Source: Falsiroseomonas oleicola (GTDB lineage: Bacteria; Pseudomonadota; Alphaproteobacteria; Acetobacterales; Acetobacteraceae). From it: a stretch of 64,000 nt of DNA. Both the position numbers and the translations under genes were made by a program. Location of the stretch: assembly GCF_019029495.1 (NCBI RefSeq), contig NZ_JAERQM010000001.1:434001-498000 (forward strand). The letters run 5' to 3'. This document shows, in pieces, positions 1 through 64,000 of the stretch; position 1 is the stretch's first letter, and each line of letters begins with the position of its first letter. Below the pieces are notes generated by a model. It searched no databases. It worked only from the letters and a program-made list of their open reading frames with translations, and had not been told where the DNA came from.

Positions 1-173
1 CGGATCGAGTCGATGGTCGCCGCCCACTCCCCGTCCCGCACATTGAACAGGCGCACGGGGTCGCCCGGGCCGCGCCGCAGCACCGTGCCGATATGATGCG
101 CCTGGCCGGGCGCGGCCTCCACCAGGGCACCCTCGGCCAAGGGCTGATCGACGAAGAGACGGGGGATGGACAT
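1..173 (-). CDS. rsmE: RsmE-family 16S rRNA m3U1498 methyltransferase, N-terminal part
   Basis: Only the first 57 codons are in the window; the gene runs off the left edge. The reading starts at an ATG (173-171) with MSIPRLFVDQPL, then HHIGTVLRRGPGDPVRLFN. This is the PUA-like N-terminal domain of RsmE, which methylates U1498 of 16S rRNA (family knowledge); the C-terminal SPOUT domain lies outside. The gene is divergent from ubiA with a 29-base gap, so the two promoters must overlap closely. The short length limits certainty. Confidence 0.8.
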   Translation of the reverse strand, partial: MSIPRLFVDQPLAEGALVEAAPGQAHHIGTVLRRGPGDPVRLFNVRDGEWAATIDSI

Positions 174-202
174 GCGGGGCCTCCACGGACAGGTATAGGA
201 CG

Positions 203-1102
203 ATGAGCGGTTGGACCGATATCCGTGCTTCCGGCTGGGTGGCGCGCCTGCCCCCCGGCTGGCGCCCCTATGCGCTGCTCGGCCGATTCGATCGGCCGAT
301 CGGCGCCTGGCTGCTGCTGCTGCCCGGCTTCTGGGCCTTCGCGATGGTGGCGCCGGGATGGGCGGAGGGGCTGCGCCTGGCGCTGATCTTCACCATCGGC
401 GCCTTCGCCATGCGGGCGGCGGGCTGCGTGGTGAACGACCTGTGGGACCGCGACCTGGACCGCCAGGTGGAACGCACCCGCGGAAGGCCGCTGGCCGCCG
501 GCACCGTGACGCCCTTGCGGGCGATGGTCTTCCTGGCGGCGCTTTGCCTGGTGGGGCTGCTGGTGCTGGTGCAGCTGCCTCCGGCGGCGATTTATGTCGG
601 CCTCGGCTCGCTGCTGCTGATCGCGCTGTATCCGCTGGCCAAGCGGGTGACGGATTGGCCGCAGGCGGTGCTGGGCCTCGTCTTCTCCTGGGCCGCGCCC
701 ACGGGCTATGCGGCGGCGACCGGCGGGCTCGGCTGGCCGGCGCTGCTGCTCTGGGCCGCCGGCTTCTTCTGGATTCTGGGCTATGACACGATCTATGCGC
801 ACCAGGACCGCGTGGACGATGCCAAGGTCGGGGTCCGCAGCACGGCGCTGCGGCTGGGCGCCGGCACCGGGCGGTTCCTGACCCTCTGCTACGCGGCGAT
901 GATGCTTCTGCTGGTGGCCGCCGGCTGGGTTGCCGGGCTGCACTGGCTGTTCCTGCCGGCGCTGCTGCCGGCGGCGGCGCTGCTGGCCCGGCAGGTGGTG
1001 ACGCTGGATATCGACGACCCGGCGCGCTGCCTGATGCTGTTCCGCTCGAACCGGGAGGTCGGCTTCGCCATCGCCCTGGCCTTCCTGGCCGGACGGCTGT
1101 GA
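203..1102 (+). CDS. ubiA: 4-hydroxybenzoate polyprenyltransferase
   Basis: 299-residue integral membrane prenyltransferase of ubiquinone synthesis, of normal UbiA length. The first Asp-rich motif is NDLWDRDLD (residues 78-86) and the second is YDTIYAHQDRVDD (194-206); both bind the Mg-diphosphate of the polyprenyl donor in this family. Around eight hydrophobic segments are visible. The stop codon overlaps the GTG start of the downstream methyltransferase by four bases (GTGA), which implies translational coupling. The diagnostic motifs are intact. Confidence 0.95.
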   Translation: MSGWTDIRASGWVARLPPGWRPYALLGRFDRPIGAWLLLLPGFWAFAMVAPGWAEGLRLALIFTIGAFAMRAAGCVVNDLWDRDLDRQVERTRGRPLAAGTVTPLRAMVFLAALCLVGLLVLVQLPPAAIYVGLGSLLLIALYPLAKRVTDWPQAVLGLVFSWAAPTGYAAATGGLGWPALLLWAAGFFWILGYDTIYAHQDRVDDAKVGVRSTALRLGAGTGRFLTLCYAAMMLLLVAAGWVAGLHWLFLPALLPAAALLARQVVTLDIDDPARCLMLFRSNREVGFAIALAFLAGRL

Positions 1103-1743
1103 GGGACCCGGAAAACTTCATCCGCGCCCATACCGTCATCGCCCGCCCGGCTCTGGTGCCGGAGATCGCGCTGCACCTCGCCACCGAGATCACCCCGATC
1201 TGGCAGGCCACCGAATCCTGGCTCGCCCAGGAAGGCATCGAGCCGCCCTTCTGGGCCTTCGCCTGGCCCGGCGGCCTGGCTCTGGCCCGCACGGTGCTGG
1301 ACCAGCCGGGGCTGGTCGCCGGCAAGCGCGTGCTGGATTTCGCCGCCGGCTGCGGCATCGGCGCCATCGCAGCCGCCCTGGCCGGGGCCGCGATGGTGGA
1401 GGCGGCGGAGATCGACCCGCTGGCGCTGGCCGCCACCCGGCTGAACGCCGCGCTGAACGGCGTGGCGGTGGCGACGCCGGATGGCGACGTGGTGGGCAGC
1501 GCCTGCCGCTGGGACCTGATCCTGGCCGGCGACGTCTGCTACGAGGCCCCCATGACCGGCCATATCCTGCCCTGGCTGCGCGCCATGGCCGGCGCGGGGG
1601 CGGAGGTCTGGATCGCCGATCCCGGCCGCGCCTATCTGCCCAAGGACGGCATGGCCCTGATCTCCACCCACCGCGTGGCGACGACGCGGGAGCTGGAGGA
1701 CCGGGAGCTGCGGGAGGTCACCATCCACCGCCTGCTGCCCTGA
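1099..1743 (+). CDS. Class I SAM methyltransferase, METTL20/ETFKMT-like protein methyltransferase
   Basis: 214 residues, GTG start overlapping the ubiA stop. The SAM-binding motif I reads VLDFAAGCGIGAIAAA (about 78-93), followed by the acidic AEIDPLAL. The post-II motif is DVCYE, matching the D/E-x-x-Y/F signature of the family-16 lysine methyltransferases. DPGR near the C-terminus is also typical of bacterial homologues of the ETF-beta lysine methyltransferase. Protein-lysine methylation, with ETF-beta as a possible substrate, is inferred from family resemblance. The gene is followed by a TGATG junction into the next gene. Confidence 0.75.
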   Translation: MRDPENFIRAHTVIARPALVPEIALHLATEITPIWQATESWLAQEGIEPPFWAFAWPGGLALARTVLDQPGLVAGKRVLDFAAGCGIGAIAAALAGAAMVEAAEIDPLALAATRLNAALNGVAVATPDGDVVGSACRWDLILAGDVCYEAPMTGHILPWLRAMAGAGAEVWIADPGRAYLPKDGMALISTHRVATTRELEDRELREVTIHRLLP

Positions 1744-2144
1744 TGCGCGCGGTGGCCGAGACCGCCCGGCGCTTCCTGGAAGGCATCTGGCCCGACTGGC
1801 ACCGCCAGCGCGGAATGCCGGTGCCGGCCATCGCCTCCACCGGCACCTGCGGCCGCTCCGCCGTCTTCCTGGCCCGCGCGTTGCGGGAGGCCGGACATCC
1901 GGCGGAGGCCTGCCAGGGCTGGTTCCTGGCGCAGCGTCACGGCTGGGTCGCGGCGCGCGGCCTGATCCTCGACATCACCGCCGACCAGTTCGGCGCCCCG
2001 CCGGTGCTGATCTGCCCCGATCCGGACCCGCGCTACCGGCCGGGGCCTGACACGGCCGACCCGGCCTTCCAGGCGGCCCGGGCACAGGATGTCGCGGCGA
2101 TCTGGGACCGCTGGCGCGCCTTCACCGCCACGACCTTGCCTTGA
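1743..2144 (+). CDS. Small protein with a possible Cys-His-Asp (transglutaminase-like) triad
   Basis: 133 residues, starting in a TGATG overlap with the methyltransferase gene. I do not recognise a named family. Three motifs are suggestive: TCGRSA with Cys36 at the head of a predicted helix, HGWV with His66, and LDITADQFG with Asp77. This order and spacing is what a compact papain/transglutaminase-fold protein would show. No signal peptide is seen, so the protein is probably cytoplasmic. Its place as third gene after ubiA and a protein methyltransferase suggests one transcript; the function is unknown. Confidence 0.7.
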   Translation: MRAVAETARRFLEGIWPDWHRQRGMPVPAIASTGTCGRSAVFLARALREAGHPAEACQGWFLAQRHGWVAARGLILDITADQFGAPPVLICPDPDPRYRPGPDTADPAFQAARAQDVAAIWDRWRAFTATTLP

Positions 2145-2167
2145 AGCCCGTGGACAGTTGAGTCGCC

Positions 2168-2581
2168 ATGCGCCCTGCCCTGATCCTTCTCGCCCTGCTC
2201 CTCGCGCTGCCCGCCGCCGCGCAGACCCAGCGTTCCTATGACAGCCAGGGCCGTTCGACCGGCCGGGCGGAGACGCGCGGCGACACCACCCGCTACTACG
2301 ACAGCCAGGGCCGCAGCATCGGCCGGTCGGAAACCCGCGATGGCGTCACCCGCCACTACGATGCCCAGGGCCGGTCCACCGGCCGCAGCGAGCAGCGCGG
2401 TGGCACGCAGCGGCACTATGACGCCCAGGGCCGGTCCAGCGGCCGCAGCGAGCAGCGTGGCGATACCCGGCGGGACTACGACGCCAGCGGCCGCAGCCAG
2501 GGCCGGGCGGAACAGCGCGGCGACACGCAGAGGCTCTACGATGCCCAGGGACGCAGCCAGGGGCGCGTGGAAAAGCGCTGA
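2168..2581 (+). CDS. Secreted Arg-rich protein made of 20-residue repeats
   Basis: 137 residues. A signal peptide (MRPALILLALLLALPAAAQ) is followed almost at once by five full and one partial 20-residue repeats, starting at Tyr24, 44, 64, 84, 104 and 124. The consensus is YDAQGRSxGRxExRGDTxRx. The mature protein is strongly basic and polar, has no cysteine and contains no known catalytic domain. The repeat looks like a short beta-hairpin module similar in spirit to YD-type wall repeats; this is inference. The gene abuts the convergent WD40-cytochrome gene with no spacer. Confidence 0.8.
   Translation: MRPALILLALLLALPAAAQTQRSYDSQGRSTGRAETRGDTTRYYDSQGRSIGRSETRDGVTRHYDAQGRSTGRSEQRGGTQRHYDAQGRSSGRSEQRGDTRRDYDASGRSQGRAEQRGDTQRLYDAQGRSQGRVEKR
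2237..2578 (+). repeat. 60-bp tandem coding repeat (5.7 copies)
   Basis: The DNA encoding the YDxQGRSxGR modules repeats every 60 bases, beginning at 2237, 2297, 2357, 2417, 2477 and 2537 (last copy partial). Copies 3 and 4 are nearly identical at DNA level (both contain CCAGGGCCGGTCCA), so the array has expanded or been homogenised recently. Copy number variation between strains would be expected. Confidence 0.9.
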
Positions 2582-3838
2582 TCAGCGCGTCGCGGCCTCC
2601 AGGAAATCAAGCAGCGCCGCCAGTTCCTCGGCATTGCCCACGGTCTGCACCGGCATGCGGGTGCCCGGAGTCACCTGGTCCGGGCCGCGGGTGAACAGAT
2701 CCGCCACCGTCTCCCGCGTCCAGACGATGTCGCCCTGTGCCAGGCGGTCGGAATAGGCATAGCCGGGCAGCGTGCCCATGCGGCGGCCGAACAGCTCGTG
2801 CAGATGCGGACCGGCCATGGGGCCGGACTCCGCCGTCAGGGCATGGCAGGCGGCGCAGGCCCGAAACACACGCGCACCCTCCGGATGCAGGCCGGCCGGG
2901 ACCGGATCGGCGGGCGGTGGCCCCTCCACGGGGCCCATCGGCCGGCCGGTCGCGGCATTCCAGCGCCGCACCCGGCGGTCCGTGCCGCCGGTGAACAGGC
3001 TGCGTCCGTCCGGCGCCCAGGCGACCGACCAGACCGGCAGGCCCGGCCCTTCCAGCGTGTGGCGCAGCCGCAGCGCCGCGACCTCCCACACCGTCACGCT
3101 GCCGCCGAGGCCGGCGGCGGCCAGCGCCGTGCCGTCCGGGCTGGCGGCCAAAGCGACGATGGGGCGCGGGCTGGCCTGCACCTCCCGCAGCCCGCCATCG
3201 GGCGCGACCAGCCGCAGCATGCCATCGGCGCCGCCGAGGGCCAGCACGCCCTCGGGCAATGCCAGCAGGGCATTCAGCGGTAGGCCGAATTCGGCGAGGG
3301 TCAGCGGCGCCTGCCCTTCCGGCCAGAGGCGCAGCATGCCGTCGAAGCCGGCGGTCGCCACCAGCCCGTCACTGCGGAAGGCGACGGCGTTCACCTGGCC
3401 CTGATGCCCTTCCAGCACCCGCACCGGCGCGCCACCCGCCAGATCCCAGACCCGCGCCGTGCCGTCCCAGGAGGCCGAGGCCAGCCGCCCGGATTGCACC
3501 GCCAGCCCCGCGACCGGCCCATCATGTCCCACCAGCACCCGCAGCGGCTGCGCGCCCGGGGCGGGCGGCCAGAGCGCCACCTGCCCATCCTCCCCGCTAC
3601 TCGCAAAAATCCCGCCCGGCAGCGCGGCGAGGGCGTTCACCGCGCCCTGGTGCCAGCGCACCACCGCCCGCGCCTGCGCCGCATCCGGCTGCCACAGGAT
3701 CATCGCCTGGTCGAAGCCGCCAGAGGCCAGCGTGCCATCCGCCGCCACCGCCAGCGCCCGCACCGGCCCGCCATGCACCGCCACCTGCGCCGCGGCGGGG
3801 GTCAGGCTCAGCAGCAAGGCGAGAAGCAGGATACGCAT
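2582..3838 (-). CDS. WD40 beta-propeller fused to a C-terminal class I cytochrome c
   Basis: 418 residues from the ATG at 3838, chosen because a clean signal peptide follows (MRILLLALLLSLTPAAAQ). Residues about 20-310 hold repeated WD40 blades (for example GHDGPVAGLAV, SASWDGTARVWDL, TGGTDRRVRRW). The C-terminus carries a haem c site CAACH at 328-332, with a likely Met ligand at 395 (GTRMPV). The product should be periplasmic: a propeller for protein binding tethered to an electron-transfer haem. The partner is unknown. The gene is convergent with the upstream repeat protein and divergent from the creatininase-family gene. Confidence 0.88.
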   Translation of the reverse strand: MRILLLALLLSLTPAAAQVAVHGGPVRALAVAADGTLASGGFDQAMILWQPDAAQARAVVRWHQGAVNALAALPGGIFASSGEDGQVALWPPAPGAQPLRVLVGHDGPVAGLAVQSGRLASASWDGTARVWDLAGGAPVRVLEGHQGQVNAVAFRSDGLVATAGFDGMLRLWPEGQAPLTLAEFGLPLNALLALPEGVLALGGADGMLRLVAPDGGLREVQASPRPIVALAASPDGTALAAAGLGGSVTVWEVAALRLRHTLEGPGLPVWSVAWAPDGRSLFTGGTDRRVRRWNAATGRPMGPVEGPPPADPVPAGLHPEGARVFRACAACHALTAESGPMAGPHLHELFGRRMGTLPGYAYSDRLAQGDIVWTRETVADLFTRGPDQVTPGTRMPVQTVGNAEELAALLDFLEAATR

Positions 3839-3906
3839 GGCGGCAGGATGCCCTCTCCGCGCCGCTGGTCTAGGCTTTCCGCGCAAACAGACGGGAATGT
3901 GCGCGG

Positions 3907-4677
3907 ATGACCCAGGATATCGCGACCGAAGTGTTTTGGGCGCGGCTGACCGCGGCCGAGATCCAGGCCCGCGCGACGCCGGAGACGGTGGTGCTGATCC
4001 CCATCGCCTCCATCGAGCAGCATGGGCCGCATCTGGCCGTGGGCGTGGACACGGTGCTGGCCGGGGCGGTGGCGGAGCGCACGGCGCGGCGGCTGCTGGC
4101 CGCGGGCACCCCGGCACTGGTCACCCCCACCATCTGGTCAGGCCTCGCCGAGCATCACATGCCCTTCGGCGGCACCATGACTCTCGACCTCGCCACCTTC
4201 TCCGCCCTGATCGGCGGCATCGCCCGCAGCGTGGCGCGGCACGGTTTTCGACGGATCGCCCTGGTCAACGGCCATGGCGGCAATACCGAGGCGGTGGCGA
4301 GCGCGGCCATCGAGCTGACCCGCAGCCTTGGCGTTCCGGTGGTCGGGCTGACCTATTGGCTGGCCAATGCCGACACCTTCGGCCCGATCCTCGAAACCCA
4401 GCCCAATGTCATGCATGCCTGCGAGGCCGAGACCTCCATGATGATGGCGCTGGCCCCCGACTGCGTGCGCGCGGACCGGATCGAGGCCGCAGTGCCGAAG
4501 CGCGGCGCGCCCCCCGCCCCGCCCGGCTTCAAGCGCAGCCGCCCCTTCACCGAACTGACCGATACCGGCGTGATCGGCGACCCGCGCACCGCCAGCGCGG
4601 CGAAGGGCGAGCGGTTGCTGGAGGCGGCGGCGCGACGCCTGGCGGAGGAATTCGCCCGGCCCGAACTCTGGGCCTGA
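3907..4677 (+). CDS. Creatininase-family amidohydrolase
   Basis: 256 residues, normal for the creatininase/formamide-hydrolase family. Metal ligands are visible in order: Glu37 and His39 (IEQHGPH), Asp48 (GVDTV), His123 (NGHGGN) and Glu175 in HACEAETS. These enzymes open cyclic amides or cleave formamides with a two-metal centre. The physiological substrate here is not shown by context; creatinine is only one of several possibilities. ATG start at 3907. The gene ends inside a 13-bp tandem duplication and is convergent with the RTX protease gene. Confidence 0.88.
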   Translation: MTQDIATEVFWARLTAAEIQARATPETVVLIPIASIEQHGPHLAVGVDTVLAGAVAERTARRLLAAGTPALVTPTIWSGLAEHHMPFGGTMTLDLATFSALIGGIARSVARHGFRRIALVNGHGGNTEAVASAAIELTRSLGVPVVGLTYWLANADTFGPILETQPNVMHACEAETSMMMALAPDCVRADRIEAAVPKRGAPPAPPGFKRSRPFTELTDTGVIGDPRTASAAKGERLLEAAARRLAEEFARPELWA

Positions 4678-4688
4678 ACTCTGGGCCT
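4663..4688 (+). repeat. 13-bp tandem duplication across a stop codon
   Basis: GAACTCTGGGCCT occurs twice head to tail (4663-4675, 4676-4688). The first copy encodes the last residues of the creatininase-family protein and the stop TGA spans the junction. The second copy recreates the same ending plus a TGA at 4688-4690. It is a slippage-type duplication with no coding effect. Confidence 0.9.
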
Positions 4689-4696
4689 GAAGTGGC

Positions 4697-6448
4697 TCAG
4701 GCAATCAGATCGGCGGTGGTGAACTGCGCCTTGGTCAGCCCGGCCAGCAATACTCCGTCGCCGGCGCCGAGATCGAAGCGCAGCCCCCCGCTCACATTGG
4801 CGGCGAGGGCGAGCAGGGCCGAAGGGTCCTTGCCGAAGCCGGTCAGGGCCAGGCGGTCCGTGCCCGGCAGGAAGTCCTCGATCCGGTCGAAGCCGTCGCC
4901 TGGCCGCAGCAGGAAGATGTCCGCCCCCGCCCCGCCCAGCAGCGTGTCATTGCCGCCCCGCCCTTCCAGCATATCCGCCCCGGCTCCGCCTTCCAGCCGG
5001 TTGGCGAGCGCATTGCCGACCAGCAGGTTCGCCAGGTCGTTGCCGATGCCCGTCACCGCGCCGCTGCCCAGCAGCAGCACATCCACCGCATCGGGCAACA
5101 CGGTGCGGGAGATGGCGCCGACCAGCGTATCGACGCCTTCCCCCGCCCGCTCCAACACCACATCGCCGGCATGGTCCACACGGTAGCGGTCGTGGCCGGT
5201 GCCGCCGATCATGGTATCCGCACCCGCCCCGCCATCCAGCACATCATCCCCGGCGCGGCCTTCCAGCAGGTCGTTGCCGTCGCCGCCCTGAAGGTGGTTC
5301 ATCCCGTCATTGCCGCGCAGCGTGTCCGCCCCCGCACCGCCGATGGCATTCTCGATCAGCGAGGCTTGGTTGCCCTGGTACAGCAGGGCGTTGAAGACAT
5401 TGCCATCCGCGAACTTCTCCTGCCCCACCCGGGTGTCGAGCTGGGCGAGCTGCGCCGTGCTGAGGACGGAAGAGCCCCCCGGCGCCAGATCCACCGAGAC
5501 GCCGCTGGCATAGTTGGACAGGTCGTAGGTATCGATGCCACCGCCATCCCAGATGGTCAGGAACACGCGATTCGCGCCGGGCGCGCCCTGGCCGACGCCG
5601 TCGATCAGCGTTTCCCCGGTCAGCGGATTCCAGCTGTAGCGGGTATGGCCGGCGCGGGCCGAGTAGTCGGCGCCATACAGGTGCTGCAAGGCGGCGATGT
5701 CCAGCATCATCCAGCTCTGCGCATAGTCGTTGGCGCCATTGGTGTAGCCGGCGCCGACCGTCGCCCCCTCATAGGAGCGATAGGACATGACGGTGTACTG
5801 CATCATGTCCCAGTCCAGCGGCATGACGCCGAAGCTGTTCGCATATTCATGCGGATGCTTCAGGCCGAGCGCATGGCCCAGCTCATGCACCGCCACCGCG
5901 AAGCCATAGCTGCCGAGGGTCGGGGTGATGAAGCTGGACCGGCTGCCGAACCAGACATCGCCGCCTTCCCGCCCATTCGGATAATAGGCCCAGGCGGTGG
6001 AGGGGACGGAGGATTTGGCGATGCGGATATCCGCCGTCCAATCCTCGGTCGCCTCCCGCAGGTTCAGGTTGGTGAAGCCGGTGACGGAGACGCCGGGGCT
6101 GCCCGGGCCACCCGCGGCCTCCCCCACCAGGATCTTGCGCACGGCATCGCGCATGGCGGCGCTGACCTGGCCGAAGCCGCGCGTCGGCTCGCTGGTGCCG
6201 TACCAGCCTTCGTAGTCGCTGCTGCTGTCGGGGAAGGAGAAGGTGACGGCGCCGGACATGTCCCAGGCATAGCCGCTGAGCACCCCATCGACGCCGGCAT
6301 GGCCGGAACCGACGAACTCGAATCGCGGCGCGGCTTCCGCAGGCTGATCCGCGCGCAGCGCGGTCCCGGGTTGATCTGCGCGCAGCGCCGAGCCGACGCC
6401 TTTGGCGTCCTGAGTGGCCCCCGTTTGGGGCCGGCAGAGCCAGCACAT
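4697..6448 (-). CDS. Serralysin-type (M10) metalloprotease with RTX repeats
   Basis: 583 residues as drawn. The zinc site is HELGHALGLKH (188-198) with the Met-turn YTVMSY (Met221). Several GGxGxDxLxG calcium-binding nonapeptides lie around 375-420 and 490-520, followed by a short C-terminal tail. This architecture is that of type I-secreted serralysins, and there is no N-terminal signal peptide, as expected. The catalytic domain begins near residue 50 (HAGVDGVLSGYAW). The first 45 residues are encoded by hairpin- and repeat-rich DNA (two copies of ALRADQP), so the true start is uncertain. No type I secretion genes occur in the window. Confidence 0.9.
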   Translation of the reverse strand: MCWLCRPQTGATQDAKGVGSALRADQPGTALRADQPAEAAPRFEFVGSGHAGVDGVLSGYAWDMSGAVTFSFPDSSSDYEGWYGTSEPTRGFGQVSAAMRDAVRKILVGEAAGGPGSPGVSVTGFTNLNLREATEDWTADIRIAKSSVPSTAWAYYPNGREGGDVWFGSRSSFITPTLGSYGFAVAVHELGHALGLKHPHEYANSFGVMPLDWDMMQYTVMSYRSYEGATVGAGYTNGANDYAQSWMMLDIAALQHLYGADYSARAGHTRYSWNPLTGETLIDGVGQGAPGANRVFLTIWDGGGIDTYDLSNYASGVSVDLAPGGSSVLSTAQLAQLDTRVGQEKFADGNVFNALLYQGNQASLIENAIGGAGADTLRGNDGMNHLQGGDGNDLLEGRAGDDVLDGGAGADTMIGGTGHDRYRVDHAGDVVLERAGEGVDTLVGAISRTVLPDAVDVLLLGSGAVTGIGNDLANLLVGNALANRLEGGAGADMLEGRGGNDTLLGGAGADIFLLRPGDGFDRIEDFLPGTDRLALTGFGKDPSALLALAANVSGGLRFDLGAGDGVLLAGLTKAQFTTADLIA

Positions 6449-6688
6449 AGGGCTTCACGTCCGGATCGTCTGGCGCATCGGCCCGCGGACGGGCCCAGGG
6501 CCGCTTCCTGCGGCCGGTGACCTGCCCCGGTGCCTGCCCTCCGCCTGTTGCGGGGCCGATCGCGAGGCCCGCGCCAGCAGGCCCCGCCCGGATGTTCTAC
6601 CGTGGCGCGATGAACCGGCCGTGAATAACCGCTGAGAGGATGGTTGTGCGCCGGCGCGGCCTGCGCTACCCGAAGGCCGCCGGCCGGA
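6449..6688. other. Gene-free stretch before tRNA-Gln
   Basis: About 240 GC-rich bases with several short inverted repeats around 6500-6580 and no convincing reading frame on either strand. It should contain the tRNA promoter and the protease promoter, but I see no clear -35/-10 pair. Confidence 0.5.
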
Positions 6689-6760
6689 TGGGGCGTAGCC
6701 AAGCGGTAAGGCAGCGGTTTTTGGTACCGCCATTCCCAGGTTCGAATCCTGGCGCCCCAA
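6689..6760 (+). tRNA. tRNA-Gln (UUG)
   Basis: A full cloverleaf can be drawn. The acceptor stem TGGGGCG pairs with CGCCCCA, with discriminator A at 6760. The anticodon stem is GCGGT/ACCGC around the loop TTTTGGT, which puts TTG at positions 34-36. The T-arm is CCAGG-TTCGAAT-CCTGG. The U1-A72 closing pair is typical of tRNA-Gln. CCA is not encoded. Confidence 0.96.
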
Positions 6761-6968
6761 TCAGCCCGGTCGGCGTGTCGCTGGCGGTTTCCGTTTTTTG
6801 AGACGGCCGTCGCGCGACAGCGCCCGCGGAGATGGTGCAGGAACGACAGAGCCCGGGGCGCATAGCGAAGCCCCTGTGGCGCCTCCCGCCCGCAAGGTGG
6901 GATGTCGGGACGACCGCGAGACCGCCCGCCGAAGGCCAAGGCGGTGCCGCTGGAACTGCCCCCCCACC

Positions 6969-7200
6969 CTGGTGCTACAGGTCTTCTTGTTGATCGGCAT
7001 GCTGATGATGAGCCGCACGGCGCTGTTCGCCGCCTTCTTCTCCACTGTCGCGGTCGTGCTGGTCGGCTCCCTCCGCAAATCGCCCCGCATGGGTCTGCGC
7101 GAGCCTCTCCACCGCCATTGCCTGCGCCGCGGTGGGCTTCATCGTCATCAGCGTCGGGTTCACGGGCGTAGGGCCGCGGTTCACCCAATCGATCCCCGTT
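6969..7200 (+). pseudogene. Remnant of a TRAP transporter fused permease (TAXI/DctM type)
   Basis: The frame beginning at 6969 reads two hydrophobic segments, LVLQVFLLIGMLMM and TALFAAFFSTVAVVLVGSL, followed by LRKSPRMG. The reading then continues one base out of frame, from about 7102, as STAIACAAVGFIVISVGFTG. Together they resemble the middle of 4TM/12TM fused TRAP permeases, where a hydrophobic block is followed by a CAxxGI(I/V)xGxxxxTGxG segment. No start and no full length exist and a frameshift separates the parts. I infer a decayed permease; the identification rests on remembered family pattern only. Confidence 0.5.
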
Positions 7201-7271
7201 CCTGCTGCGGACGCCCAACCGCCGGCCATGAAGTCCGGCTTCACCGCGATGCGTGAAGGCCGCGCGGCACG

Positions 7272-8195
7272 CTATTCGTTCAGCCCCTTGCCCGGATAGG
7301 GGTGGGTCGCCGCGAAGTGGCGCGCGATATCGACCCGCTTCGCGATCCACACGTCACGGCGCTGCATCATGTAGTCCAGCAGGCGCTGCAATCCGGCCGC
7401 CCGCGCCGGATGGCCGATCAGCCGCATATGCAGCCCCACCGACATCATCTTCGGCCTGCGCGCGCCTTCGGCATACAGCATGTCGAAGGCATCGCGCACG
7501 AAGGCGAACCACTGGTCCGCATTGCCGGTGACGCCATTGTACTTGCCATCATTGTTCGTCAACGAATACGGCACCACCAGGCGGCCCTGCCCTTCCACCG
7601 TGACCCAGAAGGGCAGTTCCTCGCCGTAGTAGTCGCTGTCATACAGGAAGCCACCATGTTCGGTGACCAGGCGGCGCGTGTTCACCGAGGGTCCGTAGCG
7701 GCAGTACCAGCCATCCGGCTTCTGGCCGAGCGTGCGTTCCAGGCTGGTCACGGCCCGCGCGATATGCTCGCGCTCCTCCGCCTCGGTCAGTTCATAGTGC
7801 TTCACCCAGCGCCAGCCATGGCAGCAGATGTCGTAGCCGGCGTCCCGAATGGCCGCCGCCGCCTCAGGATTGCGTTCCAGCGCCAGCGCGCAGGCGAAGA
7901 TCGTCACCGGCAGGCCACGTTCCTGAAACAGCCGGTGCAGTCGCCAGAAGCCGACACGGCTGCCATATTCGAACATGCCCTCCGCCGCCAGGTCGCGGCC
8001 CTTGGGGATCGGCGTGGTGCCGTGGGATTCGGTGTGGCCGTTTTCCGTGTAGCCCTCGCCATCCTGCACGGAGGGCTCGGAGCCTTCCTCGTAGTTGATG
8101 ACGAAATTCACCGCGAGCCGCGCGCCGCCGGGCCATTTCGGATCGGGCGGATTGCCACCATAGCCGATGTAGTCGCGCTTCACCTCATAGGTCAT
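7272..8195 (-). CDS. puuE: Allantoinase PuuE (polysaccharide-deacetylase fold)
   Basis: 307 residues. This is the cofactor-independent allantoinase family, which opens allantoin to allantoate in purine breakdown. Recognisable segments are NFVINYEEGSEPSV near the N-terminus, ESHGTTPIPKGRDLAAE, EYGSRVGFWRL, CCHGWRWVKHYEL, WYCRYGPSVNTRRLV and YDSDYYGEELPFW. The start codon overlaps the allA stop by ATGA, so allA and puuE form one transcript. Length and motif set are those of intact PuuE. Its 3' end touches the decayed TRAP permease region. Confidence 0.93.
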   Translation of the reverse strand: MTYEVKRDYIGYGGNPPDPKWPGGARLAVNFVINYEEGSEPSVQDGEGYTENGHTESHGTTPIPKGRDLAAEGMFEYGSRVGFWRLHRLFQERGLPVTIFACALALERNPEAAAAIRDAGYDICCHGWRWVKHYELTEAEEREHIARAVTSLERTLGQKPDGWYCRYGPSVNTRRLVTEHGGFLYDSDYYGEELPFWVTVEGQGRLVVPYSLTNNDGKYNGVTGNADQWFAFVRDAFDMLYAEGARRPKMMSVGLHMRLIGHPARAAGLQRLLDYMMQRRDVWIAKRVDIARHFAATHPYPGKGLNE

Positions 8196-8674
8196 GCCGC
8201 ATCTCCATCCAGATCGACTTCGAAGGGGGCGACCTCGACGAACTCCTCATCCGTCGTGGTGCCGTCCTTCCACATGAACACCGCGAAGCGACCGGGCTGG
8301 TCGATGACGGTGAAGGGGTGATGCCAGACATTGGCACCATAGGTGACGCCCTGATCCGCGCGGGCGACAAAGGCCCGTGCCTTCGCCATGTCCGGCCCGC
8401 CATCCGCCGCATGGGGCGCGACAATCGCGATCCAGCGCCCGCCCCCCATCGGCACGAAGGATTGCGAGGAATACTGGTGCCGCTCCATCGTCGTGGAGAG
8501 AATCGGCAGGGCATTCGGCGTCTTGAAGGTGAAGGACAGGCTGGGCGCCGCCTGCGCACGGCGACTGGACAATGCGGCCTCGGCATAGATGCGCCCGGGC
8601 GTCGGCGGCGCGCTCAGCACGTCGCCGAATTCGGCGAAGGCTTCGCTGGTCAGGGGCTTGGCGATCAGGCGCAT
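8192..8674 (-). CDS. allA: Ureidoglycolate lyase
   Basis: 160 residues, cupin-fold AllA family, which splits ureidoglycolate into glyoxylate and urea. Characteristic motifs are AEFGDVLSAP, METQ-like TTMERHQYSSQSFVPM, YGANVWHHPFTVI and FMWKDGTT. It overlaps puuE by four bases downstream and the regulator remnant by ten bases upstream, making the order regulator-allA-puuE. With puuE it supplies two steps of allantoin use; allantoate amidohydrolase is not in the window. Confidence 0.93.
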   Translation of the reverse strand: MRLIAKPLTSEAFAEFGDVLSAPPTPGRIYAEAALSSRRAQAAPSLSFTFKTPNALPILSTTMERHQYSSQSFVPMGGGRWIAIVAPHAADGGPDMAKARAFVARADQGVTYGANVWHHPFTVIDQPGRFAVFMWKDGTTTDEEFVEVAPFEVDLDGDAA

Positions 8675-9138
8675 GCATCAGCCTCGGCTATGGGGAAGGA
8701 AGCAGGTCGTCTCAGGGCGGCGCGGGGTCGACCTGGCCGACCAGCCGCAATCCGAACCTTCTCGGAGTGAACGTCCATCGCTTGGCGTGCCACGACCGCA
8801 TCACCGCGGCTCAGCGCCTCGATCAGTCGCACATGCTCATGGCCCTGGGCCACGAATTGCAGCGGCATGCGCGCCAGGTTGCACATGCGGGCCTTGGCGC
8901 GCAGATCCCTGATGAGGGCTGCGAGAAGCGGCACGCCGCAGCCTTGCGCGATCAGCGCATGCAGCGCAGCGTCGAGGCGGCCGGCCGCCAGTGCCGCGGC
9001 CTCGTTTTCCAGCAAGCGCCGAACGCGCAGGTTCTGAAGCACCTCATCGCGCGAGAAAATGCGGATGACAACGCTGCCATTGCCAAGCCGCGTCACCAGG
9101 CCCTCCCCCTCCAGCCGCTCCGAGAGGTTCGCCCGCAT
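8665..9138 (-). pseudogene. GntR-family (FCD) regulator with most of its DNA-binding domain missing
   Basis: The 157 readable residues hold an FCD-type effector domain (EVLQNLRVRRLLENEAAAL and onward). The winged-helix domain is represented only by its last helix (RANLSERLEGEGLV). A TGA about 13 codons before the ATG closes the frame. In the open part upstream, RLADCLSGMRANLSERL resembles the recognition helix but is about three residues too short. It heads the allA-puuE transcript, where a GntR allantoin regulator is expected. I call it a decapitated, probably non-binding regulator. Confidence 0.6.
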
Positions 9139-9346
9139 GCCCGACAGGCAGTCGGCAAGCCGCCCCGCCTCCCCCCATCACCCTGATGCTTCGCCTCAGA
9201 CGTCACGGACACCTGCCTCGGACCGCTATCTCTGCTCATAGGCGCGCACCCCCCTTCGCCGCAATGTCCTGCGAATGGGCAAATCTGCGGCTCACCATCC
9301 ATTATGCTGAAAATTGTCGCTGTTCATGCGCAAAACATGACAGATG

Positions 9347-9362
9347 GGATATTTTGGTATCC
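9347..9362. promoter_or_regulatory. Candidate GntR operator, GGATA-N6-TATCC
   Basis: A 5-6-5 inverted repeat sits in an AT-richer patch (9300-9365) between the GntR remnant and the ABC ATPase remnant on opposite strands. TTGGTATCC resembles half-sites of FadR/FCD-type GntR operators. It is short and could be chance; it fits an old divergent control region. Confidence 0.3.
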
Positions 9363-9426
9363 TAGCGGTGTCCGCGCGCCGCCCCGCTCTTCCCGAGGAG
9401 GTCGCGATCATGCGCCCCGCCGCAAC

Positions 9427-9888
9427 AGCCCCTCAACCCCGCCTTCCTCGATCGCTACCCGCATGACCTTTCCGGCGGCCAGCGCCCGCGCATCGGCATC
9501 GCGCGCGCATTGTCGGTGGAGCCGGACCTGCTGGTGCTGCCGGTGAGTGCGCTGGACGTCTCGGTCCAGGCGCAGATCGGCAATCTGCTGGACGGGCTGC
9601 AGTGCCGGCTTGGCCTGACGCTGCTGTTCATCTCGCATGATCTGAACGTGCTGCATCACCTCGCGGATCGTGTGGCGGTGATGGATCTCGGCCGCATCGC
9701 GCATACAGGGCCGGTCGCGCCGCTCTATGCCGCGCCAAAGCATCCCTGCACGCAGCTTCTGCTCTCCGCCGTCGCGCCGGCCGCGCCTTCCATCCGCGCT
9801 GCCCCCACGCCATGCTGCGATGTTCCAGTGAGCGCCCTGAATTGCGGGCATTACCCGATGGCACGGCGGTCGCCTGCCATCTGCAGGA
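9427..9888 (+). pseudogene. Decayed dipeptide/oligopeptide ABC transporter ATPase (DppF/OppF type), C-terminal half
   Basis: The remnant starts at [19 protein letters not shown], just before the ABC signature ([15 protein letters not shown]), so the Walker A half is absent. Walker B reads [17 protein letters not shown]: the catalytic Asp-Glu pair before PVSALD is missing, consistent with a 6-bp deletion. The H-loop ISHDLNVL remains. The family tail [15 protein letters not shown] is present but one frame away, from about 9835. Three independent lesions make this a clear pseudogene. No permease or binding protein of the same system is nearby. Confidence 0.85.
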
Positions 9889-9910
9889 CTGACCAAGGGA
9901 GAGAGAGCAC

Positions 9911-10684
9911 ATGCGACTCAGGGACAAGGTCGTCATCGTCACCGGCGGCGCATCGGGCATCGGCCGCGCCATTTCCATTCTCTTCGCCAAGGAAGGCGCC
10001 ACCGTCGCCATCGGTGACCTGACGGAGACGGTGAAGGAAGGCGGTGAGCCGACCCGCAAGCTGATCGAGGAAGCTGGCGGCACCGCGCGCTTTCACACCT
10101 GCGACGTCTCGAAATGGGACGATGTCGACGCGCTGGTGAGGAAGACCGTGGCCGAATTCGGCAAGCTCGACGTCATCGTCAACAACGCCGCCACGCTCGG
10201 CAGCGGCACCAGGCTGCTGGAGACGAGCGAGGCGGATTGGGACCATGTGATGGCGGTGAATGCGAAAGGCGTCTTCTTCGGCTGCAAGCGCGCGATCCAG
10301 CAATTCCTGACGCAGCCGGTTGTCGGCGATGCGCGCGGCCGCATCGTCAATATCTCCTCCCAGCACGGCATGGTCTGCGCGCCGGGCAAGATCGCCTATG
10401 GCACGGGCAAGGCGGCCGCCGTCTACATCACGCGCCAGGTCGCGGTGGATTATGCGGATGACAACATCATCTGCAACGCGGTCGCCCCCGGCCGGATCCT
10501 GACAGGCAAGCCGCTGGGCGGGCCGGGCTCGGATTCGCTCGACTATTCGAAGGCGCGCACGCCGATGCCCCGCCTCGGCCGGCCCGGCGACATCGCCAGC
10601 GCCGCGCTGTTCCTGGCGAGCGACGACGCCACCTATATCACCGGCCACAACCTGATGGTCGATGGTGGCTGGATGGCCTACTGA
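9911..10684 (+). CDS. Classical short-chain dehydrogenase/reductase
   Basis: 257 residues with a complete SDR set: TGGASGIG (11-18), NNAA (91-94), catalytic Ser150 in NISSQHG, Tyr163 and Lys167 (YGTGK), and the C-terminal [13 protein letters not shown] good ribosome site (AAGGGAGAGAG) precedes the ATG. The substrate is unknown. It is the only intact gene between four remnants, so it may still be useful to the cell or may be the latest arrival. Its stop overlaps the degraded start of the epimerase fragment. Confidence 0.9.
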
Positions 10685-10974
10685 CGACGACGTTTCTCGT
10701 CACCGGCGCCACCGGCTTCGTCCGCCTGCACATCGTCTCCGCGCTGCTGGCGCGGGCGATGAAGGTTGTGGGTGTCGGACATGCGCCGGCACCTACCGAT
10801 GCGCGCACCGCATTGCCGGGCCGTGATCGCGTCACCTGGCACATCGCCGATCCGCGGGATGTGGATGCCGTGCAGGCATTGTTCGCGCAGCGGAAGCCGC
10901 AGCGCGTGGTGCATGGCGCCGCCTGGCCGCGACGGCCGCCGTCAAATGACGTGACGTCGCCCGGATCATGGTGA
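10681..10974 (+). pseudogene. N-terminal fragment of an NAD-dependent epimerase (extended SDR)
   Basis: 98 codons starting in a CTGA overlap with the previous stop, where ATGA would be expected. The frame reads TTFLVTGATGFVRLHIVSALLAR: the extended-SDR glycine motif with Arg in place of the last Gly of GFVG. It continues to RVVHGAA at the end of the Rossmann half, then loses similarity and stops. The catalytic YxxxK half is missing. The glycine-motif change, lost start codon and truncation all point to a pseudogene. Confidence 0.7.
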
Positions 10975-11117
10975 TCGCGTCGCGAGCATGCCGGACACGT
11001 CCGCATGCCCATCCCGCACCCGCTGTGGCCTATCGCAGACGTGAGGATGTAACCGTCGGGCTCTTCAGATGTGGCACAGCGTTATTGCCCCTGAAAATCA
11101 CCGGGGCGACCGCAGAC

Positions 11118-12383
11118 ATGTTTCCGCACATCGACGAGACGTCCTCCGCATCGAATTCTTCAGGCGGTCAATTTCATCCCTATTCGGTCCGAAGTGGAAG
11201 TCGCAATAATTCTTCCTCTACGATAATTTGCCTGTCGCATCTCCGCTGGGACTTCGTCTTTCAGCGGCCGCAGCATCTCATGACCCGTGCCGCGCAGAAC
11301 CATGACGTCATTTTCTTTGAGGAGCCGATTTTCCAACCTGGCATTCTGCCACGGCTGGACCTCTCTCCCCGCGAAGGCGGTGTCATCGTCGCCGTCCCGA
11401 TGCTGCCGGAGGGTCTGCCGCAGAACATGGTGGTGGGGCAGCAACGCAGCATGCTGGACGACCTGCTCGCCAGCCGAGCGGGGCGCCGGCTCACCGCGTG
11501 GTTCTACACCCCGATGGCGATGGCCTTCGCCAACCACATCACCGCCGATGTGACCGTCTATGACTGCATGGATGAGCTTTCCGCCTTCCGTGGCGCACCG
11601 CCGGCGATGCTGCGGATGGAACAGGCGCTGATCGACCAAGCCGATCTGGTGTTCACCGGCGGCCGCAGCCTGCACGACGCGAAGCGCCACCGGCATCCGC
11701 ACGTCCATTGCTTCCCCTCCTCGATCGACACCGCTCATTTCGGCCAGTCCCGCGCCGGCCTGCCGGAGCCGGAGGCGCTGAAGGGCCTGCCGCATCCGCG
11801 CATCGGCCTCTTCGGCGTGGTCGATGAGCGCATGGACCTCGATCTCGTGGCGGAAATCGCCGCGCGCCGGCGCGATTGGTCGGTGGTGATCATCGGCCCG
11901 GTGGTGAAGGTCGATCCGGCCAGCCTGCCGCAGGGGCCCAACCTGTCCTGGCTCGGAGGGCGCGGCTACGCCGCCTTGCCTGCCTATCTCGCGAACTGGG
12001 ATCTGGGCTTCATGCCCTTCGCGCTGAACGAGAGCACGCGCTTCATCAGCCCGACCAAGACTCCTGAATTCCTCGCTGCCGGCCTGCCTGTCGTCTCGAC
12101 CCCCGTGGTCGACGTGGTGCGCGACTATGGCGATGCCGGTCTGGTGGAGATCGCCGCGACGGCGGAGGAAATGGTGGCCCATGCCGACGCGCTGCTGCAT
12201 CGCCCGCGCGCGGCCTGGCTCGCCAGGGTCGATGCACAATTGTCGACCAATTCCTGGGATCTCACCTGGGCCCGGATGTCCGGCCTGATCCGGCAGGCTG
12301 CACGGCCGATGCAGATGCCGCAGGCGACCGCCGGTGGCGGCCCGTTCGTGACCGCCGCCGCCGCGGGGGTGGCCAATGTTTGA
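11118..12383 (+). CDS. Glycosyltransferase (GT-B type, family-1-like) of the glf cluster
   Basis: 421 residues from the ATG at 11118. An in-frame start at 10968 exists, but the extra 50 residues look non-protein-like. Early motifs are LSHLRWDFVFQRPQHLM and FYTPMAMAF. The donor-site half has PHPRIGLFGVVDERMDLDL and, towards the end, SPTKTPEFLAAGLPVVSTPV, which is the E-x-x-A-x-G-x-P pattern of GT-B nucleotide-sugar enzymes. Its end overlaps glf by eight bases, so transfer of galactofuranose is plausible but inferred. The first 150 bases are visibly AT-richer than the rest. Confidence 0.8.
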   Translation: MFPHIDETSSASNSSGGQFHPYSVRSGSRNNSSSTIICLSHLRWDFVFQRPQHLMTRAAQNHDVIFFEEPIFQPGILPRLDLSPREGGVIVAVPMLPEGLPQNMVVGQQRSMLDDLLASRAGRRLTAWFYTPMAMAFANHITADVTVYDCMDELSAFRGAPPAMLRMEQALIDQADLVFTGGRSLHDAKRHRHPHVHCFPSSIDTAHFGQSRAGLPEPEALKGLPHPRIGLFGVVDERMDLDLVAEIAARRRDWSVVIIGPVVKVDPASLPQGPNLSWLGGRGYAALPAYLANWDLGFMPFALNESTRFISPTKTPEFLAAGLPVVSTPVVDVVRDYGDAGLVEIAATAEEMVAHADALLHRPRAAWLARVDAQLSTNSWDLTWARMSGLIRQAARPMQMPQATAGGGPFVTAAAAGVANV

Positions 12384-13533
12384 CTGGCTCATCGTCGGGG
12401 CGGGCTTCGCCGGATCGGTGCTGGCGGAGCGGCTGGCGCGGGAACGCGGTGACCGCGTCCTGGTCATCGACAAGCGTGACCACATCGGCGGCAATGCCTT
12501 TGACCATCATGATGCGGCGGGCGTGCTGATCCATCGCTATGGTCCGCACATCTTCCACACGAACAGCGAGGCGGTCTTCGCCCATCTGTCCCGTTTCACC
12601 GAGTGGCGGCCCTACGAACACCGCGTCCTGGCGGAGGTGCGAAGCCCCGTCACCGGCGCCACGCTGCAGGTGCCGATGCCGATCAACCTCGACACCATCA
12701 ACACGCTCTACAATCTGAACCTGACCGAGACGGAGCTGGAGGGCTGGTTCGCCAGCCGCGCCGAGCAGGTGGCCGAGGTCCGGACCTCGGAGGATGTGGT
12801 TGTCGGCAAGGTGGGGCGCGAGCTCCACGAACTCTTCTTCCAGGGCTATACGCGGAAGCAGTGGGCGCTGGACCCGAGCGCGCTCGACAAGTCGGTGACA
12901 TCGCGCGTGCCGACACGCACGAACCGCGACGACCGCTACTTCACCGACCAGTTCCAGGCCATGCCGAAGCATGGCTACACCGCGATGTTCGAACGCATGC
13001 TCGACCATCCCGGCATCACCATCCGCACCGGCATGGACTTCGCGGAGGCGCGCCAGCGCTTCAGCTTCCGCCGCGTCATCTGGACCGGCCCGGTCGACGA
13101 ATATTTCGGCTTCCGCCACGGCAAACTGCCCTATCGCAGCCTGCGATTCCGGCATGAGACGCTCGACCAGGACCAGGTCCTGCCGACAGGTACGGTGAAC
13201 CATCCCGCGGAGGACACGCCCTATACCCGCGTCTCCGAATACAAGCACATGACGGGCCAGGCGCATCCGAAGACGAGCATCACCTACGAATTCCCGAGCG
13301 CGGAAGGCGACCCCTACTACCCCATCCCGCGTCCCGAGAATCAGGCCCTGTACAAGCGCTACGAGGCGCTGGCCGACGCGGAAGCCGATACCTGGTTCGT
13401 CGGGCGCCTCGCGACCTATCGCTACTACAACATGGACCAGGTGGTGGCGCAGGCGCTCGCGACCTTCCGTCGCATCGAGGCCGAACTGCCCCGCCACCCC
13501 GTACCCGAATCCATTCTTGCCGCCGGTGATTGA
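12376..13533 (+). CDS. glf: UDP-galactopyranose mutase
   Basis: 385 residues, full length for bacterial UGM, which converts UDP-galactopyranose to UDP-galactofuranose using reduced FAD. The FAD-binding motif is DWLIVGAGFAGSVLAERLA at the N-terminus, followed by HIGGNAFDHHD and YGPHIFHT. The substrate region includes FFQGYTRKQW and DQFQAMPKHGYTAMF. It overlaps the glycosyltransferase gene (8 bases) and the following GH1-like gene. The presence of glf implies that galactofuranose is made for a surface glycan or glycoconjugate. Confidence 0.96.
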   Translation: MFDWLIVGAGFAGSVLAERLARERGDRVLVIDKRDHIGGNAFDHHDAAGVLIHRYGPHIFHTNSEAVFAHLSRFTEWRPYEHRVLAEVRSPVTGATLQVPMPINLDTINTLYNLNLTETELEGWFASRAEQVAEVRTSEDVVVGKVGRELHELFFQGYTRKQWALDPSALDKSVTSRVPTRTNRDDRYFTDQFQAMPKHGYTAMFERMLDHPGITIRTGMDFAEARQRFSFRRVIWTGPVDEYFGFRHGKLPYRSLRFRHETLDQDQVLPTGTVNHPAEDTPYTRVSEYKHMTGQAHPKTSITYEFPSAEGDPYYPIPRPENQALYKRYEALADAEADTWFVGRLATYRYYNMDQVVAQALATFRRIEAELPRHPVPESILAAGD

Positions 13534-14785
13534 GGCCGATGCCCCCGAAAGCCTTGCCGTCGGCATGAGCCTGTTTCCCAGCTTCTTTCTCGGCGGCTTC
13601 GAATGCTCCACCCACCGCCGTTCCGACGGTCGCCGGCTGGACCTTGTCGCCTCCACCCGCCACGACCTGCTGGCGGAGGAGGACTACGCCGCGCTGGCCG
13701 CGCACGGGTTGCTGGGTGCGCGTGATGGCGCGCGCTGGCATCTCATCGAACGCAATCCGGGCGAATACGATTGGGCCTCGCTTCTGCCGGTCGTCCGCGC
13801 CGCGAAGAAGGCCGGCGTCCGTGTCGCCTGGGACCTCTGCCACTACGGCTATCCCGACCATCTGCATCCCCTGCGCGATGGATTCGAGGAGGCCATGGCG
13901 CGCTACGCCGAAGCCCTCGCCTGCTTCCTGCTGGCAGAGGAAGGCGCGCCGCCCATCCTGTGCCCGGTGAATGAGATCTCCTTCTGGGCCTGGGCCGGGG
14001 GCGAGGTGGCGCACTTCAATCCCGGCCTGCGGAACCGGGGGGATGCGCTGAAGAACAGGCTGGTGATGGCCTTCCTGAAGGCCGGGCAAGCGGCCCGCCG
14101 GGCGGTTCCCGGAACAAGGCTGATCGCGGTCGATCCGCTGATCCATGTCATGCCCAGCCGGCCGCAGGACCGCGCGATCGCACGGGCACAGGATGACTCG
14201 CAATGGGGCGCATGGGACGCGCTGCTGGGACTGAGCCGGCCCGAACTGGGCGGTGCCCCTGACAGCTTCGACGTGATGGGCGTGAACTACTACTGGAACA
14301 ACCAGTGGGAACGGCAGGGCAATGCCGGCCGGACGGTCAGGATCGGAGACCCGCGCCACCGCCCCTTCCGTGAACTGCTTCTGGCCGCATATGCGCGCGG
14401 CCGGCGCCCCCTGATGGTGGCGGAAACCAGCGTGGAGGGTGCGCCGCGTGCCGCCTGGCTGCGCTACATCGGCAACGAGGTCCGCGCCGCCATGCGCCTC
14501 GGCACCCCCATCCAGGGCATCTGCCTCTATCCTGTCATATCCCATCCGGGCTGGGACAACGATCGCTACTGCCCGAATGGCCTGTTCGAGATGAAGCCGC
14601 TGCATGGCCGCCGCCCGGTCGTCGCAGAGTTCGCGCAGGAGTTGCGTCGCCAGCAGCAACTGTTCGACGTGTTCCTGGCAGGTGAGGATGTGGCGGATGA
14701 GGGGGATGCCGCGGCGGCCTTTGGCAGCGTCTGGCGGAACGAGGCGAAGCGGCTGGGCGTTGCCGAAAGCGCGTTCAGCGTCTGA
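13517..14785 (+). CDS. Family-1-like glycoside hydrolase protein of the glf cluster
   Basis: 422 residues if read from the TTG at 13517. GTG at 13526 or ATG at 13565 (MSLFPSFFLGGFECS) are alternatives, and all but the last overlap glf. The fold resembles GH1/GH-A beta-glycosidases: ERNPGEYDW, VRVAWDLCHYGYPDH, a putative acid/base Glu in CPVNEISFWAW, NYYWNNQW, and a putative nucleophile Glu in MVAETSVEG. It lacks the usual TFNEP and ITENG contexts, so the substrate may be unusual. No signal peptide is seen. Coupling to glf suggests glycan trimming or a role in the same pathway. Confidence 0.78.
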   Translation: MPPVIEADAPESLAVGMSLFPSFFLGGFECSTHRRSDGRRLDLVASTRHDLLAEEDYAALAAHGLLGARDGARWHLIERNPGEYDWASLLPVVRAAKKAGVRVAWDLCHYGYPDHLHPLRDGFEEAMARYAEALACFLLAEEGAPPILCPVNEISFWAWAGGEVAHFNPGLRNRGDALKNRLVMAFLKAGQAARRAVPGTRLIAVDPLIHVMPSRPQDRAIARAQDDSQWGAWDALLGLSRPELGGAPDSFDVMGVNYYWNNQWERQGNAGRTVRIGDPRHRPFRELLLAAYARGRRPLMVAETSVEGAPRAAWLRYIGNEVRAAMRLGTPIQGICLYPVISHPGWDNDRYCPNGLFEMKPLHGRRPVVAEFAQELRRQQQLFDVFLAGEDVADEGDAAAAFGSVWRNEAKRLGVAESAFSV

Positions 14786-14830
14786 CCCCCCTTCGTCAAG
14801 GTGGCAAGCAGCCGCCTGTCCTTCGACTCC

Positions 14831-15718
14831 TCACCGCCCCTTCTCCTCCAGCACCTGCTCCACCGCCTCCACATAGGCGGCCGAGAGGCGCGACAGCGGG
14901 TGATGCGCCTGGGTCATCAGCGTCACCGGCAGGCGCAGCGAGGGGCGGAAGGGGCGCCAGCCGAGGCCGGCCAGGGCACTGTGGCGCATCAGACCATCCA
15001 CCACGGCCACACCGCCGCCCTGCAGCACATGCGCGGCGGCGACGACGCTCATCGTCACCTGCAGCACCATTTCCCGCCGCAGGCCCGCCGCCTCGAAGGC
15101 CTGGTCCAGCATCGCGCCGAAATAGGTCTCGCCGCCGAAGGAGATCAGCTCATGCCGCGCCAGATCGACCGGCGTCACCGCCTTCAGCCTGAGCAGCGCG
15201 TGGCCTTCCGGCGCGATGCAGATCATCTCCGGCGTGCCCAGGCTGCGCACCGCCAGCCCCGGCAATTGCACGGGTGACAGCGCCAGGCCGAAATCGGCCT
15301 CCCCGGCGATCACCGCCTCCGCCACCTCCCGCGCCGGCAGCAGGTGGGAGGAGATGCGCACCGCCGGATGGCTGCGGCGGAAGCGCATCGCCGCCATCGG
15401 CAGCAGGGTGGTGGCGCAGGAGGATGAGGCGGCGACGCGCACCAGCCCGGCGCCCCCGGTCCGTACCTCCCCGGTCAGGCGCTGGAAGGCGGCCAGGTCG
15501 CGGATGATCCGATCGGCATCGGGCAGCAGCCGCTCGGCCTCCGGCGTCGGATAGAGCCGGCCCTTGATCGGCCGTAGCAGCTTGAAGCCGAGCCGGCGCT
15601 CCGCGAGCTGGATCGCCTTGCTGACCGCGGGCTGGGAGATGCCGAGGAAGCTCGCCGCCCCGGTCACCGTGCCGCTGCGCATCACCGCGTGGAAGATCTC
15701 CAACTGCCGGGCATTCAT
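14831..15718 (-). CDS. LysR-family transcriptional regulator
   Basis: 295 residues from the ATG at 15718 (MNARQLEIFHAVM), the standard LysR start. The N-terminal helix-turn-helix is GTVTGAASFLGISQPAVSKAI, followed by the periplasmic-binding-like effector domain. It is divergent from hyuA with a 122-base shared control region that contains a perfect 7-3-7 palindrome of the T-N11-A type. It is very likely the regulator of the hyuA-hyuB-oxidoreductase-receptor gene set and of itself. Confidence 0.93.
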   Translation of the reverse strand: MNARQLEIFHAVMRSGTVTGAASFLGISQPAVSKAIQLAERRLGFKLLRPIKGRLYPTPEAERLLPDADRIIRDLAAFQRLTGEVRTGGAGLVRVAASSSCATTLLPMAAMRFRRSHPAVRISSHLLPAREVAEAVIAGEADFGLALSPVQLPGLAVRSLGTPEMICIAPEGHALLRLKAVTPVDLARHELISFGGETYFGAMLDQAFEAAGLRREMVLQVTMSVVAAAHVLQGGGVAVVDGLMRHSALAGLGWRPFRPSLRLPVTLMTQAHHPLSRLSAAYVEAVEQVLEEKGR

Positions 15719-15740
15719 CGCCGCACCCCACCCGATATCC

Positions 15741-15757
15741 CATAACCGATGGTTATG
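15741..15757. promoter_or_regulatory. LysR-type operator palindrome CATAACC-GAT-GGTTATG
   Basis: A perfect 7-bp inverted repeat with a 3-base centre. T15743 and A15755 are separated by exactly 11 bases, the classic LysR T-N11-A box. It lies 23 bases upstream of the lysR start and 84 bases upstream of hyuA, and is AT-rich in a GC-rich context. Binding by the adjacent LysR protein is inferred from position. Confidence 0.75.
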
Positions 15758-15840
15758 CCCTTTCCGCGCCTTCTCGGTCGACCCCCGCGACGGTCCGGGC
15801 ATAGTGGGGTGTGACAGGCTGAAGACGGAGTGCGGTTCGG

Positions 15841-17886
15841 ATGGGTCATCGTGTGGGCGTCGATATCGGCGGCACCTTCATCGATTTCTGCCTCTGGGAT
15901 GAGGAGACGGAGGCGCTGCACAGCCTCAAGGTCCTCACCACCCCGGACACGCCGGGCGCGGAGCTGCTGCGCGGGCTGGACCTGCTGGAGGAACGCCACG
16001 GCGTGAAGCCGGCGGATATCGTCAGCTTCGTCCATGGCACCACGGTCGGCATCAACACCGTCATCCAGCGCAAGGGCGCGGCGATGGCCCTCATCACCAC
16101 CGAGCGCTTCGAGGATGTGATCGAGCTGGCGCGGCTGCGCATGCCGGAGGCCTATAGCCTGTATTCCCGCCGCGGCGCGCCGCTGGTGCCGCGCGACCGC
16201 ATCTTCGGCGTCAAGGAACGCATCCTGTCCGATGGCAGCGTCGAGGCGCCGCTGGATGTGGCGACGCTGGAGGCCGCCGTGGCGAAGGCGCGCGCCAAGG
16301 GCGTGGAGGGCATCATCGTCTCCCTCCTCAATGCCTATCGCAATCCGGCGCATGAGGAACAGGCCGTCGCGCTGATCCGTGAGATGGCGCCGGAGCTGTT
16401 CGTTTTCCGCTCCAGCGAGGTCTGGCCGGTGATCCGCGAATACGAACGCACCACCACCGCGCTCATCAACGGCTATGTGCATCCGCGCATCCGCGACTAT
16501 CTCGACCGGCTGATCGAGGGGCTGCGCGGGCGTGGCGTGACGGCGCAGCCGCTGGTGACGAAATCCAATGGCGGCATCATGGCCGCCGAGCTCGGCAAGA
16601 CCGCCTGCGTCGGCATGGTGCTGTCCGGCACCGCCTCCGGCGTCATGGGCGCCGCCTGGGTGGCGCGGGAGGCGGGGGAGAAGCAGGTCATCACGCTGGA
16701 TATCGGCGGCACCAGCGCCGATGTGGCGCTCATCATCGACGGTCAGCCGCAATTCGGCCTGGGCGAGAAGATCGGCGACCTGCCGCTGTACATCCCGAGC
16801 GTGGCCGTGTCCTCGATCGGCGATGGCGGCGGTTCCATCGCCTGGGTCGATGGCTTCGGCGTGCTGAAGGTGGGGCCGGAAAGCGCCGGCTCCACGCCCG
16901 GCCCGGCCTGCTACGGGCGTGGCGGCACGCGGCCGACCATCACCGATGCCTTCGCGGTCTGCGGCTTCCTCGGCCAGCATGACCTGGCCTATGGCGCCTT
17001 CCGCCCGGATGCGGACAAGGCCCGCCAGGCCATCGCCACGCTGGCGGGGCCGATGGGCCTCGGCGTGGAACAGACGGCGGAGGCGATTATCCGCATCGCC
17101 CTGTCCGGCATGTTCGCCGAGGTGAACAAGATGGTCGCGCGCTACGGCATCGACCCGCGCGATTTCGCGCTGCTGACCTTCGGCGGCGCCGGGCCGATGA
17201 TGGGCTGCTTCCTGGCGCGCGAACTCGGCATGGCGCGGGTGCTGATCCCGGCGCGGCCGGGCGTGGTCAGCGCGCTGGGCGGGCTGGTCGCCGATGTGAA
17301 GAACGACTTCATCCGCACCCTGTTCATCGATGTCGATGCAGCGGCCGCGCCCGCTCTGTCACGCGAAACCACGGCCCTGGAAGCGCAGGGCCTCGCCTGG
17401 CTGCGCGACGAACAGCATTTTGCCGGTGAGGCGCGGCCCGGCTGGTTCGCCGATATGCGCTATCGCGGCCAGTCCTTCGAGATCGAGGTGCGTCTCGACC
17501 CCACCTGGATGACCGCCGCCGACATGACGGCGATCGCCGAGGCCTTTCATGCGGCGCATGAAGGCATCTACGACTTCTGCGATCGTGGCGCCCCGGTGCA
17601 GATCGTCAACCTGCGGCTGGTGATGGAAGGTGCATCCCCCCGCCCGCGCCTGCGGCGGCTGGAACAGGCGGCCGGCACGATGCCGGAGCCGGCGCAGATG
17701 CTCCGGGTCTTCTTCGACGATGGCTGGCACCAGGTGCCGCTGTACCGACGTGCGACGCTGCTCGCCGGCCATGTCTTCGCCGGCCCCTGCGTCGTGGCGC
17801 AGGACGACACGACAAGCTGCATCCCGCCGGGCTTCGACGCGCAGGTCGATGCCACCGGCAATATCCTTCTGACCGCGGCGGAGTGA
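15841..17886 (+). CDS. hyuA: Hydantoinase/oxoprolinase family protein, subunit A
   Basis: 681 residues, typical for HyuA. It opens with GVDIGGTFIDFCLWDEET, the actin-like ATPase start, with SFVHGTTVGINTVIQRKG next and a second phosphate loop TLDIGGTSADVALI. Later motifs are SIGDGGGSIAWVD and LLTFGGAGPMMGC. With HyuB it forms an ATP-dependent cyclic-amide hydrolase (N-methylhydantoin, 5-oxoproline or a related ring). The exact ring is not shown by sequence. The gene is first after the LysR operator and overlaps or abuts hyuB. Confidence 0.92.
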   Translation: MGHRVGVDIGGTFIDFCLWDEETEALHSLKVLTTPDTPGAELLRGLDLLEERHGVKPADIVSFVHGTTVGINTVIQRKGAAMALITTERFEDVIELARLRMPEAYSLYSRRGAPLVPRDRIFGVKERILSDGSVEAPLDVATLEAAVAKARAKGVEGIIVSLLNAYRNPAHEEQAVALIREMAPELFVFRSSEVWPVIREYERTTTALINGYVHPRIRDYLDRLIEGLRGRGVTAQPLVTKSNGGIMAAELGKTACVGMVLSGTASGVMGAAWVAREAGEKQVITLDIGGTSADVALIIDGQPQFGLGEKIGDLPLYIPSVAVSSIGDGGGSIAWVDGFGVLKVGPESAGSTPGPACYGRGGTRPTITDAFAVCGFLGQHDLAYGAFRPDADKARQAIATLAGPMGLGVEQTAEAIIRIALSGMFAEVNKMVARYGIDPRDFALLTFGGAGPMMGCFLARELGMARVLIPARPGVVSALGGLVADVKNDFIRTLFIDVDAAAAPALSRETTALEAQGLAWLRDEQHFAGEARPGWFADMRYRGQSFEIEVRLDPTWMTAADMTAIAEAFHAAHEGIYDFCDRGAPVQIVNLRLVMEGASPRPRLRRLEQAAGTMPEPAQMLRVFFDDGWHQVPLYRRATLLAGHVFAGPCVVAQDDTTSCIPPGFDAQVDATGNILLTAAE

Positions 17887-17891
17887 CCGCA

Positions 17892-19901
17892 ATGGACATG
17901 AACCCCCATCCCGCCCCCGTCATCGACAAGGTGACGCTGGAAATCCTGGCGAACCACACCCGCGCGGCGGCCGAGAACATGGCCTATACGCTGTACCGCA
18001 CGGCGCATTCGACCTTCGTCAAGGAGACGGAGGATTTCACCGTGCAGATCCTGGACGCCGCCGGCCGCACCACCGCGGTGCCGCTGGACCTCGGCGCCAC
18101 CTGGTATCCGGGCCTCGACTACGGCGCCGCCATCGCCATGGTCGGCGAGTATGAGCCGGGCGACATCGGTTTCACCAACGACCCCTATTCCGGCTACCTC
18201 TCCACCCATGCGCCCGACCTGCATATGTGGAAGCCGATCTTCCATGAGGGCGAGCTTCTGTGCTTCGCCTCCGGCCATATCCACAATACCGACATGGGCG
18301 GCGCGGTGCCGGCCAGCCTTTCCCGCGCGCTGACCGAAATCCACCAGGAAGGCATCCGCTTCCGCCCCTCCAAGCTCTACCGCGCCGGCGTGCTGAACAC
18401 GGAACTGGTCGATGTAATGATGACCAATGTGCGCAAGCCGGAACAGAACCTGGGCGACCTGAAGGCTTTCGTCGGCGCGCTGAACACCGGCGAGCGCAAG
18501 CTGCGGGAGATGATCGCGAAGTTCGGTCCCGACACGCTGCGGACCGGCTTCGGCGCCTTGCAGGATTATGCCGAGCATCAGGCGCGCGACATCCTTCGCA
18601 GCATCCCGGATGGCGAATACTTCTTCGCCGATTTCGCCGATGAGGACGGGCCGGATGGCCACCCCGCGCGCCTCGCCGTCACGCTGCGCATCCAGGGCGA
18701 TTCCGCGGTGCTGGACTTCACCGGCAGCGACCCGCAGCTCACCTCCTCGCTCAACGTGCCGACGGGCGGCAATCCGCGCCACACGCTGATGCTGGTCGGC
18801 GTGTTCTACGTTCTCTACACGCTGAACCCCGGCCTGCTGCTGAACCATGGGCTGACGCGGCCCTTCACCTGCATCCTGCCGGAAGGCACGATGGTGAATC
18901 CCAGCTTCCCCGCCGCCGTCGGCATGCGCAGCCTGAGCTGCGCGCGGCTGCGCAGCCTGCTCTTCGGTGCCTTCGGCCTCGCCATGCCGGAACGCATGCC
19001 CGCCGCGCCCGCCGGCTCCTCCTCCATCGTCAATGTCATGACGCATGACGACAGGACCGGGGAGGCGCTGATCGCCGCGGTCAATCCGGTGGTCGGCGGT
19101 GGCGGCGGCATGCCGCATGGCGATGGCACGGATGGATCGGGCGCCGATGCCGCCTATCTCAAGAACACGCCGATCGAAATCACCGAGGCCGAGGTGCCGA
19201 TCCGCTTCCGCTGCTATGGCCTGGCGTCGGGCACCGGCGGTGCCGGCCGCTGGCGCGGTGGCATGGCGACGCAGATGGAATTCCAGGTTTTTACGCCCAA
19301 TACCCGCATCACCGCGCGCAACCGCGATCGCTGCCGGTTCCAGGCCTGGGGCATATTGGGCGGCAAGGCCGGCCGTGCATCCGAGATGATGCTGAACCCT
19401 GGCCAGCCGGACGAACGCCTGCTGAACAACATCGACACTTTCACCGCCGGGCCGGGCGACATCATCCGCATCACCTCCCCGGGCGGCGGCGGCCGCGGCG
19501 ATCCGCTGGACCGGGAAGTGGAGCGGGTGCTGCGCGACGTGGTCTGCGCCTATATCACCCCCGAAGCCGCGGAAACCGATTACGGCGTCATCATCCGCGA
19601 CGAGGTTGTGGATGCGGCCGCCACCAAGGCGCTGCGCGCCAGCCGCCGCAGCAACACACCGCATCCGCATTTCCACTTCGGCGCGGAACGCGAGGCCTTC
19701 GAGCGGGTCTGGACCGAGGCGGCCTATGACGCGATGACGACGATCCTCGCCGGCCTCCCCATCCACTGGCGCCATTTCGTCAAGCGCAAGCTGATGCAGG
19801 CGGTGACGGCGGAAGGCAGTGGCGGGGCGGAGGTGCGCGCCGCCTGGCAGGCCCTGGCCGCCACGCTGCCGCAGTTGCGCGCCCATCTGGCGGCGGTCTG
19901 A
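17892..19901 (+). CDS. hyuB: Hydantoinase B/oxoprolinase family protein
   Basis: 669 residues from the ATG at 17892, preferred because GGAG at 17879-17882 is well spaced; a GTG at 17883 would overlap hyuA. HyuB signatures include DKVTLEILANHTRAAAENM, FVKETEDFTVQI, GDIGFTNDPYSG, HIHNTDMGG and ITSPGGGGRGDPLDR. It is the catalytic partner of HyuA. A DAO-type flavoprotein and a Bug receptor follow at short spacing, consistent with uptake, ring opening and oxidation of one compound. Confidence 0.92.
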   Translation: MDMNPHPAPVIDKVTLEILANHTRAAAENMAYTLYRTAHSTFVKETEDFTVQILDAAGRTTAVPLDLGATWYPGLDYGAAIAMVGEYEPGDIGFTNDPYSGYLSTHAPDLHMWKPIFHEGELLCFASGHIHNTDMGGAVPASLSRALTEIHQEGIRFRPSKLYRAGVLNTELVDVMMTNVRKPEQNLGDLKAFVGALNTGERKLREMIAKFGPDTLRTGFGALQDYAEHQARDILRSIPDGEYFFADFADEDGPDGHPARLAVTLRIQGDSAVLDFTGSDPQLTSSLNVPTGGNPRHTLMLVGVFYVLYTLNPGLLLNHGLTRPFTCILPEGTMVNPSFPAAVGMRSLSCARLRSLLFGAFGLAMPERMPAAPAGSSSIVNVMTHDDRTGEALIAAVNPVVGGGGGMPHGDGTDGSGADAAYLKNTPIEITEAEVPIRFRCYGLASGTGGAGRWRGGMATQMEFQVFTPNTRITARNRDRCRFQAWGILGGKAGRASEMMLNPGQPDERLLNNIDTFTAGPGDIIRITSPGGGGRGDPLDREVERVLRDVVCAYITPEAAETDYGVIIRDEVVDAAATKALRASRRSNTPHPHFHFGAEREAFERVWTEAAYDAMTTILAGLPIHWRHFVKRKLMQAVTAEGSGGAEVRAAWQALAATLPQLRAHLAAV

Positions 19902-19905
19902 CACC

Positions 19906-21237
19906 ATGGCCGATCCCCAGATCCTCGCCGAGGATTTCCGCGCCACACCCTGGTGGTGGGAAGGCTACGACCCGCCCGAGGATGCGCCGGAAGCGCTGCC
20001 CACAAGCGCCGATGTGCTGATCGTCGGCGGCGGCTATGCGGGCGTGAGCTGCGCGCTGACCCTGGCGGAGGCCGGCCGCGCGCCGCTGGTCCTGGATGCG
20101 GAGCGCCTCGGCTGGGGCGCCAGCAGCCGCAGCGGCGGCCAGGTGACCGGCGGCGTCAATGTCGGCAAGATTCCCGGCGGCGGCAATGCGGTCGCCGCCG
20201 GCGCGCGGCGTGACGCCATGTTGCGCGATGCCGCGGCCGGCATGCGGCATCTGCTCGACCTGATCGAACGCCACCAGATCCAATGCGGCTGGCACCCCAC
20301 CGGCCGCCTCACCGCGCTCTGGACCCCGGCGCATCGCGCGGGGTGGGAGGCGCGGCTGGAACATCTCAACCGCCATGCCGATGCCGAGGCGCGGATGATG
20401 TCGCGGGAGGAGCTTCGCGCGGAACTCGGCAGTGACCAGTATGCCGGCGGCGTGCTGATCGGCCGCGCCGGGCACCTGCATCCGGCGCAATTGTTCGGCG
20501 GCCTGCTGGCCGCCGCGCGCCGTGCCGGCGCACGCGCCCATGGCGGCGTGCGCGTCACCGGCATCCATCGCGCAGCAGCCGGCGGCTCCGGCCGATGGCG
20601 CGTGGAGACCAGCCGCGGCGTCGTGGAGGCCGGCACGGTCGTCATCGCCACCAATGGCTATACGGGAAATCTTCTGCCCGGCCTGAAGCGTCGCCTGATT
20701 CCCGTCACCACGCATATGATCGCGACGGAGCCGCTGCCGCCCGACCTGGCCCGCGCCATCCTGCCGACCAACCGCGCGGTGTCGGAGACGCGGCGCGTGG
20801 TGAACCACTACCGCCTCTCGCCCGATGGCACGCGGCTGCTGTTCGGCGGCCGCGCGCGTTTCTTCCCGGCGGAGGAACGGGTGACGGCGGCGATCCTGCA
20901 CCGGCAGATGGTGAAGCGCTTCCCGCAGCTCGCCGCCATCCGCGTCACCCATGGCTGGGGCGGCAAGGTCGCGGTGCCCTTCGACTACCTGCCGCATATC
21001 GGCATGCAGGACGGCATCCATTATGCGCTGGGCTGCAATGGCAGCGGCGTGGTGATGATGAACTGGCTCGGCCATGGCGTCGCGCAGAAGATCCTCGCCA
21101 ATACCACGGAGAAGGTGAACGCCTTCGATGGCGGCCCGATGCCGACTCATCCGCTGTTCCACGGCACGCCGTGGTTCCTGCCGATCGTCGGCACCTATTA
21201 CCAGGCGCGCGACTGGCTCGACCACCGACGCGCCTGA
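19906..21237 (+). CDS. FAD-dependent amine/amino acid oxidoreductase (DAO family)
   Basis: 443 residues; the ATG at 19906 lies four bases after hyuB. The dinucleotide motif is ADVLIVGGGYAGVSCALTLAEAG, followed by GWGASSRSGGQVTGG, the region that carries covalent or tight FAD in gamma-glutamylputrescine oxidase-like DAO enzymes. The C-terminal GYxGNLLPGLKRRLIPV and GCNGSGVVMMNWLGHGVAQ are standard. It probably oxidises the amine or N-methyl amino acid released by the HyuAB step; this is inference from gene order. Confidence 0.85.
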   Translation: MADPQILAEDFRATPWWWEGYDPPEDAPEALPTSADVLIVGGGYAGVSCALTLAEAGRAPLVLDAERLGWGASSRSGGQVTGGVNVGKIPGGGNAVAAGARRDAMLRDAAAGMRHLLDLIERHQIQCGWHPTGRLTALWTPAHRAGWEARLEHLNRHADAEARMMSREELRAELGSDQYAGGVLIGRAGHLHPAQLFGGLLAAARRAGARAHGGVRVTGIHRAAAGGSGRWRVETSRGVVEAGTVVIATNGYTGNLLPGLKRRLIPVTTHMIATEPLPPDLARAILPTNRAVSETRRVVNHYRLSPDGTRLLFGGRARFFPAEERVTAAILHRQMVKRFPQLAAIRVTHGWGGKVAVPFDYLPHIGMQDGIHYALGCNGSGVVMMNWLGHGVAQKILANTTEKVNAFDGGPMPTHPLFHGTPWFLPIVGTYYQARDWLDHRRA

Positions 21238-21329
21238 ACGCCGGCCAACCCCCCCGGCATGGTCCAACGCGACCGGGGAGCTGCCTGTCCACGGTCACCC
21301 GACCCCATAACAAAGGAGGCTTTTCGACA

Positions 21330-22331
21330 ATGACCGAGACCAAGAGACTGCCGATGCTCGCCCGCCGCAGCCTGCTCGCCTTGCCCATGGCGGGGCTGGC
21401 GGCACCATCGGTCTGGGCGCAGTCGCGCTGGCCCACACAGCCCATCCGCATCGTCGTGCCCTATGGCCCCGGCGGCGGCACCGACCTGTCCATCCGCATC
21501 CTGGCGCCGAAGCTGAGCGCCTTTCTCGGCCAGCCCGTGGTGATCGAGAACCGCCCCGGCGCGGGCAGCACGCTGGGCACGGATTTCGTCGCCAAGGCGC
21601 CGCCGGACGGCACCTATTTCGTGCATGCGACGCTGGCCTCCACCGGCATCGCCGCCGCGCTGTATCCGCGCCTGCCCTATGACCCGGTGCGGGACCTGGC
21701 CGCCGTGGCGCCCACCGTCTTCGTGCCGCTGACGCTGGCGGTGACGCAGACCGGCTGGAATGTCGGCACGGCGGCGGAGCTGATCGCGACGCTGCGCGCC
21801 AATCCCGGCCGCTACCAGTACGGCTCCAACGCCGTCGGCTCCACCGGCCATCTGGCGAATGCGAATTTCTGCACGCAGGTCGGCGCGCAGGTGGTGCATG
21901 TGCCCTATCGCAGCGGGTCGCAGACCATCGCGGCGCTGCTGACCGGGGAAATCCAGTTCGTGCAGGACATCTATGGCCTGCTGAAGCCGTATCACGATTC
22001 CGGCCAGGCGAAGTGCCTGTTCGTGACGGCGGAGGAACGCTCCAGGCTGATGCCGGAGGTGCCGACGATGAAGGAGGCCGGCGTGCCGGACTACAAGGCC
22101 TATTCCTGGTTCGGCCTGTTCACCGCCGCCGCCACCCCGCGCGGCATCGTCGACCGGATGTCGGAGGCGGTGCAGGACGCGCTGCGCGACCCCACAATCG
22201 CCACACGCTTCGAGGAGATGGGCACGCCCGGCATGCCCGGCTGGAGCCCCGACCGCTTCGCCAATTATGTGCGGGAGGAGGTGGTGACCTGGGGCCCGCT
22301 GGTCCGCGCCTCCGGCGCCCGCCTGGAATAG
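21330..22331 (+). CDS. Tripartite tricarboxylate transporter receptor (Bug/TctC)
   Basis: 333 residues from the ATG at 21330, preceded by a near-perfect ribosome site (AAAGGAGG at 21311-21318). A signal peptide with a twin-Arg-like start (MLARRSLLALPMAGLAAPSVWA) exports it to the periplasm. The Bug core is PIRIVVPYGPGGGTDLSIR, YGSNAVGSTGHLAN and HVPYRSGSQTIAALLTGEIQ. No TctA or TctB membrane genes are nearby, which is common for these receptors. As last gene of the hyu set it likely captures the pathway substrate. Confidence 0.92.
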   Translation: MTETKRLPMLARRSLLALPMAGLAAPSVWAQSRWPTQPIRIVVPYGPGGGTDLSIRILAPKLSAFLGQPVVIENRPGAGSTLGTDFVAKAPPDGTYFVHATLASTGIAAALYPRLPYDPVRDLAAVAPTVFVPLTLAVTQTGWNVGTAAELIATLRANPGRYQYGSNAVGSTGHLANANFCTQVGAQVVHVPYRSGSQTIAALLTGEIQFVQDIYGLLKPYHDSGQAKCLFVTAEERSRLMPEVPTMKEAGVPDYKAYSWFGLFTAAATPRGIVDRMSEAVQDALRDPTIATRFEEMGTPGMPGWSPDRFANYVREEVVTWGPLVRASGARLE

Positions 22332-22351
22332 GCCGGGCGGCGCGCGGGAGG

Positions 22352-24301
22352 CTACACAGCCTCCCCCGCATATTGCCCGTCGCGCACCGCCGACAGCAGC
22401 AGGCGCGGCGCGACGGCATCGCCGATGCGGAGCGTCGGCACGCCGGCCTCGGCCAGCGCCGCCTCCAGCCCCGCACGCGGGCGGCGCGGCGTGGACCAGG
22501 TGAACAACGCCACATCGGGCACCACAACCTCCCGCCCCGTCAGGATGTGGCGGATGCGCAGCCGGCCGTCGGCGAAATCGACGGGCTCGCGATGGATCAG
22601 CACCTCGATGCGCGGCTCGGCTGCAGCAAGCCGGCGCTGCACACCTTGGCCGTAGATGGCGGGCACATCTCGGGCAATGGCATCGCGCGGCGTCAGCAGC
22701 AGCAGCCGGCCGAAGCGCGCCAGCAGCAATTCGGCGGCGGCGTAGGTGGCGGCCGTATGGTCATGGTCGAACAGCACGGCGAGGCCACCGCGCGGCGCAT
22801 CCTCCGCCAGCAATTCGGCCAGGGCGCTGCGCAGATCCTGCCCGCCGCCGGTCATGCGCCGTGGCGCGCCCATCTCCGCCCCCGTCGCCAGCACCGCCAC
22901 ATCGGGCGCCAGCGCCTGGATGTCCGCCACGCTGCTGCCCAGGCGCCGGGAGACGCCCGCCACCGCCGCGCGGCGTTCCAGATAGGCCAGGAAGCCCGCG
23001 ATATCGCCGCAGCCCGGCAGCGCCGCATGCAGCCGCGCGGCGCCCCCGGCCTCCGGCCGTGCCGAGAGCAAGGTCACGCGATGCCCGCGCTCCGCCGCCA
23101 CGGCGGCCGCCTGCAACCCGGCCACGCCGGCACCGACCACGACGACATGGCGTGACGCCTCGGCCGGGGCTGGCGGTGGCGCCGCATCGGCCGGCGTGCC
23201 GCCGCGCGGATTGACGCTGCAGCCGATGGTGCTGGCGCGGTCGATCTCGCCCCAGCAGGCGTTGCAGTAGATACAGGGGCGAATGGACTCCACCTGCCCC
23301 GCCGCCGCCTTGGCCGGCCATTGCGGATCGGCGAGCAGCGGGCGCGCCAGCATCACCATCTGCGCATCGCCCGATTCCAGCAGCGCTTCCGCCATCGCCG
23401 GGCCCATGATGCGGCCGATGGCGGCGATCGGCACGCCGCGCGCCGCCTGGCGCAGCGAGGCCCAGGATTCGCGGAACGGCATGGGCGCCTCGTGCATGTC
23501 CGGCGCATGCATCCACAGGCTCGGCCCGTGGCTGCCCTGGCTGAAACACAGCAGGTCCGGCGGCACATCCGCCACGATCGCCGCCACCAGCCGCGCTGCC
23601 TCCGCCGGGTCGATCGAACCCGGCACGCCATCATCCGCCGGCATCTTCACGCCGAGGATGAAGCCGGCGCCGCAGCGCGCGCGGATCGCGGCGAGGATGG
23701 CGCGGGTGAAGGCGCTGCGCCCCACGGCATCGCCGCCCCAGCGATCCTCCCGCAGATTGGTCACCGGGGAGAGGAATTGCAGCGGCAGGAAGCCATGTGC
23801 CGCCGAGATTTCCACGCCCGAGAAGCCGGCCCGCTGCAACCGCGCGGCGCTGTCGGCATATTCCTCGACCAGCCCCTCCACCTCGCCCGAGGTCAGCGCG
23901 CGCGGCACGGTCCAGGACGCGGCATCCACCACGGCGGAAGGCCCGATGGCGCTCAGGGAACGCGCATCGCGATGCGCATTCCCCGCATGCCACAACTGCC
24001 CGAGCAAGGCGGCACCCTGCCCTTCCACCGCCGCCGCCAGGCGTTGCAAGCCACCGAACTGCGCCTCGTCCCACACCGCGACCCGCGCCGGCACGGCGGC
24101 GGAACGGCAGGCGGCCAGCGCTTCCGTCACCACCAGCCCGGCGCCACCGGCGGCGCGGGCCGACAGATGCGCCACCAGCGCCTCCGTCACCGCGCCGTCG
24201 CGCGGCATGCGCGTGGTCATGGCGCCGTAGCCGATGCGGTTGCGCAGCCGTCGCCCCGCGAGTTCGAAGCCGCCCAGCAGGCGCGGGAAAGCCACGGTCA
24301 C
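22352..24301 (-). CDS. OYE-family flavin/Fe-S reductase (dienoyl-CoA reductase/TMADH-like)
   Basis: 649 residues, GTG start directly against the stop of the upstream Bug gene. Residues 1-350 form an FMN TIM barrel (NRIGYGAMTTRMPRDG, GQLWHAGNAH, EISAAHGFLPLQFLSP). An iron-sulphur motif CIYCNACWG...GC follows with CX2CX2CX11C spacing, close to trimethylamine dehydrogenase. The second half has an FAD/NAD-type dinucleotide fold (HVVVVGAGVAGLQAAAVAAERG). Members reduce enoyl groups or demethylate amines; the substrate is not evident. Expressed with the receptor and probably the amidase upstream. Confidence 0.88.
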   Translation of the reverse strand: MTVAFPRLLGGFELAGRRLRNRIGYGAMTTRMPRDGAVTEALVAHLSARAAGGAGLVVTEALAACRSAAVPARVAVWDEAQFGGLQRLAAAVEGQGAALLGQLWHAGNAHRDARSLSAIGPSAVVDAASWTVPRALTSGEVEGLVEEYADSAARLQRAGFSGVEISAAHGFLPLQFLSPVTNLREDRWGGDAVGRSAFTRAILAAIRARCGAGFILGVKMPADDGVPGSIDPAEAARLVAAIVADVPPDLLCFSQGSHGPSLWMHAPDMHEAPMPFRESWASLRQAARGVPIAAIGRIMGPAMAEALLESGDAQMVMLARPLLADPQWPAKAAAGQVESIRPCIYCNACWGEIDRASTIGCSVNPRGGTPADAAPPPAPAEASRHVVVVGAGVAGLQAAAVAAERGHRVTLLSARPEAGGAARLHAALPGCGDIAGFLAYLERRAAVAGVSRRLGSSVADIQALAPDVAVLATGAEMGAPRRMTGGGQDLRSALAELLAEDAPRGGLAVLFDHDHTAATYAAAELLLARFGRLLLLTPRDAIARDVPAIYGQGVQRRLAAAEPRIEVLIHREPVDFADGRLRIRHILTGREVVVPDVALFTWSTPRRPRAGLEAALAEAGVPTLRIGDAVAPRLLLSAVRDGQYAGEAV

Positions 24302-25279
24302 TCAGCCGGCCGCCGCGCCCGAAGCCTCGACGGCGCGGCGCCACTTGGCCAGTTCCAGGCGATGGATCGTCGCCGCCTGTTCGGCCGTGGTGCCGGTGAC
24401 CGTGGCGCCGAGTTCCGTCAGCCGGGCGCGGATGGCGGGCTTGGCCAGGGTGGTGCGGATTTCCGCCGACAGCTTCTCGATGATCGGCGCCGGCGTCCCC
24501 GTGGGGGCGAACAGCATGACCCAGGCGCCCGCATCGAAGTCCGGCACCGTCTCCGCCACCGCCGGCACATCCGGCATCAGGGCGGAGCGTTCGGCGCCCG
24601 TCACCGCGATGGCGCGCAGCTTGCCCTCCGCCAGGAAGCTCGGCACGGTCAGGATGCCCTCGATGCACATCTGCACGTCATTGGACATGATGGCCTGCAG
24701 GGTGACCAGCCCGCCGCGATAGGGCACATGCGTGGCGTTCAGCCCGGTGGCGGCGCGCAGCATCTCCATCGCCAGATGGTTGGTGGCCCCGACGCCGGAG
24801 GAGGCGTAGTTCAGCCGCCCCGGATTGGCCTTCGAATAGGCCACCAGTTCCGCCAGGTTGCGCACCGGCAGGCTGGGCGAGACCACCAGCACCTGCGGGA
24901 AGGTGACCATATGCGTGATGGCGGCGAAATCCCGCTGCACGTCATAGGTCAGGTTGCGCAGCAGCGCCGGGCCGATCGCCATATTGCCGGGCGAGCCGAC
25001 CAGGAAGGTGTCGCCATCCGGCCGCGCCCGCGCCGCGACTTCCGTGCCGATGCTGCCGCCGGCGCCGGTGCGGCTTTCGACGATGAAGGACTGGCCGAGC
25101 CGTTCCGTCAGATCCTGCGCCACCAGCCGCGCCACGACATCCACGGCAGAGCCGGGCGTGAAGGGAAAGATCCAGCGCACCGGGCCGCGCGGCCAGGCGG
25201 GCTGTGCGAAAGCGGGCGTGGCGAGCAGGGCGGCCGTGCCGGCGATCAGGCCGCGACGGCGCAGGGCGATTCCGTTCAT
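24302..25279 (-). CDS. Tripartite tricarboxylate transporter receptor (Bug/TctC)
   Basis: 325 residues with a signal peptide (RRRGLIAGTAALLATPAFA). Bug features are VRWIFPFTPGSAVDVVARL, SFIVESRTGAGGSIGTE, YASSGVGATNHLAMEML and HVPYRGGLVTLQAI. SAVDV replaces the more common GGxTD, so ligand contacts may differ. It is translated immediately before the OYE-type reductase, which suggests that the ligand is the reductase pathway substrate. No TctAB partners are present. Confidence 0.92.
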   Translation of the reverse strand: MNGIALRRRGLIAGTAALLATPAFAQPAWPRGPVRWIFPFTPGSAVDVVARLVAQDLTERLGQSFIVESRTGAGGSIGTEVAARARPDGDTFLVGSPGNMAIGPALLRNLTYDVQRDFAAITHMVTFPQVLVVSPSLPVRNLAELVAYSKANPGRLNYASSGVGATNHLAMEMLRAATGLNATHVPYRGGLVTLQAIMSNDVQMCIEGILTVPSFLAEGKLRAIAVTGAERSALMPDVPAVAETVPDFDAGAWVMLFAPTGTPAPIIEKLSAEIRTTLAKPAIRARLTELGATVTGTTAEQAATIHRLELAKWRRAVEASGAAAG

Positions 25280-25410
25280 GACGTCATTCCTCCGGATCGT
25301 GTCGCTTCATGCGGCGACGGATTTCCGGACACCAATAAGGACCGCTTCACCGCAGGGGACAAGGCCATTGCCCATAGCCGTTACGGCAAGACGGCTTTGC
25401 GCAACGGGCA

Positions 25411-26871
25411 TCACGCGCGCTGGCCCGCTGCCTCCAGCATCGCAAGGTCCGGAAGCGGCCGCCGGAAATCCGGCAACTCGGAAAAATGCTGTTCCAGCGC
25501 CAGGGCGGCATCCAGCGTGAAACCATCCTGGCCACGCGGCCCCACCACTTGCAAGCCGAAGGGCATGCCCTTCTCGTCCCGGCCGCAGGGAATGCAGATG
25601 GCCGGATGGCCCATCATGGAAATGCCGTAGGTGACGCCGGATGTCGCGAAATAGCCGGTCAGCGGCATGCCCTCCATCTCGGTCGGATAGGGCAGTTCCT
25701 TCGGGAAGGGTGTCAGCGCCTGGCAGGGCAGCAGCAGCAGGTCGTGGCGCGTGAAGAAGTCCTGGAAGGCGCGGTAGATTCGGGTCTGCTCGGCATGGGC
25801 CTCCGCCAGGTCGCCCAGGCTGTAGCGCAGCCCCTCCTCGTAATTGCCGCGCGTATTGCCGCCGAGAAGCTTCGGATCACGCTCATAGTACTTCTTGAAG
25901 CCCGCGAGGAAATTGGTGCAGCGGATGACGCGGTAGGCACGGTCGATGCCCTCCATATCCGGATCCTCCGCCTCGCAGCGCCCCAGGGCTGGTGCCAACG
26001 CCGCCATGCGGGCGAGGAAGATACGGCGGATGCTGGGTGCGACCGGCGCGAAGCCGAGATCGACCGTGGTGGCAACGCGCAGCGACGCCAGATCGACCGG
26101 CCGCCGCAATGCCAGCGCGGCCGGATCGCCGAGCAATGGATTGGCCATCGGGTCGCGGCTGTCCGCACTCGCCATCACGCTGAGCAGCAGCGCTGTATCC
26201 GCGACATCGCGCCCCATCGGCCCCTGCACCGACAGCACCGACCAGCCCTGCCGCCGCCGTTCCGAAGCAACCAGCCCCGGCGTCGGCCGGAAGCCCACCA
26301 CGCCGGACCAGGCGGCCGGCTTGCGCAGCGACCCGCCGGTATCGGAGCCGGTGCAGAGCGGCAGCATGGAGGTGGCGAGCGCGACGCCCGACCCGCCGCT
26401 CGATCCCGCGCAGGACAGCGCCGGGTCGAAGGCATTGCCGGTGGCGCCATAGACCTCATTCAGCGTGTTGCCGCCGGTGCCGAATTCCGGCGTGTTGGTC
26501 TTGGCCAGGATAATGCCGCCCGCCGCGCGCAGCGCCGCGACGATGCGTTCGTCCTTGTCCGGGACATGGTCACGGAACATCGGCGAGCCATAGGTAGTGC
26601 GCAGCCCGGCGGTATCGTTCAGATCCTTCACGCCGATCGGCAGACCGTGCAGCGCGCCCAGCCTGTCGCCACGCATCACCGCCGCCTCGGCATCCCGCGC
26701 CGCCTTCGACGCGCCCTCGATATCCATGGCGACCACGGCATTCACCGCGGGGTTCACGGCCTCGATGCGCCTGAGGCAGTCGGCCAGCAATTCCACCGGC
26801 GAGATGCGGCGCGTGCCGATCAGCCGGCGGAGCTCCACCGCCGGCAGGTCGCAAAGCAGGGAATGGCTCAC
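25411..26871 (-). CDS. Amidase (amidase signature family)
   Basis: 486 residues with the full Ser-cisSer-Lys triad: Lys82 (IGVKDL), Ser157 (CAGSSGGSG) and Ser181 (TGSDTGGSLRKPAA). The 24-residue Ser-Ser spacing equals that of the family. It hydrolyses a carboxamide; the substrate is not known. Its start overlaps the end of the peptide-binding protein gene by four bases, so the two are co-translated. Expression with a substrate-binding protein suggests uptake and hydrolysis of an amide-containing nutrient. Confidence 0.92.
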   Translation of the reverse strand: MSHSLLCDLPAVELRRLIGTRRISPVELLADCLRRIEAVNPAVNAVVAMDIEGASKAARDAEAAVMRGDRLGALHGLPIGVKDLNDTAGLRTTYGSPMFRDHVPDKDERIVAALRAAGGIILAKTNTPEFGTGGNTLNEVYGATGNAFDPALSCAGSSGGSGVALATSMLPLCTGSDTGGSLRKPAAWSGVVGFRPTPGLVASERRRQGWSVLSVQGPMGRDVADTALLLSVMASADSRDPMANPLLGDPAALALRRPVDLASLRVATTVDLGFAPVAPSIRRIFLARMAALAPALGRCEAEDPDMEGIDRAYRVIRCTNFLAGFKKYYERDPKLLGGNTRGNYEEGLRYSLGDLAEAHAEQTRIYRAFQDFFTRHDLLLLPCQALTPFPKELPYPTEMEGMPLTGYFATSGVTYGISMMGHPAICIPCGRDEKGMPFGLQVVGPRGQDGFTLDAALALEQHFSELPDFRRPLPDLAMLEAAGQRA

Positions 26872-28439
26872 GGCGCGCGCCTTGTCGCCATGGCGAGCGT
26901 CGCCTGATTGGCCTGCGGCACATAGACGAGATCCGGCGTGGTCGCCCAGGTGGAGACCCAGAAGACCAGCGGCAGGATCGCGCGGCTTTCCATCACCGTC
27001 GCCATGGTCTGCTGCAGGATGGCGCGGCGGCGGTCCTCATCCACCGTCACCAGCGCCTGGCGGATCGCCGCATCAACCTGCGGGTCGGAATAGCGGCCGC
27101 GATTCGAACCGCCATAGGCCCCGCCACGCGTATGCACGATGCCGACGAAACTGCCCGCCGCCTCACCCGTGCCGGCGCCCCAGCTATGCAGCATATGCGA
27201 CAGTTCGTTGCGCGCGGTGCGACCGGAATAGACGGTATGCGGCATGGTCTCGACCGCGGCGCGGATGCCGATGCGCCCCCACATCTGCGCCACCGCCTGC
27301 ACCGTGCGCGTGGCGTTGACGATCCGGTCGTTGCTGGTGTGCAGGACGATGCGGAAGCCATCGGGATAGCCGGCCTCCGCCAGCAGCCGGCGGGCACGTT
27401 CCGGATCCGGTGATTCCGGCTGGATTGCCGGATTGTAGCCGAAGAAGCCCTCGGGCACGAGCTGGTTGGCGCGCACCGCCTCGCCCTCGTTCACGCGATC
27501 CACGATGATGTCACGGTCGATGGCGAGCGACAGCGCCTGACGCACGCGCAGGTCGCGCATCGGGTTGCGCGGCAGCGGGTTGCCGGCATTGTCGCTCGCA
27601 TTGCCGGGGATCGGCACCTCATTATGCACATCGACGGACAGGAAGGTCATGCGGTTGGTCTGGCCGGACCACAGCCGCACATTGGCCTGCCGCCGCAGCC
27701 GCGCCATGTCGGTGCTCGGCACCTCGTTGATCATGTCCACATCGCCGGCCAGCATCGCCGCGACGCGTGCGGGGCCGAGGGCGATGATGCGGAAGGTCAC
27801 ACGCTCCCACGGCTCCGCCCCGCCCCAGTAGTTGGGGTTGCGCTCATAGATCATGCGATCGCCCGGGCGATGCTCCACCAGGCGATAGGGGCCGGTGCCG
27901 ATCGCGGCGCGCACCGCCTGGTAGTCCGCCGTGGTCGCGCCTTCGCCATGCTTGCGGGAGATGATGGCGACGGAGCTGAGGTCGATCGCCAGCAGGGGCG
28001 AGGGTCCATCCGTGTGCAGCCGGATGGTGTGCGGATCGACGATCGTCCAGCTTCTGATCTGCTTGGTGTAGGTGCCGAAGGAGCTCGGGCTGTTCGGCAC
28101 GCGCGGCGCGCGTTCCAGGGAGAAGGCGACGTCATCCGCCGTGAAGGGCGTGCCGTCATGGAACGTCACGCCCTGGCGCAGCTTGAATTCCCAGGTCGTG
28201 TCATCGACCAGCCGCCAGGATTCCGCCAGTCCCGGGGTGATCTGCTGATTCGCATCCTGATGCGTCAAGGCGTCAAAGACGTGGCGTGCCTGGGAGTTGT
28301 TGACGCCGTTGTTGTGGAAGTGCGGATCGAGCGAGGTGGGCGGGGCGGCGAGGCCGATGCGCAGCTCCGCGGCCTGCAACGGTGCCGCGGCCAGCAGCAA
28401 AGCCAGCGTGCCGGCGGCAAGGCGGGGGATGGTGGTCAT
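26868..28439 (-). CDS. ABC transporter substrate-binding protein, family 5 (peptide/nickel type)
   Basis: 523 residues with a signal peptide (LAAGTLALLLAAAPLQAAE). The family-5 hallmarks are TPGLAESWRLVDDTTWEFKLRQ (18-22-residue core), VTFHDGTPFTADDVAFSLER, GTGPYRLVEHRPGD and NPNYWGGAEPWERV. It is periplasmic and binds a peptide, opine-like or amide solute. No permease or ATPase genes adjoin it; the decayed DppF fragment at 9427 is too far away and dead. It overlaps the amidase gene and follows the hydrolase/CoA gene set on the same strand. Confidence 0.92.
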   Translation of the reverse strand: MTTIPRLAAGTLALLLAAAPLQAAELRIGLAAPPTSLDPHFHNNGVNNSQARHVFDALTHQDANQQITPGLAESWRLVDDTTWEFKLRQGVTFHDGTPFTADDVAFSLERAPRVPNSPSSFGTYTKQIRSWTIVDPHTIRLHTDGPSPLLAIDLSSVAIISRKHGEGATTADYQAVRAAIGTGPYRLVEHRPGDRMIYERNPNYWGGAEPWERVTFRIIALGPARVAAMLAGDVDMINEVPSTDMARLRRQANVRLWSGQTNRMTFLSVDVHNEVPIPGNASDNAGNPLPRNPMRDLRVRQALSLAIDRDIIVDRVNEGEAVRANQLVPEGFFGYNPAIQPESPDPERARRLLAEAGYPDGFRIVLHTSNDRIVNATRTVQAVAQMWGRIGIRAAVETMPHTVYSGRTARNELSHMLHSWGAGTGEAAGSFVGIVHTRGGAYGGSNRGRYSDPQVDAAIRQALVTVDEDRRRAILQQTMATVMESRAILPLVFWVSTWATTPDLVYVPQANQATLAMATRRAP

Positions 28440-28478
28440 CGCGATCTCCTTATCCTTGCCAGGCGGCCTGGCGTTGCA

Positions 28479-29372
28479 TCAGCGTGGTGCGAGAAGCTCC
28501 GGCAGCAATGTGTTGAAGGCTTGGGCGGCCTCGTAGCTCACCCAGTGGCCGGCACCGGGAATGGTATGGAAGGGCAGGCCGGGATCGGCCTCCCGCAGCA
28601 CGGCGCGCCGTGCCTCCATGGCGCCGCGCGCGATATTGTCCTGCTCACCCCAGATCGCCGCGAGCCGGCCGCGCAGGGCGGGCAGGCTGCGGCGCAGCAC
28701 ATCGGTGCGGCTGATCTCCGGGCTGCGCACGCGGCCGGATTCCGCATTGCGTTCCTGAAGATGCAGCGCCAGCGGGTCGATCCGCGCCGCATCCGCCAGC
28801 ATCAGCACTTCCAGCGTCCGCCGATGCACCGCCAGCCGCGCCGCGCGATCCGGCTCCCGCCGCCAGGATCCCATCGGGGCCAGGGGCGCGCGCGCCAGGC
28901 CGAGCCCGTTGGAGCCGACGATGACGAAGCGCCGCAGCGCCGGGCCGAACTTCACCGCGACCGGCCCACCCATGACGCCGCCGAAGGAGAAGCCCACCAG
29001 ATCCACCGCGCCGCCCGCCGGCAGCAGGCGCCTGATCCCCTCCACGACGATATCGGCCATGGCATCCGGATTGTCCGGTTCCGGCGGGATGGCCGATTCC
29101 CCGAGGCCCGGCAGGTCCACCGCCAGCACCTGCCGATTCCGCGCCAGGGGCAGCACGTTGCGGATCCAGTGGCTCCAGGACCCGTAGCCGCCATGCAGCA
29201 GCACCAGCGGCGCACCTTCGCCCCTGCTATGCCACACGAGGCTACCCTCGCCACAGGGCGTCTCCGCCCGCCGCGCCAGCCCCTTCACATGCGCCTCGAT
29301 CGCCGCCGGCGTCGCGCCCAGCGCCGCCATGTCGGGCGGGATCGGCGCCAGTTCCTGCATCACATCCTGCAT
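28479..29372 (-). CDS. Alpha/beta hydrolase
   Basis: 297 residues. The oxyanion segment is LVLLHGGYGSWSHW, the nucleophile elbow is GFSFGG with Ser129, the acid is in WGEQDNIA and the base in GAGHWVSYE. The order is that of C-C hydrolases and esterases of aromatic or lactone degradation. There is no signal peptide. The start overlaps the stop of the enoyl-CoA hydratase-family gene by one base (TGATG), so it belongs to that catabolic transcript. The substrate is unknown. Confidence 0.88.
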   Translation of the reverse strand: MQDVMQELAPIPPDMAALGATPAAIEAHVKGLARRAETPCGEGSLVWHSRGEGAPLVLLHGGYGSWSHWIRNVLPLARNRQVLAVDLPGLGESAIPPEPDNPDAMADIVVEGIRRLLPAGGAVDLVGFSFGGVMGGPVAVKFGPALRRFVIVGSNGLGLARAPLAPMGSWRREPDRAARLAVHRRTLEVLMLADAARIDPLALHLQERNAESGRVRSPEISRTDVLRRSLPALRGRLAAIWGEQDNIARGAMEARRAVLREADPGLPFHTIPGAGHWVSYEAAQAFNTLLPELLAPR

Positions 29373-30157
29373 CAGCGCCCCGTGAAGACCGGCTTGCGCT
29401 TTTCCATGAAGGCGCGGCGCCCCTCCGTGTAGTCGGCGCTGTCGAAACAGGTGGCGACATGGCCGCGCATCATCGCGCCGTCCTGCTCGCTTTCCGGCTT
29501 CATCAACTCGTTCACGATGGCCTTGGAGGCGCGCAGCGACAGCGGCGCCTTCTCCGCCAACAGCATCGCATAGTCCCGCACCTCCTGCTCCAGCGCCTCG
29601 CCCGGCAGCACGCGGGAGACCAGGCCGATGCGCAGCGCCTCCGCCGCATCCAGCCGGCGGGCGGAGAACAGGATGTCCTTCGCCGCCGAGGGCCCCACCA
29701 GGTTCACCAGCCGCCGCAGACTGTCGGAGGAATAGGCGGCGCCGAGATTGGCCGCCGGAATGCCGAAGCGCGAATCCTCCGCGGCGAAGCGCAGGTCGGC
29801 CGCCATGGCGATGCCGAGCCCGCCGCCCATGCAGAAGCCGCGGATCAGCGCGATCAGCGGCTTGTCGAAGCGGTTCAGCTTCAGCCGCGCGCTGTCGGAA
29901 ATGGCGCCATAGGCCGCCGCCTTCTCCGCGCTGTCGCGCTGCTTCTCGAATTGCGAGATATCTGCGCCGGAGACGAAGGCCTTGTCCCCCGCGCCCTGCA
30001 TCACCACCACGCGGATCGCGTCATCGGCCTGGAAATCATCCAGGATCGCTTCCAGCGCGCCCCACATCTCCAGCGACATGGCATTGCGCTTGGTGGGGTT
30101 GCTGAAGGTCATCCAGCCAATCGCGCCTGTCTTCTGCGACAGCATCTCGGCCGTCAT
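29372..30157 (-). CDS. Enoyl-CoA hydratase/isomerase family protein with atypical active site
   Basis: 261 residues from the ATG at 30157, chosen because GGAGG sits eight bases upstream; a TTG at 30172 would add five residues. The crotonase fold is clear (KRNAMSLEMWGAL, AFVSGADISQF, RGFCMGGGLGIAMAADLRFA). The two catalytic glutamates of true hydratases are absent: the GGGLGIA stretch has Gly where hydratase has Glu144, and IPAANLG has Ala where it has Glu164. It therefore may act as an isomerase, hydrolase or lyase on a CoA ester. It is paired with a CoA transferase upstream. Confidence 0.9.
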   Translation of the reverse strand: MTAEMLSQKTGAIGWMTFSNPTKRNAMSLEMWGALEAILDDFQADDAIRVVVMQGAGDKAFVSGADISQFEKQRDSAEKAAAYGAISDSARLKLNRFDKPLIALIRGFCMGGGLGIAMAADLRFAAEDSRFGIPAANLGAAYSSDSLRRLVNLVGPSAAKDILFSARRLDAAEALRIGLVSRVLPGEALEQEVRDYAMLLAEKAPLSLRASKAIVNELMKPESEQDGAMMRGHVATCFDSADYTEGRRAFMEKRKPVFTGR

Positions 30158-30184
30158 CGCGGTATCCTCCAATGCCGCACCACG

Positions 30185-31384
30185 TCACACCACCTTGCCG
30201 GCACGCAGCCGCGCGATGCCATCCGCGTCGTAGCCAAGCTCACCCAGCAACTGGTCGCTATGCTCGCCCAGTTCCGGCGTGGGCATGCGAAGGGTCTCGG
30301 GCTGCGGCGCGGCGGAAAGGTTGATCGGCTGACCCACCACGCCCAGCGTGCCGAGCTGCGCATGTTCCACCTTGCGGGCGATGCCGAGGTGCTGGACCTG
30401 CTCATCGCCAAAGGTCTGGTCGATGCTGTTGATCGGGCCGCTGGGCACGCCCGCCTCGGTCAGCGCCGCGACCAGGTCGGCGCGCTTCCACTTGCGGGTT
30501 TCCGCCGCGATGGCCTCGTTCAGCGCCACACGGTTGCGGCGGCGCAGGCCGGTATCGGCGAATTCCGCCTGGGTGATCAGATCCTCCCGCCCCAGCGCGC
30601 GGCACAGCCGGCGATACAGCCGGTCCCCGGCGGCGGCGATGTTCATATGGCCGTCGACGGTGGGGAAGACGCCGGTGGGCGTGCTGGTCGGATGGTCGTT
30701 GCCGGCCTGGCCGGGCACATCGCCTTCGATCAGCCAGCGGCTGCCCTGGAAATCCAGCATGGCGATCTGCGCTTCCAGCAGCGATGTATGCACCCACTGC
30801 CCGACGCCCGTATGTTCCCGGTCCAGCAGCGCGATCAGCACGCCCTGGGCCAGGAAATGGCCGCTGGTGAGGTCGGCGATCGGAATGCCGACACGCACCG
30901 GCCCCTGCCCCGGCAGGCCGGTGATGCTCATCAGCCCGCCCATCCCCTGCGCGATCTGGTCCACGCCCGGCCGCGTGGCATAGGGACCGTCCTGGCCGAA
31001 GCCGGAGATGCTGCCATAGACGATGCGCGGATTGACCTTGCGGCAGGCCTCGTAATCGACGCCGAGCCGTGTCTTAACGTCGGAGCGGTAATTCTCCAGC
31101 ACCACATCCGCCGTCTCGACCAGCTTGAAGAAGATGGCCTTGCCCTCGGCCTCCTTCAGATTGAGGGTCAGGCTGCGCTTGTTGCGATGCAGATTCTGGA
31201 AATCGGAGCCATGCCGTTTTCCGATCAGCCCGCCGCCCGGCTCGTCATCCAGCGCGGCGGGCGGTTCGATCTTGATGACGTCGGCGCCCCAATCCGCCAG
31301 TTGTCGCGCCGTGGTCGGCCCGGCGCGATGCGCCGTCAGATCCAGCACCCGGAAGCGCGACAATGGCAGGCGCGATGACGACAT
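30185..31384 (-). CDS. Family III CoA-transferase (CaiB/BaiF type)
   Basis: 399 residues from the ATG at 31384, with ribosome site GGAGG just upstream. Motifs are FRVLDLTAHRAGPTTARQLADWGADVIKIE, cut here into its two halves RVLDLTAHRAGP and LADWGADVIKIE, then HRNKRSLTLNL and the catalytic Asp142 in RPGVDQIAQGMGG. It forms CoA thioesters by exchange through an aspartyl-CoA intermediate (family knowledge). Gene order CoA-transferase, crotonase, hydrolase implies activation and breakdown of an organic acid, probably under the IclR gene next door. Confidence 0.92.
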   Translation of the reverse strand: MSSSRLPLSRFRVLDLTAHRAGPTTARQLADWGADVIKIEPPAALDDEPGGGLIGKRHGSDFQNLHRNKRSLTLNLKEAEGKAIFFKLVETADVVLENYRSDVKTRLGVDYEACRKVNPRIVYGSISGFGQDGPYATRPGVDQIAQGMGGLMSITGLPGQGPVRVGIPIADLTSGHFLAQGVLIALLDREHTGVGQWVHTSLLEAQIAMLDFQGSRWLIEGDVPGQAGNDHPTSTPTGVFPTVDGHMNIAAAGDRLYRRLCRALGREDLITQAEFADTGLRRRNRVALNEAIAAETRKWKRADLVAALTEAGVPSGPINSIDQTFGDEQVQHLGIARKVEHAQLGTLGVVGQPINLSAAPQPETLRMPTPELGEHSDQLLGELGYDADGIARLRAGKVV

Positions 31385-31469
31385 GTTTTCCTCCGACCCA
31401 TTCAGGACGAAGGCGATGCGACCATGCCTGCCACCCTGGCCGCAAGCGTGGCATGGTCGGGCGTTCCGT

Positions 31470-32294
31470 TCAGCGGAATTGCGCGGCGGCCTCGCGCGGC
31501 GCGGGCAGGCTGGTGGCAACCCGGGAAAGCTGCGCGGCGCGTTCGGTCAGCAGCCGGGCGAAGCGCGCCTCATCCCCCGCGCCGAAGCGCACCTGCGGCA
31601 GGGTGATGCAGAGATCGGCGACGATCCGCCGCCGCGCGCCGAACACCGGCGCCGCCATGCCCACCGCACCCTCCGTCTGTTCCCCGCGCGTGATGGCGTA
31701 GCCGCGCGCCCTGATCTTCGCCAGGCGCTCCGCCAGCACCGCGCGGTCGGGCGGCGACCGGCCATCGACCGGCGACAATTCACCGCGCGCCAGCACATCC
31801 GCCAGTTCCGAAGGGCTGAGCCAGGCCAGCATGCAAAGCCCCGTGGCGCCCCAGAGCAGCGATCGGTTGCGGTGCATGTGGATGGCATAGGGCACGGGCT
31901 GCGCCGCCGGCGCCTTGTCGATGAACATCATGGTCAGCGTCTGCGGCAGCAGCATGCCGAGCATGCAGGTCTCCGCCGTCTCCCGCGCCACATCCTCCAG
32001 CACCGGCCGGGCCAGGCGCAGCACGCCGGTCTTGCGGGCGGCCAGCGCGCCGATGCGGCTGAACTCGGCGCTGACGCGGTAGCGGCGATGCGGCGCGCGC
32101 TCGATCATGCCGGCGGCGATCAGCTGGTCCAGCAGCCGGTGCAGCGTGCTTGGCGCCAGGCCCAGCTCGGCCGAGAGATCCTTGATGGACAGGCTGGCGC
32201 CGGCCTCCGCGAAGCTGCGCAACAGCCCGACGACGCGGGCGACGACGCTGACGGCCGCACCGCCATCCTCCTGCGCCGGAACCGATCTCGCCAT
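31470..32294 (-). CDS. IclR-family transcriptional regulator
   Basis: 274 residues. The N-terminal winged helix is seen in VVARVVGLLRSFAEAGASLS and GLAPSTLHRLLDQLIAAGM, and the C-terminal effector domain in GYAITRGEQTEGAVGMAAPVFG and IVADLCITLPQ. It precedes the CoA-transferase gene on the same strand with an 85-base gap and is divergent from an SDR gene (125-base gap). It most likely controls the CoA-transferase/crotonase/hydrolase set, and perhaps the SDR gene. Confidence 0.93.
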   Translation of the reverse strand: MARSVPAQEDGGAAVSVVARVVGLLRSFAEAGASLSIKDLSAELGLAPSTLHRLLDQLIAAGMIERAPHRRYRVSAEFSRIGALAARKTGVLRLARPVLEDVARETAETCMLGMLLPQTLTMMFIDKAPAAQPVPYAIHMHRNRSLLWGATGLCMLAWLSPSELADVLARGELSPVDGRSPPDRAVLAERLAKIRARGYAITRGEQTEGAVGMAAPVFGARRRIVADLCITLPQVRFGAGDEARFARLLTERAAQLSRVATSLPAPREAAAQFR

Positions 32295-32419
32295 GCCGCC
32301 TCCACCGACCGATCCACCCGGCGCCCATATTCCGCTGAGTGGAAGCCCACGCAGTAGAGCGCGGCCCGGCGCCGTCTTGCAATGGTAACGTCATTCGGAC
32401 GAAGTGGGAGAGCAGTTCA

Positions 32420-33178
32420 ATGGATGCATCGACAGCACCGCTGGCCGGGAAGATCGCGATCGTGACGGGCGCCGCGCGGCGCAATGGCCGTGACACCGCC
32501 TATGCCCTGGCCGGCGCCGGCGCGGCCGTGGTGGTCAATACCCGCGCTTCCCGCGCCGAGGCCGAAGCCGTCGCCGCGGAAATCCGCGCGCGCGGCGGCA
32601 GGGCCATGGCGATGCTGGCCGATGTGACGTCGGAAGCCGAGGTCGCCGGCATGGTGGCGGAGACGGTGGCCGAATTCGGCGGGCTCGACATCCTGGTGAA
32701 CAACGCCGCCGACCGCGCCATCGCGCCCTTCACCGAAATGGAACTGTCGGAGTGGCGGCGCGTGACCGGCATCATCCTGGACGGCGCCTTCCTCTGCGCC
32801 CGCGCGGCGCTGCCGCATATGATCGCGGCCGGCGGCGGGCGGATCATCAACATGGGCGGCGTCACCGGCCATATCGGCGCGCATCAGCGCGCCCATGTCA
32901 GCACCGCCAAGGCCGGGCTGGTCGGGCTGACCAAGGCGCTGGCGGTGGAATTCGGCGGCCACGGCATCACCGTGAACTGCGTCGTCCCCGGCAAGATCGG
33001 CGGCCCGCGCAGCGCGTCCTCGGGCGAGGTGCCCGGCAGCGGCGGTGCCAAGGTGCTGACGGGTGGGGAGGGCGCGACGGAGGAGGTGGCGGCGATGATC
33101 CTGCATCTCTGCCTGCCGGTCAGCCGCTTCATCACCGGGCAGTCCATCCACATCAGCGGCGGTGTCTATCTGCCCTGA
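32420..33178 (+). CDS. SDR-family protein lacking the usual Ser-Tyr catalytic residues
   Basis: 252 residues from the ATG at 32420 (GGGAG upstream). The fold is SDR (VTGAARRNGRDTA, DVTSEAEV, DILVNNAAD, FITGQSIHISGGVYLP). However, the catalytic stretch is INMGGVTGH where INISS is normal, and AHVSTAKAG where YxxxK is normal, so Val stands at the Tyr position. The nucleotide loop has RNG instead of GIG. The protein may use another acid or be a non-catalytic or specialised member. It is divergent from the IclR gene; a repeat element begins six bases after its stop. Confidence 0.85.
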   Translation: MDASTAPLAGKIAIVTGAARRNGRDTAYALAGAGAAVVVNTRASRAEAEAVAAEIRARGGRAMAMLADVTSEAEVAGMVAETVAEFGGLDILVNNAADRAIAPFTEMELSEWRRVTGIILDGAFLCARAALPHMIAAGGGRIINMGGVTGHIGAHQRAHVSTAKAGLVGLTKALAVEFGGHGITVNCVVPGKIGGPRSASSGEVPGSGGAKVLTGGEGATEEVAAMILHLCLPVSRFITGQSIHISGGVYLP

Positions 33179-33183
33179 GTTGA

Positions 33184-33303
33184 AGAGCGCGGCAGGAGCC
33201 GCGGCGGCCATTCGGCCGCTCGGACCGGTCAAGGGGACCGGTCCGCCTACGTCTCAAGAGCGCGGCAGGGGCCGCGGCGGCCGTTCGGCCGCTCGGACCG
33301 ATC
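33184..33303 (-). repeat. Pair of truncated four-hairpin repeat elements (family A)
   Basis: Two 47-base copies, 33184-33230 and 33257-33303, differ at three positions. On the minus strand each carries hairpin H1 (GCGGCC-GAAT/GAAC-GGCCGC) and H2 (GCGGC-4nt-GCCGC). The downstream copy boundary holds H0, a 9-bp stem GGACCGGTC/GACCGGTCC (33222-33230 with 33236-33244). The AGCCAA linker and H3 seen in the other copies are missing. The element begins six bases after the SDR stop codon. Confidence 0.85.
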
Positions 33304-33333
33304 GAAGACGACTGATCCACCCGGCTCGCCCTC

Positions 33334-33362
33334 TTGCGCACCACAAGACATAAAGATATGTT
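33334..33362 (+). promoter_or_regulatory. Candidate sigma-70 promoter of the metE riboswitch transcript
   Basis: TTGCGC (33334-33339), a 17-base spacer and TATGTT (33357-33362) lie in a short AT-rich patch, and predict transcription from about 33369, right at the riboswitch 5' end. The patch CATAAAGATATG also forms an imperfect inverted repeat and might bind a methionine-pathway repressor; that is speculation. Confidence 0.5.
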
Positions 33363-33365
33363 GAT

Positions 33366-33580
33366 ATGGCGTTGGTCCCGCGCGAGCGGGTGAAAAGGGA
33401 ACGCCGTGCGGGGGCCCAAACCTCTAGTCGGCGGCTGCCCCAGCAACTGTCAGCGGCGAGGTACCGGCCTTCACGCCCCGCCATCCGGCGGAGCAAGCCA
33501 CTGCGGGGGACGACCCCCTCGGGAAGGCCAGGCCGGAACCTGTGACCCGCGAGCCAGGAGACCTGCCAGCGCCGCGGACC
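33366..33580 (+). ncRNA. Cobalamin (AdoCbl) riboswitch upstream of metE
   Basis: Conserved blocks occur in the right order: GTGAAAAGGGAACGCCGTGC, GGCTGCCCCAGCAACTGT, AAGCCACTGCG, CGGGAAGGCCAGG, and the B12 box GAGCCAGGAGACCTGCC (33551-33567). About 80 bases then lead to the metE start, with further GC-rich pairing that could hide the ribosome site (GGAGA). The expected logic is that cobalamin shuts off the B12-independent enzyme MetE when MetH can work. MetH is not in this window. Confidence 0.95.
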
Positions 33581-33648
33581 CGCAGAACCGGGCCGCGCCA
33601 CCTTCCTGCTGCCGGGCTGTGCGGACCGGGGGCCTGGAGACATTTGCG

Positions 33649-35964
33649 ATGACCATCGCCGCCAATCTCGGCTATCCGCGCATCGGCCCGCGTCGGGAGC
33701 TGAAATCCGCCCTGGAATCCTTCTGGGCCGGCAAGACCACCGAGGCCGATCTGCGCGCCACCGCCGAGGCGCTGCGCGCCGGCAGCCGCGCCCTGCAGCA
33801 GGGCAGCGGCATCAACCACATCCCCAGCGCCGATTTCACCCTGTATGACCATGTGCTGGACACCGCCTGCGCCCTCGGCGTGATCCCCGAAGGCTATGGC
33901 TGGTCCGGCGAGGGGCCCGTCTCGCTCGCCACCTATTTCGCCCTGGCACGCGGCGCCCGTGGCAGCGCGGCGGAACAGGCGGCCGGCATCCGCTCCGGTG
34001 CGGTGGCGCTGGAAATGACCAAGTGGTTCGACACCAACTACCACTACCTGGTCCCGCGCCTGACCGCCGCCACCCGCTTCCAGCTCACCCATAACCGATG
34101 GGCGGAAGCGGTGCGGGAAGGCCTGGCGCTCGGCCTGCGCAGCCGCCCGGTGCTGCTCGGCCCGGTTTCCTTCCTGCTGCTGGCCAAGGCAGAGGATGGG
34201 GTTCGGCCGCTGGAGCTTCTGCCGGCCCTGCTGCCGGTCTATGCCGAGATCCTGCGCGGCATCGCCGAGGCCGGCGCCACCTGGGTGCAGATCGACGAGC
34301 CCTGCCTGGTCACCGACCTGCCCGCCGGCGCCGAGGTCGCCTACACCACCGCCTATCGCGCCTTGGCCGAGGCCGCCCCGGGCCTCGACACTTTGGTCGC
34401 CACCTATTTCGGCGCGCTGCGGGAGAACCTGCCCTTCGTCGCGGCCCTGCCGGTCTCCGGCCTGCACATCGACCTGATGCGCGCGCCCGAACAGCTCGAT
34501 GCGGTGCTGGACGCCCTGCCCGCTGATCGCTGGCTGTCGCTTGGCCTGGTCGATGGTCGCAATGTCTGGCGCAGCGACCTGCGCCGTGCCCTCGGCCTCG
34601 CCCAGCGCGCCGCCGCCGCCGGGCGCGGCAGGCGGCTGATGGTCGCCCCCTCCTGCTCCCTGCTGCATGTGCCGCATAGCCTGAAGCTGGAGACGGCGCT
34701 GGACCCGGCACTCGCCCGGCGGCTGGCCTTCGCCAATGAGAAGCTGGTGGAAATCACCACATTGGCGCGCGGGCTGGATGAGGGCGAGGACGCGATCGCC
34801 ACGGCGCTCAAGGCCTCCGACGCCGCCATCGCCGAACGCCGCGCCGATGCGCGGGCGCAGGACCCGGCGGTGGCCGCGCGGATGGCGGCGGTGACGCCGG
34901 AGATGGCCCGGCGCCACAGCCCCTATCCCCAGCGCGCCACGGCGCAGCACGAAAGGCTCGGCCTGCCGAAGCTGCCGGTGACCAGCATCGGCAGCTTCCC
35001 CCAGACCGCCGAGGTGCGTGCCCTGCGCGCCAGCCTCGCCCGGGGCGAAACCACCCAGGCCGCACATGACGCCGCGATGGAACGGCTGACGGAGGAGACG
35101 GTGCGCTGGCAGGAGGAGATCGGCGTCGATGTCCCCGTCCATGGCGAGTTCGAGCGCAACGACATGGTGAAGTATTTCGGCGAACAGCTCGCCGGCTATG
35201 CCTTCACCAGGCATGGCTGGGTGCAGAGCTATGGCAGCCGCTGCGTCGCGCCGCCGATCATCTGGGGTGACGTCTCCCGCCCCGCCCCGATGACGGTGCG
35301 CTGGTCCGCCTTCGCGCAGTCGCTGACGACGCGGCCGATGAAGGGCATGCTGACCGGGCCGGTGACCATGCTGAACTGGTCCTTCGTCCGCGACGACCTG
35401 CCGCGCGAGACCGTCTGCCGCCAGATCGCCCTGGCCATCCGCGACGAGGTCGCGGACCTGGAGAAGGCCGGCATTGCCATCATCCAGATCGACGAGCCGG
35501 CGATCCGCGAAGGCCTGCCGCTGCGCCAGACCGATCGCGCCGACTATCTGCGCTGGGCGGTGGAATGTTTTCGTCTGTCTGCCGCCGTGGTCGGGGACGC
35601 AACCCAGATCCACACGCATATGTGCTACAGCGAGTTCAACGATATCATCGCCGAGATCGCCGCGATGGATGCCGATGTGATCTCGATCGAGACGGCGCGC
35701 AGCGACATGGAGCTGCTCGGCGCCTTCGAGGGCTTCGCCTATCCGAACGAGATCGGCCCGGGGGTCTGGGACATCCACAGCCCGCGCGTGCCGGACACGG
35801 AGGAGATGGTGGGGCTGCTGCGCCGCGCGGCACAGCGCATTCCGGCCGAACGGCTCTGGGTGAACCCCGATTGCGGCTGCAAGACGCGCGGCTGGGCGGA
35901 GGTGAAGCCGGCCATGGCCCATCTGGTGGCCGCCGCCCGCATACTGCGCGCCGAGCTGGTGTAG
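33649..35964 (+). CDS. metE: Cobalamin-independent methionine synthase
   Basis: 771 residues from the ATG at 33649 (MTIAANLGYPRIG). It is a two-barrel enzyme transferring the methyl group of methyltetrahydropteroyl-triglutamate to homocysteine. The zinc ligands are His657 and Cys659 (IHTHMCYSEFND), Glu681 (SIETARSD) and Cys742 (NPDCGCKTRGW). Length and motifs match the family. Control by the upstream cobalamin riboswitch is clear. A strong hairpin follows the stop codon. Confidence 0.97.
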   Translation: MTIAANLGYPRIGPRRELKSALESFWAGKTTEADLRATAEALRAGSRALQQGSGINHIPSADFTLYDHVLDTACALGVIPEGYGWSGEGPVSLATYFALARGARGSAAEQAAGIRSGAVALEMTKWFDTNYHYLVPRLTAATRFQLTHNRWAEAVREGLALGLRSRPVLLGPVSFLLLAKAEDGVRPLELLPALLPVYAEILRGIAEAGATWVQIDEPCLVTDLPAGAEVAYTTAYRALAEAAPGLDTLVATYFGALRENLPFVAALPVSGLHIDLMRAPEQLDAVLDALPADRWLSLGLVDGRNVWRSDLRRALGLAQRAAAAGRGRRLMVAPSCSLLHVPHSLKLETALDPALARRLAFANEKLVEITTLARGLDEGEDAIATALKASDAAIAERRADARAQDPAVAARMAAVTPEMARRHSPYPQRATAQHERLGLPKLPVTSIGSFPQTAEVRALRASLARGETTQAAHDAAMERLTEETVRWQEEIGVDVPVHGEFERNDMVKYFGEQLAGYAFTRHGWVQSYGSRCVAPPIIWGDVSRPAPMTVRWSAFAQSLTTRPMKGMLTGPVTMLNWSFVRDDLPRETVCRQIALAIRDEVADLEKAGIAIIQIDEPAIREGLPLRQTDRADYLRWAVECFRLSAAVVGDATQIHTHMCYSEFNDIIAEIAAMDADVISIETARSDMELLGAFEGFAYPNEIGPGVWDIHSPRVPDTEEMVGLLRRAAQRIPAERLWVNPDCGCKTRGWAEVKPAMAHLVAAARILRAELV

Positions 35965-35974
35965 GGCCCCTGCC

Positions 35975-36009
35975 CGCGCCCCTCGCGGCACCTCGCCGCG
36001 GAGGGCGCG
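35975..36009 (+). terminator. GC-rich hairpin after metE
   Basis: CGCGCCCCTCGCGGC (35975-35989) pairs with GCCGCGGAGGGCGCG (35995-36009) with two mismatches around a 5-base loop, ten bases after the metE stop. No T-tract follows, so it may act as a pause site, a Rho-assisted end or an mRNA stabiliser. Confidence 0.5.
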
Positions 36010-36061
36010 GATAGGCAGGCGACCGAAACGTGCCCCATGGCGCCCGCCGCCACCTGCCGCC

Positions 36062-37255
36062 ATGTTGTGCATGGTGACGGATGGGGGATTCGCATTGATC
36101 GGGCTGCAGGACGACCCGCGGCCCCGGCTCTGGACCTCCGGCTTCGTCGGCATGCTGGTGCTGACCCTGCTGGGCTTCGCCAACCTCGCCGCCTTCTACG
36201 GGCTGGAGCCCTGGCTGCGCGGCCGGGGGCTCGGCCCAGGACAGGCGGGCATCGCCATCGCCACCTTCACCTTGGTGGCGCTGGTGCTGATCCCGCCCCT
36301 GGCCGTCCGCACGCCGCCTGCCAAGGCCGGGCGCTGCATCGTCGCCGGCTTCGCGGTGACTCTGCTGGCGCTGCCGCTCTACATGGTGGTGCAGGGCTTC
36401 CCGCAGATCCTGGCGCTGCGGCTGCTGCACGGGTTCGGTTTCGTGCTGACCCTGGTCGGCATCGTCTCCGCCTTCGTCGCCATGGTGCCGGTGACCAGGG
36501 CCGGGGAGGCCTATGCCCTGTTCGGCGTGGCGGACCTGCTGCCCTTCGCGCTGCTGCCCCCCTTGCTGGAGACGACGCTGCCGCATTTCGGCGGCGACGC
36601 GGCGGCGCAATATGCCGCCATGGCGCTGGTGCAGGCGCCGGCCCTGCTGCTGGCCATCTGGATCGCGCGCCGCAGGCCCCCGGTGCCAATGCCCGGCGAG
36701 GCACCCCCGGTGGGCCGGGCGGTCGGCCCGGTGCTGCTGCTGCTGGCGGTGAACACGGCGGCCTTCCTGGCCCATGCCCTGCTGTTCAGCCTGCTGAAGC
36801 CACGCGCGCTGGAACTGGGCGGCGGCGCCTTCATCGGCCTGTTCTTCGGCCTGCAGACCGCCGCCATCATGGCCTTGCGCCTGCTGGCCGGCGGGGCCTT
36901 CGACCGGGTGGACCAGCGACGCCTGGCCGCCGCCGGGCTGGTGCTGGTCGCACTGGCCATGGCGCTGCTGGCGCTGCCATTGCCGGCGATCCTGCTGCTG
37001 CCGGTGGCCCTGCTGGTGGGCTTCGGCTTCGGCGCGGCGCTGCCGCTGCTGAACGCGCTGATGCACCGCCATTCGCCGGCGGCCCAGCGCAGCGGCAATC
37101 TGAACCTGATGATGATGACCCTGCAGCTCGGCTATCTGCTCGGCCCGCTGCTGGGTGGGCTCGTGGTCGGCGTCACCGGCTATGCGGGGGCCTTCGCCAT
37201 GGCGGCACTCTGCCTCGCACCCGCCGCCGCAGTTCTGCTGCGGCTGCCGAGGTAG
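36062..37255 (+). CDS. MFS transporter
   Basis: 397 residues with about twelve hydrophobic segments and a central polar loop (RRRPPVPMPGEAPP, near 205-220). The pattern GxxxDRxxRR between helices 8 and 9 is represented by GGAFDRVDQRRLA. No substrate can be read from the sequence. ATG at 36062 is used; ATG at 36071 is also possible. It is an inner-membrane permease standing alone between metE and the convergent aminotransferase gene (one-base gap). Confidence 0.82.
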   Translation: MLCMVTDGGFALIGLQDDPRPRLWTSGFVGMLVLTLLGFANLAAFYGLEPWLRGRGLGPGQAGIAIATFTLVALVLIPPLAVRTPPAKAGRCIVAGFAVTLLALPLYMVVQGFPQILALRLLHGFGFVLTLVGIVSAFVAMVPVTRAGEAYALFGVADLLPFALLPPLLETTLPHFGGDAAAQYAAMALVQAPALLLAIWIARRRPPVPMPGEAPPVGRAVGPVLLLLAVNTAAFLAHALLFSLLKPRALELGGGAFIGLFFGLQTAAIMALRLLAGGAFDRVDQRRLAAAGLVLVALAMALLALPLPAILLLPVALLVGFGFGAALPLLNALMHRHSPAAQRSGNLNLMMMTLQLGYLLGPLLGGLVVGVTGYAGAFAMAALCLAPAAAVLLRLPR

Positions 37256-37256
37256 T

Positions 37257-38369
37257 TCACGCCTCGGCCAGCACCACTTCCAGCGCCCCGGCAAACGCCT
37301 CCATCGCTTCGTCGCTGCCGAAGGACACGCGCAGCCAGCCCGGATAGCGAAAACTGGTCATGGCGCGCGCCATCACGCCGCGCGCCATCAGCCGCCGATG
37401 CACCACCGTATCCGCGACCGGCAGATGCAGCATGGCGAAATTGCCGATGGCGCCCACCATCTTCAGCCCCAGCCGCCCGGCCAGCGCCCCCAGCCGTGCC
37501 CGCGCCGCGCCGACATGGGCACGCGTCGCCGCGATATGCTCCACATCCCACACCGCGGCCCGTGCCGCCTCCAGCGCCAGCAGGTTCACGCTGTAGCTGA
37601 TGCTGGTCTTGCGCACCGTCGCCGCCACCTCCGGCGCCGCCGCCATCCAGCCGATGCGCAAACCCGCCAGGCCCCACATCTTGGAGAAGGTGCGGAACAC
37701 GACCAGGTTCGGATGCCGCGCCATCAGCGCGAAGCTGTCGGGGAAATCCGGGTCCTCGGCGAATTCGGCATAGGCCTCGTCCGCCACCACGATGCAGCGC
37801 CCATCCACCGCATCCAGGAAACGCGCCAGCCGCGCATGGTCCCACCAGCTTCCGGTGGGGTTGTTCGGGTTGCACAGGAACAGCAGGCGGGTGCGCGCAT
37901 CGATCGCCCGCAGCAGCGCCGCATCGTCGAAGCCATCGTCGCGCAGCGGCACCAGCCGCGGCGCGACGCCGGAAAAGCTCGCCAGCCATTCATAGACCGC
38001 GAAGGTGCGGTCGGCCGTGACGATATTGTCGCCCGGCTCGCAGAAAGCCTTGATGACGAAAGCAATCACCTCATTGGCGCCATTGCCGAGGATCACCTGC
38101 TCCGCATCCAGCCCGAAGCGCGCGGCCAGCGCCCGGCGCAGATGCCAGCCATCGCCCTGCGGATAGAGCGCCGCATCGCGCGGGTCCCAGCGTGCCAGGA
38201 TCTCCCGACAGGCGGCGGGCGGGCCGAGCGGGTTCTCGTTGTTGTTCAGCCGGTGCAGATGCGCGATGCCGAAGCGCCGCCGCAGCACATCATCCGGCGG
38301 GCTGGGCACATAGGCCTCGAAGGCGCGGACATGCGCCGGCACCAGCCGGTCCAGCGCGAAACCGTTCAT
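37257..38369 (-). CDS. Histidinol-phosphate aminotransferase-like PLP enzyme
   Basis: 370 residues, fold type I. Motifs are NNNENPLGPP near the N-terminus, ILGNGANEVIAF, FLCNPNNPTGSWW, IVVADEAYAEF, and the PLP lysine in FRTFSKMWGLAGLRIGW, followed by the phosphate-binding Arg in WLRVSFG. HisC or an aromatic/2-aminophosphonate-type transaminase is possible; there are no his genes nearby. The gene starts inside the end of an ATPase-fold gene (4-base overlap), an unusual pairing that suggests a dedicated role. Confidence 0.88.
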   Translation of the reverse strand: MNGFALDRLVPAHVRAFEAYVPSPPDDVLRRRFGIAHLHRLNNNENPLGPPAACREILARWDPRDAALYPQGDGWHLRRALAARFGLDAEQVILGNGANEVIAFVIKAFCEPGDNIVTADRTFAVYEWLASFSGVAPRLVPLRDDGFDDAALLRAIDARTRLLFLCNPNNPTGSWWDHARLARFLDAVDGRCIVVADEAYAEFAEDPDFPDSFALMARHPNLVVFRTFSKMWGLAGLRIGWMAAAPEVAATVRKTSISYSVNLLALEAARAAVWDVEHIAATRAHVGAARARLGALAGRLGLKMVGAIGNFAMLHLPVADTVVHRRLMARGVMARAMTSFRYPGWLRVSFGSDEAMEAFAGALEVVLAEA

Positions 38370-39709
38370 GCCGTCGCGGCCAGCAGCAGCAGGTCGCCCG
38401 CCGCGTCCGGAATCAGCGCGGCGGGCGCCAGGCCGGCGCGCAACAGCCCCTGTGCGAAGCCGGCATGCTCCGGCCGCCCCAGGTCCAGCAGGGCCCGCAT
38501 CTGCGAAAAACCCTGGCCGCGGAACAGCGCGACATTGGCTTCGGCCACCTCCGCCGCATCCGCCGCCGCCAGCAATGGCCGCAGTGTCACGCGGCCGGCG
38601 GCGCGGTCGGTTTCCGCCGCCATGGCGGCGCCGCTGGCGCGGGCGGGCGGTGGCGACGCCTCGATATCCCGGCCGAGGGCCAGGCGGCGCACCATGCCGG
38701 CCACCCAGTCGCGCAGTTCCGGCGCCACCCAGGTGATGCCGCCCGGATCCTCCTCCAGCGCGCGGAACAGCACCGGATGGCCGCCCTGGGCATCCGGCAG
38801 ATGTCCCACCACCTCGAAATCCGCGCGTTTCATGCCGGGCGCCGCCTCCAGCACCACCAGCCCCTGCACCGTGCCGCGCACCAGCCCGGCCAGCGCCGAG
38901 TCCAGCAGCGCCTCCACCAGGGCCTTCCGGGCGGGGCCTTCCGGCAGCAGCAGCGCCGGACCCGCCAGCGCCATCAGGCGGCGGCCAAAGGGCTGCCAGA
39001 ACAGCCCGCCCACCGGGCGCCGCCGCGCATCCAGCGCCACCCGCGCGAAAAGATCGCCAGCCGCCCGCTGGTCCAACACCCTCGCGGCGGTGCGGAAGGC
39101 GGGGCCGCCCGCCCCCTTGGCCTCCGCCCAGTCCACCAGCAGTGCCAGCGTCGCATCATCCGGATCGACCGGCGTGCCAACCGGCATTCCCAGCCCGTCG
39201 GGCGGCGCCGGCACCGCGCGGGCGGGATAGGCCCGCGCCAGGTCGAAGCCGAGCCGCAGCCCGCCCCGCCCCGCCGGTTCCGTCGTCAGATGGTCCGCCA
39301 GCCGCGCCGCCAGATACAGCCCGACGCCCGCCGCATCCTCCACGTCCCGGTCACGCGACTGGTCGAGCCCGGCAAGATCCAGCTCCGCCGAGGCGAAGAC
39401 CACATCCAGCCGCACCGCATGTCGCCTGTCGCGCAGCGCGAGGGTCACGGCCACGGCGGTTGCTGGGCTGGCTGCCAGCACTTCCTCCGCGATCAGCGCC
39501 ATTCGTTCGGCCAGGCGCGCCTCGATACCTGTCGCGGCAGCGATGCCACGAATGAATTCCGCGCCCACCGCAGCGAAGCGCACGCCGGGCGGAAGGGTCA
39601 GTCGCGGCGCGTCATCCTCGCTTGTCACCAGATGGGTTCTCCATGCGATCCCATCATGCAGGACACAGGAAATCGCGCAAATTCCCGATTCAGGTTGCAG
39701 ATCGGACAT
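38366..39709 (-). CDS. Uncharacterised protein with a degenerate RsbW-like ATPase fold at the N-terminus
   Basis: 447 residues. Residues about 35-160 resemble the GHKL/RsbW anti-sigma kinase fold: a long helix LAERMALIAEEVLAAS where the N-box should be, strands LALRDRRHAVRLDVVFA, then a G2-like GVGLYLAARLADHL. The N-box Asn is missing, so ATP binding is doubtful. The remaining 280 residues match nothing I recognise. The gene runs into a HisC-like aminotransferase by ATGA-type overlap and is divergent from cspA. Confidence 0.65.
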   Translation of the reverse strand: MSDLQPESGICAISCVLHDGIAWRTHLVTSEDDAPRLTLPPGVRFAAVGAEFIRGIAAATGIEARLAERMALIAEEVLAASPATAVAVTLALRDRRHAVRLDVVFASAELDLAGLDQSRDRDVEDAAGVGLYLAARLADHLTTEPAGRGGLRLGFDLARAYPARAVPAPPDGLGMPVGTPVDPDDATLALLVDWAEAKGAGGPAFRTAARVLDQRAAGDLFARVALDARRRPVGGLFWQPFGRRLMALAGPALLLPEGPARKALVEALLDSALAGLVRGTVQGLVVLEAAPGMKRADFEVVGHLPDAQGGHPVLFRALEEDPGGITWVAPELRDWVAGMVRRLALGRDIEASPPPARASGAAMAAETDRAAGRVTLRPLLAAADAAEVAEANVALFRGQGFSQMRALLDLGRPEHAGFAQGLLRAGLAPAALIPDAAGDLLLLAATA

Positions 39710-39723
39710 CGCAGGTGCATATA
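39695..39723 (+). promoter_or_regulatory. Candidate promoter of the cold-shock gene
   Basis: TTGCAG (39695-39700), 17 bases, then CATATA (39718-39723), overlapping TATAGG. Transcription would start near 39730 and leave a 5' untranslated leader of about 130 bases, a known trait of cold-shock mRNAs. It lies partly over the start of the divergent ATPase-fold gene. Confidence 0.42.
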
Positions 39724-39859
39724 GGTCCGGTCAGCCTTGTTTGGTTCGGCCTGCTCTCCCTGCTCGATCGAGCGCCGAGCCTGGTGTCCGTTTCCCCTCA
39801 AAGACTGATCCGCTGTGCAATCTCGCGGAGCGGCCTTTTGTTACGAAGCGGATTTCGTC

Positions 39860-40066
39860 ATGCCGACAGGCACCGTCAAGTGGTTCAACGCGACCAAGGG
39901 CTACGGCTTCATCCAGCCGGAAGACGGCTCCAAGGACGTGTTCCTGCACATCTCCGATGTGCAGCGTTCCGGCCTCCAGGAGCCGCGTGAAGGTGATCGC
40001 CTGGAGTATGACCTCCAGCAGGGCCAGCAGGGCAAGACCTCTGCCGGCAACCTGAAGCGCGCCTGA
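39860..40066 (+). CDS. cspA: Cold-shock domain protein
   Basis: 68 residues from the ATG at 39860 (MPTGTVKWFNATKGYGFIQP). RNP1 is KGYGFI and RNP2 is VFLHI, both intact, so it is an RNA/ssDNA-binding OB-fold chaperone. An upstream in-frame ATG at 39815 would add 15 residues atypical of the family. It has a long leader upstream and an 8-bp perfect hairpin just after the stop. Confidence 0.95.
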   Translation: MPTGTVKWFNATKGYGFIQPEDGSKDVFLHISDVQRSGLQEPREGDRLEYDLQQGQQGKTSAGNLKRA

Positions 40067-40074
40067 TTTCAGTC

Positions 40075-40094
40075 GGGGCGGGTTAGCCCGCCCC
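40075..40094 (+). terminator. Hairpin after cspA
   Basis: GGGGCGGG-TTAG-CCCGCCCC is a perfect 8-bp stem with a 4-base loop, nine bases after the cspA stop. It lacks a clear T-run but is well placed to end or stabilise the short transcript. Confidence 0.6.
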
Positions 40095-40268
40095 TGCTGA
40101 CGGCCCGCAAGGGCCGAAATGGTGAAGGCGCCGGGCGACTGGCGGACTTCACCACGATCCATCGCCGCACATCAGCGGCGGCGATCCTTCGCGCGGCGCC
40201 GCGGCGCCCCGCATAAGACCCAGCATCCGCAGCACGGCCAAGCCGCCGGGGACTGCCCAAAGGACACA

Positions 40269-40424
40269 GTGCACAACTCCTACGACCGCCTTTCGACCCC
40301 GCTCGCCCATGACAGCGGGTCCCTTCCTCCGGCCCAGCCGGACGGCCAGACCTTTCAGACCCCGATGATGTCGAGCCTGACGCGCGACGAAATCCGTCGC
40401 ATCGTCCTTGACCTGATCGGATAA
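40269..40424 (+). CDS. Small 51-residue protein, unknown
   Basis: GTG start at 40269 with AAAGGA a few bases upstream; the frame reads VHNSYDRLSTPLAHD and ends SLTRDEIRRIVLDLIG before TAA. The C-terminal amphipathic helix and Pro-rich middle look protein-like. A longer in-frame ATG at 40119 exists, but its first 50 residues look like translated spacer. No family is recognised. A family A repeat begins ten bases after the stop. Confidence 0.5.
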   Translation: MHNSYDRLSTPLAHDSGSLPPAQPDGQTFQTPMMSSLTRDEIRRIVLDLIG

Positions 40425-40434
40425 TACCAGCGGG

Positions 40435-40528
40435 CCGGTCTCTTGACCGGTCCGAGCGCCCGAATGGGCGCCGCCGCTTATGCGGCGAAGCCAAGGAAAC
40501 CGGAGGTTTCCGCCCGGCGTTTGAGGGT
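40435..40528 (+). repeat. Complete four-hairpin repeat element (family A, reference copy)
   Basis: H0 is CCGGTC-tctt-GACCGG (40435-40450). H1 is GCGCCC-gaat-GGGCGC (40456-40471). H2 is CGCCGC-ttat-GCGGCG (40472-40487). The linker is AGCCAA. H3 is GGAAACC-gga-GGTTTCC (40495-40511), and the tail is GCCCGGCGTTTGAGGGT. The copy at 48326-48418 has the same loops, linker and tail but different, still pairing, H0, H1 and H3 stems. It starts ten bases after the stop of the 51-residue ORF. Confidence 0.85.
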
Positions 40529-40714
40529 AGCCCAGAGCGGTCACGCGATAGGGCCGCTGGTATGAGAGTCCACTGGCGGGCCACTAAGGCACGCCGCATT
40601 TTCCTGGCTCTCCGCTGCGTCCAGCGGAGCTGAAAATGCCTCAGGACGGCGCGGCGCGCGGGCTGCCGGCCATCCGGCCCATCAGGGCCAGACCCGACCC
40701 GCGAGGATCGCCGC
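40529..40714. other. Gene-free stretch
   Basis: 186 bases between the family A repeat and the 71-residue gene. It shows the inverted pair CCGCTGG/CCAGCGG and related short repeats around 40553-40630, but no convincing gene or promoter. Confidence 0.4.
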
Positions 40715-40930
40715 ATGCCGCCGCAGCATCGCTACAATGTGGGCCAGCGCATCGAATTCGCGCCGGGCCGCTTCGACGGCTCCGCCCCTTCCGGCGCCTA
40801 TACCGTCGTGCGGCAATTGCCGAACGACGCGCAGGACCGCGAATACCGGGTGAAGAATTCGCGCGATGGGCATGAGCGGATCATCCGCGAAAGCCAGATG
40901 CGCCAGGGCGCCAGTTCGGTCTTCGGCTGA
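40715..40930 (+). CDS. Conserved-looking small basic protein, unknown
   Basis: 71 residues from ATG at 40715. It reads YNVGQRIEFAPGRFDG, then SGAYTVVRQLPNDAQDREYRVKN and a charged end HERIIRESQMRQG. The alternating beta-like segments resemble a tiny SH3-like or KOW-like barrel; this is only a structural impression. Similar-sized proteins with GxxxxVxxxLP motifs are frequent hypotheticals in alphaproteobacteria. The stop codon touches a 46-nt hairpin repeat. Confidence 0.72.
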   Translation: MPPQHRYNVGQRIEFAPGRFDGSAPSGAYTVVRQLPNDAQDREYRVKNSRDGHERIIRESQMRQGASSVFG

Positions 40931-40976
40931 AGCGTGATGGCCGCAGGTGCGAAGGCACCGAAGGTCTGAATCACGC
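40931..40976 (+). repeat. 46-nt hairpin repeat (family B), copy 1
   Basis: The outer stem GCGTGAT (40932-40938) pairs with ATCACGC (40970-40976), and the inner stem-loop is GGTGC-GAAG-GCACC. 42 of 46 positions match the copy at 53596-53641. It lies immediately after the stop of the 71-residue gene in a convergent junction with ilvD. Confidence 0.8.
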
Positions 40977-40989
40977 GCCATCAATCGTC

Positions 40990-41017
40990 ATCGGCGGCGG
41001 ATCCATCCGCCGCCGAT
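40990..41017. terminator. Hairpin in the convergent junction before the ilvD 3' end
   Basis: ATCGGCGGCGGAT and ATCCGCCGCCGAT form a near-perfect 13-bp inverted repeat. On the plus strand CTTGTTTCT follows, a modest T-rich tail, so it may end plus-strand transcripts. It lies just past the ilvD stop and could serve both directions. Confidence 0.6.
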
Positions 41018-41024
41018 CTTGTTT

Positions 41025-42881
41025 CTACCGCCGCTTCAGCGCCGCCAGATCCCGCACGGCGCCCCGCGCGGCGCTGGTCGCCATGGCGGCATAGGCGCGC
41101 AGCGCGGTCGAGACCTGGCGCTTGCGCGGGCTCGCCGGCTGCCAGGCCGCCTCCCCCTTCGCTTCCATCGCCGCGCGCCGCGTGGCCATCACCGCATCGT
41201 CCACCTTCAGGTTGATGCTGCGGCTGGGGATGTCGATCTCGATGATGTCGCCATCCTCCACCAGCCCGATCGGCCCGCCTTCCGCCGCTTCCGGCGAGAG
41301 ATGGCCGATCGACAGGCCAGAGGACCCGCCGGAGAAGCGGCCATCGGTGACCAGGGCGCAGACCTTCCCCAGGCCCTTCGACTTCAGATAGCTCGTCGGA
41401 TACAGCATCTCCTGCATCCCCGGCCCGCCGCGCGGCCCCTCATAACGCACCACCACGACATCGCCGGCCACGACCTTGCCGCCCAGGATGCCATCCACCG
41501 CCGCATCCTGGCTCTCGAAGACCTTGGCCGGGCCGGTGAACTTCAGGATCGAGGCATCGACGCCAGCGGTCTTCACGATGCAGCCGTCGACGGCGATGTT
41601 GCCCGCCAGCACGGCGAGGCCGCCATCGGCGGAGAAGGCCGAGTCCTTGGCACGGATCACGCCGCCGGCGCGGTCGGTGTCCAGTTCCTCCCACCGCGCG
41701 GCCTGGCTGAAGGCCACCTGCGTCGGGATGCCGCCGGGCGCCGCCTTGAAGAATTCCAGCACGCTGTCATCGGCGGTCTGCTTCACATCCCACTGCTGCA
41801 GCGCCTCCGCCAGCGTCGGCGCATCCACGCGGCTGACGGAGGTATCGATCAGCCCGGCGCGGTCGAGCTCGCCGAGGATGCCCATGATGCCGCCGGCGCG
41901 ATGCACATCCTCGACATGCACATTGGCGACGGAGGGCGCGACCTTGCACAGCACCGGCACGCGGCGGGACAGCCGGTCGATGTCGGTCATGGTGAAGTCG
42001 ACGCCACCCTCATGCGCCGCGGCCAGCAGATGCAGCACGGTGTTGGTGGAACCGCCCATGGCGATGTCCAGCGTCATCGCATTCTCGAAGGCCGTGCGGG
42101 TCGCGACATTGCGCGGCAGCACGCTGAAATCCTCGGTCTCGTAATGGCGGCGGGTGATCTCGACGATGCGCCGCCCGGCCTCCAGGAACAGCCGCTTGCG
42201 GTCGGCATGGGTGGCGACCACCGTGCCATTGCCGGGCAGCGCCAGGCCCAGCGCCTCCGTCAGGCAGTTCATGGAATTGGCGGTGAACATGCCGGAGCAG
42301 GACCCGCAGGTCGGGCAGGCGGAACGCTCGATGACCGCGACTTCCTCGTCCGTCACGCTGGAATCGGCGGCCGCGATCATCGCATCGATCAGGTCGACGC
42401 TGCGCTTCTGGCCGCGATGCACCACCTTGCCCGCTTCCATCGGCCCGCCGGAGACGAAGACGGTCGGGATGTTGAGGCGCATGGTCGCCATCAGCATGCC
42501 GGGCGTGATCTTGTCGCAGTTGGAGATGCAGACCATCGCATCGGCGCAATGGGCATTGACCATGTATTCAACGCTGTCGGCGATCAGGTCGCGGGACGGC
42601 AGGCTGTAGAGCATGCCGTCATGCCCCATGGCGATGCCGTCATCCACCGCGATGGTGTTGAATTCCTTGGCGACACCGCCCGCCGCCTCAATCTCCCGCG
42701 CCACCAACTGGCCAAGGTCCTTGAGGTGGACATGCCCGGGGACGAACTGGGTAAAGCTGTTGACGACGGCGATGATGGGCTTGCCGAAATCGCCATCCTT
42801 CATGCCGGTGGCGCGCCAGAGGCCACGGGCGCCGGCCATGTTGCGGCCATGGGTGGTGGTGCGGCTGCGATATTGGGGCAT
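41025..42881 (-). CDS. ilvD: Dihydroxy-acid dehydratase
   Basis: 618 residues from the ATG at 42881 ([19 protein letters not shown]), normal length. The enzyme dehydrates dihydroxy acids in valine and isoleucine synthesis using an Fe-S cluster. Cysteines are in [11 protein letters not shown] and [18 protein letters not shown]. Other signatures are [13 protein letters not shown] and [12 protein letters not shown]. It stands alone, with no other ilv genes nearby. The longer in-frame reading upstream of 42881 is not used. Confidence 0.96.
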
Positions 42882-42952
42882 GGCTCGGCGGTCCTGGCTT
42901 GCGGTTCCTCGCCGGGCGCCGCTTCGATCACGCCGCGACCCGGCCGGGCGTT

Positions 42953-43402
42953 CTAGCCGCTTCGTGATCCAGGGGCCAGATGCAGGCCGGCGGCGGTGGC
43001 CTGATGGGCAAAGGCCCGGGCGCCACGCAGCGCGGCGGGCAGTTCCTCCGGCGCCAGCCATTCGGCCAGACCGCCCAGGGCCGACAGCGCATCGCCCCGT
43101 TGCAGCGCCGCCAGCAGGTCGAGCAGCATCGCCTCGTCCCGCCCCAGCTCCGCCCCGGCACAGCCGCGCACATCCAGCACCCGTCCGGCATCGCGGGTCA
43201 GCACTGACATCAGCAATCCGAAGCCGAGCGTGCCCGAAGGCCGGAATCCCGCGCAGACCAGCATCGCCTGCCAGTCCGGATGGCGCCGCGCCGGCGCGCG
43301 ATGCGCCGCCATCCAGGCCCGCAGCACCGCCAGCACGCGCAACTCCGCCGGCGCCAGCGCCCGCACCGGATACAGTCCCTGGGGGCGCATTCCATCGGGC
43401 AT
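42953..43402 (-). CDS. Hypothetical protein, 149 residues
   Basis: ATG at 43402 is chosen because GAGGAGAAG precedes it at good distance. The sequence starts [30 protein letters not shown] and is helical and Ala/Leu-rich, with ETC-like acidic stretches ([15 protein letters not shown]); cysteines are few. No signal peptide, membrane segment or known motif is visible. It is divergent from the TonB operon across the Fur-box-like site, so it may be iron-regulated too. Confidence 0.7.
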
Positions 43403-43460
43403 CGCCGCTTCTCCTCGGCACGCAGCTATGCCGCAGGGTGGCCGCGCGGGGAAGTGTGAT

Positions 43461-43475
43461 TGCGAGTCATTCTCA
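43461..43475. promoter_or_regulatory. Fur-box-like inverted repeat TGCGAGT-C-ATTCTCA
   Basis: A 7-1-7 imperfect palindrome (five of seven pairs) embedded in ATTGCGAGTCATTCTCAC, closely resembling proteobacterial Fur boxes. It lies about 40 bases before the first gene of the exbB-exbD-tonB transcript and about 60 before the divergent hypothetical gene. Iron repression is the natural reading; the regulator itself is not in the window. Confidence 0.65.
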
Positions 43476-43512
43476 CATATGCGAAGGAGGGTCCGGATAG
43501 AGGGACCTGCCA

Positions 43513-43980
43513 ATGGCCATCGCGTTGCCGTCCGCCTTGCCCCGCCGCCGCCGTGCCGGCTGGGGCCTTCTGCTGCTGGCGCTCAGCCTGGGCTTTGCCG
43601 CGCCGGTCGCGGCGCAACCGGCGCTGCCGCTGGAGCTGAATCGGCTGGAGCCGGTGACCGCACCCACCGAGGGCTGCCGCATCTGGATGATGCTGTCCAA
43701 CGACGCGCCGGAAGCCGCCGCCATCGCCGCGCTGCGGCTGGACCTGGTGGTGTTCGGCGCGGATGGGCAGATCGCGCGCCGGGCGGCGGTGGAACTCGCC
43801 CCGATCGGCGCCGGCCGCACCGCGGTGCGGCTGTTCGACCTGGCCGGCCTGGCCTGCGACCGCATCAGCCGCCTGCTGGTGAACGAGGTGCTGGCCTGCC
43901 GCATCGGTGGCGCGGAGGTGGCGGATTGTGCCGACCGCATCCGCCCCTCCTCCCGCGCCGGCATCCGCTTCGGGCTTTAA
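43513..43980 (+). CDS. Secreted protein heading the exbB-exbD-tonB operon
   Basis: 155 residues with an N-terminal signal (RRRRAGWGLLLLALSLGFAAPVAAQ). The mature part has a beta-sandwich look (CRIWMMLSNDAPEAAAIAALRLDLVVFG) and four cysteines (CRIW, LACDR, LACRIG, VADCADR) that could form two disulphides in the periplasm. No named family is recognised. It starts about 40 bases after the Fur-like box with AGAGGGAC as ribosome site. It lies 13 bases before exbB, so a role in TonB-dependent uptake is likely but inferred. Confidence 0.8.
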   Translation: MAIALPSALPRRRRAGWGLLLLALSLGFAAPVAAQPALPLELNRLEPVTAPTEGCRIWMMLSNDAPEAAAIAALRLDLVVFGADGQIARRAAVELAPIGAGRTAVRLFDLAGLACDRISRLLVNEVLACRIGGAEVADCADRIRPSSRAGIRFGL

Positions 43981-43993
43981 GGACCTTACCGCC

Positions 43994-45072
<1,079 letters not shown>

Positions 45073-45077
45073 TCGCG

Positions 45078-46421
45078 ATGCGTGACTCCCGCCATGTTCA
45101 TCCCGGCGCCTGGGCCGTGGCGCTGGCGCTGCATCTCGGCCTCGCCGCGGTGATGATGCGCCCTGCCGCGCCGCCGATGCTGGCGGGCGGTGGCGGCGGC
45201 ATGATGGTCGGAATTTCCGGTGGTCTCGCGGGTGGTGGCGGCGGGCCGATTTCCGCCGCGCAGCCCGATGATTTGGCCGCGACCGAGGCGACGCCGCTGG
45301 AGGCCGCCGCCGCGACTCCCGATGCGCTGGCCGCGCCGCCGCCGCCGGACAGCCAGGCCGTGCCGCCCGCGCCCCTGGCCGCCGCGCCGCCGGATAGGCT
45401 GGCGCCGCCACCGCCGCCCTTGGTCAATGCCGTCCCGCCGCCACCGGTCTCGCCGCCGCCGCCTCAGGCCGCACCGATCCCGCCGCCCCCCGCCCTGACG
45501 CAGCAGCGCCCGCCGGAGCTTCTGGCCGCGGCACCGCCCCCGCCGCGCGCCTTGCCGCGCGCGGCGGCGGATCTGCCGCCGACCGCCGCCGAGCCGCCAC
45601 CCCTGGCCGCGCTGGCCCCGCCCGAGTCCTTGCAGCCGGTGCCGGATGCCACGCTGGCGGCGCCTCCCCCACCGGCTGCCATGACCGCGACTGCGCCGGA
45701 GCCCATCACCGCACCGCCGCCGCCCCCCGTGCAGACCGCGGAGCCGCCGCCGCCGGAGCCCCCGGCGCAGCTCGCCACCCTGCCGCCCCCGCCTCCGCCG
45801 CCCCCGCTTCAGGCCAGCGAGCCGCCGCCGGAGCAGGTGGCCGAGGCGATTCCCATGCCGCCGCCACAGGCACCGCCGCCGCCGGAGCCGGTGCAGGTCG
45901 CGCGTCCGGCGCCCCGCCCGGCGCCACGCCCCGCCGCGCGTCCGGCTCCATCCCCCGCGCCCGCCGCCGCCTCCCGCTCCGCAGCTGTGGCGCAGAGCGG
46001 GCCGGGTCCGGGCGCGGCACAGCCGGGCCCCGGCAGCGGCGCCGGCCCGGCCACAGCCGCCGGCCCGGCCGCGGGCGGCGGTGGCCAGGGCGCGCCCTCG
46101 GCCATGCCGGGCGAGGCCTCCGGCGCGCGGCAATTGCCGCCGGCCTATGCCGCCGCACTGGTCCGCATCCTGCAACGCAACCTGCGCTACCCGCCCAGCG
46201 CGCGGGAACAGGGCATCGTGGGCACGGCGACGCTGCGCTTCGTCATCGCCCGCGATGGCTCGGTGCAGGCGGTGCAGATGGTGCGCGGCACCGGATCGGC
46301 GCTGCTGGACCAGGAAGCGATGGCGCTGCTGCGCCGCGTCTCCCCCCTGCCGCGCCTGCCGGCGGATTTTCCGGATGCCCAGGCCATCGTGCTGGCACCG
46401 ATCGGCTTTTCGATAAGGTAA
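45078..46421 (+). CDS. tonB: Energy transducer TonB with a very long proline-rich linker
   Basis: 447 residues, longer than the common 240-280. An N-terminal helix (GAWAVALALHLGLAAVMM) anchors it. Residues about 80-340 are a Pro/Ala/Glu-rich linker, long enough to span a thick periplasm. The C-terminal TonB domain reads LVRILQRNLRYPPSAREQG, then GTATLRFVIARDGSVQAV and ALLRRVSPLPRLP. The linker DNA is GC-repetitive and open on other frames. No TonB-dependent receptor is in the window. Confidence 0.92.
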   Translation: MRDSRHVHPGAWAVALALHLGLAAVMMRPAAPPMLAGGGGGMMVGISGGLAGGGGGPISAAQPDDLAATEATPLEAAAATPDALAAPPPPDSQAVPPAPLAAAPPDRLAPPPPPLVNAVPPPPVSPPPPQAAPIPPPPALTQQRPPELLAAAPPPPRALPRAAADLPPTAAEPPPLAALAPPESLQPVPDATLAAPPPPAAMTATAPEPITAPPPPPVQTAEPPPPEPPAQLATLPPPPPPPPLQASEPPPEQVAEAIPMPPPQAPPPPEPVQVARPAPRPAPRPAARPAPSPAPAAASRSAAVAQSGPGPGAAQPGPGSGAGPATAAGPAAGGGGQGAPSAMPGEASGARQLPPAYAAALVRILQRNLRYPPSAREQGIVGTATLRFVIARDGSVQAVQMVRGTGSALLDQEAMALLRRVSPLPRLPADFPDAQAIVLAPIGFSIR

Positions 46422-46424
46422 TCT

Positions 46425-46514
46425 GGCCTCAGGCGCCGGCGCGGCCTCCGGCCGCTGGGCTGCGCGACACTTGTCGCGGCGGCCCTTCGGCCGCTCGCCC
46501 GCCTGCGGCGGGCG
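46425..46514 (-). repeat. Complete four-hairpin repeat element (family A) on the minus strand
   Basis: Read on the minus strand, H0 is CGCCCGCC/GGCGGGCG (46514-46496). H1 is GCGGCC-gaag-GGCCGC (46494-46479). H2 is CGCGAC-aagt-GTCGCG (46478-46463). The linker is AGCCCA. H3 is GCGGCC-gga-GGCCGC (46455-46441), and the tail is GCCGGCGCCTGAGGCC. H0 begins ten bases after the aldolase stop codon, the same offset as for the copy at 40435. Confidence 0.82.
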
Positions 46515-46524
46515 CCAAGCGCGC

Positions 46525-47331
46525 TTATGGCAGGCCGGGCGCCTCCCGCCCCGCGCCCGGCCGCCGCGCCATGGCGAAGGCGCTGGCCAGGGCCTCCCGC
46601 AGCACCACCACCTCATGCCCGATGCAGATGCCGCGAAAGCCGGCGGCCAGCGCGGCGGCGGCCTGGGCGCCATCGCCGCCCACCCATCCCAATGGCTTGC
46701 CCGCCGCCTGCGCCGCCTGCCGCAGCGCCTCGGCCGACGCGCGGTAGCGCGGATCGCCGAAGGCACCCGGGATGCCGAGGCTGTCCGACAGGTCGAAATG
46801 GCCGAGCCAGAGCATGTCGAGCCCCGGCACCGCCGCGATCTCCGCCGCCTGCGCCACGCCGGCCGCGCTCTCGACCAAAGCGATGGTCAGCACCGCCTCG
46901 TTCGCCGCCGCCATCTTCGCCGCCGGATCGCCGCCGCCATAGCCGTCATGCGCCAGCGAGAAGGCCAGGCCGCGCCGCCCCTGCGGCCGGTAGCGGCAGG
47001 CGGCCACCAGGTCCCGCGCCTGCGCCGCGCTTTCGACCAGCGGCATCATGATGCCGAGCGCCCCGGCATCCAGCAGCGGCGGCGCCAAAGCGGGCTGCGG
47101 CGCCGGTAAGCGGACCATGGGCACGATGCCGGCGGCGCGGGCATAGGCGCATTGGTCCTTCACCCCCTCGATCCCCAGGCCCGAATGCTCCATGTCCAGC
47201 AGCACGAATTCGGCGCCGGCGGCGGCCAGGGTCGGGGCCAGGCCGGGGGTGAAGAATTCGAAGGCCATGACGCCGAAGGCGGCCTCGCCCTGCAGCAATT
47301 TGCGGCGCACCGGGTTCTGGACGCTGGTCAT
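46525..47331 (-). CDS. HpcH/HpaI-family class II aldolase
   Basis: 268 residues from the ATG at 47331, with GAGGGAGG upstream. This is the 2-keto-3-deoxy-acid aldolase fold: FVLLDMEHSGLG (Asp/Glu metal region), MVRLPAPQPAL, GALGIMMPLVESAAQA with the metal-binding Glu, and LDMLWLGHFDLSDSLG. It cleaves a hydroxy-oxo acid to pyruvate and an aldehyde; the physiological substrate is unknown. It is divergent from an ArsR gene, which may control it. Confidence 0.9.
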   Translation of the reverse strand: MTSVQNPVRRKLLQGEAAFGVMAFEFFTPGLAPTLAAAGAEFVLLDMEHSGLGIEGVKDQCAYARAAGIVPMVRLPAPQPALAPPLLDAGALGIMMPLVESAAQARDLVAACRYRPQGRRGLAFSLAHDGYGGGDPAAKMAAANEAVLTIALVESAAGVAQAAEIAAVPGLDMLWLGHFDLSDSLGIPGAFGDPRYRASAEALRQAAQAAGKPLGWVGGDGAQAAAALAAGFRGICIGHEVVVLREALASAFAMARRPGAGREAPGLP

Positions 47332-47407
47332 GGAGCCCTCCCTCTTTGTCGGCACTCCCGCATGGCGCCGTTCAAAAATCCATCCCGCCAGCGTGATCGC
47401 AAAAGGC

Positions 47408-47436
47408 TTGCCAGCAGGCGCCGGCCTCGCTAACAA
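47408..47436 (+). promoter_or_regulatory. Promoter of the arsR-type gene, TTGCCA-N17-TAACAA
   Basis: TTGCCA (47408-47413), a spacer of exactly 17 bases, and TAACAA (47431-47436). Transcription would start at about 47443-47445, on top of the first ATG, so the message would be leaderless or nearly so. Confidence 0.6.
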
Positions 47437-47444
47437 TAAACCCT

Positions 47445-47456
47445 ATGGTTAACCAT
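47445..47456. promoter_or_regulatory. Palindrome ATGGTTAACCAT over the arsR-type start
   Basis: A perfect 12-bp palindrome just downstream of the -10 box and overlapping the first ATG. Its position is ideal for autorepression by the ArsR-family product. It is AT-rich in a GC-rich neighbourhood. Confidence 0.6.
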
Positions 47457-47789
47457 ATGATGCACAGCCCCCCGCCGGACCTCGACCGGGTCTTCGCCGC
47501 CCTCTCCGACCCCACCCGCCGCGCCCTGATCGAGCGGCTGGATGCGGAGGAGGAGCTGTCGGTCAGCGAATTGGCCGCCCCCCTGGCCATGTCGCTGCCG
47601 GCGGTGATGAAGCATCTGGATGTGCTGGAGAAGGCCGGGTTGATCGCCCGCCAGAAGGTCGGCCGCCGCGTCGGCTGCCGGCTGACCGCGGGCCCGATGG
47701 AGGATGCGATGGGATGGCTCGCCCGCTACCAGCGCTTCTGGACCGAGAGCCTCGACCGGCTGGCCGCGGCGCTGGAGACGAAGGGATGA
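47445..47789 (+). CDS. ArsR-family winged-helix regulator (metal-free SRPBCC-linked type)
   Basis: 114 residues from 47445; ATG codons at 47457 and 47460 are possible starts if the palindrome is untranslated. The helix-turn-helix is ELSVSELAAPLAMSLPAVMKHLDVLEKAGL. No ELCVCDL-type metal cysteines are present, so it is not a classical arsenic sensor. It overlaps the SRPBCC gene by ATGA, a pairing seen often, with the SRPBCC protein perhaps sensing the ligand. Autoregulation is suggested by the palindrome. Confidence 0.88.
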   Translation: MVNHMMHSPPPDLDRVFAALSDPTRRALIERLDAEEELSVSELAAPLAMSLPAVMKHLDVLEKAGLIARQKVGRRVGCRLTAGPMEDAMGWLARYQRFWTESLDRLAAALETKG

Positions 47790-48217
47790 ATGTCACCGTC
47801 CCCAGCCTGACCCTGGTCCGCCGCATCAGGGCGCCGCCGGCGCGCGTCTTCGCCGCCTGGACGGAGGCGGAGATGCTGGCCCAGTGGTTCGGCCCGCACC
47901 ACACCAGCGTGGAATCGGCCGAGATCGACCCGCGCGTCGATGGCCGTTTCCGCATCCGCCTGCGCGAGGACAATGGCGAACGCCACGAGATCGGCGGCCG
48001 CTACCTGGCGATGGAGCCGGAGCGCGAGATCGCCTTCACCTGGGCCTGGGCCAGCACGCCGGAACGCGAAAGCCGCGTGACCGTGCGCTTCCGCCCACTG
48101 GAGGATGGCACCGAGATCACCCTGACCCATGACCGCTTCGCCGATTCCGACACCGCCACGCGCCACCGTCGCGGCTGGACCGAATCGATGGAGCGGCTGC
48201 TGGCGATGTTCGACTGA
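47786..48217 (+). CDS. SRPBCC/AHSA1-family protein
   Basis: 143 residues from the ATG at 47786, in ATGA overlap with the ArsR gene. The START-like fold is shown by RRIRAPPARVFAAWTEAEMLAQWFGP, IDPRVDGRFRIRL, and the closing helix HRRGWTESMERLLAMF. These proteins bind small hydrophobic ligands or act as co-chaperone-like domains. Coupled to an ArsR repressor, it may form a small ligand-response unit. The function is unproven. Confidence 0.9.
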   Translation: MNVTVPSLTLVRRIRAPPARVFAAWTEAEMLAQWFGPHHTSVESAEIDPRVDGRFRIRLREDNGERHEIGGRYLAMEPEREIAFTWAWASTPERESRVTVRFRPLEDGTEITLTHDRFADSDTATRHRRGWTESMERLLAMFD

Positions 48218-48247
48218 CGCCTGCGCCTAACTGCGAACTTTCCAACC

Positions 48248-48418
48248 GGCGGCCGAATGGCCGCCGCCAATGCCACGAAGCCAAGCACACGGCGCGCGCG
48301 CCTGGCGTCTGAAGGTTCGACATGCGGCCGGCACTTTCGCCGGCCGAGCGGCCGAACGGCCGCCGCCGCCAATGCGGCGAAGCCAAGCGCGCGGAGCGCG
48401 CGCCCGGCGTCTGAGGGT
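48248..48418 (+). repeat. Tandem pair of four-hairpin repeat elements (family A)
   Basis: Copy a (48248-48317) has H1 GGCGGCC-gaat-GGCCGCC, the AGCCAAG linker and the CTGGCGTCTGAAGGT tail, but H2 and H3 are eroded. Copy b (48326-48418) is complete: H0 GGCCGGC-actttc-GCCGGCC, H1 GCGGCC-gaac-GGCCGC, H2 CGCCGC-caat-GCGGCG, linker AGCCAA, H3 GCGCGC-gga-GCGCGC and tail GCCCGGCGTCTGAGGGT. The pair fills the gap between the SRPBCC and DUF1579 genes. Confidence 0.85.
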
Positions 48419-48441
48419 CTGCAAAGAGGGAAAACAAATCC

Positions 48442-48921
48442 ATGATGGACGACAAGCCCACCGAACAGCATCGCTGGCTGCAACGCCTGCTCGGCGAATG
48501 GACCAGCGAGGCGGAATGCGTGATGGCCCCCGGCCAGGCGCCCATCACCATGCGCGGGCGGGAAAAGGTCCGCGCGCTCGGGGAGTTCTGGGTGATCGGC
48601 GAGGGTGAGAGCGAGATGCCCGGCGGCGGCACCGGCCACACCATCATCACCCTCGGCTACGACGTGGCCAAGGGCCGCTTCACCGGCAGCTTCATCGGCT
48701 CGATGATGACCATGATGTGGCTCTATGACGGGGCGCTGGAGGGCCAGGTTCTGGTGCTGGACAGCCACGGGCCGGACCACGGCACGCCCGGCCGCATCGC
48801 ACTGTACCAGGACAGTGTCGAGATGCAGGGGCTGGACCGCCGCACCCTGTCCTCCCGGATGCAGGGCGCCGATGGGCAGTGGCAGCATGTGATGACCGCG
48901 CGCTACCGGCGGGTGGGCTGA
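48442..48921 (+). CDS. DUF1579 family protein
   Basis: 159 residues. Family traits are LQRLLGEWTSEAECVMAPGQ, KVRALGEFWVIGEGE, HTIITLGYDVAKGRFTGSFIGSM (shown in parts) and a closing YRRV strand. It is predicted to be a lipocalin-like barrel of unknown ligand. It lies three bases before the beta-propeller gene, so they are probably one operon with the MoaD-like gene. Confidence 0.88.
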   Translation: MMDDKPTEQHRWLQRLLGEWTSEAECVMAPGQAPITMRGREKVRALGEFWVIGEGESEMPGGGTGHTIITLGYDVAKGRFTGSFIGSMMTMMWLYDGALEGQVLVLDSHGPDHGTPGRIALYQDSVEMQGLDRRTLSSRMQGADGQWQHVMTARYRRVG

Positions 48922-48924
48922 GCC

Positions 48925-50007
48925 ATGGCGCAGCGCATCCTGCTGCTGGTCGGCACCAAGAAGGGTGCCTTCCTGCTCGAATCCGACGCGGCGCGCCAGG
49001 ATTGGACGCTGCGCGGCCCCTTCTGCGACACCTGGCCGATCAACCATGTGATCGCGGACCCCGCCACCGGCCGCATCTTCGCCGGCGGCGGCAATGAATG
49101 GTTCGGGCCGGCCGTCTGGACCTCCGACGATCTCGGCGCAAGCTGGACGCATTCCAGCGCCGGCCTCGCCTATGAGGCCGGGGAGACGCCGATCAAGTCG
49201 GTCTGGAGCCTGGCCCTGGCGCATGGCGTGCTGCATGCGGGGGTGGAGCCGGCCGGGCTGTTCCGCAGCGCCGATGGTGGCCAGAGCTTCGAACAGCTGC
49301 GCGGGCTGCGCGACCATCCCTCCCGCGCCGAATGGCAACCGGGGGGTGGCGGGCTGATCCTGCATGGGCTGCTGCCGCATCCGACCGATCCGGCGCAGCT
49401 CTGGGTGGCGATCTCCGCCGGGGGCATCTTCCACACGGCGGATGGCGGGGCGAGCTGGGCGCCGCGCAACCGTGGCACGCGTGCGGATTATGCGCCGGAA
49501 GATCAGCGCTACCCCGAACACGGCCAATGCGTGCATTGCCTGGTGATGGCGCCCGGCCAGCCGGAGCTGCTGTACCAGCAGAACCATTGCGGCATGTACC
49601 GCAGCGAGAATGGCGGCCAGAGCTGGACCAGCATCGAGGCCGGCCTGCCCTCCACCTTCGGCTTCCCCGCTGCGACGCATCCGCGCGATCCCGGCACGCT
49701 GTACCTGCTGCCGCTGAATGGCGACCAGGCCGGGCGCTTCGTGCCCGATGCCCAGGCCGCCGTCTGGCGCACACGCGACGGTGGCGACACCTGGCAGGCC
49801 CTTCGGGAAGGCCTGCCGCAGCAGAACGCCTTCTTCGGCGTGCTGCGCCAGGCCATGGCGACCGACAGGCTGGACCGCGCCGGCGTCTATTTCGGCACCA
49901 GCGGCGGGGAGCTCTATGCCAGCGCCGATGAGGGCGAGAACTTCCGCTGCATCGCCCGCCACCTGCCGACCATCAGTTCGGTCGAGACGCTGGTGCTGGA
50001 TGGCTGA
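48925..50007 (+). CDS. BNR/sialidase-like beta-propeller protein
   Basis: 360 residues without a signal peptide. Several Asp-box motifs are visible: SDDLGASW, SADGGQSF, TADGGASW, SENGGQSW, TRDGGDTW and SADEGENF, which mark a multi-blade propeller like sialidases and VPS10/photosystem-II stability factors. Catalytic sialidase residues are not evident, so this is probably a binding protein. Its last codons overlap the start of the MoaD-like gene by eight bases; that fixed neighbour hints at a joint role. Confidence 0.85.
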   Translation: MAQRILLLVGTKKGAFLLESDAARQDWTLRGPFCDTWPINHVIADPATGRIFAGGGNEWFGPAVWTSDDLGASWTHSSAGLAYEAGETPIKSVWSLALAHGVLHAGVEPAGLFRSADGGQSFEQLRGLRDHPSRAEWQPGGGGLILHGLLPHPTDPAQLWVAISAGGIFHTADGGASWAPRNRGTRADYAPEDQRYPEHGQCVHCLVMAPGQPELLYQQNHCGMYRSENGGQSWTSIEAGLPSTFGFPAATHPRDPGTLYLLPLNGDQAGRFVPDAQAAVWRTRDGGDTWQALREGLPQQNAFFGVLRQAMATDRLDRAGVYFGTSGGELYASADEGENFRCIARHLPTISSVETLVLDG

Positions 50008-50269
50008 GGTGCAGGTGGAACTGCCGGCCTCCCTGGCGCGGCTGTTCCCCGGCGCGCCAAGGCGGTTGGAGGTGGAGGCGGCCTCCGTCGCCCAGGCGGT
50101 GCTGGCGCTGGATCAGCGCTGGCCGGGGATGCGCGACCGGATCTGCGATTCAACACCCGCCATCCGCCGCCACCTGCGCATCTTCGTGGATGGGGAGGTG
50201 GCGGGCCTCGCCACGCCGCTGCGCCCGGGGGCGGAGGTGCTGGTGATGACAGCGATCAGCGGCGGCTGA
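50000..50269 (+). CDS. MoaD/ThiS-family ubiquitin-like protein
   Basis: 89 residues from the ATG at 50000. It has the beta-grasp pattern (VQVELPASLARLFPG, EVEAASVAQAVLALDQRWPG, LRIFVDGE, LRPGAEVLVMTAISGG) and ends in Gly-Gly, the residue pair that is adenylated and thiocarboxylated in MoaD and ThiS. No moa or thi gene is nearby. Instead it overlaps the beta-propeller gene. It may be a sulphur carrier or a protein tag for a pathway linked to the propeller. Confidence 0.85.
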   Translation: MAEVQVELPASLARLFPGAPRRLEVEAASVAQAVLALDQRWPGMRDRICDSTPAIRRHLRIFVDGEVAGLATPLRPGAEVLVMTAISGG

Positions 50270-50270
50270 T

Positions 50271-50879
50271 TCAGAACTGCGCGGTGACGGCGAAGACGCC
50301 GACCAGCAGCACCGCCAGGCCGGCCAGGCGCGGCACCGCCCCGGTGGTCAGCGCCGGCACGCGCCGGGCCAGCAGCGCCACGCCCGCGACCAGCGCGCCC
50401 TGTACCAGGCCGAGGCCGAGCAGATAGGCGAAGACGGGCGAGGCCTCCGCGCCGATCACCGCCTCCGCATAGGCCTGGCCATGCGCCAGCCCGGCCACCG
50501 CCAGCAACGCCATCCAGCCGCCCGCCGGCAGGGTCGCCCGCGCCAGCAGCAGCGCGCCCAGGACGATCACGCTGGCCGCCACGATCCATTCCGCCGCCGG
50601 CAGCGCCAGCCCCATCCAACCGCTCGCCACCCCGAGCAGGGAGGCAAGGACGAACAGCAGCGGCCGCGCCAGGCCCCAGCCCGCCAGCCCGGCCACCAGC
50701 CCCACGGCCATCAGGAAGGCCAGATGGTCCGGCCCGATCACCGGATGGCCGATGCCGGAGGCCAGACCCTGCCACAGTGTCGCGGGCACGGCACCGTCCA
50801 TCGGGTGATGCGCCAGCGCCGGGCTGGCGAGCAGCAGCAGGCCAGCCGTGGCGGCAAGGCGGCGAAGGGCGAGGCTCAT
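50271..50879 (-). CDS. HupE/UreJ family membrane protein
   Basis: 202 residues from the ATG at 50879, with a signal-like first helix (AATAGLLLLASPALAHHP). The family motif HPVIGPDHLAFLMAVGLVAG is present (histidines and Asp suited to metal binding), and six to seven hydrophobic segments are seen. HupE/UreJ proteins are proposed nickel or cobalt permeases. No hydrogenase or urease genes occur here. Convergent with the MoaD-like gene at one base. Confidence 0.88.
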   Translation of the reverse strand: MSLALRRLAATAGLLLLASPALAHHPMDGAVPATLWQGLASGIGHPVIGPDHLAFLMAVGLVAGLAGWGLARPLLFVLASLLGVASGWMGLALPAAEWIVAASVIVLGALLLARATLPAGGWMALLAVAGLAHGQAYAEAVIGAEASPVFAYLLGLGLVQGALVAGVALLARRVPALTTGAVPRLAGLAVLLVGVFAVTAQF

Positions 50880-51009
50880 GCGGCGTCTCCGACAGATGTT
50901 CACCACAGGATGCGGCAGCCGGGCGCCGACGCAAACCCTCACGCGGCTGTCACCTCACCGTCGCCCGCACTGGCCCGGTTTGGCCACAATTCAGGCGTGT
51001 GATCCGATC

Positions 51010-52317
51010 ATGGACATACGCCAACAGATCGCGGCGGTCCGCTTCGGCACCGGCCCGCGCCCCGAATCCCCCCTGCCGGATGACCCGCTGGCCTGGCTCG
51101 ACGCCCAGACGCGCGGCCCCGGCCTGCCGCTCGCCCCGCCCCCCGGCCGTGACACGCCGCCGGCGCTGGAGGAAGGCTATCGCGCCTGGGTCGCCCATGA
51201 TGCGAGCCCGCCACCGCCCGGGCAGATGAGCCCGGTGACGGCGCTGTTCCGCGCCGAGCAGCAGGCCTGGGTGCGCCACCTGCTGACCAGCGACGCCCCC
51301 TTCCATGACCGGCTGACCAACTTCTGGCTCAACCACTTCACCGTGGCCGAGCGCGGCGGCTTCGGCGTGACCACCGGCTTTTCGATGTATCTGCGGGACG
51401 CCCTGCGCCCGCATGTCACAGGCCGCTTCGTCGACATGCTGGTCGCCGTCTCCAAGTCGCCGGCCATGCTCTACTATCTGGACCAGACCGCCTCGGTCGG
51501 GCCGAACAGCAATTTCGGCAAGCGCAGCGGTCGCGGGCTGAACGAGAATCTGGCGCGCGAGATCCTGGAACTGCACAGCGTGGCGCCCGCCAGCGGCTAT
51601 ACCCAGGCGGACGTCACCGAATTCGCCCGGATCATGACCGGCTGGGGCGTGGAGCGCCTGCGCGCGCCCTTCGACACCCTGTTCCGCCCCGGCAATCACG
51701 AGCCCGGCGAGAAGACCCTGCTCGGCAAGCGCTATCCCGAAGGCCCGGAGGCCTATGAGGCAGCGCTGCGCGACCTCGGCACCCATCCGGCCACCTATCG
51801 CTTCCTCGCCCAGCGGCTGGTCCGGCATTTCGTGGCCGATACACCGCCGCCCGCGGCCGTGGCGCGTATCGAAGGCGTGCTGCGGGAAACGCAGGGCGAC
51901 CTCGGCGCGGCCTCCCGCGCCCTGGTGCGGCTGCCGGAGGCCTGGGGGCCGCCGCTGACCAAGCTGCGCGCGCCGCTCGACTACATGGTGGCGCTGCACC
52001 GCGCCGCCGGCGGCACCGATCCCGGCCCGGTGCTGGGCGCGATGAGCGCGCTGGGCCAGCCGCTGTGGAACGCGCCGCAGCCGAATGGCTGGCCGGATAC
52101 CGCGGCCGGCTGGGCGGCGCCGGAGCCGATGATGCAGCGGCTCGACCTCGCCTATGAAACCGCCGGCCGCTTCGCCCGGCGCGACCCGCGCCAGGTGCTG
52201 GAGGTGGCGCTTGGCCCCTTGGCGCGGGAGGAAACCCGCACAGCCGTCAGCCGCGCCGGAAGCACGCGGGACGCCATCACCCTCGTCTTCGCCAGCCCGG
52301 AGATGCAACGCCGATGA
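51010..52317 (+). CDS. DUF1800 family protein
   Basis: 435 residues from the ATG at 51010 (MDIRQQIAAVRFG). DUF1800 traits are FWLNHFTVAERG, SKSPAMLYYLDQ, the NENLAREILELHS block, YTQADVTEFARIMTGW and KLRAPLDYMVALHRA. It overlaps the DUF1501 gene by four bases, the standard partnership. The pair is widespread and thought to act in export or assembly of a surface or periplasmic product; the exact role is unknown. Confidence 0.93.
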   Translation: MDIRQQIAAVRFGTGPRPESPLPDDPLAWLDAQTRGPGLPLAPPPGRDTPPALEEGYRAWVAHDASPPPPGQMSPVTALFRAEQQAWVRHLLTSDAPFHDRLTNFWLNHFTVAERGGFGVTTGFSMYLRDALRPHVTGRFVDMLVAVSKSPAMLYYLDQTASVGPNSNFGKRSGRGLNENLAREILELHSVAPASGYTQADVTEFARIMTGWGVERLRAPFDTLFRPGNHEPGEKTLLGKRYPEGPEAYEAALRDLGTHPATYRFLAQRLVRHFVADTPPPAAVARIEGVLRETQGDLGAASRALVRLPEAWGPPLTKLRAPLDYMVALHRAAGGTDPGPVLGAMSALGQPLWNAPQPNGWPDTAAGWAAPEPMMQRLDLAYETAGRFARRDPRQVLEVALGPLAREETRTAVSRAGSTRDAITLVFASPEMQRR

Positions 52318-53543
52318 CCCGGACCCACCTGCCCCACCCCCATCTTCCAGGCCTGGGCCGGCGAGGCTTCCTGCTGGGGCTGACCGCGCTGGCCGCCGTC
52401 GGCCAGGCACGGCTCGCCGTCGCCGATACCACCGGTCCCGCCCAGATCGCCGATCGCCGCCTGGTCGTTATTCTCCTGCGCGGCGCCATGGATGGGCTGC
52501 ACGCCGTGATACCCTATGGCGACCCGGATTACGCCGAATTGCGTGGTGCGCTGGCGATGCCGGAGCCGGGCAAGGAAGGCGGCGCGCTGGATCTCGGCGG
52601 CATGTTCGGCCTGCACCCGAAGCTCACCTCGCTGCATGGGCTGTATGGCGAGGGACAGTTGCTGCCCATCCATGCCATTGCCGGCCCCTATCGCACCCGC
52701 AGCCATTTCGATGGTCAGGACCTGATGGAGGGTGGCGGTCTGCAGCGGCTGGAATCCGGCTGGCTGAACCGGGCGCTGACCCATATGCCGGAATCCGCCG
52801 GCCAGCCCGCCCGCACCGGCCTGGCGCTCGGCCTGGACCTGCCGCTGCTGATGCGCGGCGAGGCGCCGGTCGGCATGTGGGCGCCGCCGCGCGCGACGCG
52901 GCCGGAACCCGACCTCTATGCCCGCATGGCCGAACTGCTGCATGCGGATGAGACCATCGGCCCGGCGGTGACGGAGGGGATGCGCGGCCGCGGCTATGCC
53001 GCCGGGGCGCTATCCGCCGGCGCGCCGCTGGCCAACCAGGGCGGCTTCATGCGGCTCGCCTCGGCCGCGGGACGGATGCTGGCCCAGCGGGACGGGCCGC
53101 GCGTCGCGGCACTCGAACTGGGCGGCTGGGACACCCATGCCGGCCAGGCCGGGCGGATGGAGCCGGTTCTGACGCAGCTCGATCGCGGCATCGCCGCGCT
53201 GCGCGGGCAACTCGGCGAGGCCTGGTCGAAGACGGCGGTGCTGGCCATCACCGAATTCGGCCGCACCGCGCGGGCCAATGGCAATCTCGGCACCGATCAC
53301 GGCACCGGCGGTGCGGCCTTCCTGGCCGGTGGCGCGGTGCGCGGCGGGCGGGTGCTGGCGAACTGGCCGGGGCTCAAGCGCGATTCGCTGTTCGAGAACC
53401 GCGACCTGCAACCGACCCGCGACCTGCGGGCGCTGGCCAAGGCCCTGCTGCGGGACCATCTGCGCCTGCCGGCGGGTGCGGTGGACGCCGCCTTCCCGGA
53501 CAGTGGCGAGATCGCCGCCGAGGCCGGGCTGCTGCGGGCCTGA
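52314..53543 (+). CDS. DUF1501 family protein (Tat-exported)
   Basis: 409 residues. The start has a twin-arginine-like signal (GLGRRGFLLGLTALAAVGQ). The domain is sulfatase-like (alkaline phosphatase superfamily): LVVILLRGAMDGLHAVIPYGD, AGPYRTRSHFDGQDLMEGG, LELGGWDTHAGQ, and ITEFGRTARANGNLGTDHGTGG. It overlaps DUF1800. Export through Tat implies folding before transport, consistent with a metal-containing periplasmic protein. A 12-bp hairpin follows the stop. Confidence 0.93.
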   Translation: MTRTHLPHPHLPGLGRRGFLLGLTALAAVGQARLAVADTTGPAQIADRRLVVILLRGAMDGLHAVIPYGDPDYAELRGALAMPEPGKEGGALDLGGMFGLHPKLTSLHGLYGEGQLLPIHAIAGPYRTRSHFDGQDLMEGGGLQRLESGWLNRALTHMPESAGQPARTGLALGLDLPLLMRGEAPVGMWAPPRATRPEPDLYARMAELLHADETIGPAVTEGMRGRGYAAGALSAGAPLANQGGFMRLASAAGRMLAQRDGPRVAALELGGWDTHAGQAGRMEPVLTQLDRGIAALRGQLGEAWSKTAVLAITEFGRTARANGNLGTDHGTGGAAFLAGGAVRGGRVLANWPGLKRDSLFENRDLQPTRDLRALAKALLRDHLRLPAGAVDAAFPDSGEIAAEAGLLRA

Positions 53544-53547
53544 CGCA

Positions 53548-53575
53548 ATCAGGCCGGGCTTGCGCCCGGCCTGAT
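53548..53575 (+). terminator. Perfect 12-bp hairpin after the DUF1501 gene
   Basis: ATCAGGCCGGGC-TTGC-GCCCGGCCTGAT has a 12-bp perfect stem and a 4-base loop, five bases after the stop. No strong T-tract follows, so it may also terminate the convergent lipoprotein transcript. Confidence 0.7.
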
Positions 53576-53595
53576 GCTTCGCGGCGGTCCGATGA

Positions 53596-53641
53596 AGCGT
53601 GCTGGCCGCAGGTGCGAAGGCACTGAAGGGCTGACTCACGC
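53596..53641 (+). repeat. 46-nt hairpin repeat (family B), copy 2
   Basis: 42 of 46 bases match the copy at 40931-40976. The inner stem is GGTGC-GAAG-GCACT, with a G-T wobble at the end, and the outer stem is GCGTG/CACGC. It sits in the convergent junction of the DUF1501 and lipoprotein genes. Confidence 0.8.
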
Positions 53642-53660
53642 TTTCAAACAGAGATCAGGA

Positions 53661-53963
53661 TCAGGGCCGGGCGGCGCCGCCACCGGCACCAGGCTGCGGC
53701 ATGGCGTCAGTCCCGGTCGGCATGTCGCCGGCCGGTGCCAAAGCGGGCGAGGTTCCACCGATCGGCGCCGTGCCGCTGGCCCCGGGAACGCTGCGCCCGG
53801 CGCTGCCGGTCACGCCGGTGGTGCCGGAATCGGCCGGCGTGGTGGCGCCCGACTGGCCGGTGCGGGTCTCGGTCGGTGCCGAGGCGCTGTCCGTGTCGTC
53901 ACAGGCGGCGACGCCCAGGGACAGTGTCACCGCCAAAGCGGGCAGCAGGGCTGCGATCCTCAT
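53661..53963 (-). CDS. Small putative lipoprotein
   Basis: 100 residues with a strong ribosome site (AAGGAGGAAACGAG). The signal LLPALAVTLSLGVAAC ends in a lipobox (VAAC), after which a low-complexity Gly/Thr/Ala/Pro tail follows with no further cysteine. Probably an outer-membrane-anchored or periplasmic lipoprotein of unknown role. It is last in a run of envelope and stress genes on the minus strand. Confidence 0.75.
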   Translation of the reverse strand: MRIAALLPALAVTLSLGVAACDDTDSASAPTETRTGQSGATTPADSGTTGVTGSAGRSVPGASGTAPIGGTSPALAPAGDMPTGTDAMPQPGAGGGAARP

Positions 53964-53997
53964 CTCGTTTCCTCCTTATCTGAACAGGGCGTCCGGC

Positions 53998-54915
53998 TTA
54001 CCGCAGGGTGCGGGTGCCATCGCCCCAGCCGCCGGTGCGGCCGTATTCCTCAAGGCGATCCGCATCGTAGCGCGGCAGTTGCTCCAGTTGCTCGCGCGTC
54101 AGATCCATGCGCACGCGGTCATCCTCGCCACCGAGCGTGAGCTGATCCATCGGCACCACGGCGCGGCGTGCGCCGAGGCCGAAGAAGCCGCCCCATTCGA
54201 TCACCGCGGCACGCACCTGGCCGCTGCCGTCGATCAGCAGGTTCTCGATCTCACCCGCGTCGCGGCCCTCGCGGCCAATGACGTTGGTGCCGACGACGTT
54301 GGACACGCGGCTCAGCTCCATACCGGCAGCGGGGCTGCGCGCCGCCGCGGTCTGCGGCTGGCTGCCGCCCGACTGTGCCGGGGCCGGCATGGCGCTGGCG
54401 CCAGTGCCAGTCTCACGGGCGTTGGCGTCCCGGGCCGTGGAAGGAACCGCCGCCAGAACCCGGTCGATGGCGCGGCGAGCCTCCTGGGCCGGCACATCAT
54501 CGTTCCGCAACGTCTGGCGTGCCTGCGTCACCTGTTGCTGAAGGCCGTGGCTGGATGTGGTGGCATTCGGGCCGGCCTGGGTGCCGGCCTGGGCACGGCT
54601 GAGCCGCTCGACGGCCTGGCGCGCGCGCGCCAGCGCCTGCGGTGACACATCCTCGGAAGCGTCGCCGATCTGCTGGCGGGCCACACGCAGTTCCTGCGTC
54701 GCCTGCTGCATCTCGGTGGATGTGGCCTGGGGACGCGCTTCGCGAGTCTGGCCGGCCTGCGGCTGTGTTGTCTGGCCCGGCTGCGCCATCGGGGACGGGG
54801 TGGCTGGCGCGGTTTGCGCCTGCGCGCCGCCCGCAAACATCAAGGCCAGGGCGGCAACGGTGGCAGTGGTGGCCAGCAGGTTCGGGCGGTTCGTCCGGTT
54901 GGTCTGCATGGTCAT
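53998..54915 (-). CDS. Exported PRC-barrel domain protein
   Basis: 305 residues with a signal peptide (TATVAALALMFAGGAQAQ). Residues about 65-160 are Gln/Ala/Arg-rich and probably a coiled or extended linker. The PRC-barrel follows at about 205-285: VSNVVGTNVIGREGRDAGEIENLLID, AAVIEWGGFFGLGARRAVVPM. PRC barrels act in protein or RNA contacts, and exported versions are common in stress gene clusters. The 34-base spacing to the lipoprotein gene suggests co-transcription. Confidence 0.88.
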   Translation of the reverse strand: MTMQTNRTNRPNLLATTATVAALALMFAGGAQAQTAPATPSPMAQPGQTTQPQAGQTREARPQATSTEMQQATQELRVARQQIGDASEDVSPQALARARQAVERLSRAQAGTQAGPNATTSSHGLQQQVTQARQTLRNDDVPAQEARRAIDRVLAAVPSTARDANARETGTGASAMPAPAQSGGSQPQTAAARSPAAGMELSRVSNVVGTNVIGREGRDAGEIENLLIDGSGQVRAAVIEWGGFFGLGARRAVVPMDQLTLGGEDDRVRMDLTREQLEQLPRYDADRLEEYGRTGGWGDGTRTLR

Positions 54916-55025
54916 GTCCTTTTATGGGGCGCGCCTGCCCACCCGCCGAGAAGGCGGAGGTCGCAGGCGCGCTTTCTGTGGGGTGCCTGCCTCTGCCGGC
55001 ACCGGGGGCCGAGGCCCCATTGCGT

Positions 55026-55056
55026 CACGCCGACCAGCCGCTGACCGGTCGGCGTG
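55026..55056 (-). terminator. Hairpin after the CsbD gene
   Basis: CACGCCGACC and GGTCGGCGTG form a perfect 10-bp stem around an 11-base loop, starting nine bases past the CsbD stop on the minus strand. No T-run follows. Confidence 0.6.
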
Positions 55057-55064
55057 CCGAAAGG

Positions 55065-55253
55065 TCAGCTACGGTCGAGCGTGTCGCGCGCCTTGTCCTT
55101 GGCGCCACCGACGGCGTTCTGGACCTTGCCCTCGGCCTTGTCCGCCTTGCCCTCGGCCTGCAAGGCCTGGTCGCCGGTCACCTTGCCCGTGGCGTCCTTC
55201 ACGGCGCCCTTGGCCTGCTTGCCGATACCTTCGATACGATCCTTGTCGGGCAT
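55065..55253 (-). CDS. CsbD-family general stress protein
   Basis: 62 residues, the usual CsbD size: DRIEGIGKQAKGAVKDATGK then LQAEGKADKAEGKVQNAVG and a charged end. It is a small, highly charged, helical protein induced by general stress in many bacteria; the mechanism is unknown. It is flanked by exported and membrane stress-type genes and followed by a clean hairpin. Confidence 0.9.
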   Translation of the reverse strand: MPDKDRIEGIGKQAKGAVKDATGKVTGDQALQAEGKADKAEGKVQNAVGGAKDKARDTLDRS

Positions 55254-55291
55254 ATCGTCATCTCCTGTGTTGGTGGGTTCTCGTCGACGGA

Positions 55292-55762
55292 TCAGGGCGA
55301 GACGTCATGCGCCTGTTGTTGCAGCACGGTACCGCGCTGGGCATCGAGCTGCAGGCGCCACTGGTGCTCATTCTGCCGCGCCAGGACGACCAGGCGATCA
55401 CCCTCCCGCGTAAGTCCATCGACGTCGGAATAGCCACGCTCCTCCAGCAGGTGGCGAACCTGGCCGGGGGTCAAGGGCGCCTCATCGGCCACCTCTCCGG
55501 TGCGCGCCACGACGCGCAGATTCTCGACGCGCTCGCCGAAGCGGCGTGCCGTGCCGATGCGGAGGATTTCGCCCTCCTCCGTCACATCGGCGATATCCGT
55601 GTAGCCGCGCGCGCCGAGCAAGGTGGCGATCAGCGGCTCGTCCATCCGACTCGCATCGGTCGGCGGAGCCGGCGTGGCGGGGGTCTGCGCCCAGACGGGC
55701 GCCCCGAGGAACAACGTCGCGGCCAGGCAGGTGCCGCTCAATATGTTTCGCATGATCTTCAC
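55292..55762 (-). CDS. Exported protein with two PepSY-like repeats
   Basis: 156 residues; signal peptide ILSGTCLAATLFLGAPVWAQ. The mature part is two copies of one module: LIATLLGARGYTDIADVTEEGE then LRVVARTGEV, and VRHLLEERGYSDVDGLTREGD then LQLDAQRGTV. The LxxxGYxxVxxLxxxGxxxxV pattern with a closing strand is PepSY-like. Such domains inhibit or chaperone periplasmic proteases or respond to envelope stress; the partner is unknown. Confidence 0.8.
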   Translation of the reverse strand: MKIMRNILSGTCLAATLFLGAPVWAQTPATPAPPTDASRMDEPLIATLLGARGYTDIADVTEEGEILRIGTARRFGERVENLRVVARTGEVADEAPLTPGQVRHLLEERGYSDVDGLTREGDRLVVLARQNEHQWRLQLDAQRGTVLQQQAHDVSP

Positions 55763-55858
55763 CTCCCTGGTCGCAGCCGTCTTGCCTTGGCTGGGGATAG
55801 AACACCCGACGATCCGGTCCGTTCGATCCTCTTCCGCATGGACAAGGAGTTTCGGGAT

Positions 55859-56935
55859 TCAGTCTTCCTCGCCCGGCACCTCGGTCGGCTGGCCCAGCGT
55901 CTCCCGGACATAAAGCTTTTTCACCAGCACGAAGGCCACCACGGTGATCGGCGCGGCCAGCAGCACGCCGGGCAGGCCGAACAGCAACCCCACCGCGACC
56001 ACCGCGAACAGCAGCAGCGCCGGCGGCATGCTGACCATGCGCTTTTCCACCAGCGGCATGATCATGTTGGATTCCAGCTGCTGGATGGCCAGGAACACCA
56101 GCGCCGTCCACAGCAATGTGTCACCGCCCGCGGCGGCGGCCAGCAACAGCGGCGGCACCGCCCCCACCACCGCGCCGATCAGCGGCACGAAGCCGACCAG
56201 CCCGGCGAAAAGCCCCAGCGCCAGCGGCGAAGGCAGGCCGAGCAGCCAGCTTCCCACCCCGGACAGGACACCGACGATCACCATGGAGATCAATTGCGCG
56301 CCAAGCCACAGGCGCAGCGCATCGCCACTCGCCAGCAATGCGTCATCCGCCAGGGGCTGGCGCTCACGCGGCAACAACTTGACCAACCCACGACGATACA
56401 GCCCCGGATTGGCCGCCAGGAAATAGCCGCCCACCACCATCACGACCAGGGCGGAGGCCGCATTGACCAGGATGCTGCCGGCCGTCGCCGCATGCCCGGC
56501 CAGGGTGCCCAGGGTCGCGCTGTCGAGAGCACTGGCAGCATCGCCCCGGCCGCTGCCGGGCAGCGGCACCACACCTTCCAGCCGCTGCCGGGCGGCCTCG
56601 AAGGCGGCCGGCAGCCGTTCCATGAGCTGGCCGATCTGCGCCGCCATCTCGCTGCCCACCAGCGTGCCTACCAGGCCGAGCAGTGCCAGGATCAGCAATG
56701 CCACCAGCCCCAGCGCCAGCCCTCGGGACAGGCCCAGAAGCCGCTCCAGCGGCGCCGCCGCCGCCAGCAGCAGCGCCGCCACCACCACGCCGGCGAAGGT
56801 CAGCAACAGCGCGTCCCGCACCTGCCAGAGCAGCAGGGCGACCGCGACGACCGCCGCCACGATCAGCACACGGCGCAGGAAGGCCACCTCCCCCGCCTTG
56901 CCCGGCGCATTCTCCCCAAGCTCTTCCATCGACAT
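55859..56935 (-). CDS. AI-2E family transporter-like membrane protein
   Basis: 358 residues, about eight membrane segments. Family signs are LRRVLIVAAVVAVALLLWQ, PLERLLGLSRGLALGLVALL, GLVGFVPLIGAVVGAVPP (the diagnostic loop) and QQLESNMIMPLVEKRMVSMPP. Members include the AI-2 exporter TqsA and sodium/proton antiporters, so the substrate cannot be inferred. It is upstream of the PepSY-like gene on the same strand with a 96-base gap. Confidence 0.9.
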   Translation of the reverse strand: MSMEELGENAPGKAGEVAFLRRVLIVAAVVAVALLLWQVRDALLLTFAGVVVAALLLAAAAPLERLLGLSRGLALGLVALLILALLGLVGTLVGSEMAAQIGQLMERLPAAFEAARQRLEGVVPLPGSGRGDAASALDSATLGTLAGHAATAGSILVNAASALVVMVVGGYFLAANPGLYRRGLVKLLPRERQPLADDALLASGDALRLWLGAQLISMVIVGVLSGVGSWLLGLPSPLALGLFAGLVGFVPLIGAVVGAVPPLLLAAAAGGDTLLWTALVFLAIQQLESNMIMPLVEKRMVSMPPALLLFAVVAVGLLFGLPGVLLAAPITVVAFVLVKKLYVRETLGQPTEVPGEED

Positions 56936-57136
56936 CCAAGGCCCCTCCGCAAGCGCTCTCCAAAGCGGTGAGGGATCGGAAGGGTTTCATCACGACATGA
57001 CGCGGACCGTCGGATCGGGCTGTGATTTGCGCTTGCGGCACGGATAACAGGCCGGCAATCTTCACAATTCTGAAATAGAAGTGCAGCGGACTGTCCCATA
57101 GAAGGCAGCCGCCCGTTCCTTTTGGGAGTGACTGCC

Positions 57137-58132
57137 ATGCTGCGCCGCCTTTTCGCCACCGGAGCGCTGACCGCCCCGGCCTTCGCCCTCGGCCTGCTCG
57201 TCGCCCAGCCCACCCCCGCCGCCGCCCAGGATTGCCCGCGCGGCACGCTGGATGCGCGCTATTGCGACCGTGATGGCGACCTGGTCGCCGATGCGCCGAC
57301 CAATGCGCGGGAGTTGACCGACCCCTCGACCCTGATCTTCGCCTATACCCCGGTCGAGGACCCCGCCGTCTACCGCGCCGTCTGGCAGCCCTTCATGGAC
57401 CACCTGGCGCGGGAGACCGGCAAGCGCGTGCAGTTCTTCGCTGTGCAGTCCAATGCCGCGCAGATCGAGGCGATGCGCGCCGGCCGCCTGCACATCGCGG
57501 GCTTCAACACCGGGTCGAACCCGCTGGCCGTCAACTGCGCCGGCTTCGTCCCGTTCGCGATGATGGCGAGCAACAACGGCGCCTTCGGCTATGAGATGGA
57601 GATCATCGTCCCGGCGTCGTCGAACGCGCAGCGGATCGAGGATCTGCGCGGCCGGACCATCGCCTTCACGGCGGAGACGTCGAATTCCGGCTTCAAGGCG
57701 CCCTCCGCCCTGCTGGCCAGCCAGTTCAACATGCGCGCCGGCCGCGACTTCACCGCCGCCTTCTCCGGCCGCCACGACAATTCCATCCTGGGCGTCGCCA
57801 ACCGCGACTACGATGCGGCCGCCATCGCCAATTCGGTGCTGACCCGCATGGTGGCGCGCAACGTCGTCCGCCCGGACCAGATCCGCAACATCTACCGCAG
57901 CGAATCCTTCCCGACGACCGGCTACGGCCATGCGCATAACCTGAACCCGGCCCTGGCGGAGCGCATCCGCGGCGCCTTCTTCAACTTCAACTGGGACGGC
58001 ACCGCGCTGCAGGCCGAATTCGCGAAGAGCGAGCCGCCGGCCGAGAAGTTCATCCCGATCACCTATCGCGAACACTGGAACGTGGTGCGGCAGATCGATA
58101 CGGCGATGGAAGTCTCCTATACCTGCCGCTGA
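57137..58132 (+). CDS. phnD: Phosphonate/phosphite-type ABC transporter binding protein
   Basis: 331 residues from the ATG at 57137, with GGGAG eight bases upstream; a TTG at 57122 is disfavoured. The signal peptide is [18 protein letters not shown]. PhnD traits are [66 protein letters not shown] and [18 protein letters not shown]. It captures a phosphonate or related oxyanion in the periplasm for PhnC and two PhnE subunits that follow. Confidence 0.93.
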
Positions 58133-58169
58133 AGCCAGGACTGCGAAGCTGACAAGGGATGATGATCCG

Positions 58170-58973
58170 GTGCTGCTGACCATCGAGGGGCTGACCAAGC
58201 GCTACCCGACCGGCGACCTCGCGCTCGACAAGGTCGATCTCGCGGTCCCGGCGGGGCAGGTGATGGCGCTGATCGGCCCCTCCGGCGCCGGCAAATCCAC
58301 GCTGATCCGCTGCGTCAACCGGCTGGTGGAACCCTCCTCCGGCCGGGTGATGCTGGACGGCATCGAACTCACCAGCCTCGGCTCCGGCGCGCTGCGCCGG
58401 GCACGACGGAAGATGGGCATGATCTTCCAGGAATACGCGCTGGTCGAACGCCTGACGGTGATGGAGAACGTGCTGTCGGGCCGTCTCGGTTATGTCGGCT
58501 TCTGGGCCTCCTGGTTCCGCCGCTTTCCCCGCAAGGATGTCGAGGAAGCTTTTCGATTGTTGGACCGCGTGGGCTTGGCCCACATGGCCGACAAGCGCGC
58601 CGATGCGCTGTCCGGCGGCCAGCGCCAGCGTGTCGGCATCGTCCGCGCGCTGATGCAGGACCCGAAACTGCTGCTGGTCGATGAACCGACCGCCAGCCTC
58701 GACCCCAAGACCAGCCGCCAGATCATGCGGCTGATCGTGGAACTCTGCGCCGAGCGGGGGCTGGCCGCCATCATCAACATCCATGACGTGGCGCTGGCCC
58801 AGCAATTCGCGAAGCGTATCGTCGGCCTGCGCGCCGGCCGCATCGTCTTCGACGGCACCGCCGAGGCCCTCGGCGCCGACCAGCTCACCGCCATCTATGG
58901 CGAGGAGGACTGGTCGCAGACCATCCGCAAGGCGGATGAGGAGGAGGAGGAATCGGCCGAGGTGGTGGCATGA
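58170..58973 (+). CDS. phnC: Phosphonate-type ABC transporter ATPase
   Basis: 267 residues from the GTG at 58170; nearby ATGs are out of frame and AAGGGA lies upstream. Walker A is GPSGAGKST, the signature is [15 protein letters not shown], Walker B is [12 protein letters not shown], and the H-loop is NIHDVALA. It follows phnD by 37 bases and overlaps phnE by ATGA. It powers uptake through the two PhnE proteins. Confidence 0.94.
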
Positions 58974-59812
58974 GCGCCAGCACCCTGCCCTCCGGCGAGG
59001 CCCGGGTCTTCGACCCGGTGGCCGCCGCGCGCGCCTGGCGCCCGCCGCCGCTGATCGAGACGCCCTGGCTGCGCTATGCCGTCTATCTCGGTGCGCTGGC
59101 CTATGCGCTGCTCGCCTTCACCACCGTCGAGGTCAACTGGACCCGCGCGGCGGAGGGGGTGGAGCGCGCGGCGCGCTTCCTCAGTGGCTTCTTCCCGCCT
59201 GATTTCGTCTCCAAGCGCCAGGATATCATGGAGGGGCTGCTGGAAAGCCTGACCATGACGGTGGTCTCCACCGGCATCGGCATCATCCTGTCCATCCCGG
59301 TGGCCCTGGGCGCCAGCCGCAACCTGGCGCCGCTGCCGGTCTACCTGTTCTGCCGCGGCATCATCGCCATCAGCCGCACCTTCCAGGAAATCATCATCGC
59401 CATCGTCTTCGTCGCCATGCTGGGCTTCGGCCCGCTGGCCGGCACGCTGACCCTGGCCTTCGCCACCATCGGCTTCATGGCCAAGCTGATCGCCGAGGAT
59501 ATCGAGGATATCCAGGCAAGCCAGGCGGAGGCGGTGCGCGCCACCGGATCCTCCTGGTTCCAGCTTCTGGCCTGGGGCATCCTGCCGCAGGTGCGGCCGC
59601 GGCTGATCGGGCTTTCGGCCTATCGCCTGGATATCAATTTCCGGGAAAGCGCGGTGCTCGGCCTGGTCGGCGCGGGCGGCATCGGCGACACGCTGAACAC
59701 CGCCTTCGACCGCTATGAATTCGACACCGCGGCGGCCGTGCTGCTCATCATCATCGCCATCGTGCTGGCCTGTGAATATGCCAGCGGCTTCATCCGCCGG
59801 AAGGTGCAGTAA
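58970..59812 (+). CDS. phnE: Phosphonate-type ABC transporter permease (first PhnE)
   Basis: 280 residues. There are six hydrophobic segments and the EAA loop is [22 protein letters not shown]. Other family motifs are [14 protein letters not shown] and [17 protein letters not shown]. It overlaps phnC by four bases and the second permease gene by one (TAATG). The two permeases probably form a heterodimer. Confidence 0.93.
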
Positions 59813-60630
59813 TGGCCATCCTGACCCGCGCGGACGGCGTGCCGGAATGGCGCCGCCGCACGCCGCGCGCCGACCTGCTGGTCTGGGCCGGCTGGTTCGG
59901 CGCGGTGGCGCTGACGCTGCTGTGCTTCCAGTTCATATCAGACCGCACCATCTGGGCCTTCGTCTGGGATGCGCCGACGCAGGGCGCCGATCTCATCGCC
60001 CGCATGTTCCCGCCGCGCTGGTCCTATGCCAGCCAGCTCTGGAAGCCGCTGCTCGACACCATCAACATGGCGACCATCGGCACCGCTTTGGCCATCGTCA
60101 TCGGCGTGCCGCTGGCTTTCCTGGCCGCGCACAACACCACGCCGAGCCGTGCCTTCGTGCGGCCTGCGGTGCTGTTCATCATCGTCGCCAGCCGGTCCAT
60201 CAATTCGCTGATCTGGGCGCTGATCCTGGTCATCATCCTCGGCCCCGGCCTGCTGGCCGGCATCCTCTCCATCGCGCTGCGCAGCGTCGGCTTCATCGCC
60301 AAGCTGCTCTATGAGGCGATCGAGGAAATCGACCCGACGCAGGTGGAGGCGGTGACCGCCACCGGCGCATCGCGGCCACAGGTGCTGGGCTGGTCCATCG
60401 TGCCGCAGATCATGCCCGCCTTCGCCGGTATCAGCGTGTTCCGCTGGGACATCAACATCCGCGAGGCGACGGTGCTGGGCCTGGTCGGCGCGGGCGGCAT
60501 CGGCATGCAGATGCAGGCCAGCATCAACGTGCTGGCCTGGCCACAGGTGACGATGATCTTCATCCTGATCCTCGGCACGGTGCTGGTCAGCGAATGGCTT
60601 TCGGCGCGGGTGCGGCACGCGGTGATCTGA
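59812..60630 (+). CDS. phnE: Phosphonate-type ABC transporter permease (second PhnE)
   Basis: 272 residues, paralogous to the preceding permease. The EAA loop is EAVTATGASRPQVLGWSIVPQI, followed by [40 protein letters not shown] is the other family motif. Last gene of phnD-phnC-phnE-phnE. No C-P lyase genes (phnG-M) are in the window, so whether the cargo is phosphonate, phosphite or another ester remains open. Confidence 0.93.
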   Translation: MAILTRADGVPEWRRRTPRADLLVWAGWFGAVALTLLCFQFISDRTIWAFVWDAPTQGADLIARMFPPRWSYASQLWKPLLDTINMATIGTALAIVIGVPLAFLAAHNTTPSRAFVRPAVLFIIVASRSINSLIWALILVIILGPGLLAGILSIALRSVGFIAKLLYEAIEEIDPTQVEAVTATGASRPQVLGWSIVPQIMPAFAGISVFRWDINIREATVLGLVGAGGIGMQMQASINVLAWPQVTMIFILILGTVLVSEWLSARVRHAVI

Positions 60631-60639
60631 AGGATCAGG

Positions 60640-61608
60640 TCAGCAAGTCGCAGCCTCGCCAGGGTCCTCGAACCGTGCCAGCCGCACCGCCGTATGCCCG
60701 CGCATCACCCTCGGGCTCGGCATCACGAGCAGACACACGTCATGGGGCGTGCGCACCTCGACCTCCCCATCCAGGGCGATCAGCGTGTTCCGCCGTGGCA
60801 CCACCTCGCCGCCGCGGAATTCGCGCAGGAAGGTGAAGCCGGTGGTCGTGGCGGTCACGGTGCGGGTCACCCGCGCCAGCCGTCCGGAAGGCAGCGCCAC
60901 CTCCGGCGGCAGGGCCGCGCCGTCCTCCGCCATGCCGAGATGGCGCAGCAGGCGGGCGCTGGCCTGTTCCATCAGGGCCAGGGTCTCGGGCTGCCAATGC
61001 GGGCCGGCTTCCAGCAGCAGGGCGCTGGCGCCGTCCTTGAAGCGCGTATGGTCGATCAGGCGCATCCCCGCCGCATGGCCGTCATCCGCCACCACCAGCG
61101 GCGGCGCGCCCAGCGCCTGGCCCAGCGCCCGCGCCGCCGCGCCGGGACCGGACAGGAACAGCGGGTCGGAGGGCCAGAGCATCGAATGCAGGTCCAGCAG
61201 CACATCCGCCTGTGCCATCACCGGCAGCAGCGCCCGCGCCCGGTCCAGCTCCACCGAGCGGCGCGGCCCGCCAAGCAGCTCCGGCGCCCAGAGGCGGTTC
61301 ATATCCTCCTCGATGAAGCGGCTGGCCGTGGGGTCCGCCGGGTCGAAGCGGTCCAGCGCCGCAAGATTGGCGAAGACCAGGGTCAGCGTGCCACGCCGCG
61401 GCCGCACCCCGTCCCGCAGCCAGCGTTGCAGCAGCAGCGCGCCGGCAATCTCATTGCCATGCACGGCGGCGGAGATCACCAGGCTCGGCCCCGGCAGCGG
61501 CGCCGCGAAGCGCCACACCCCCGCCAGGCCGGTATTGCCCGCCCGCCAGCGCGCCAGGGCCGGCAGCGGCAGCCGCACCTCCAGCGAGGGCAGGCCGAGA
61601 TCGGCCAT
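60640..61608 (-). CDS. Succinylglutamate desuccinylase/aspartoacylase family amidohydrolase
   Basis: 322 residues from the ATG at 61608, six bases after the stop of the upstream M20 gene. Zinc ligands of the M14-like fold are His50 and Glu53 (SAAVHGNEIAG) and His141 (LLDLHSM). EEDMNR (100-105) matches the D-x-N-R substrate loop. It deacylates an N-acyl amino acid. Together with the M20 enzyme and the Bug receptor it forms an apparent uptake and deacylation set on the minus strand. Confidence 0.88.
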   Translation of the reverse strand: MADLGLPSLEVRLPLPALARWRAGNTGLAGVWRFAAPLPGPSLVISAAVHGNEIAGALLLQRWLRDGVRPRRGTLTLVFANLAALDRFDPADPTASRFIEEDMNRLWAPELLGGPRRSVELDRARALLPVMAQADVLLDLHSMLWPSDPLFLSGPGAAARALGQALGAPPLVVADDGHAAGMRLIDHTRFKDGASALLLEAGPHWQPETLALMEQASARLLRHLGMAEDGAALPPEVALPSGRLARVTRTVTATTTGFTFLREFRGGEVVPRRNTLIALDGEVEVRTPHDVCLLVMPSPRVMRGHTAVRLARFEDPGEAATC

Positions 61609-61613
61609 ATGGG

Positions 61614-62771
61614 TCACGCCGCCATCCTGTCGCCGAGCCGGTCGAGGAAGGCGCAGCAGGCGGCCAGTTCCGATTCGGCGATCCATTCCTCCGGTTGATG
61701 CGCCTGCGCCACGTCGCCCGGGCCGCAGACCAGGGTGGCGATGCCGGCGTTCTGGAAGACGCCCGCCTCCGTCGCGAAGGGCATCCGCGCCGCCCCGCCC
61801 ACCGCGCCACAATCTACCGCCAGGGCAAAGAGCGGATGCGCGGGGTCGAGGCTGAGCGGCGGGGCGTGGCAGCGCCGGCGGATGTGGAACGCCGCCTCTG
61901 GCGCCCTGTTGCGCAAATCGGGCAACAGCGTGTCGCGCGCGAAGGCTTCGAGCGCGTCGCGCACCGCCTCCGCCGAATCGCCGGGCACGGCGCGCGCCTC
62001 GAAGACGAATTCCGCCAGGTCGGGCACGATGTTCAGGATGCTGCCGGCCCGGAAGGTGCCGGTATGGACGGTGGTATAAGGCGGCACGAAGCCCTCCGCC
62101 CGGCGCCCCTCGGCGGCGAAGCGGCGGGCGGCGTGTTTGAGAAACACCACGGCCTCCGCCGCCGCCTCCAGCGCATTGGCGGTGCGATGCGCCTGGGAAG
62201 AATGGCCGGTACGGCCCGTGACCTCCACCTCCCAGGAGGCATAGCCCTTATGGGCCACCACCGGCGCCATCAGGCTCGGCTCGCCGACGATGCACAGCGC
62301 CGGCGGCGGCCCGGCCTCGCTGAGGCTGTCCACCAGCAGGGGCGCACCCGCAAAAGTGGTTTCCTCGTCGAAGGACAGGCAGAGGTGGATCGGCCGCGCC
62401 ATGGGCTTCGCGAGCAGGCCCGGCACGGCGGCCATGACGCAACTCCAAAAACCCTTCGTGTCGACGGTGCCACGCCCGGTCAGGCGGCCGTGGTCGCGGC
62501 GCAGCCCGAAAGGGTCGGCGGCCCAGGCCTGGCCCTCCACCGGCACGCAGTCGCTATGGGCGGAGAGCGCGACGCCGCCCGCCACGCGCGGCCCCAGCAC
62601 CGCATGCAGCGCCGCCTTGCCGCCTTCCGGGGCGAAGACGAGCCGGCTTTCCACGCCCTGCAGGGCGAGGTCGTCCCGCACGAAATGCACCAGGTCGAGG
62701 TTGCTGCGCGCGCTGGTGGTGTCGAACCCCACCAGCCGGTCCAGCATCGCGACCGCCTGTTCCGCCGCCAT
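61614..62771 (-). CDS. M20-family deacetylase (acetylornithine deacetylase-like)
   Basis: 385 residues from the ATG at 62771 (GGGAG upstream). Metal-site residues are His72 and Asp74 (SAHSDCVPVEG), Asp104 (RGTVDTKGF), and the Glu136-Glu137 pair (FDEETTFAG), with a final His in AQAHQPEEWI. ArgE-type enzymes usually have DEEVGCxG here, so ETTFAG is unusual and the acyl or amino part may differ. The substrate is probably an N-acyl amino acid. It is followed by the desuccinylase-family gene. Confidence 0.9.
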   Translation of the reverse strand: MAAEQAVAMLDRLVGFDTTSARSNLDLVHFVRDDLALQGVESRLVFAPEGGKAALHAVLGPRVAGGVALSAHSDCVPVEGQAWAADPFGLRRDHGRLTGRGTVDTKGFWSCVMAAVPGLLAKPMARPIHLCLSFDEETTFAGAPLLVDSLSEAGPPPALCIVGEPSLMAPVVAHKGYASWEVEVTGRTGHSSQAHRTANALEAAAEAVVFLKHAARRFAAEGRRAEGFVPPYTTVHTGTFRAGSILNIVPDLAEFVFEARAVPGDSAEAVRDALEAFARDTLLPDLRNRAPEAAFHIRRRCHAPPLSLDPAHPLFALAVDCGAVGGAARMPFATEAGVFQNAGIATLVCGPGDVAQAHQPEEWIAESELAACCAFLDRLGDRMAA

Positions 62772-62895
62772 CCATGAATCTCCCGTAAGGCAGTCTATAC
62801 GGCAGGGGGATGGCGGCAATCGCGGCTCCGTTTCGCGTATTTCAACGGCCTCCGCGTGACCGCGCCGTGCCGGTCAGGCGACCGGCCCGCCGGGA

Positions 62896-63861
62896 TTACT
62901 GCGCCAGGCCCAGCTCCCGCAGCACGGTGCGGTTCATGGTGCTTTCCTCGGCGAAGCGGCTGCGGAAGGCGGCGCCGGGCAGGTAGCGCGGCACGGCGTT
63001 CAGCCGCTCCGCGGCCAGCTTGAAGGCGGGGCTGGCGACCGCGGTGGCGCAGGCGCGCTCGATGGCCGCCGCCGCGGCCTCCGGCATATTGGCCGGGCCG
63101 ATGAGGCCGCCGGCGGAGCTGCCATCGATCGGGAAGCCCAGCTCCGCCACCGTCGGCACCTGCGGCAGCGCCGGCATGCGTTCCCGGCCGAAGACGCCCA
63201 GCATCGGCAGGCCGGTATTGGTGGGGATGGAGGGGCTTTCGACGAAGACCTGGATCTGCCCGCCCAGCGCGGCCGTGGCCATCGGCCCGGCGCCGGTGAA
63301 GGGCACGTGCAGCCCATCCACCCCCGCCGCCTTCAGCAGGGCGGCCATCAGGATATGCTGGGTGCTGCCCTGGCCGGGGGAGCCATAGATCAGCGCCTCC
63401 CGCCCCGATTTCGCATGGGCGATCATGCCGGCGAAGTCCTGGAAGGGCGCGCCGCGGCCGCCCACCAGCACCTGCGGGTTGTCATAGACCAGGCAAAGGA
63501 AGCGGAAGCTGTCCATGGAATAGGACAGGCTTTGCAGATGCGGCTGCGCCGTCAGCGGATTGTTCGGCGACATGCCGATCGTGTAGCCATCGGGCGTCGC
63601 ACGGGCCAGGGCAGCATCGCCGATGGTGCCCGCCGCGCCGCCGCGATTGGCCACCACCACCGCCTGGCCGAGCGCCTGGCTGAGTTCCGTCTGCAGCGCG
63701 CGGGCCATCAGGTCGGTATTCCCGCCCGGCGGATAGGGCACGATCATCTGGATAGGCCGGGAGGGATAGGCGTCCTGGGCCAGAACGGCGGGGGCCATCG
63801 CAGGCACGGCAGCGAGGAGAAGGCCGCAGGCCAAAGCGGCGCGGCGCGTGAAATCGGACAT
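62896..63861 (-). CDS. Tripartite tricarboxylate transporter receptor (Bug/TctC)
   Basis: 321 residues; signal RRAALACGLLLAAVPAMAPAVLAQ. Bug core: PIQMIVPYPPGGNTDLMAR, VVVANRGGAAGTIGDAAL, YGSPGQGSTQHILMA and HVPFTGAGPMATAALGGQI. It is upstream of the M20 enzyme on the same strand with a 124-base gap. No TctA/B genes are seen. It likely brings in the acylated compound handled by the two hydrolases. Confidence 0.92.
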   Translation of the reverse strand: MSDFTRRAALACGLLLAAVPAMAPAVLAQDAYPSRPIQMIVPYPPGGNTDLMARALQTELSQALGQAVVVANRGGAAGTIGDAALARATPDGYTIGMSPNNPLTAQPHLQSLSYSMDSFRFLCLVYDNPQVLVGGRGAPFQDFAGMIAHAKSGREALIYGSPGQGSTQHILMAALLKAAGVDGLHVPFTGAGPMATAALGGQIQVFVESPSIPTNTGLPMLGVFGRERMPALPQVPTVAELGFPIDGSSAGGLIGPANMPEAAAAAIERACATAVASPAFKLAAERLNAVPRYLPGAAFRSRFAEESTMNRTVLRELGLAQ

Positions 63862-63957
63862 GGATGTTTCCCCGGAGGTCTTGCTTACCTCCGGACGGAA
63901 GCCTGGGGGAACCGAGCGGTCAAGCGCGCCGGCCGGCGGCGGGCTCGGCGCAGGCCA

Positions 63958-64000
63958 TCACCGCGCCGCGCGCGCTTCCGCCACCAGCCGCTGCAGAGCC
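63958..64000 (-). CDS. Possible C-terminal end of a further gene
   Basis: Minus-strand frame ending in TGA at 63958 reads ALQRLVAEARAAR, a plausible helical C-terminus with codon use like its neighbours. Only 13 residues are visible, so identity cannot be stated. Confidence 0.3.
   Translation of the reverse strand, partial: ALQRLVAEARAAR

Follow-up and report, generated by a model that had tools for sequence, protein, structure and literature searches.

The four-hairpin repeat at positions 40435-40528 of the 64,000-nucleotide window (the whole stretch of DNA analysed) is a real dispersed element that occurs across its class and lies outside the named families tested. It is read here, with a probability of about 0.65, as a non-autonomous, non-coding element that works like a REP or a MITE, in which a subfamily bearing terminal inverted repeats (TIRs) would have been moved by an IS630-type transposase and the fold would be maintained mainly at the level of DNA. 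Among the options offered by the initial annotation of this DNA, the TIR-bearing subfamily agrees best with that of a REP/MITE-like element mobilised by a transposase.

Anatomy, copy number and range

All three copies that the initial annotation had placed in the window (40435-40528, 48326-48418 and, on the minus strand, 46425-46514) are present, and its account of the stems, loops and linkers in the shared order H0-H1-H2-AGCC(A/C)A-H3-tail was correct. This applies to the H3 stems GGAAACC/GGTTTCC, GCGCGC/GCGCGC and GCGGCC/GGCCGC with a GGA loop, to the H0 stems CCGGTC/GACCGG and GGCCGGC/GCCGGCC, and to the H1 stems GCGCCC/GGGCGC or GCGGCC/GGCCGC with a GAAN loop. The covariance model R1, for which 21 copies including these three served as the training set (alignment A1), matched copy 1 at 40434-40527 on the plus strand (E 3.1e-21), copy 2 at 48327-48417 on the plus strand (E 3.8e-14) and copy 3 at 46426-46513 on the minus strand (E 4.1e-8). 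Copy 2 consists of the core with no recognised TIRs. The minus-strand gene 46525-47331, convergent with 45078-46421, stops just before copy 3. Two additional window copies lie outside the training set and are independent matches: a shortened copy at 33125-33242 on the minus strand (E 3.8e-9), in which H0 to H2 are retained and the linker and H3 are missing, and a decayed copy at 48232-48315 on the plus strand (E 4.2e-7), immediately upstream of copy 2. The four remaining matches listed for the window had E-values of 0.13 or worse. A Cobalamin riboswitch at 33356-33584 adjoins the shortened copy.

Copy 1 is larger than had been annotated. According to sequence and folding, it extends over 40422-40565 on the plus strand, with terminal inverted repeats, an extra hairpin and flanking TNA trinucleotides (TAA on the left and TGA on the right, hence not an identical duplication). 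The left inverted repeat TACCAGCGG (40425-40433, plus strand) is followed by the hairpins H0 (40434-40451), H1 (40456-40471, GAAT loop) and H2 (40472-40487), all three placed by folding and R1. The conserved linker AAGCCAAG (40488-40495), after which the IS110 insertion point of the Roseicella copies comes, opens H3 with its last G. H3 (40495-40511, GGA loop) was placed by folding and is followed by the conserved tail GCCCGGCGnnTGAGGG at 40512-40527. The hairpin H4 (40530-40554), absent from the initial annotation and likewise placed by folding, ends at the right inverted repeat CCGCTGGTA (40554-40562, minus strand); the other parts named lie on the plus strand. At full length, copy 1 folds into a closed multi-hairpin cloverleaf of -85.6 kcal/mol, compared with -59.3 for shuffles (z -6.71), and the cloverleaf is closed by the 9-bp inverted repeats. 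Copies 2 and 3 reached fold z values of about -2.

The core shared by the copies is built of four hairpins (H0-H1-H2-AGCCAAG-H3-GCCCGGCGnnTGAGGG), and its loops, linker and tail are fixed. Among 87 H3 segments parsed by anchors, some of them badly, 45 were distinct, mostly perfect stems around a loop of GGA or GGAT. Another hairpin repeat (GTCRCGCC...) is nested in the H2 loop or follows H3 at L018, L022, L028-L031, L035, L040 and other loci; its pattern GTC[AG]CGCC was found in 21 of 108 copies. At L390:1501-1533 and near position 2000 of L017, mini-palindromes of about 35 bp consist of the two ends alone, and such palindromes sometimes abut a core copy.

As the initial annotation had proposed, the covariance model was run against the genome of origin and against related genomes, and many copies were found in both. 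The genome of origin yielded 123 R1 matches at E<=0.01; they come from 150 scored of 13602 first-look places, so the total may be low, and the weakest of them may be chance matches, as a spurious antisense match reached E 0.0028 in the scan of the aminotransferase site described below. With R1, the element was present in all 14 other genomes of the genus (7-72 matches each), in none of eight genomes of other genera in the family and in three of 16 from outside the family. Two broader surveys used stricter filters, by which weak matches are lost: carriers amounted to 16 out of 288 further genomes in the class, from 11 families, and, in a phylum draw of 398 genomes, to six besides the genome of origin, all six of the same class. 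Carriers among the matches listed in a pattern scan of named public contigs include Roseomonas, Roseicella, Falsiroseomonas, Neoroseomonas, Roseococcus, Siccirubricoccus, Paracraurococcus, Croceicoccus and Parasphingorhabdus. Read from these named carriers, the element would belong to the Alphaproteobacteria. The stretch 40420-40570 had no match in plasmid or phage records, a set from which records near the genome of origin may be absent. In Roseicella frigidaeris, three copies stand in tandem with 129-bp spacing (L176:5046-5390).

Inverted ends, the matching transposon and shared sites

Both inverted ends were recognised in 31 of the 108 copies, several of them doubtful, by a loose regular expression that allowed two substitutions; in the other 77, no pair of ends was recognised. 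The pattern ATACCARCGG occurs at 53 sites in the genome, compared with 12 for a reversed control pattern, and the flanks of the shell tend toward CTNA/TACC...GGTA/TNAG. In 44 copies scanned, the 3-bp flanks were identical in 11, with 3.5 expected from other copies, and no excess was seen for duplication lengths of 2, 4, 5, 6, 8 and 9. A 2-bp duplication, considered as a candidate, occurred in 2 of the 44, within expectation. TNA stood on both flanks of 17 copies and had the same N in 11 of these (permutation p 0.00125). A stop triplet often coincides with the end of the element, on the left in 13 of 31 cases and on the right in 9 of 31.

A transposon with the ends of the shell was found at G000:C2:4432 (L407:1502-2671), one of 13 loci inspected. 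Its ends TACCAACGGCAT are 1.2 kb apart with TGA on both sides. Pieces of its gene match HTH_29 (7e-17) and DDE_3 (1.9e-6, just under the cut-off, and 3.4e-11), and the transposase gene is spread over several frames, broken by frame changes. The combination of HTH_29 and DDE_3 is taken by us as the mark of IS630, and the broken transposon is likely a relative of the shell's mobiliser. With the first ten or so bases in common, an IS630-type transposase may have moved the shell. One TIR-bearing subfamily is a MITE by its inverted ends, its target-site duplication and the related transposon; this applies to the subfamily only, as the other copies show no clear ends. A recurring transposase beside the copies was also considered and rejected: BLAST clustering of 460 predicted proteins from the fetched loci gave only families that looked like housekeeping ones, as judged by eye and with no database naming.

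Turnover was followed at sites shared between genomes. At the sites of the copies at 48.2-48.4 kb and 46.4 kb, the flanking genes are present in G001, G002 and G007 and the element is absent, which can mean gain or loss alike, as no clean junction is readable. Among 30 element loci of these three relatives, taken from 69 matches, seven match the genome of origin beside the element, at five of its sites; they match on one or both flanks, and matches of 65-86% away from the element or judged paralogous were left out. Opposite orientation of orthologous copies was rejected as an artefact of loci that had not been turned; side by side, they agree. From 11 printed comparisons, seven non-overlapping ortholog pairs were chosen, of which L013/L354 and L239/L357 have one matching flank and L213/L170 equal flanks by reading. 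Their 182 pair cells comprise 138 unchanged cells, 15 cells with gaps, 17 both-sided changes that are paired and three that are broken, and one-sided changes of which six are paired and three broken. The fold has thus been kept in place. The core is older: at shared sites the stems change and the pairing stays.

Of the 15 genomes of the genus, 10 carry the element at the site upstream of a gene resembling that of a D-amino-acid aminotransferase. In G000, G001, G002, G006, G007, G008, G009, G011 and G014, this was read from a through-running match together with the model, the model matches being weak (E 5e-4 to 9e-3) in G006, G008, G009 and G011; in G004, the site is filled by reading alone. 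Within 170 bases upstream of the start codon, no element is seen in G003, G005, G010, G012 and G013, and in G005 and G010 the flanks are 3-5 kb apart. Retention at this site hints at a host function, which the REP/MITE-like reading leaves unexplained. The copies at this site (L212:2025-2118, L359-L367 and L373) have an enlarged H2 in one group, and their tail stands at ribosome-binding distance. The third gene after the site looks like hfq by eye.

The end of one insertion sequence of Roseicella frigidaeris had ten matches, mostly at contig ends (L414-L423). In all ten, it abuts the linker at the same base (AGCCAAG/CAACTG), in copies with differing stems. The insertion sequence was read further in one case (L420:1501-2417) and contains a frame of 295 residues that matches DEDD_Tnp_IS110 and Transposase_20; its 21-residue end peptide alone matched no Pfam family. 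This IS110-family element is a candidate for a bridge-RNA system that targets a natural repeat.

Covariation, genomic placement and the level of the fold

The initial annotation had described stems that co-vary around fixed loops and linkers, and this description was borne out, with both sides changed in 21 of 26 pairs and 11-13 of the 26 significant. Within the 21 training copies, both-sided change was seen in 14 of 26 pairs. In 105 distinct copies from the genome of origin, 97.2% of the cells pair and 21 of 26 pairs have changed on both sides, which was matched by none of 500 shuffles; slid controls on the same rows lowered pairing to 34-53%. For the named public contigs, with 110 distinct copies, the values were 95.4% and again 21 of 26. 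In a phylogeny-aware test, the substitutions of each branch of a FastTree tree were replayed on random columns (40 simulations, scored by a G-test with APC). On the two alignments, both fitted to model R1 and thereby biased toward structure, 11 and 13 of the 26 pairs were significant at E<0.05, and not one non-structural pair was significant over 4186 column pairs per alignment.

From such compensation, the initial annotation had also concluded that a folded RNA or single-stranded DNA is under selection. The part concerning the fold stands, as it is conserved by covariation; selection is not secured by compensation alone, because same-branch doubles from one Watson-Crick pair to another exceed one-sided departures from a Watson-Crick pair, and template switching or exchange can contribute to them. 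In the two alignments, 130 and 150 such doubles were counted per reconstruction versus 90 and 106 one-sided departures (28 and 28 of them to G-T), and the slid control gave 4 and 3 doubles. This excess is as expected from template switching, exchange between copies or tree error. That the covariation is largely mutational, with template switching in hairpins or module exchange between copies and with the fold under little if any selection, is accordingly a serious possibility, though we regard it as less than even. Besides these counts, the seven ortholog pairs speak for it (17 compensated doubles versus nine one-sided changes and three broken doubles), as do entire H3 stems that differ at one shared site and the proposal, in PMC8794818, that template switching makes and maintains hairpins. 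It is weakened by the fact that all one-sided changes (171 and 188 per reconstruction) outnumber all doubles (151 and 174), and errors in a tree of such short repeats raise the count of same-branch doubles. Moreover, loops and linker hold their sequence and direction; a pattern search found no inverted TCC loop in H3, though switching can invert loops, and the constant unpaired motifs call for a separate explanation.

Placement and base-pair counts bear on the question of DNA or RNA. Gene context was determined with our own codon-usage gene caller for 108 of the 123 copies, the other 15 not having been fetched: 44 lie between convergent genes, 28 in sense and 28 in antisense between co-directional genes, four between divergent genes, and four overlap a predicted gene. 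The other intergenic stretches of at least 60 bp in the window were divergent in 10 of 22 cases and convergent in 2 of 22. At least one gene lies upstream of the copy, which is thus downstream of it, in 100 of the 104 non-overlapping copies. This placement could also be read as that of a cis-acting structured RNA of transcript ends (a terminator, stabiliser or processing site) whose fold is under selection in the transcripts of the genes beside it. The strong fold of copy 1, the conservation of the unpaired linker and tail, and the aminotransferase-gene site filled in 10 of 15 genomes agree with such an RNA, as do ten copies with a predicted sense start codon 1-9 nt after the TGAGGG tail, as for a ribosome-binding site (an eleventh has it at 24 nt). 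Over all stem pairs, G-T exceeded A-C by 63:29 in the genome of origin and by 50:24 elsewhere, together 113:53 (p 4e-6, with cells that are non-independent), which speaks for RNA. When three end pairs were dropped, and only then, the two came close to equality, with 29:23 in the genome of origin and 31:20 elsewhere, together 60:43 (p 0.11), versus 7:0 in a small control of 11 tRNAs from the fetched DNA only. Sense and antisense placement are equal between co-directional genes (28:28), so that a strand-neutral constraint is favoured and a strand-specific form of the structured 3' UTR RNA suggested by the initial annotation is disfavoured. Between 40000 and 48800, two intrinsic-terminator-like sites were found (2.3 expected), neither of them at a copy. 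Taken together, a transcript-end RNA appears rather unlikely. The evidence leans, though not decisively, toward a fold that is kept chiefly in DNA, in the form of a hairpin or cruciform, and less in a sense-strand RNA, the base-pair counts being mixed.

According to the preferred reading of a REP/MITE-like element, the four-hairpin core would be common to all copies and, in one subfamily of the genome of origin that includes 40422-40565, enclosed by a shell with 9-bp inverted ends. An IS630-type transposase with matching ends would have moved these copies and duplicated a 3-bp TNA target, and copies would have survived mainly behind genes, where disturbance is presumably least. Some would then stay long at one site, their stems changing on both sides with the fold kept, probably for the most part as a DNA hairpin or cruciform, through selection, template switching or exchange between copies. 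A few may have been reused, with the tail at ribosome-binding distance of downstream start codons or, in Roseicella, with the linker as the landing site of the IS110 element.

A wider proposal is offered tentatively and is, in our view, unlikely as a whole: that the element represents a class-wide multi-hairpin family in which stems are often replaced jointly on both arms at fixed sites and loops, linker and tail stay constant, in which hairpin-templated mutation can be measured, and in which the conserved linker is a site-specific landing pad for an IS110 recombinase. If the analysis as a whole is right, covariation, usually taken as proof of RNA function, would be abundant in a strand-neutral repeat, and covariation screens could be misled. 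Orthologous copies would measure one-step versus two-step compensation directly, the repeat would account for many GC-rich intergenic stretches in genomes of the Roseomonas group, and a natural repeat would be known as the target of an IS110 element.

Comparison with named repeat families

The initial annotation knew no named family with this layout, and this agrees with the searches made here. At gathering score, Rfam matched only tRNA and cobalamin in the window, and on six element loci at E<=1 it gave one weak match, away from the element. Titles and abstract beginnings of open-licence PMC texts yielded no description of such an element. A RAYT partner was rejected, as the Y1 transposase PF01797 had no match in the genome of origin; control matches were obtained in 5 of 14 genomes.

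That the element is a known alphaproteobacterial repeat (CIR, CGTC-REP or RIME) under another name is very improbable. CIR repeats, as described in PMC2229807, are about 110 bp long, intergenic and alphaproteobacterial, with two arms and a linker, and the element resembles them in its similar length, its intergenic position, its arms joined by a linker and its occurrence in Alphaproteobacteria. It differs from them in hairpin number and in the conserved GANTC that marks CIR, which only one of the 108 cores contains. According to PMC3733652, Alphaproteobacteria are the group in which CGTC repeats are most frequent; unlike the CGTC tag at the end of a single 8-9 bp stem, the core is multi-hairpin, and it is also unlike one tagged palindrome of 20-40 bp.

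MITEs such as Correia and RUP are listed in PMC2229807. Like these, the element has inverted ends, a short target duplication and ends in common with an insertion sequence of its own genome; unlike these, it duplicates a 3-bp TNA, carries the shell on 31 of 108 copies and has a core that is found across the class. The printed consensuses of Br-REP1 and Br-REP2 from Bradyrhizobium, described in PMC5082802 as multi-palindrome repeats in overlapping 3' UTRs of convergent genes, do not contain the linker or tail motifs of the element by eye, yet the element is likewise multi-palindromic and found behind convergent genes.

REP/BIME repeats of the GTAG and CGTC superfamilies are palindromic, of high copy number, mostly located between convergent or co-directional genes and sometimes in tandem, as stated in PMC3733652, and the element has all of these features. 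It differs from the single 20-40 bp palindrome of REP/BIME in having four to six hairpins over 94-140 bp, in carrying no GTAG or CGTC tag at a fixed place of the core (GTAG/CTAC in only 11 of 108 cores) and in a genome with no Y1 (RAYT) transposase. IS621, of the IS110 family, inserts into REP elements as described in PMC11208160, and the linker of the element likewise hosts an IS110-family insertion sequence. The core is thus REP-like in place and use, yet by the marks tested it stands apart from REP with RAYT, CGTC-REP and CIR.
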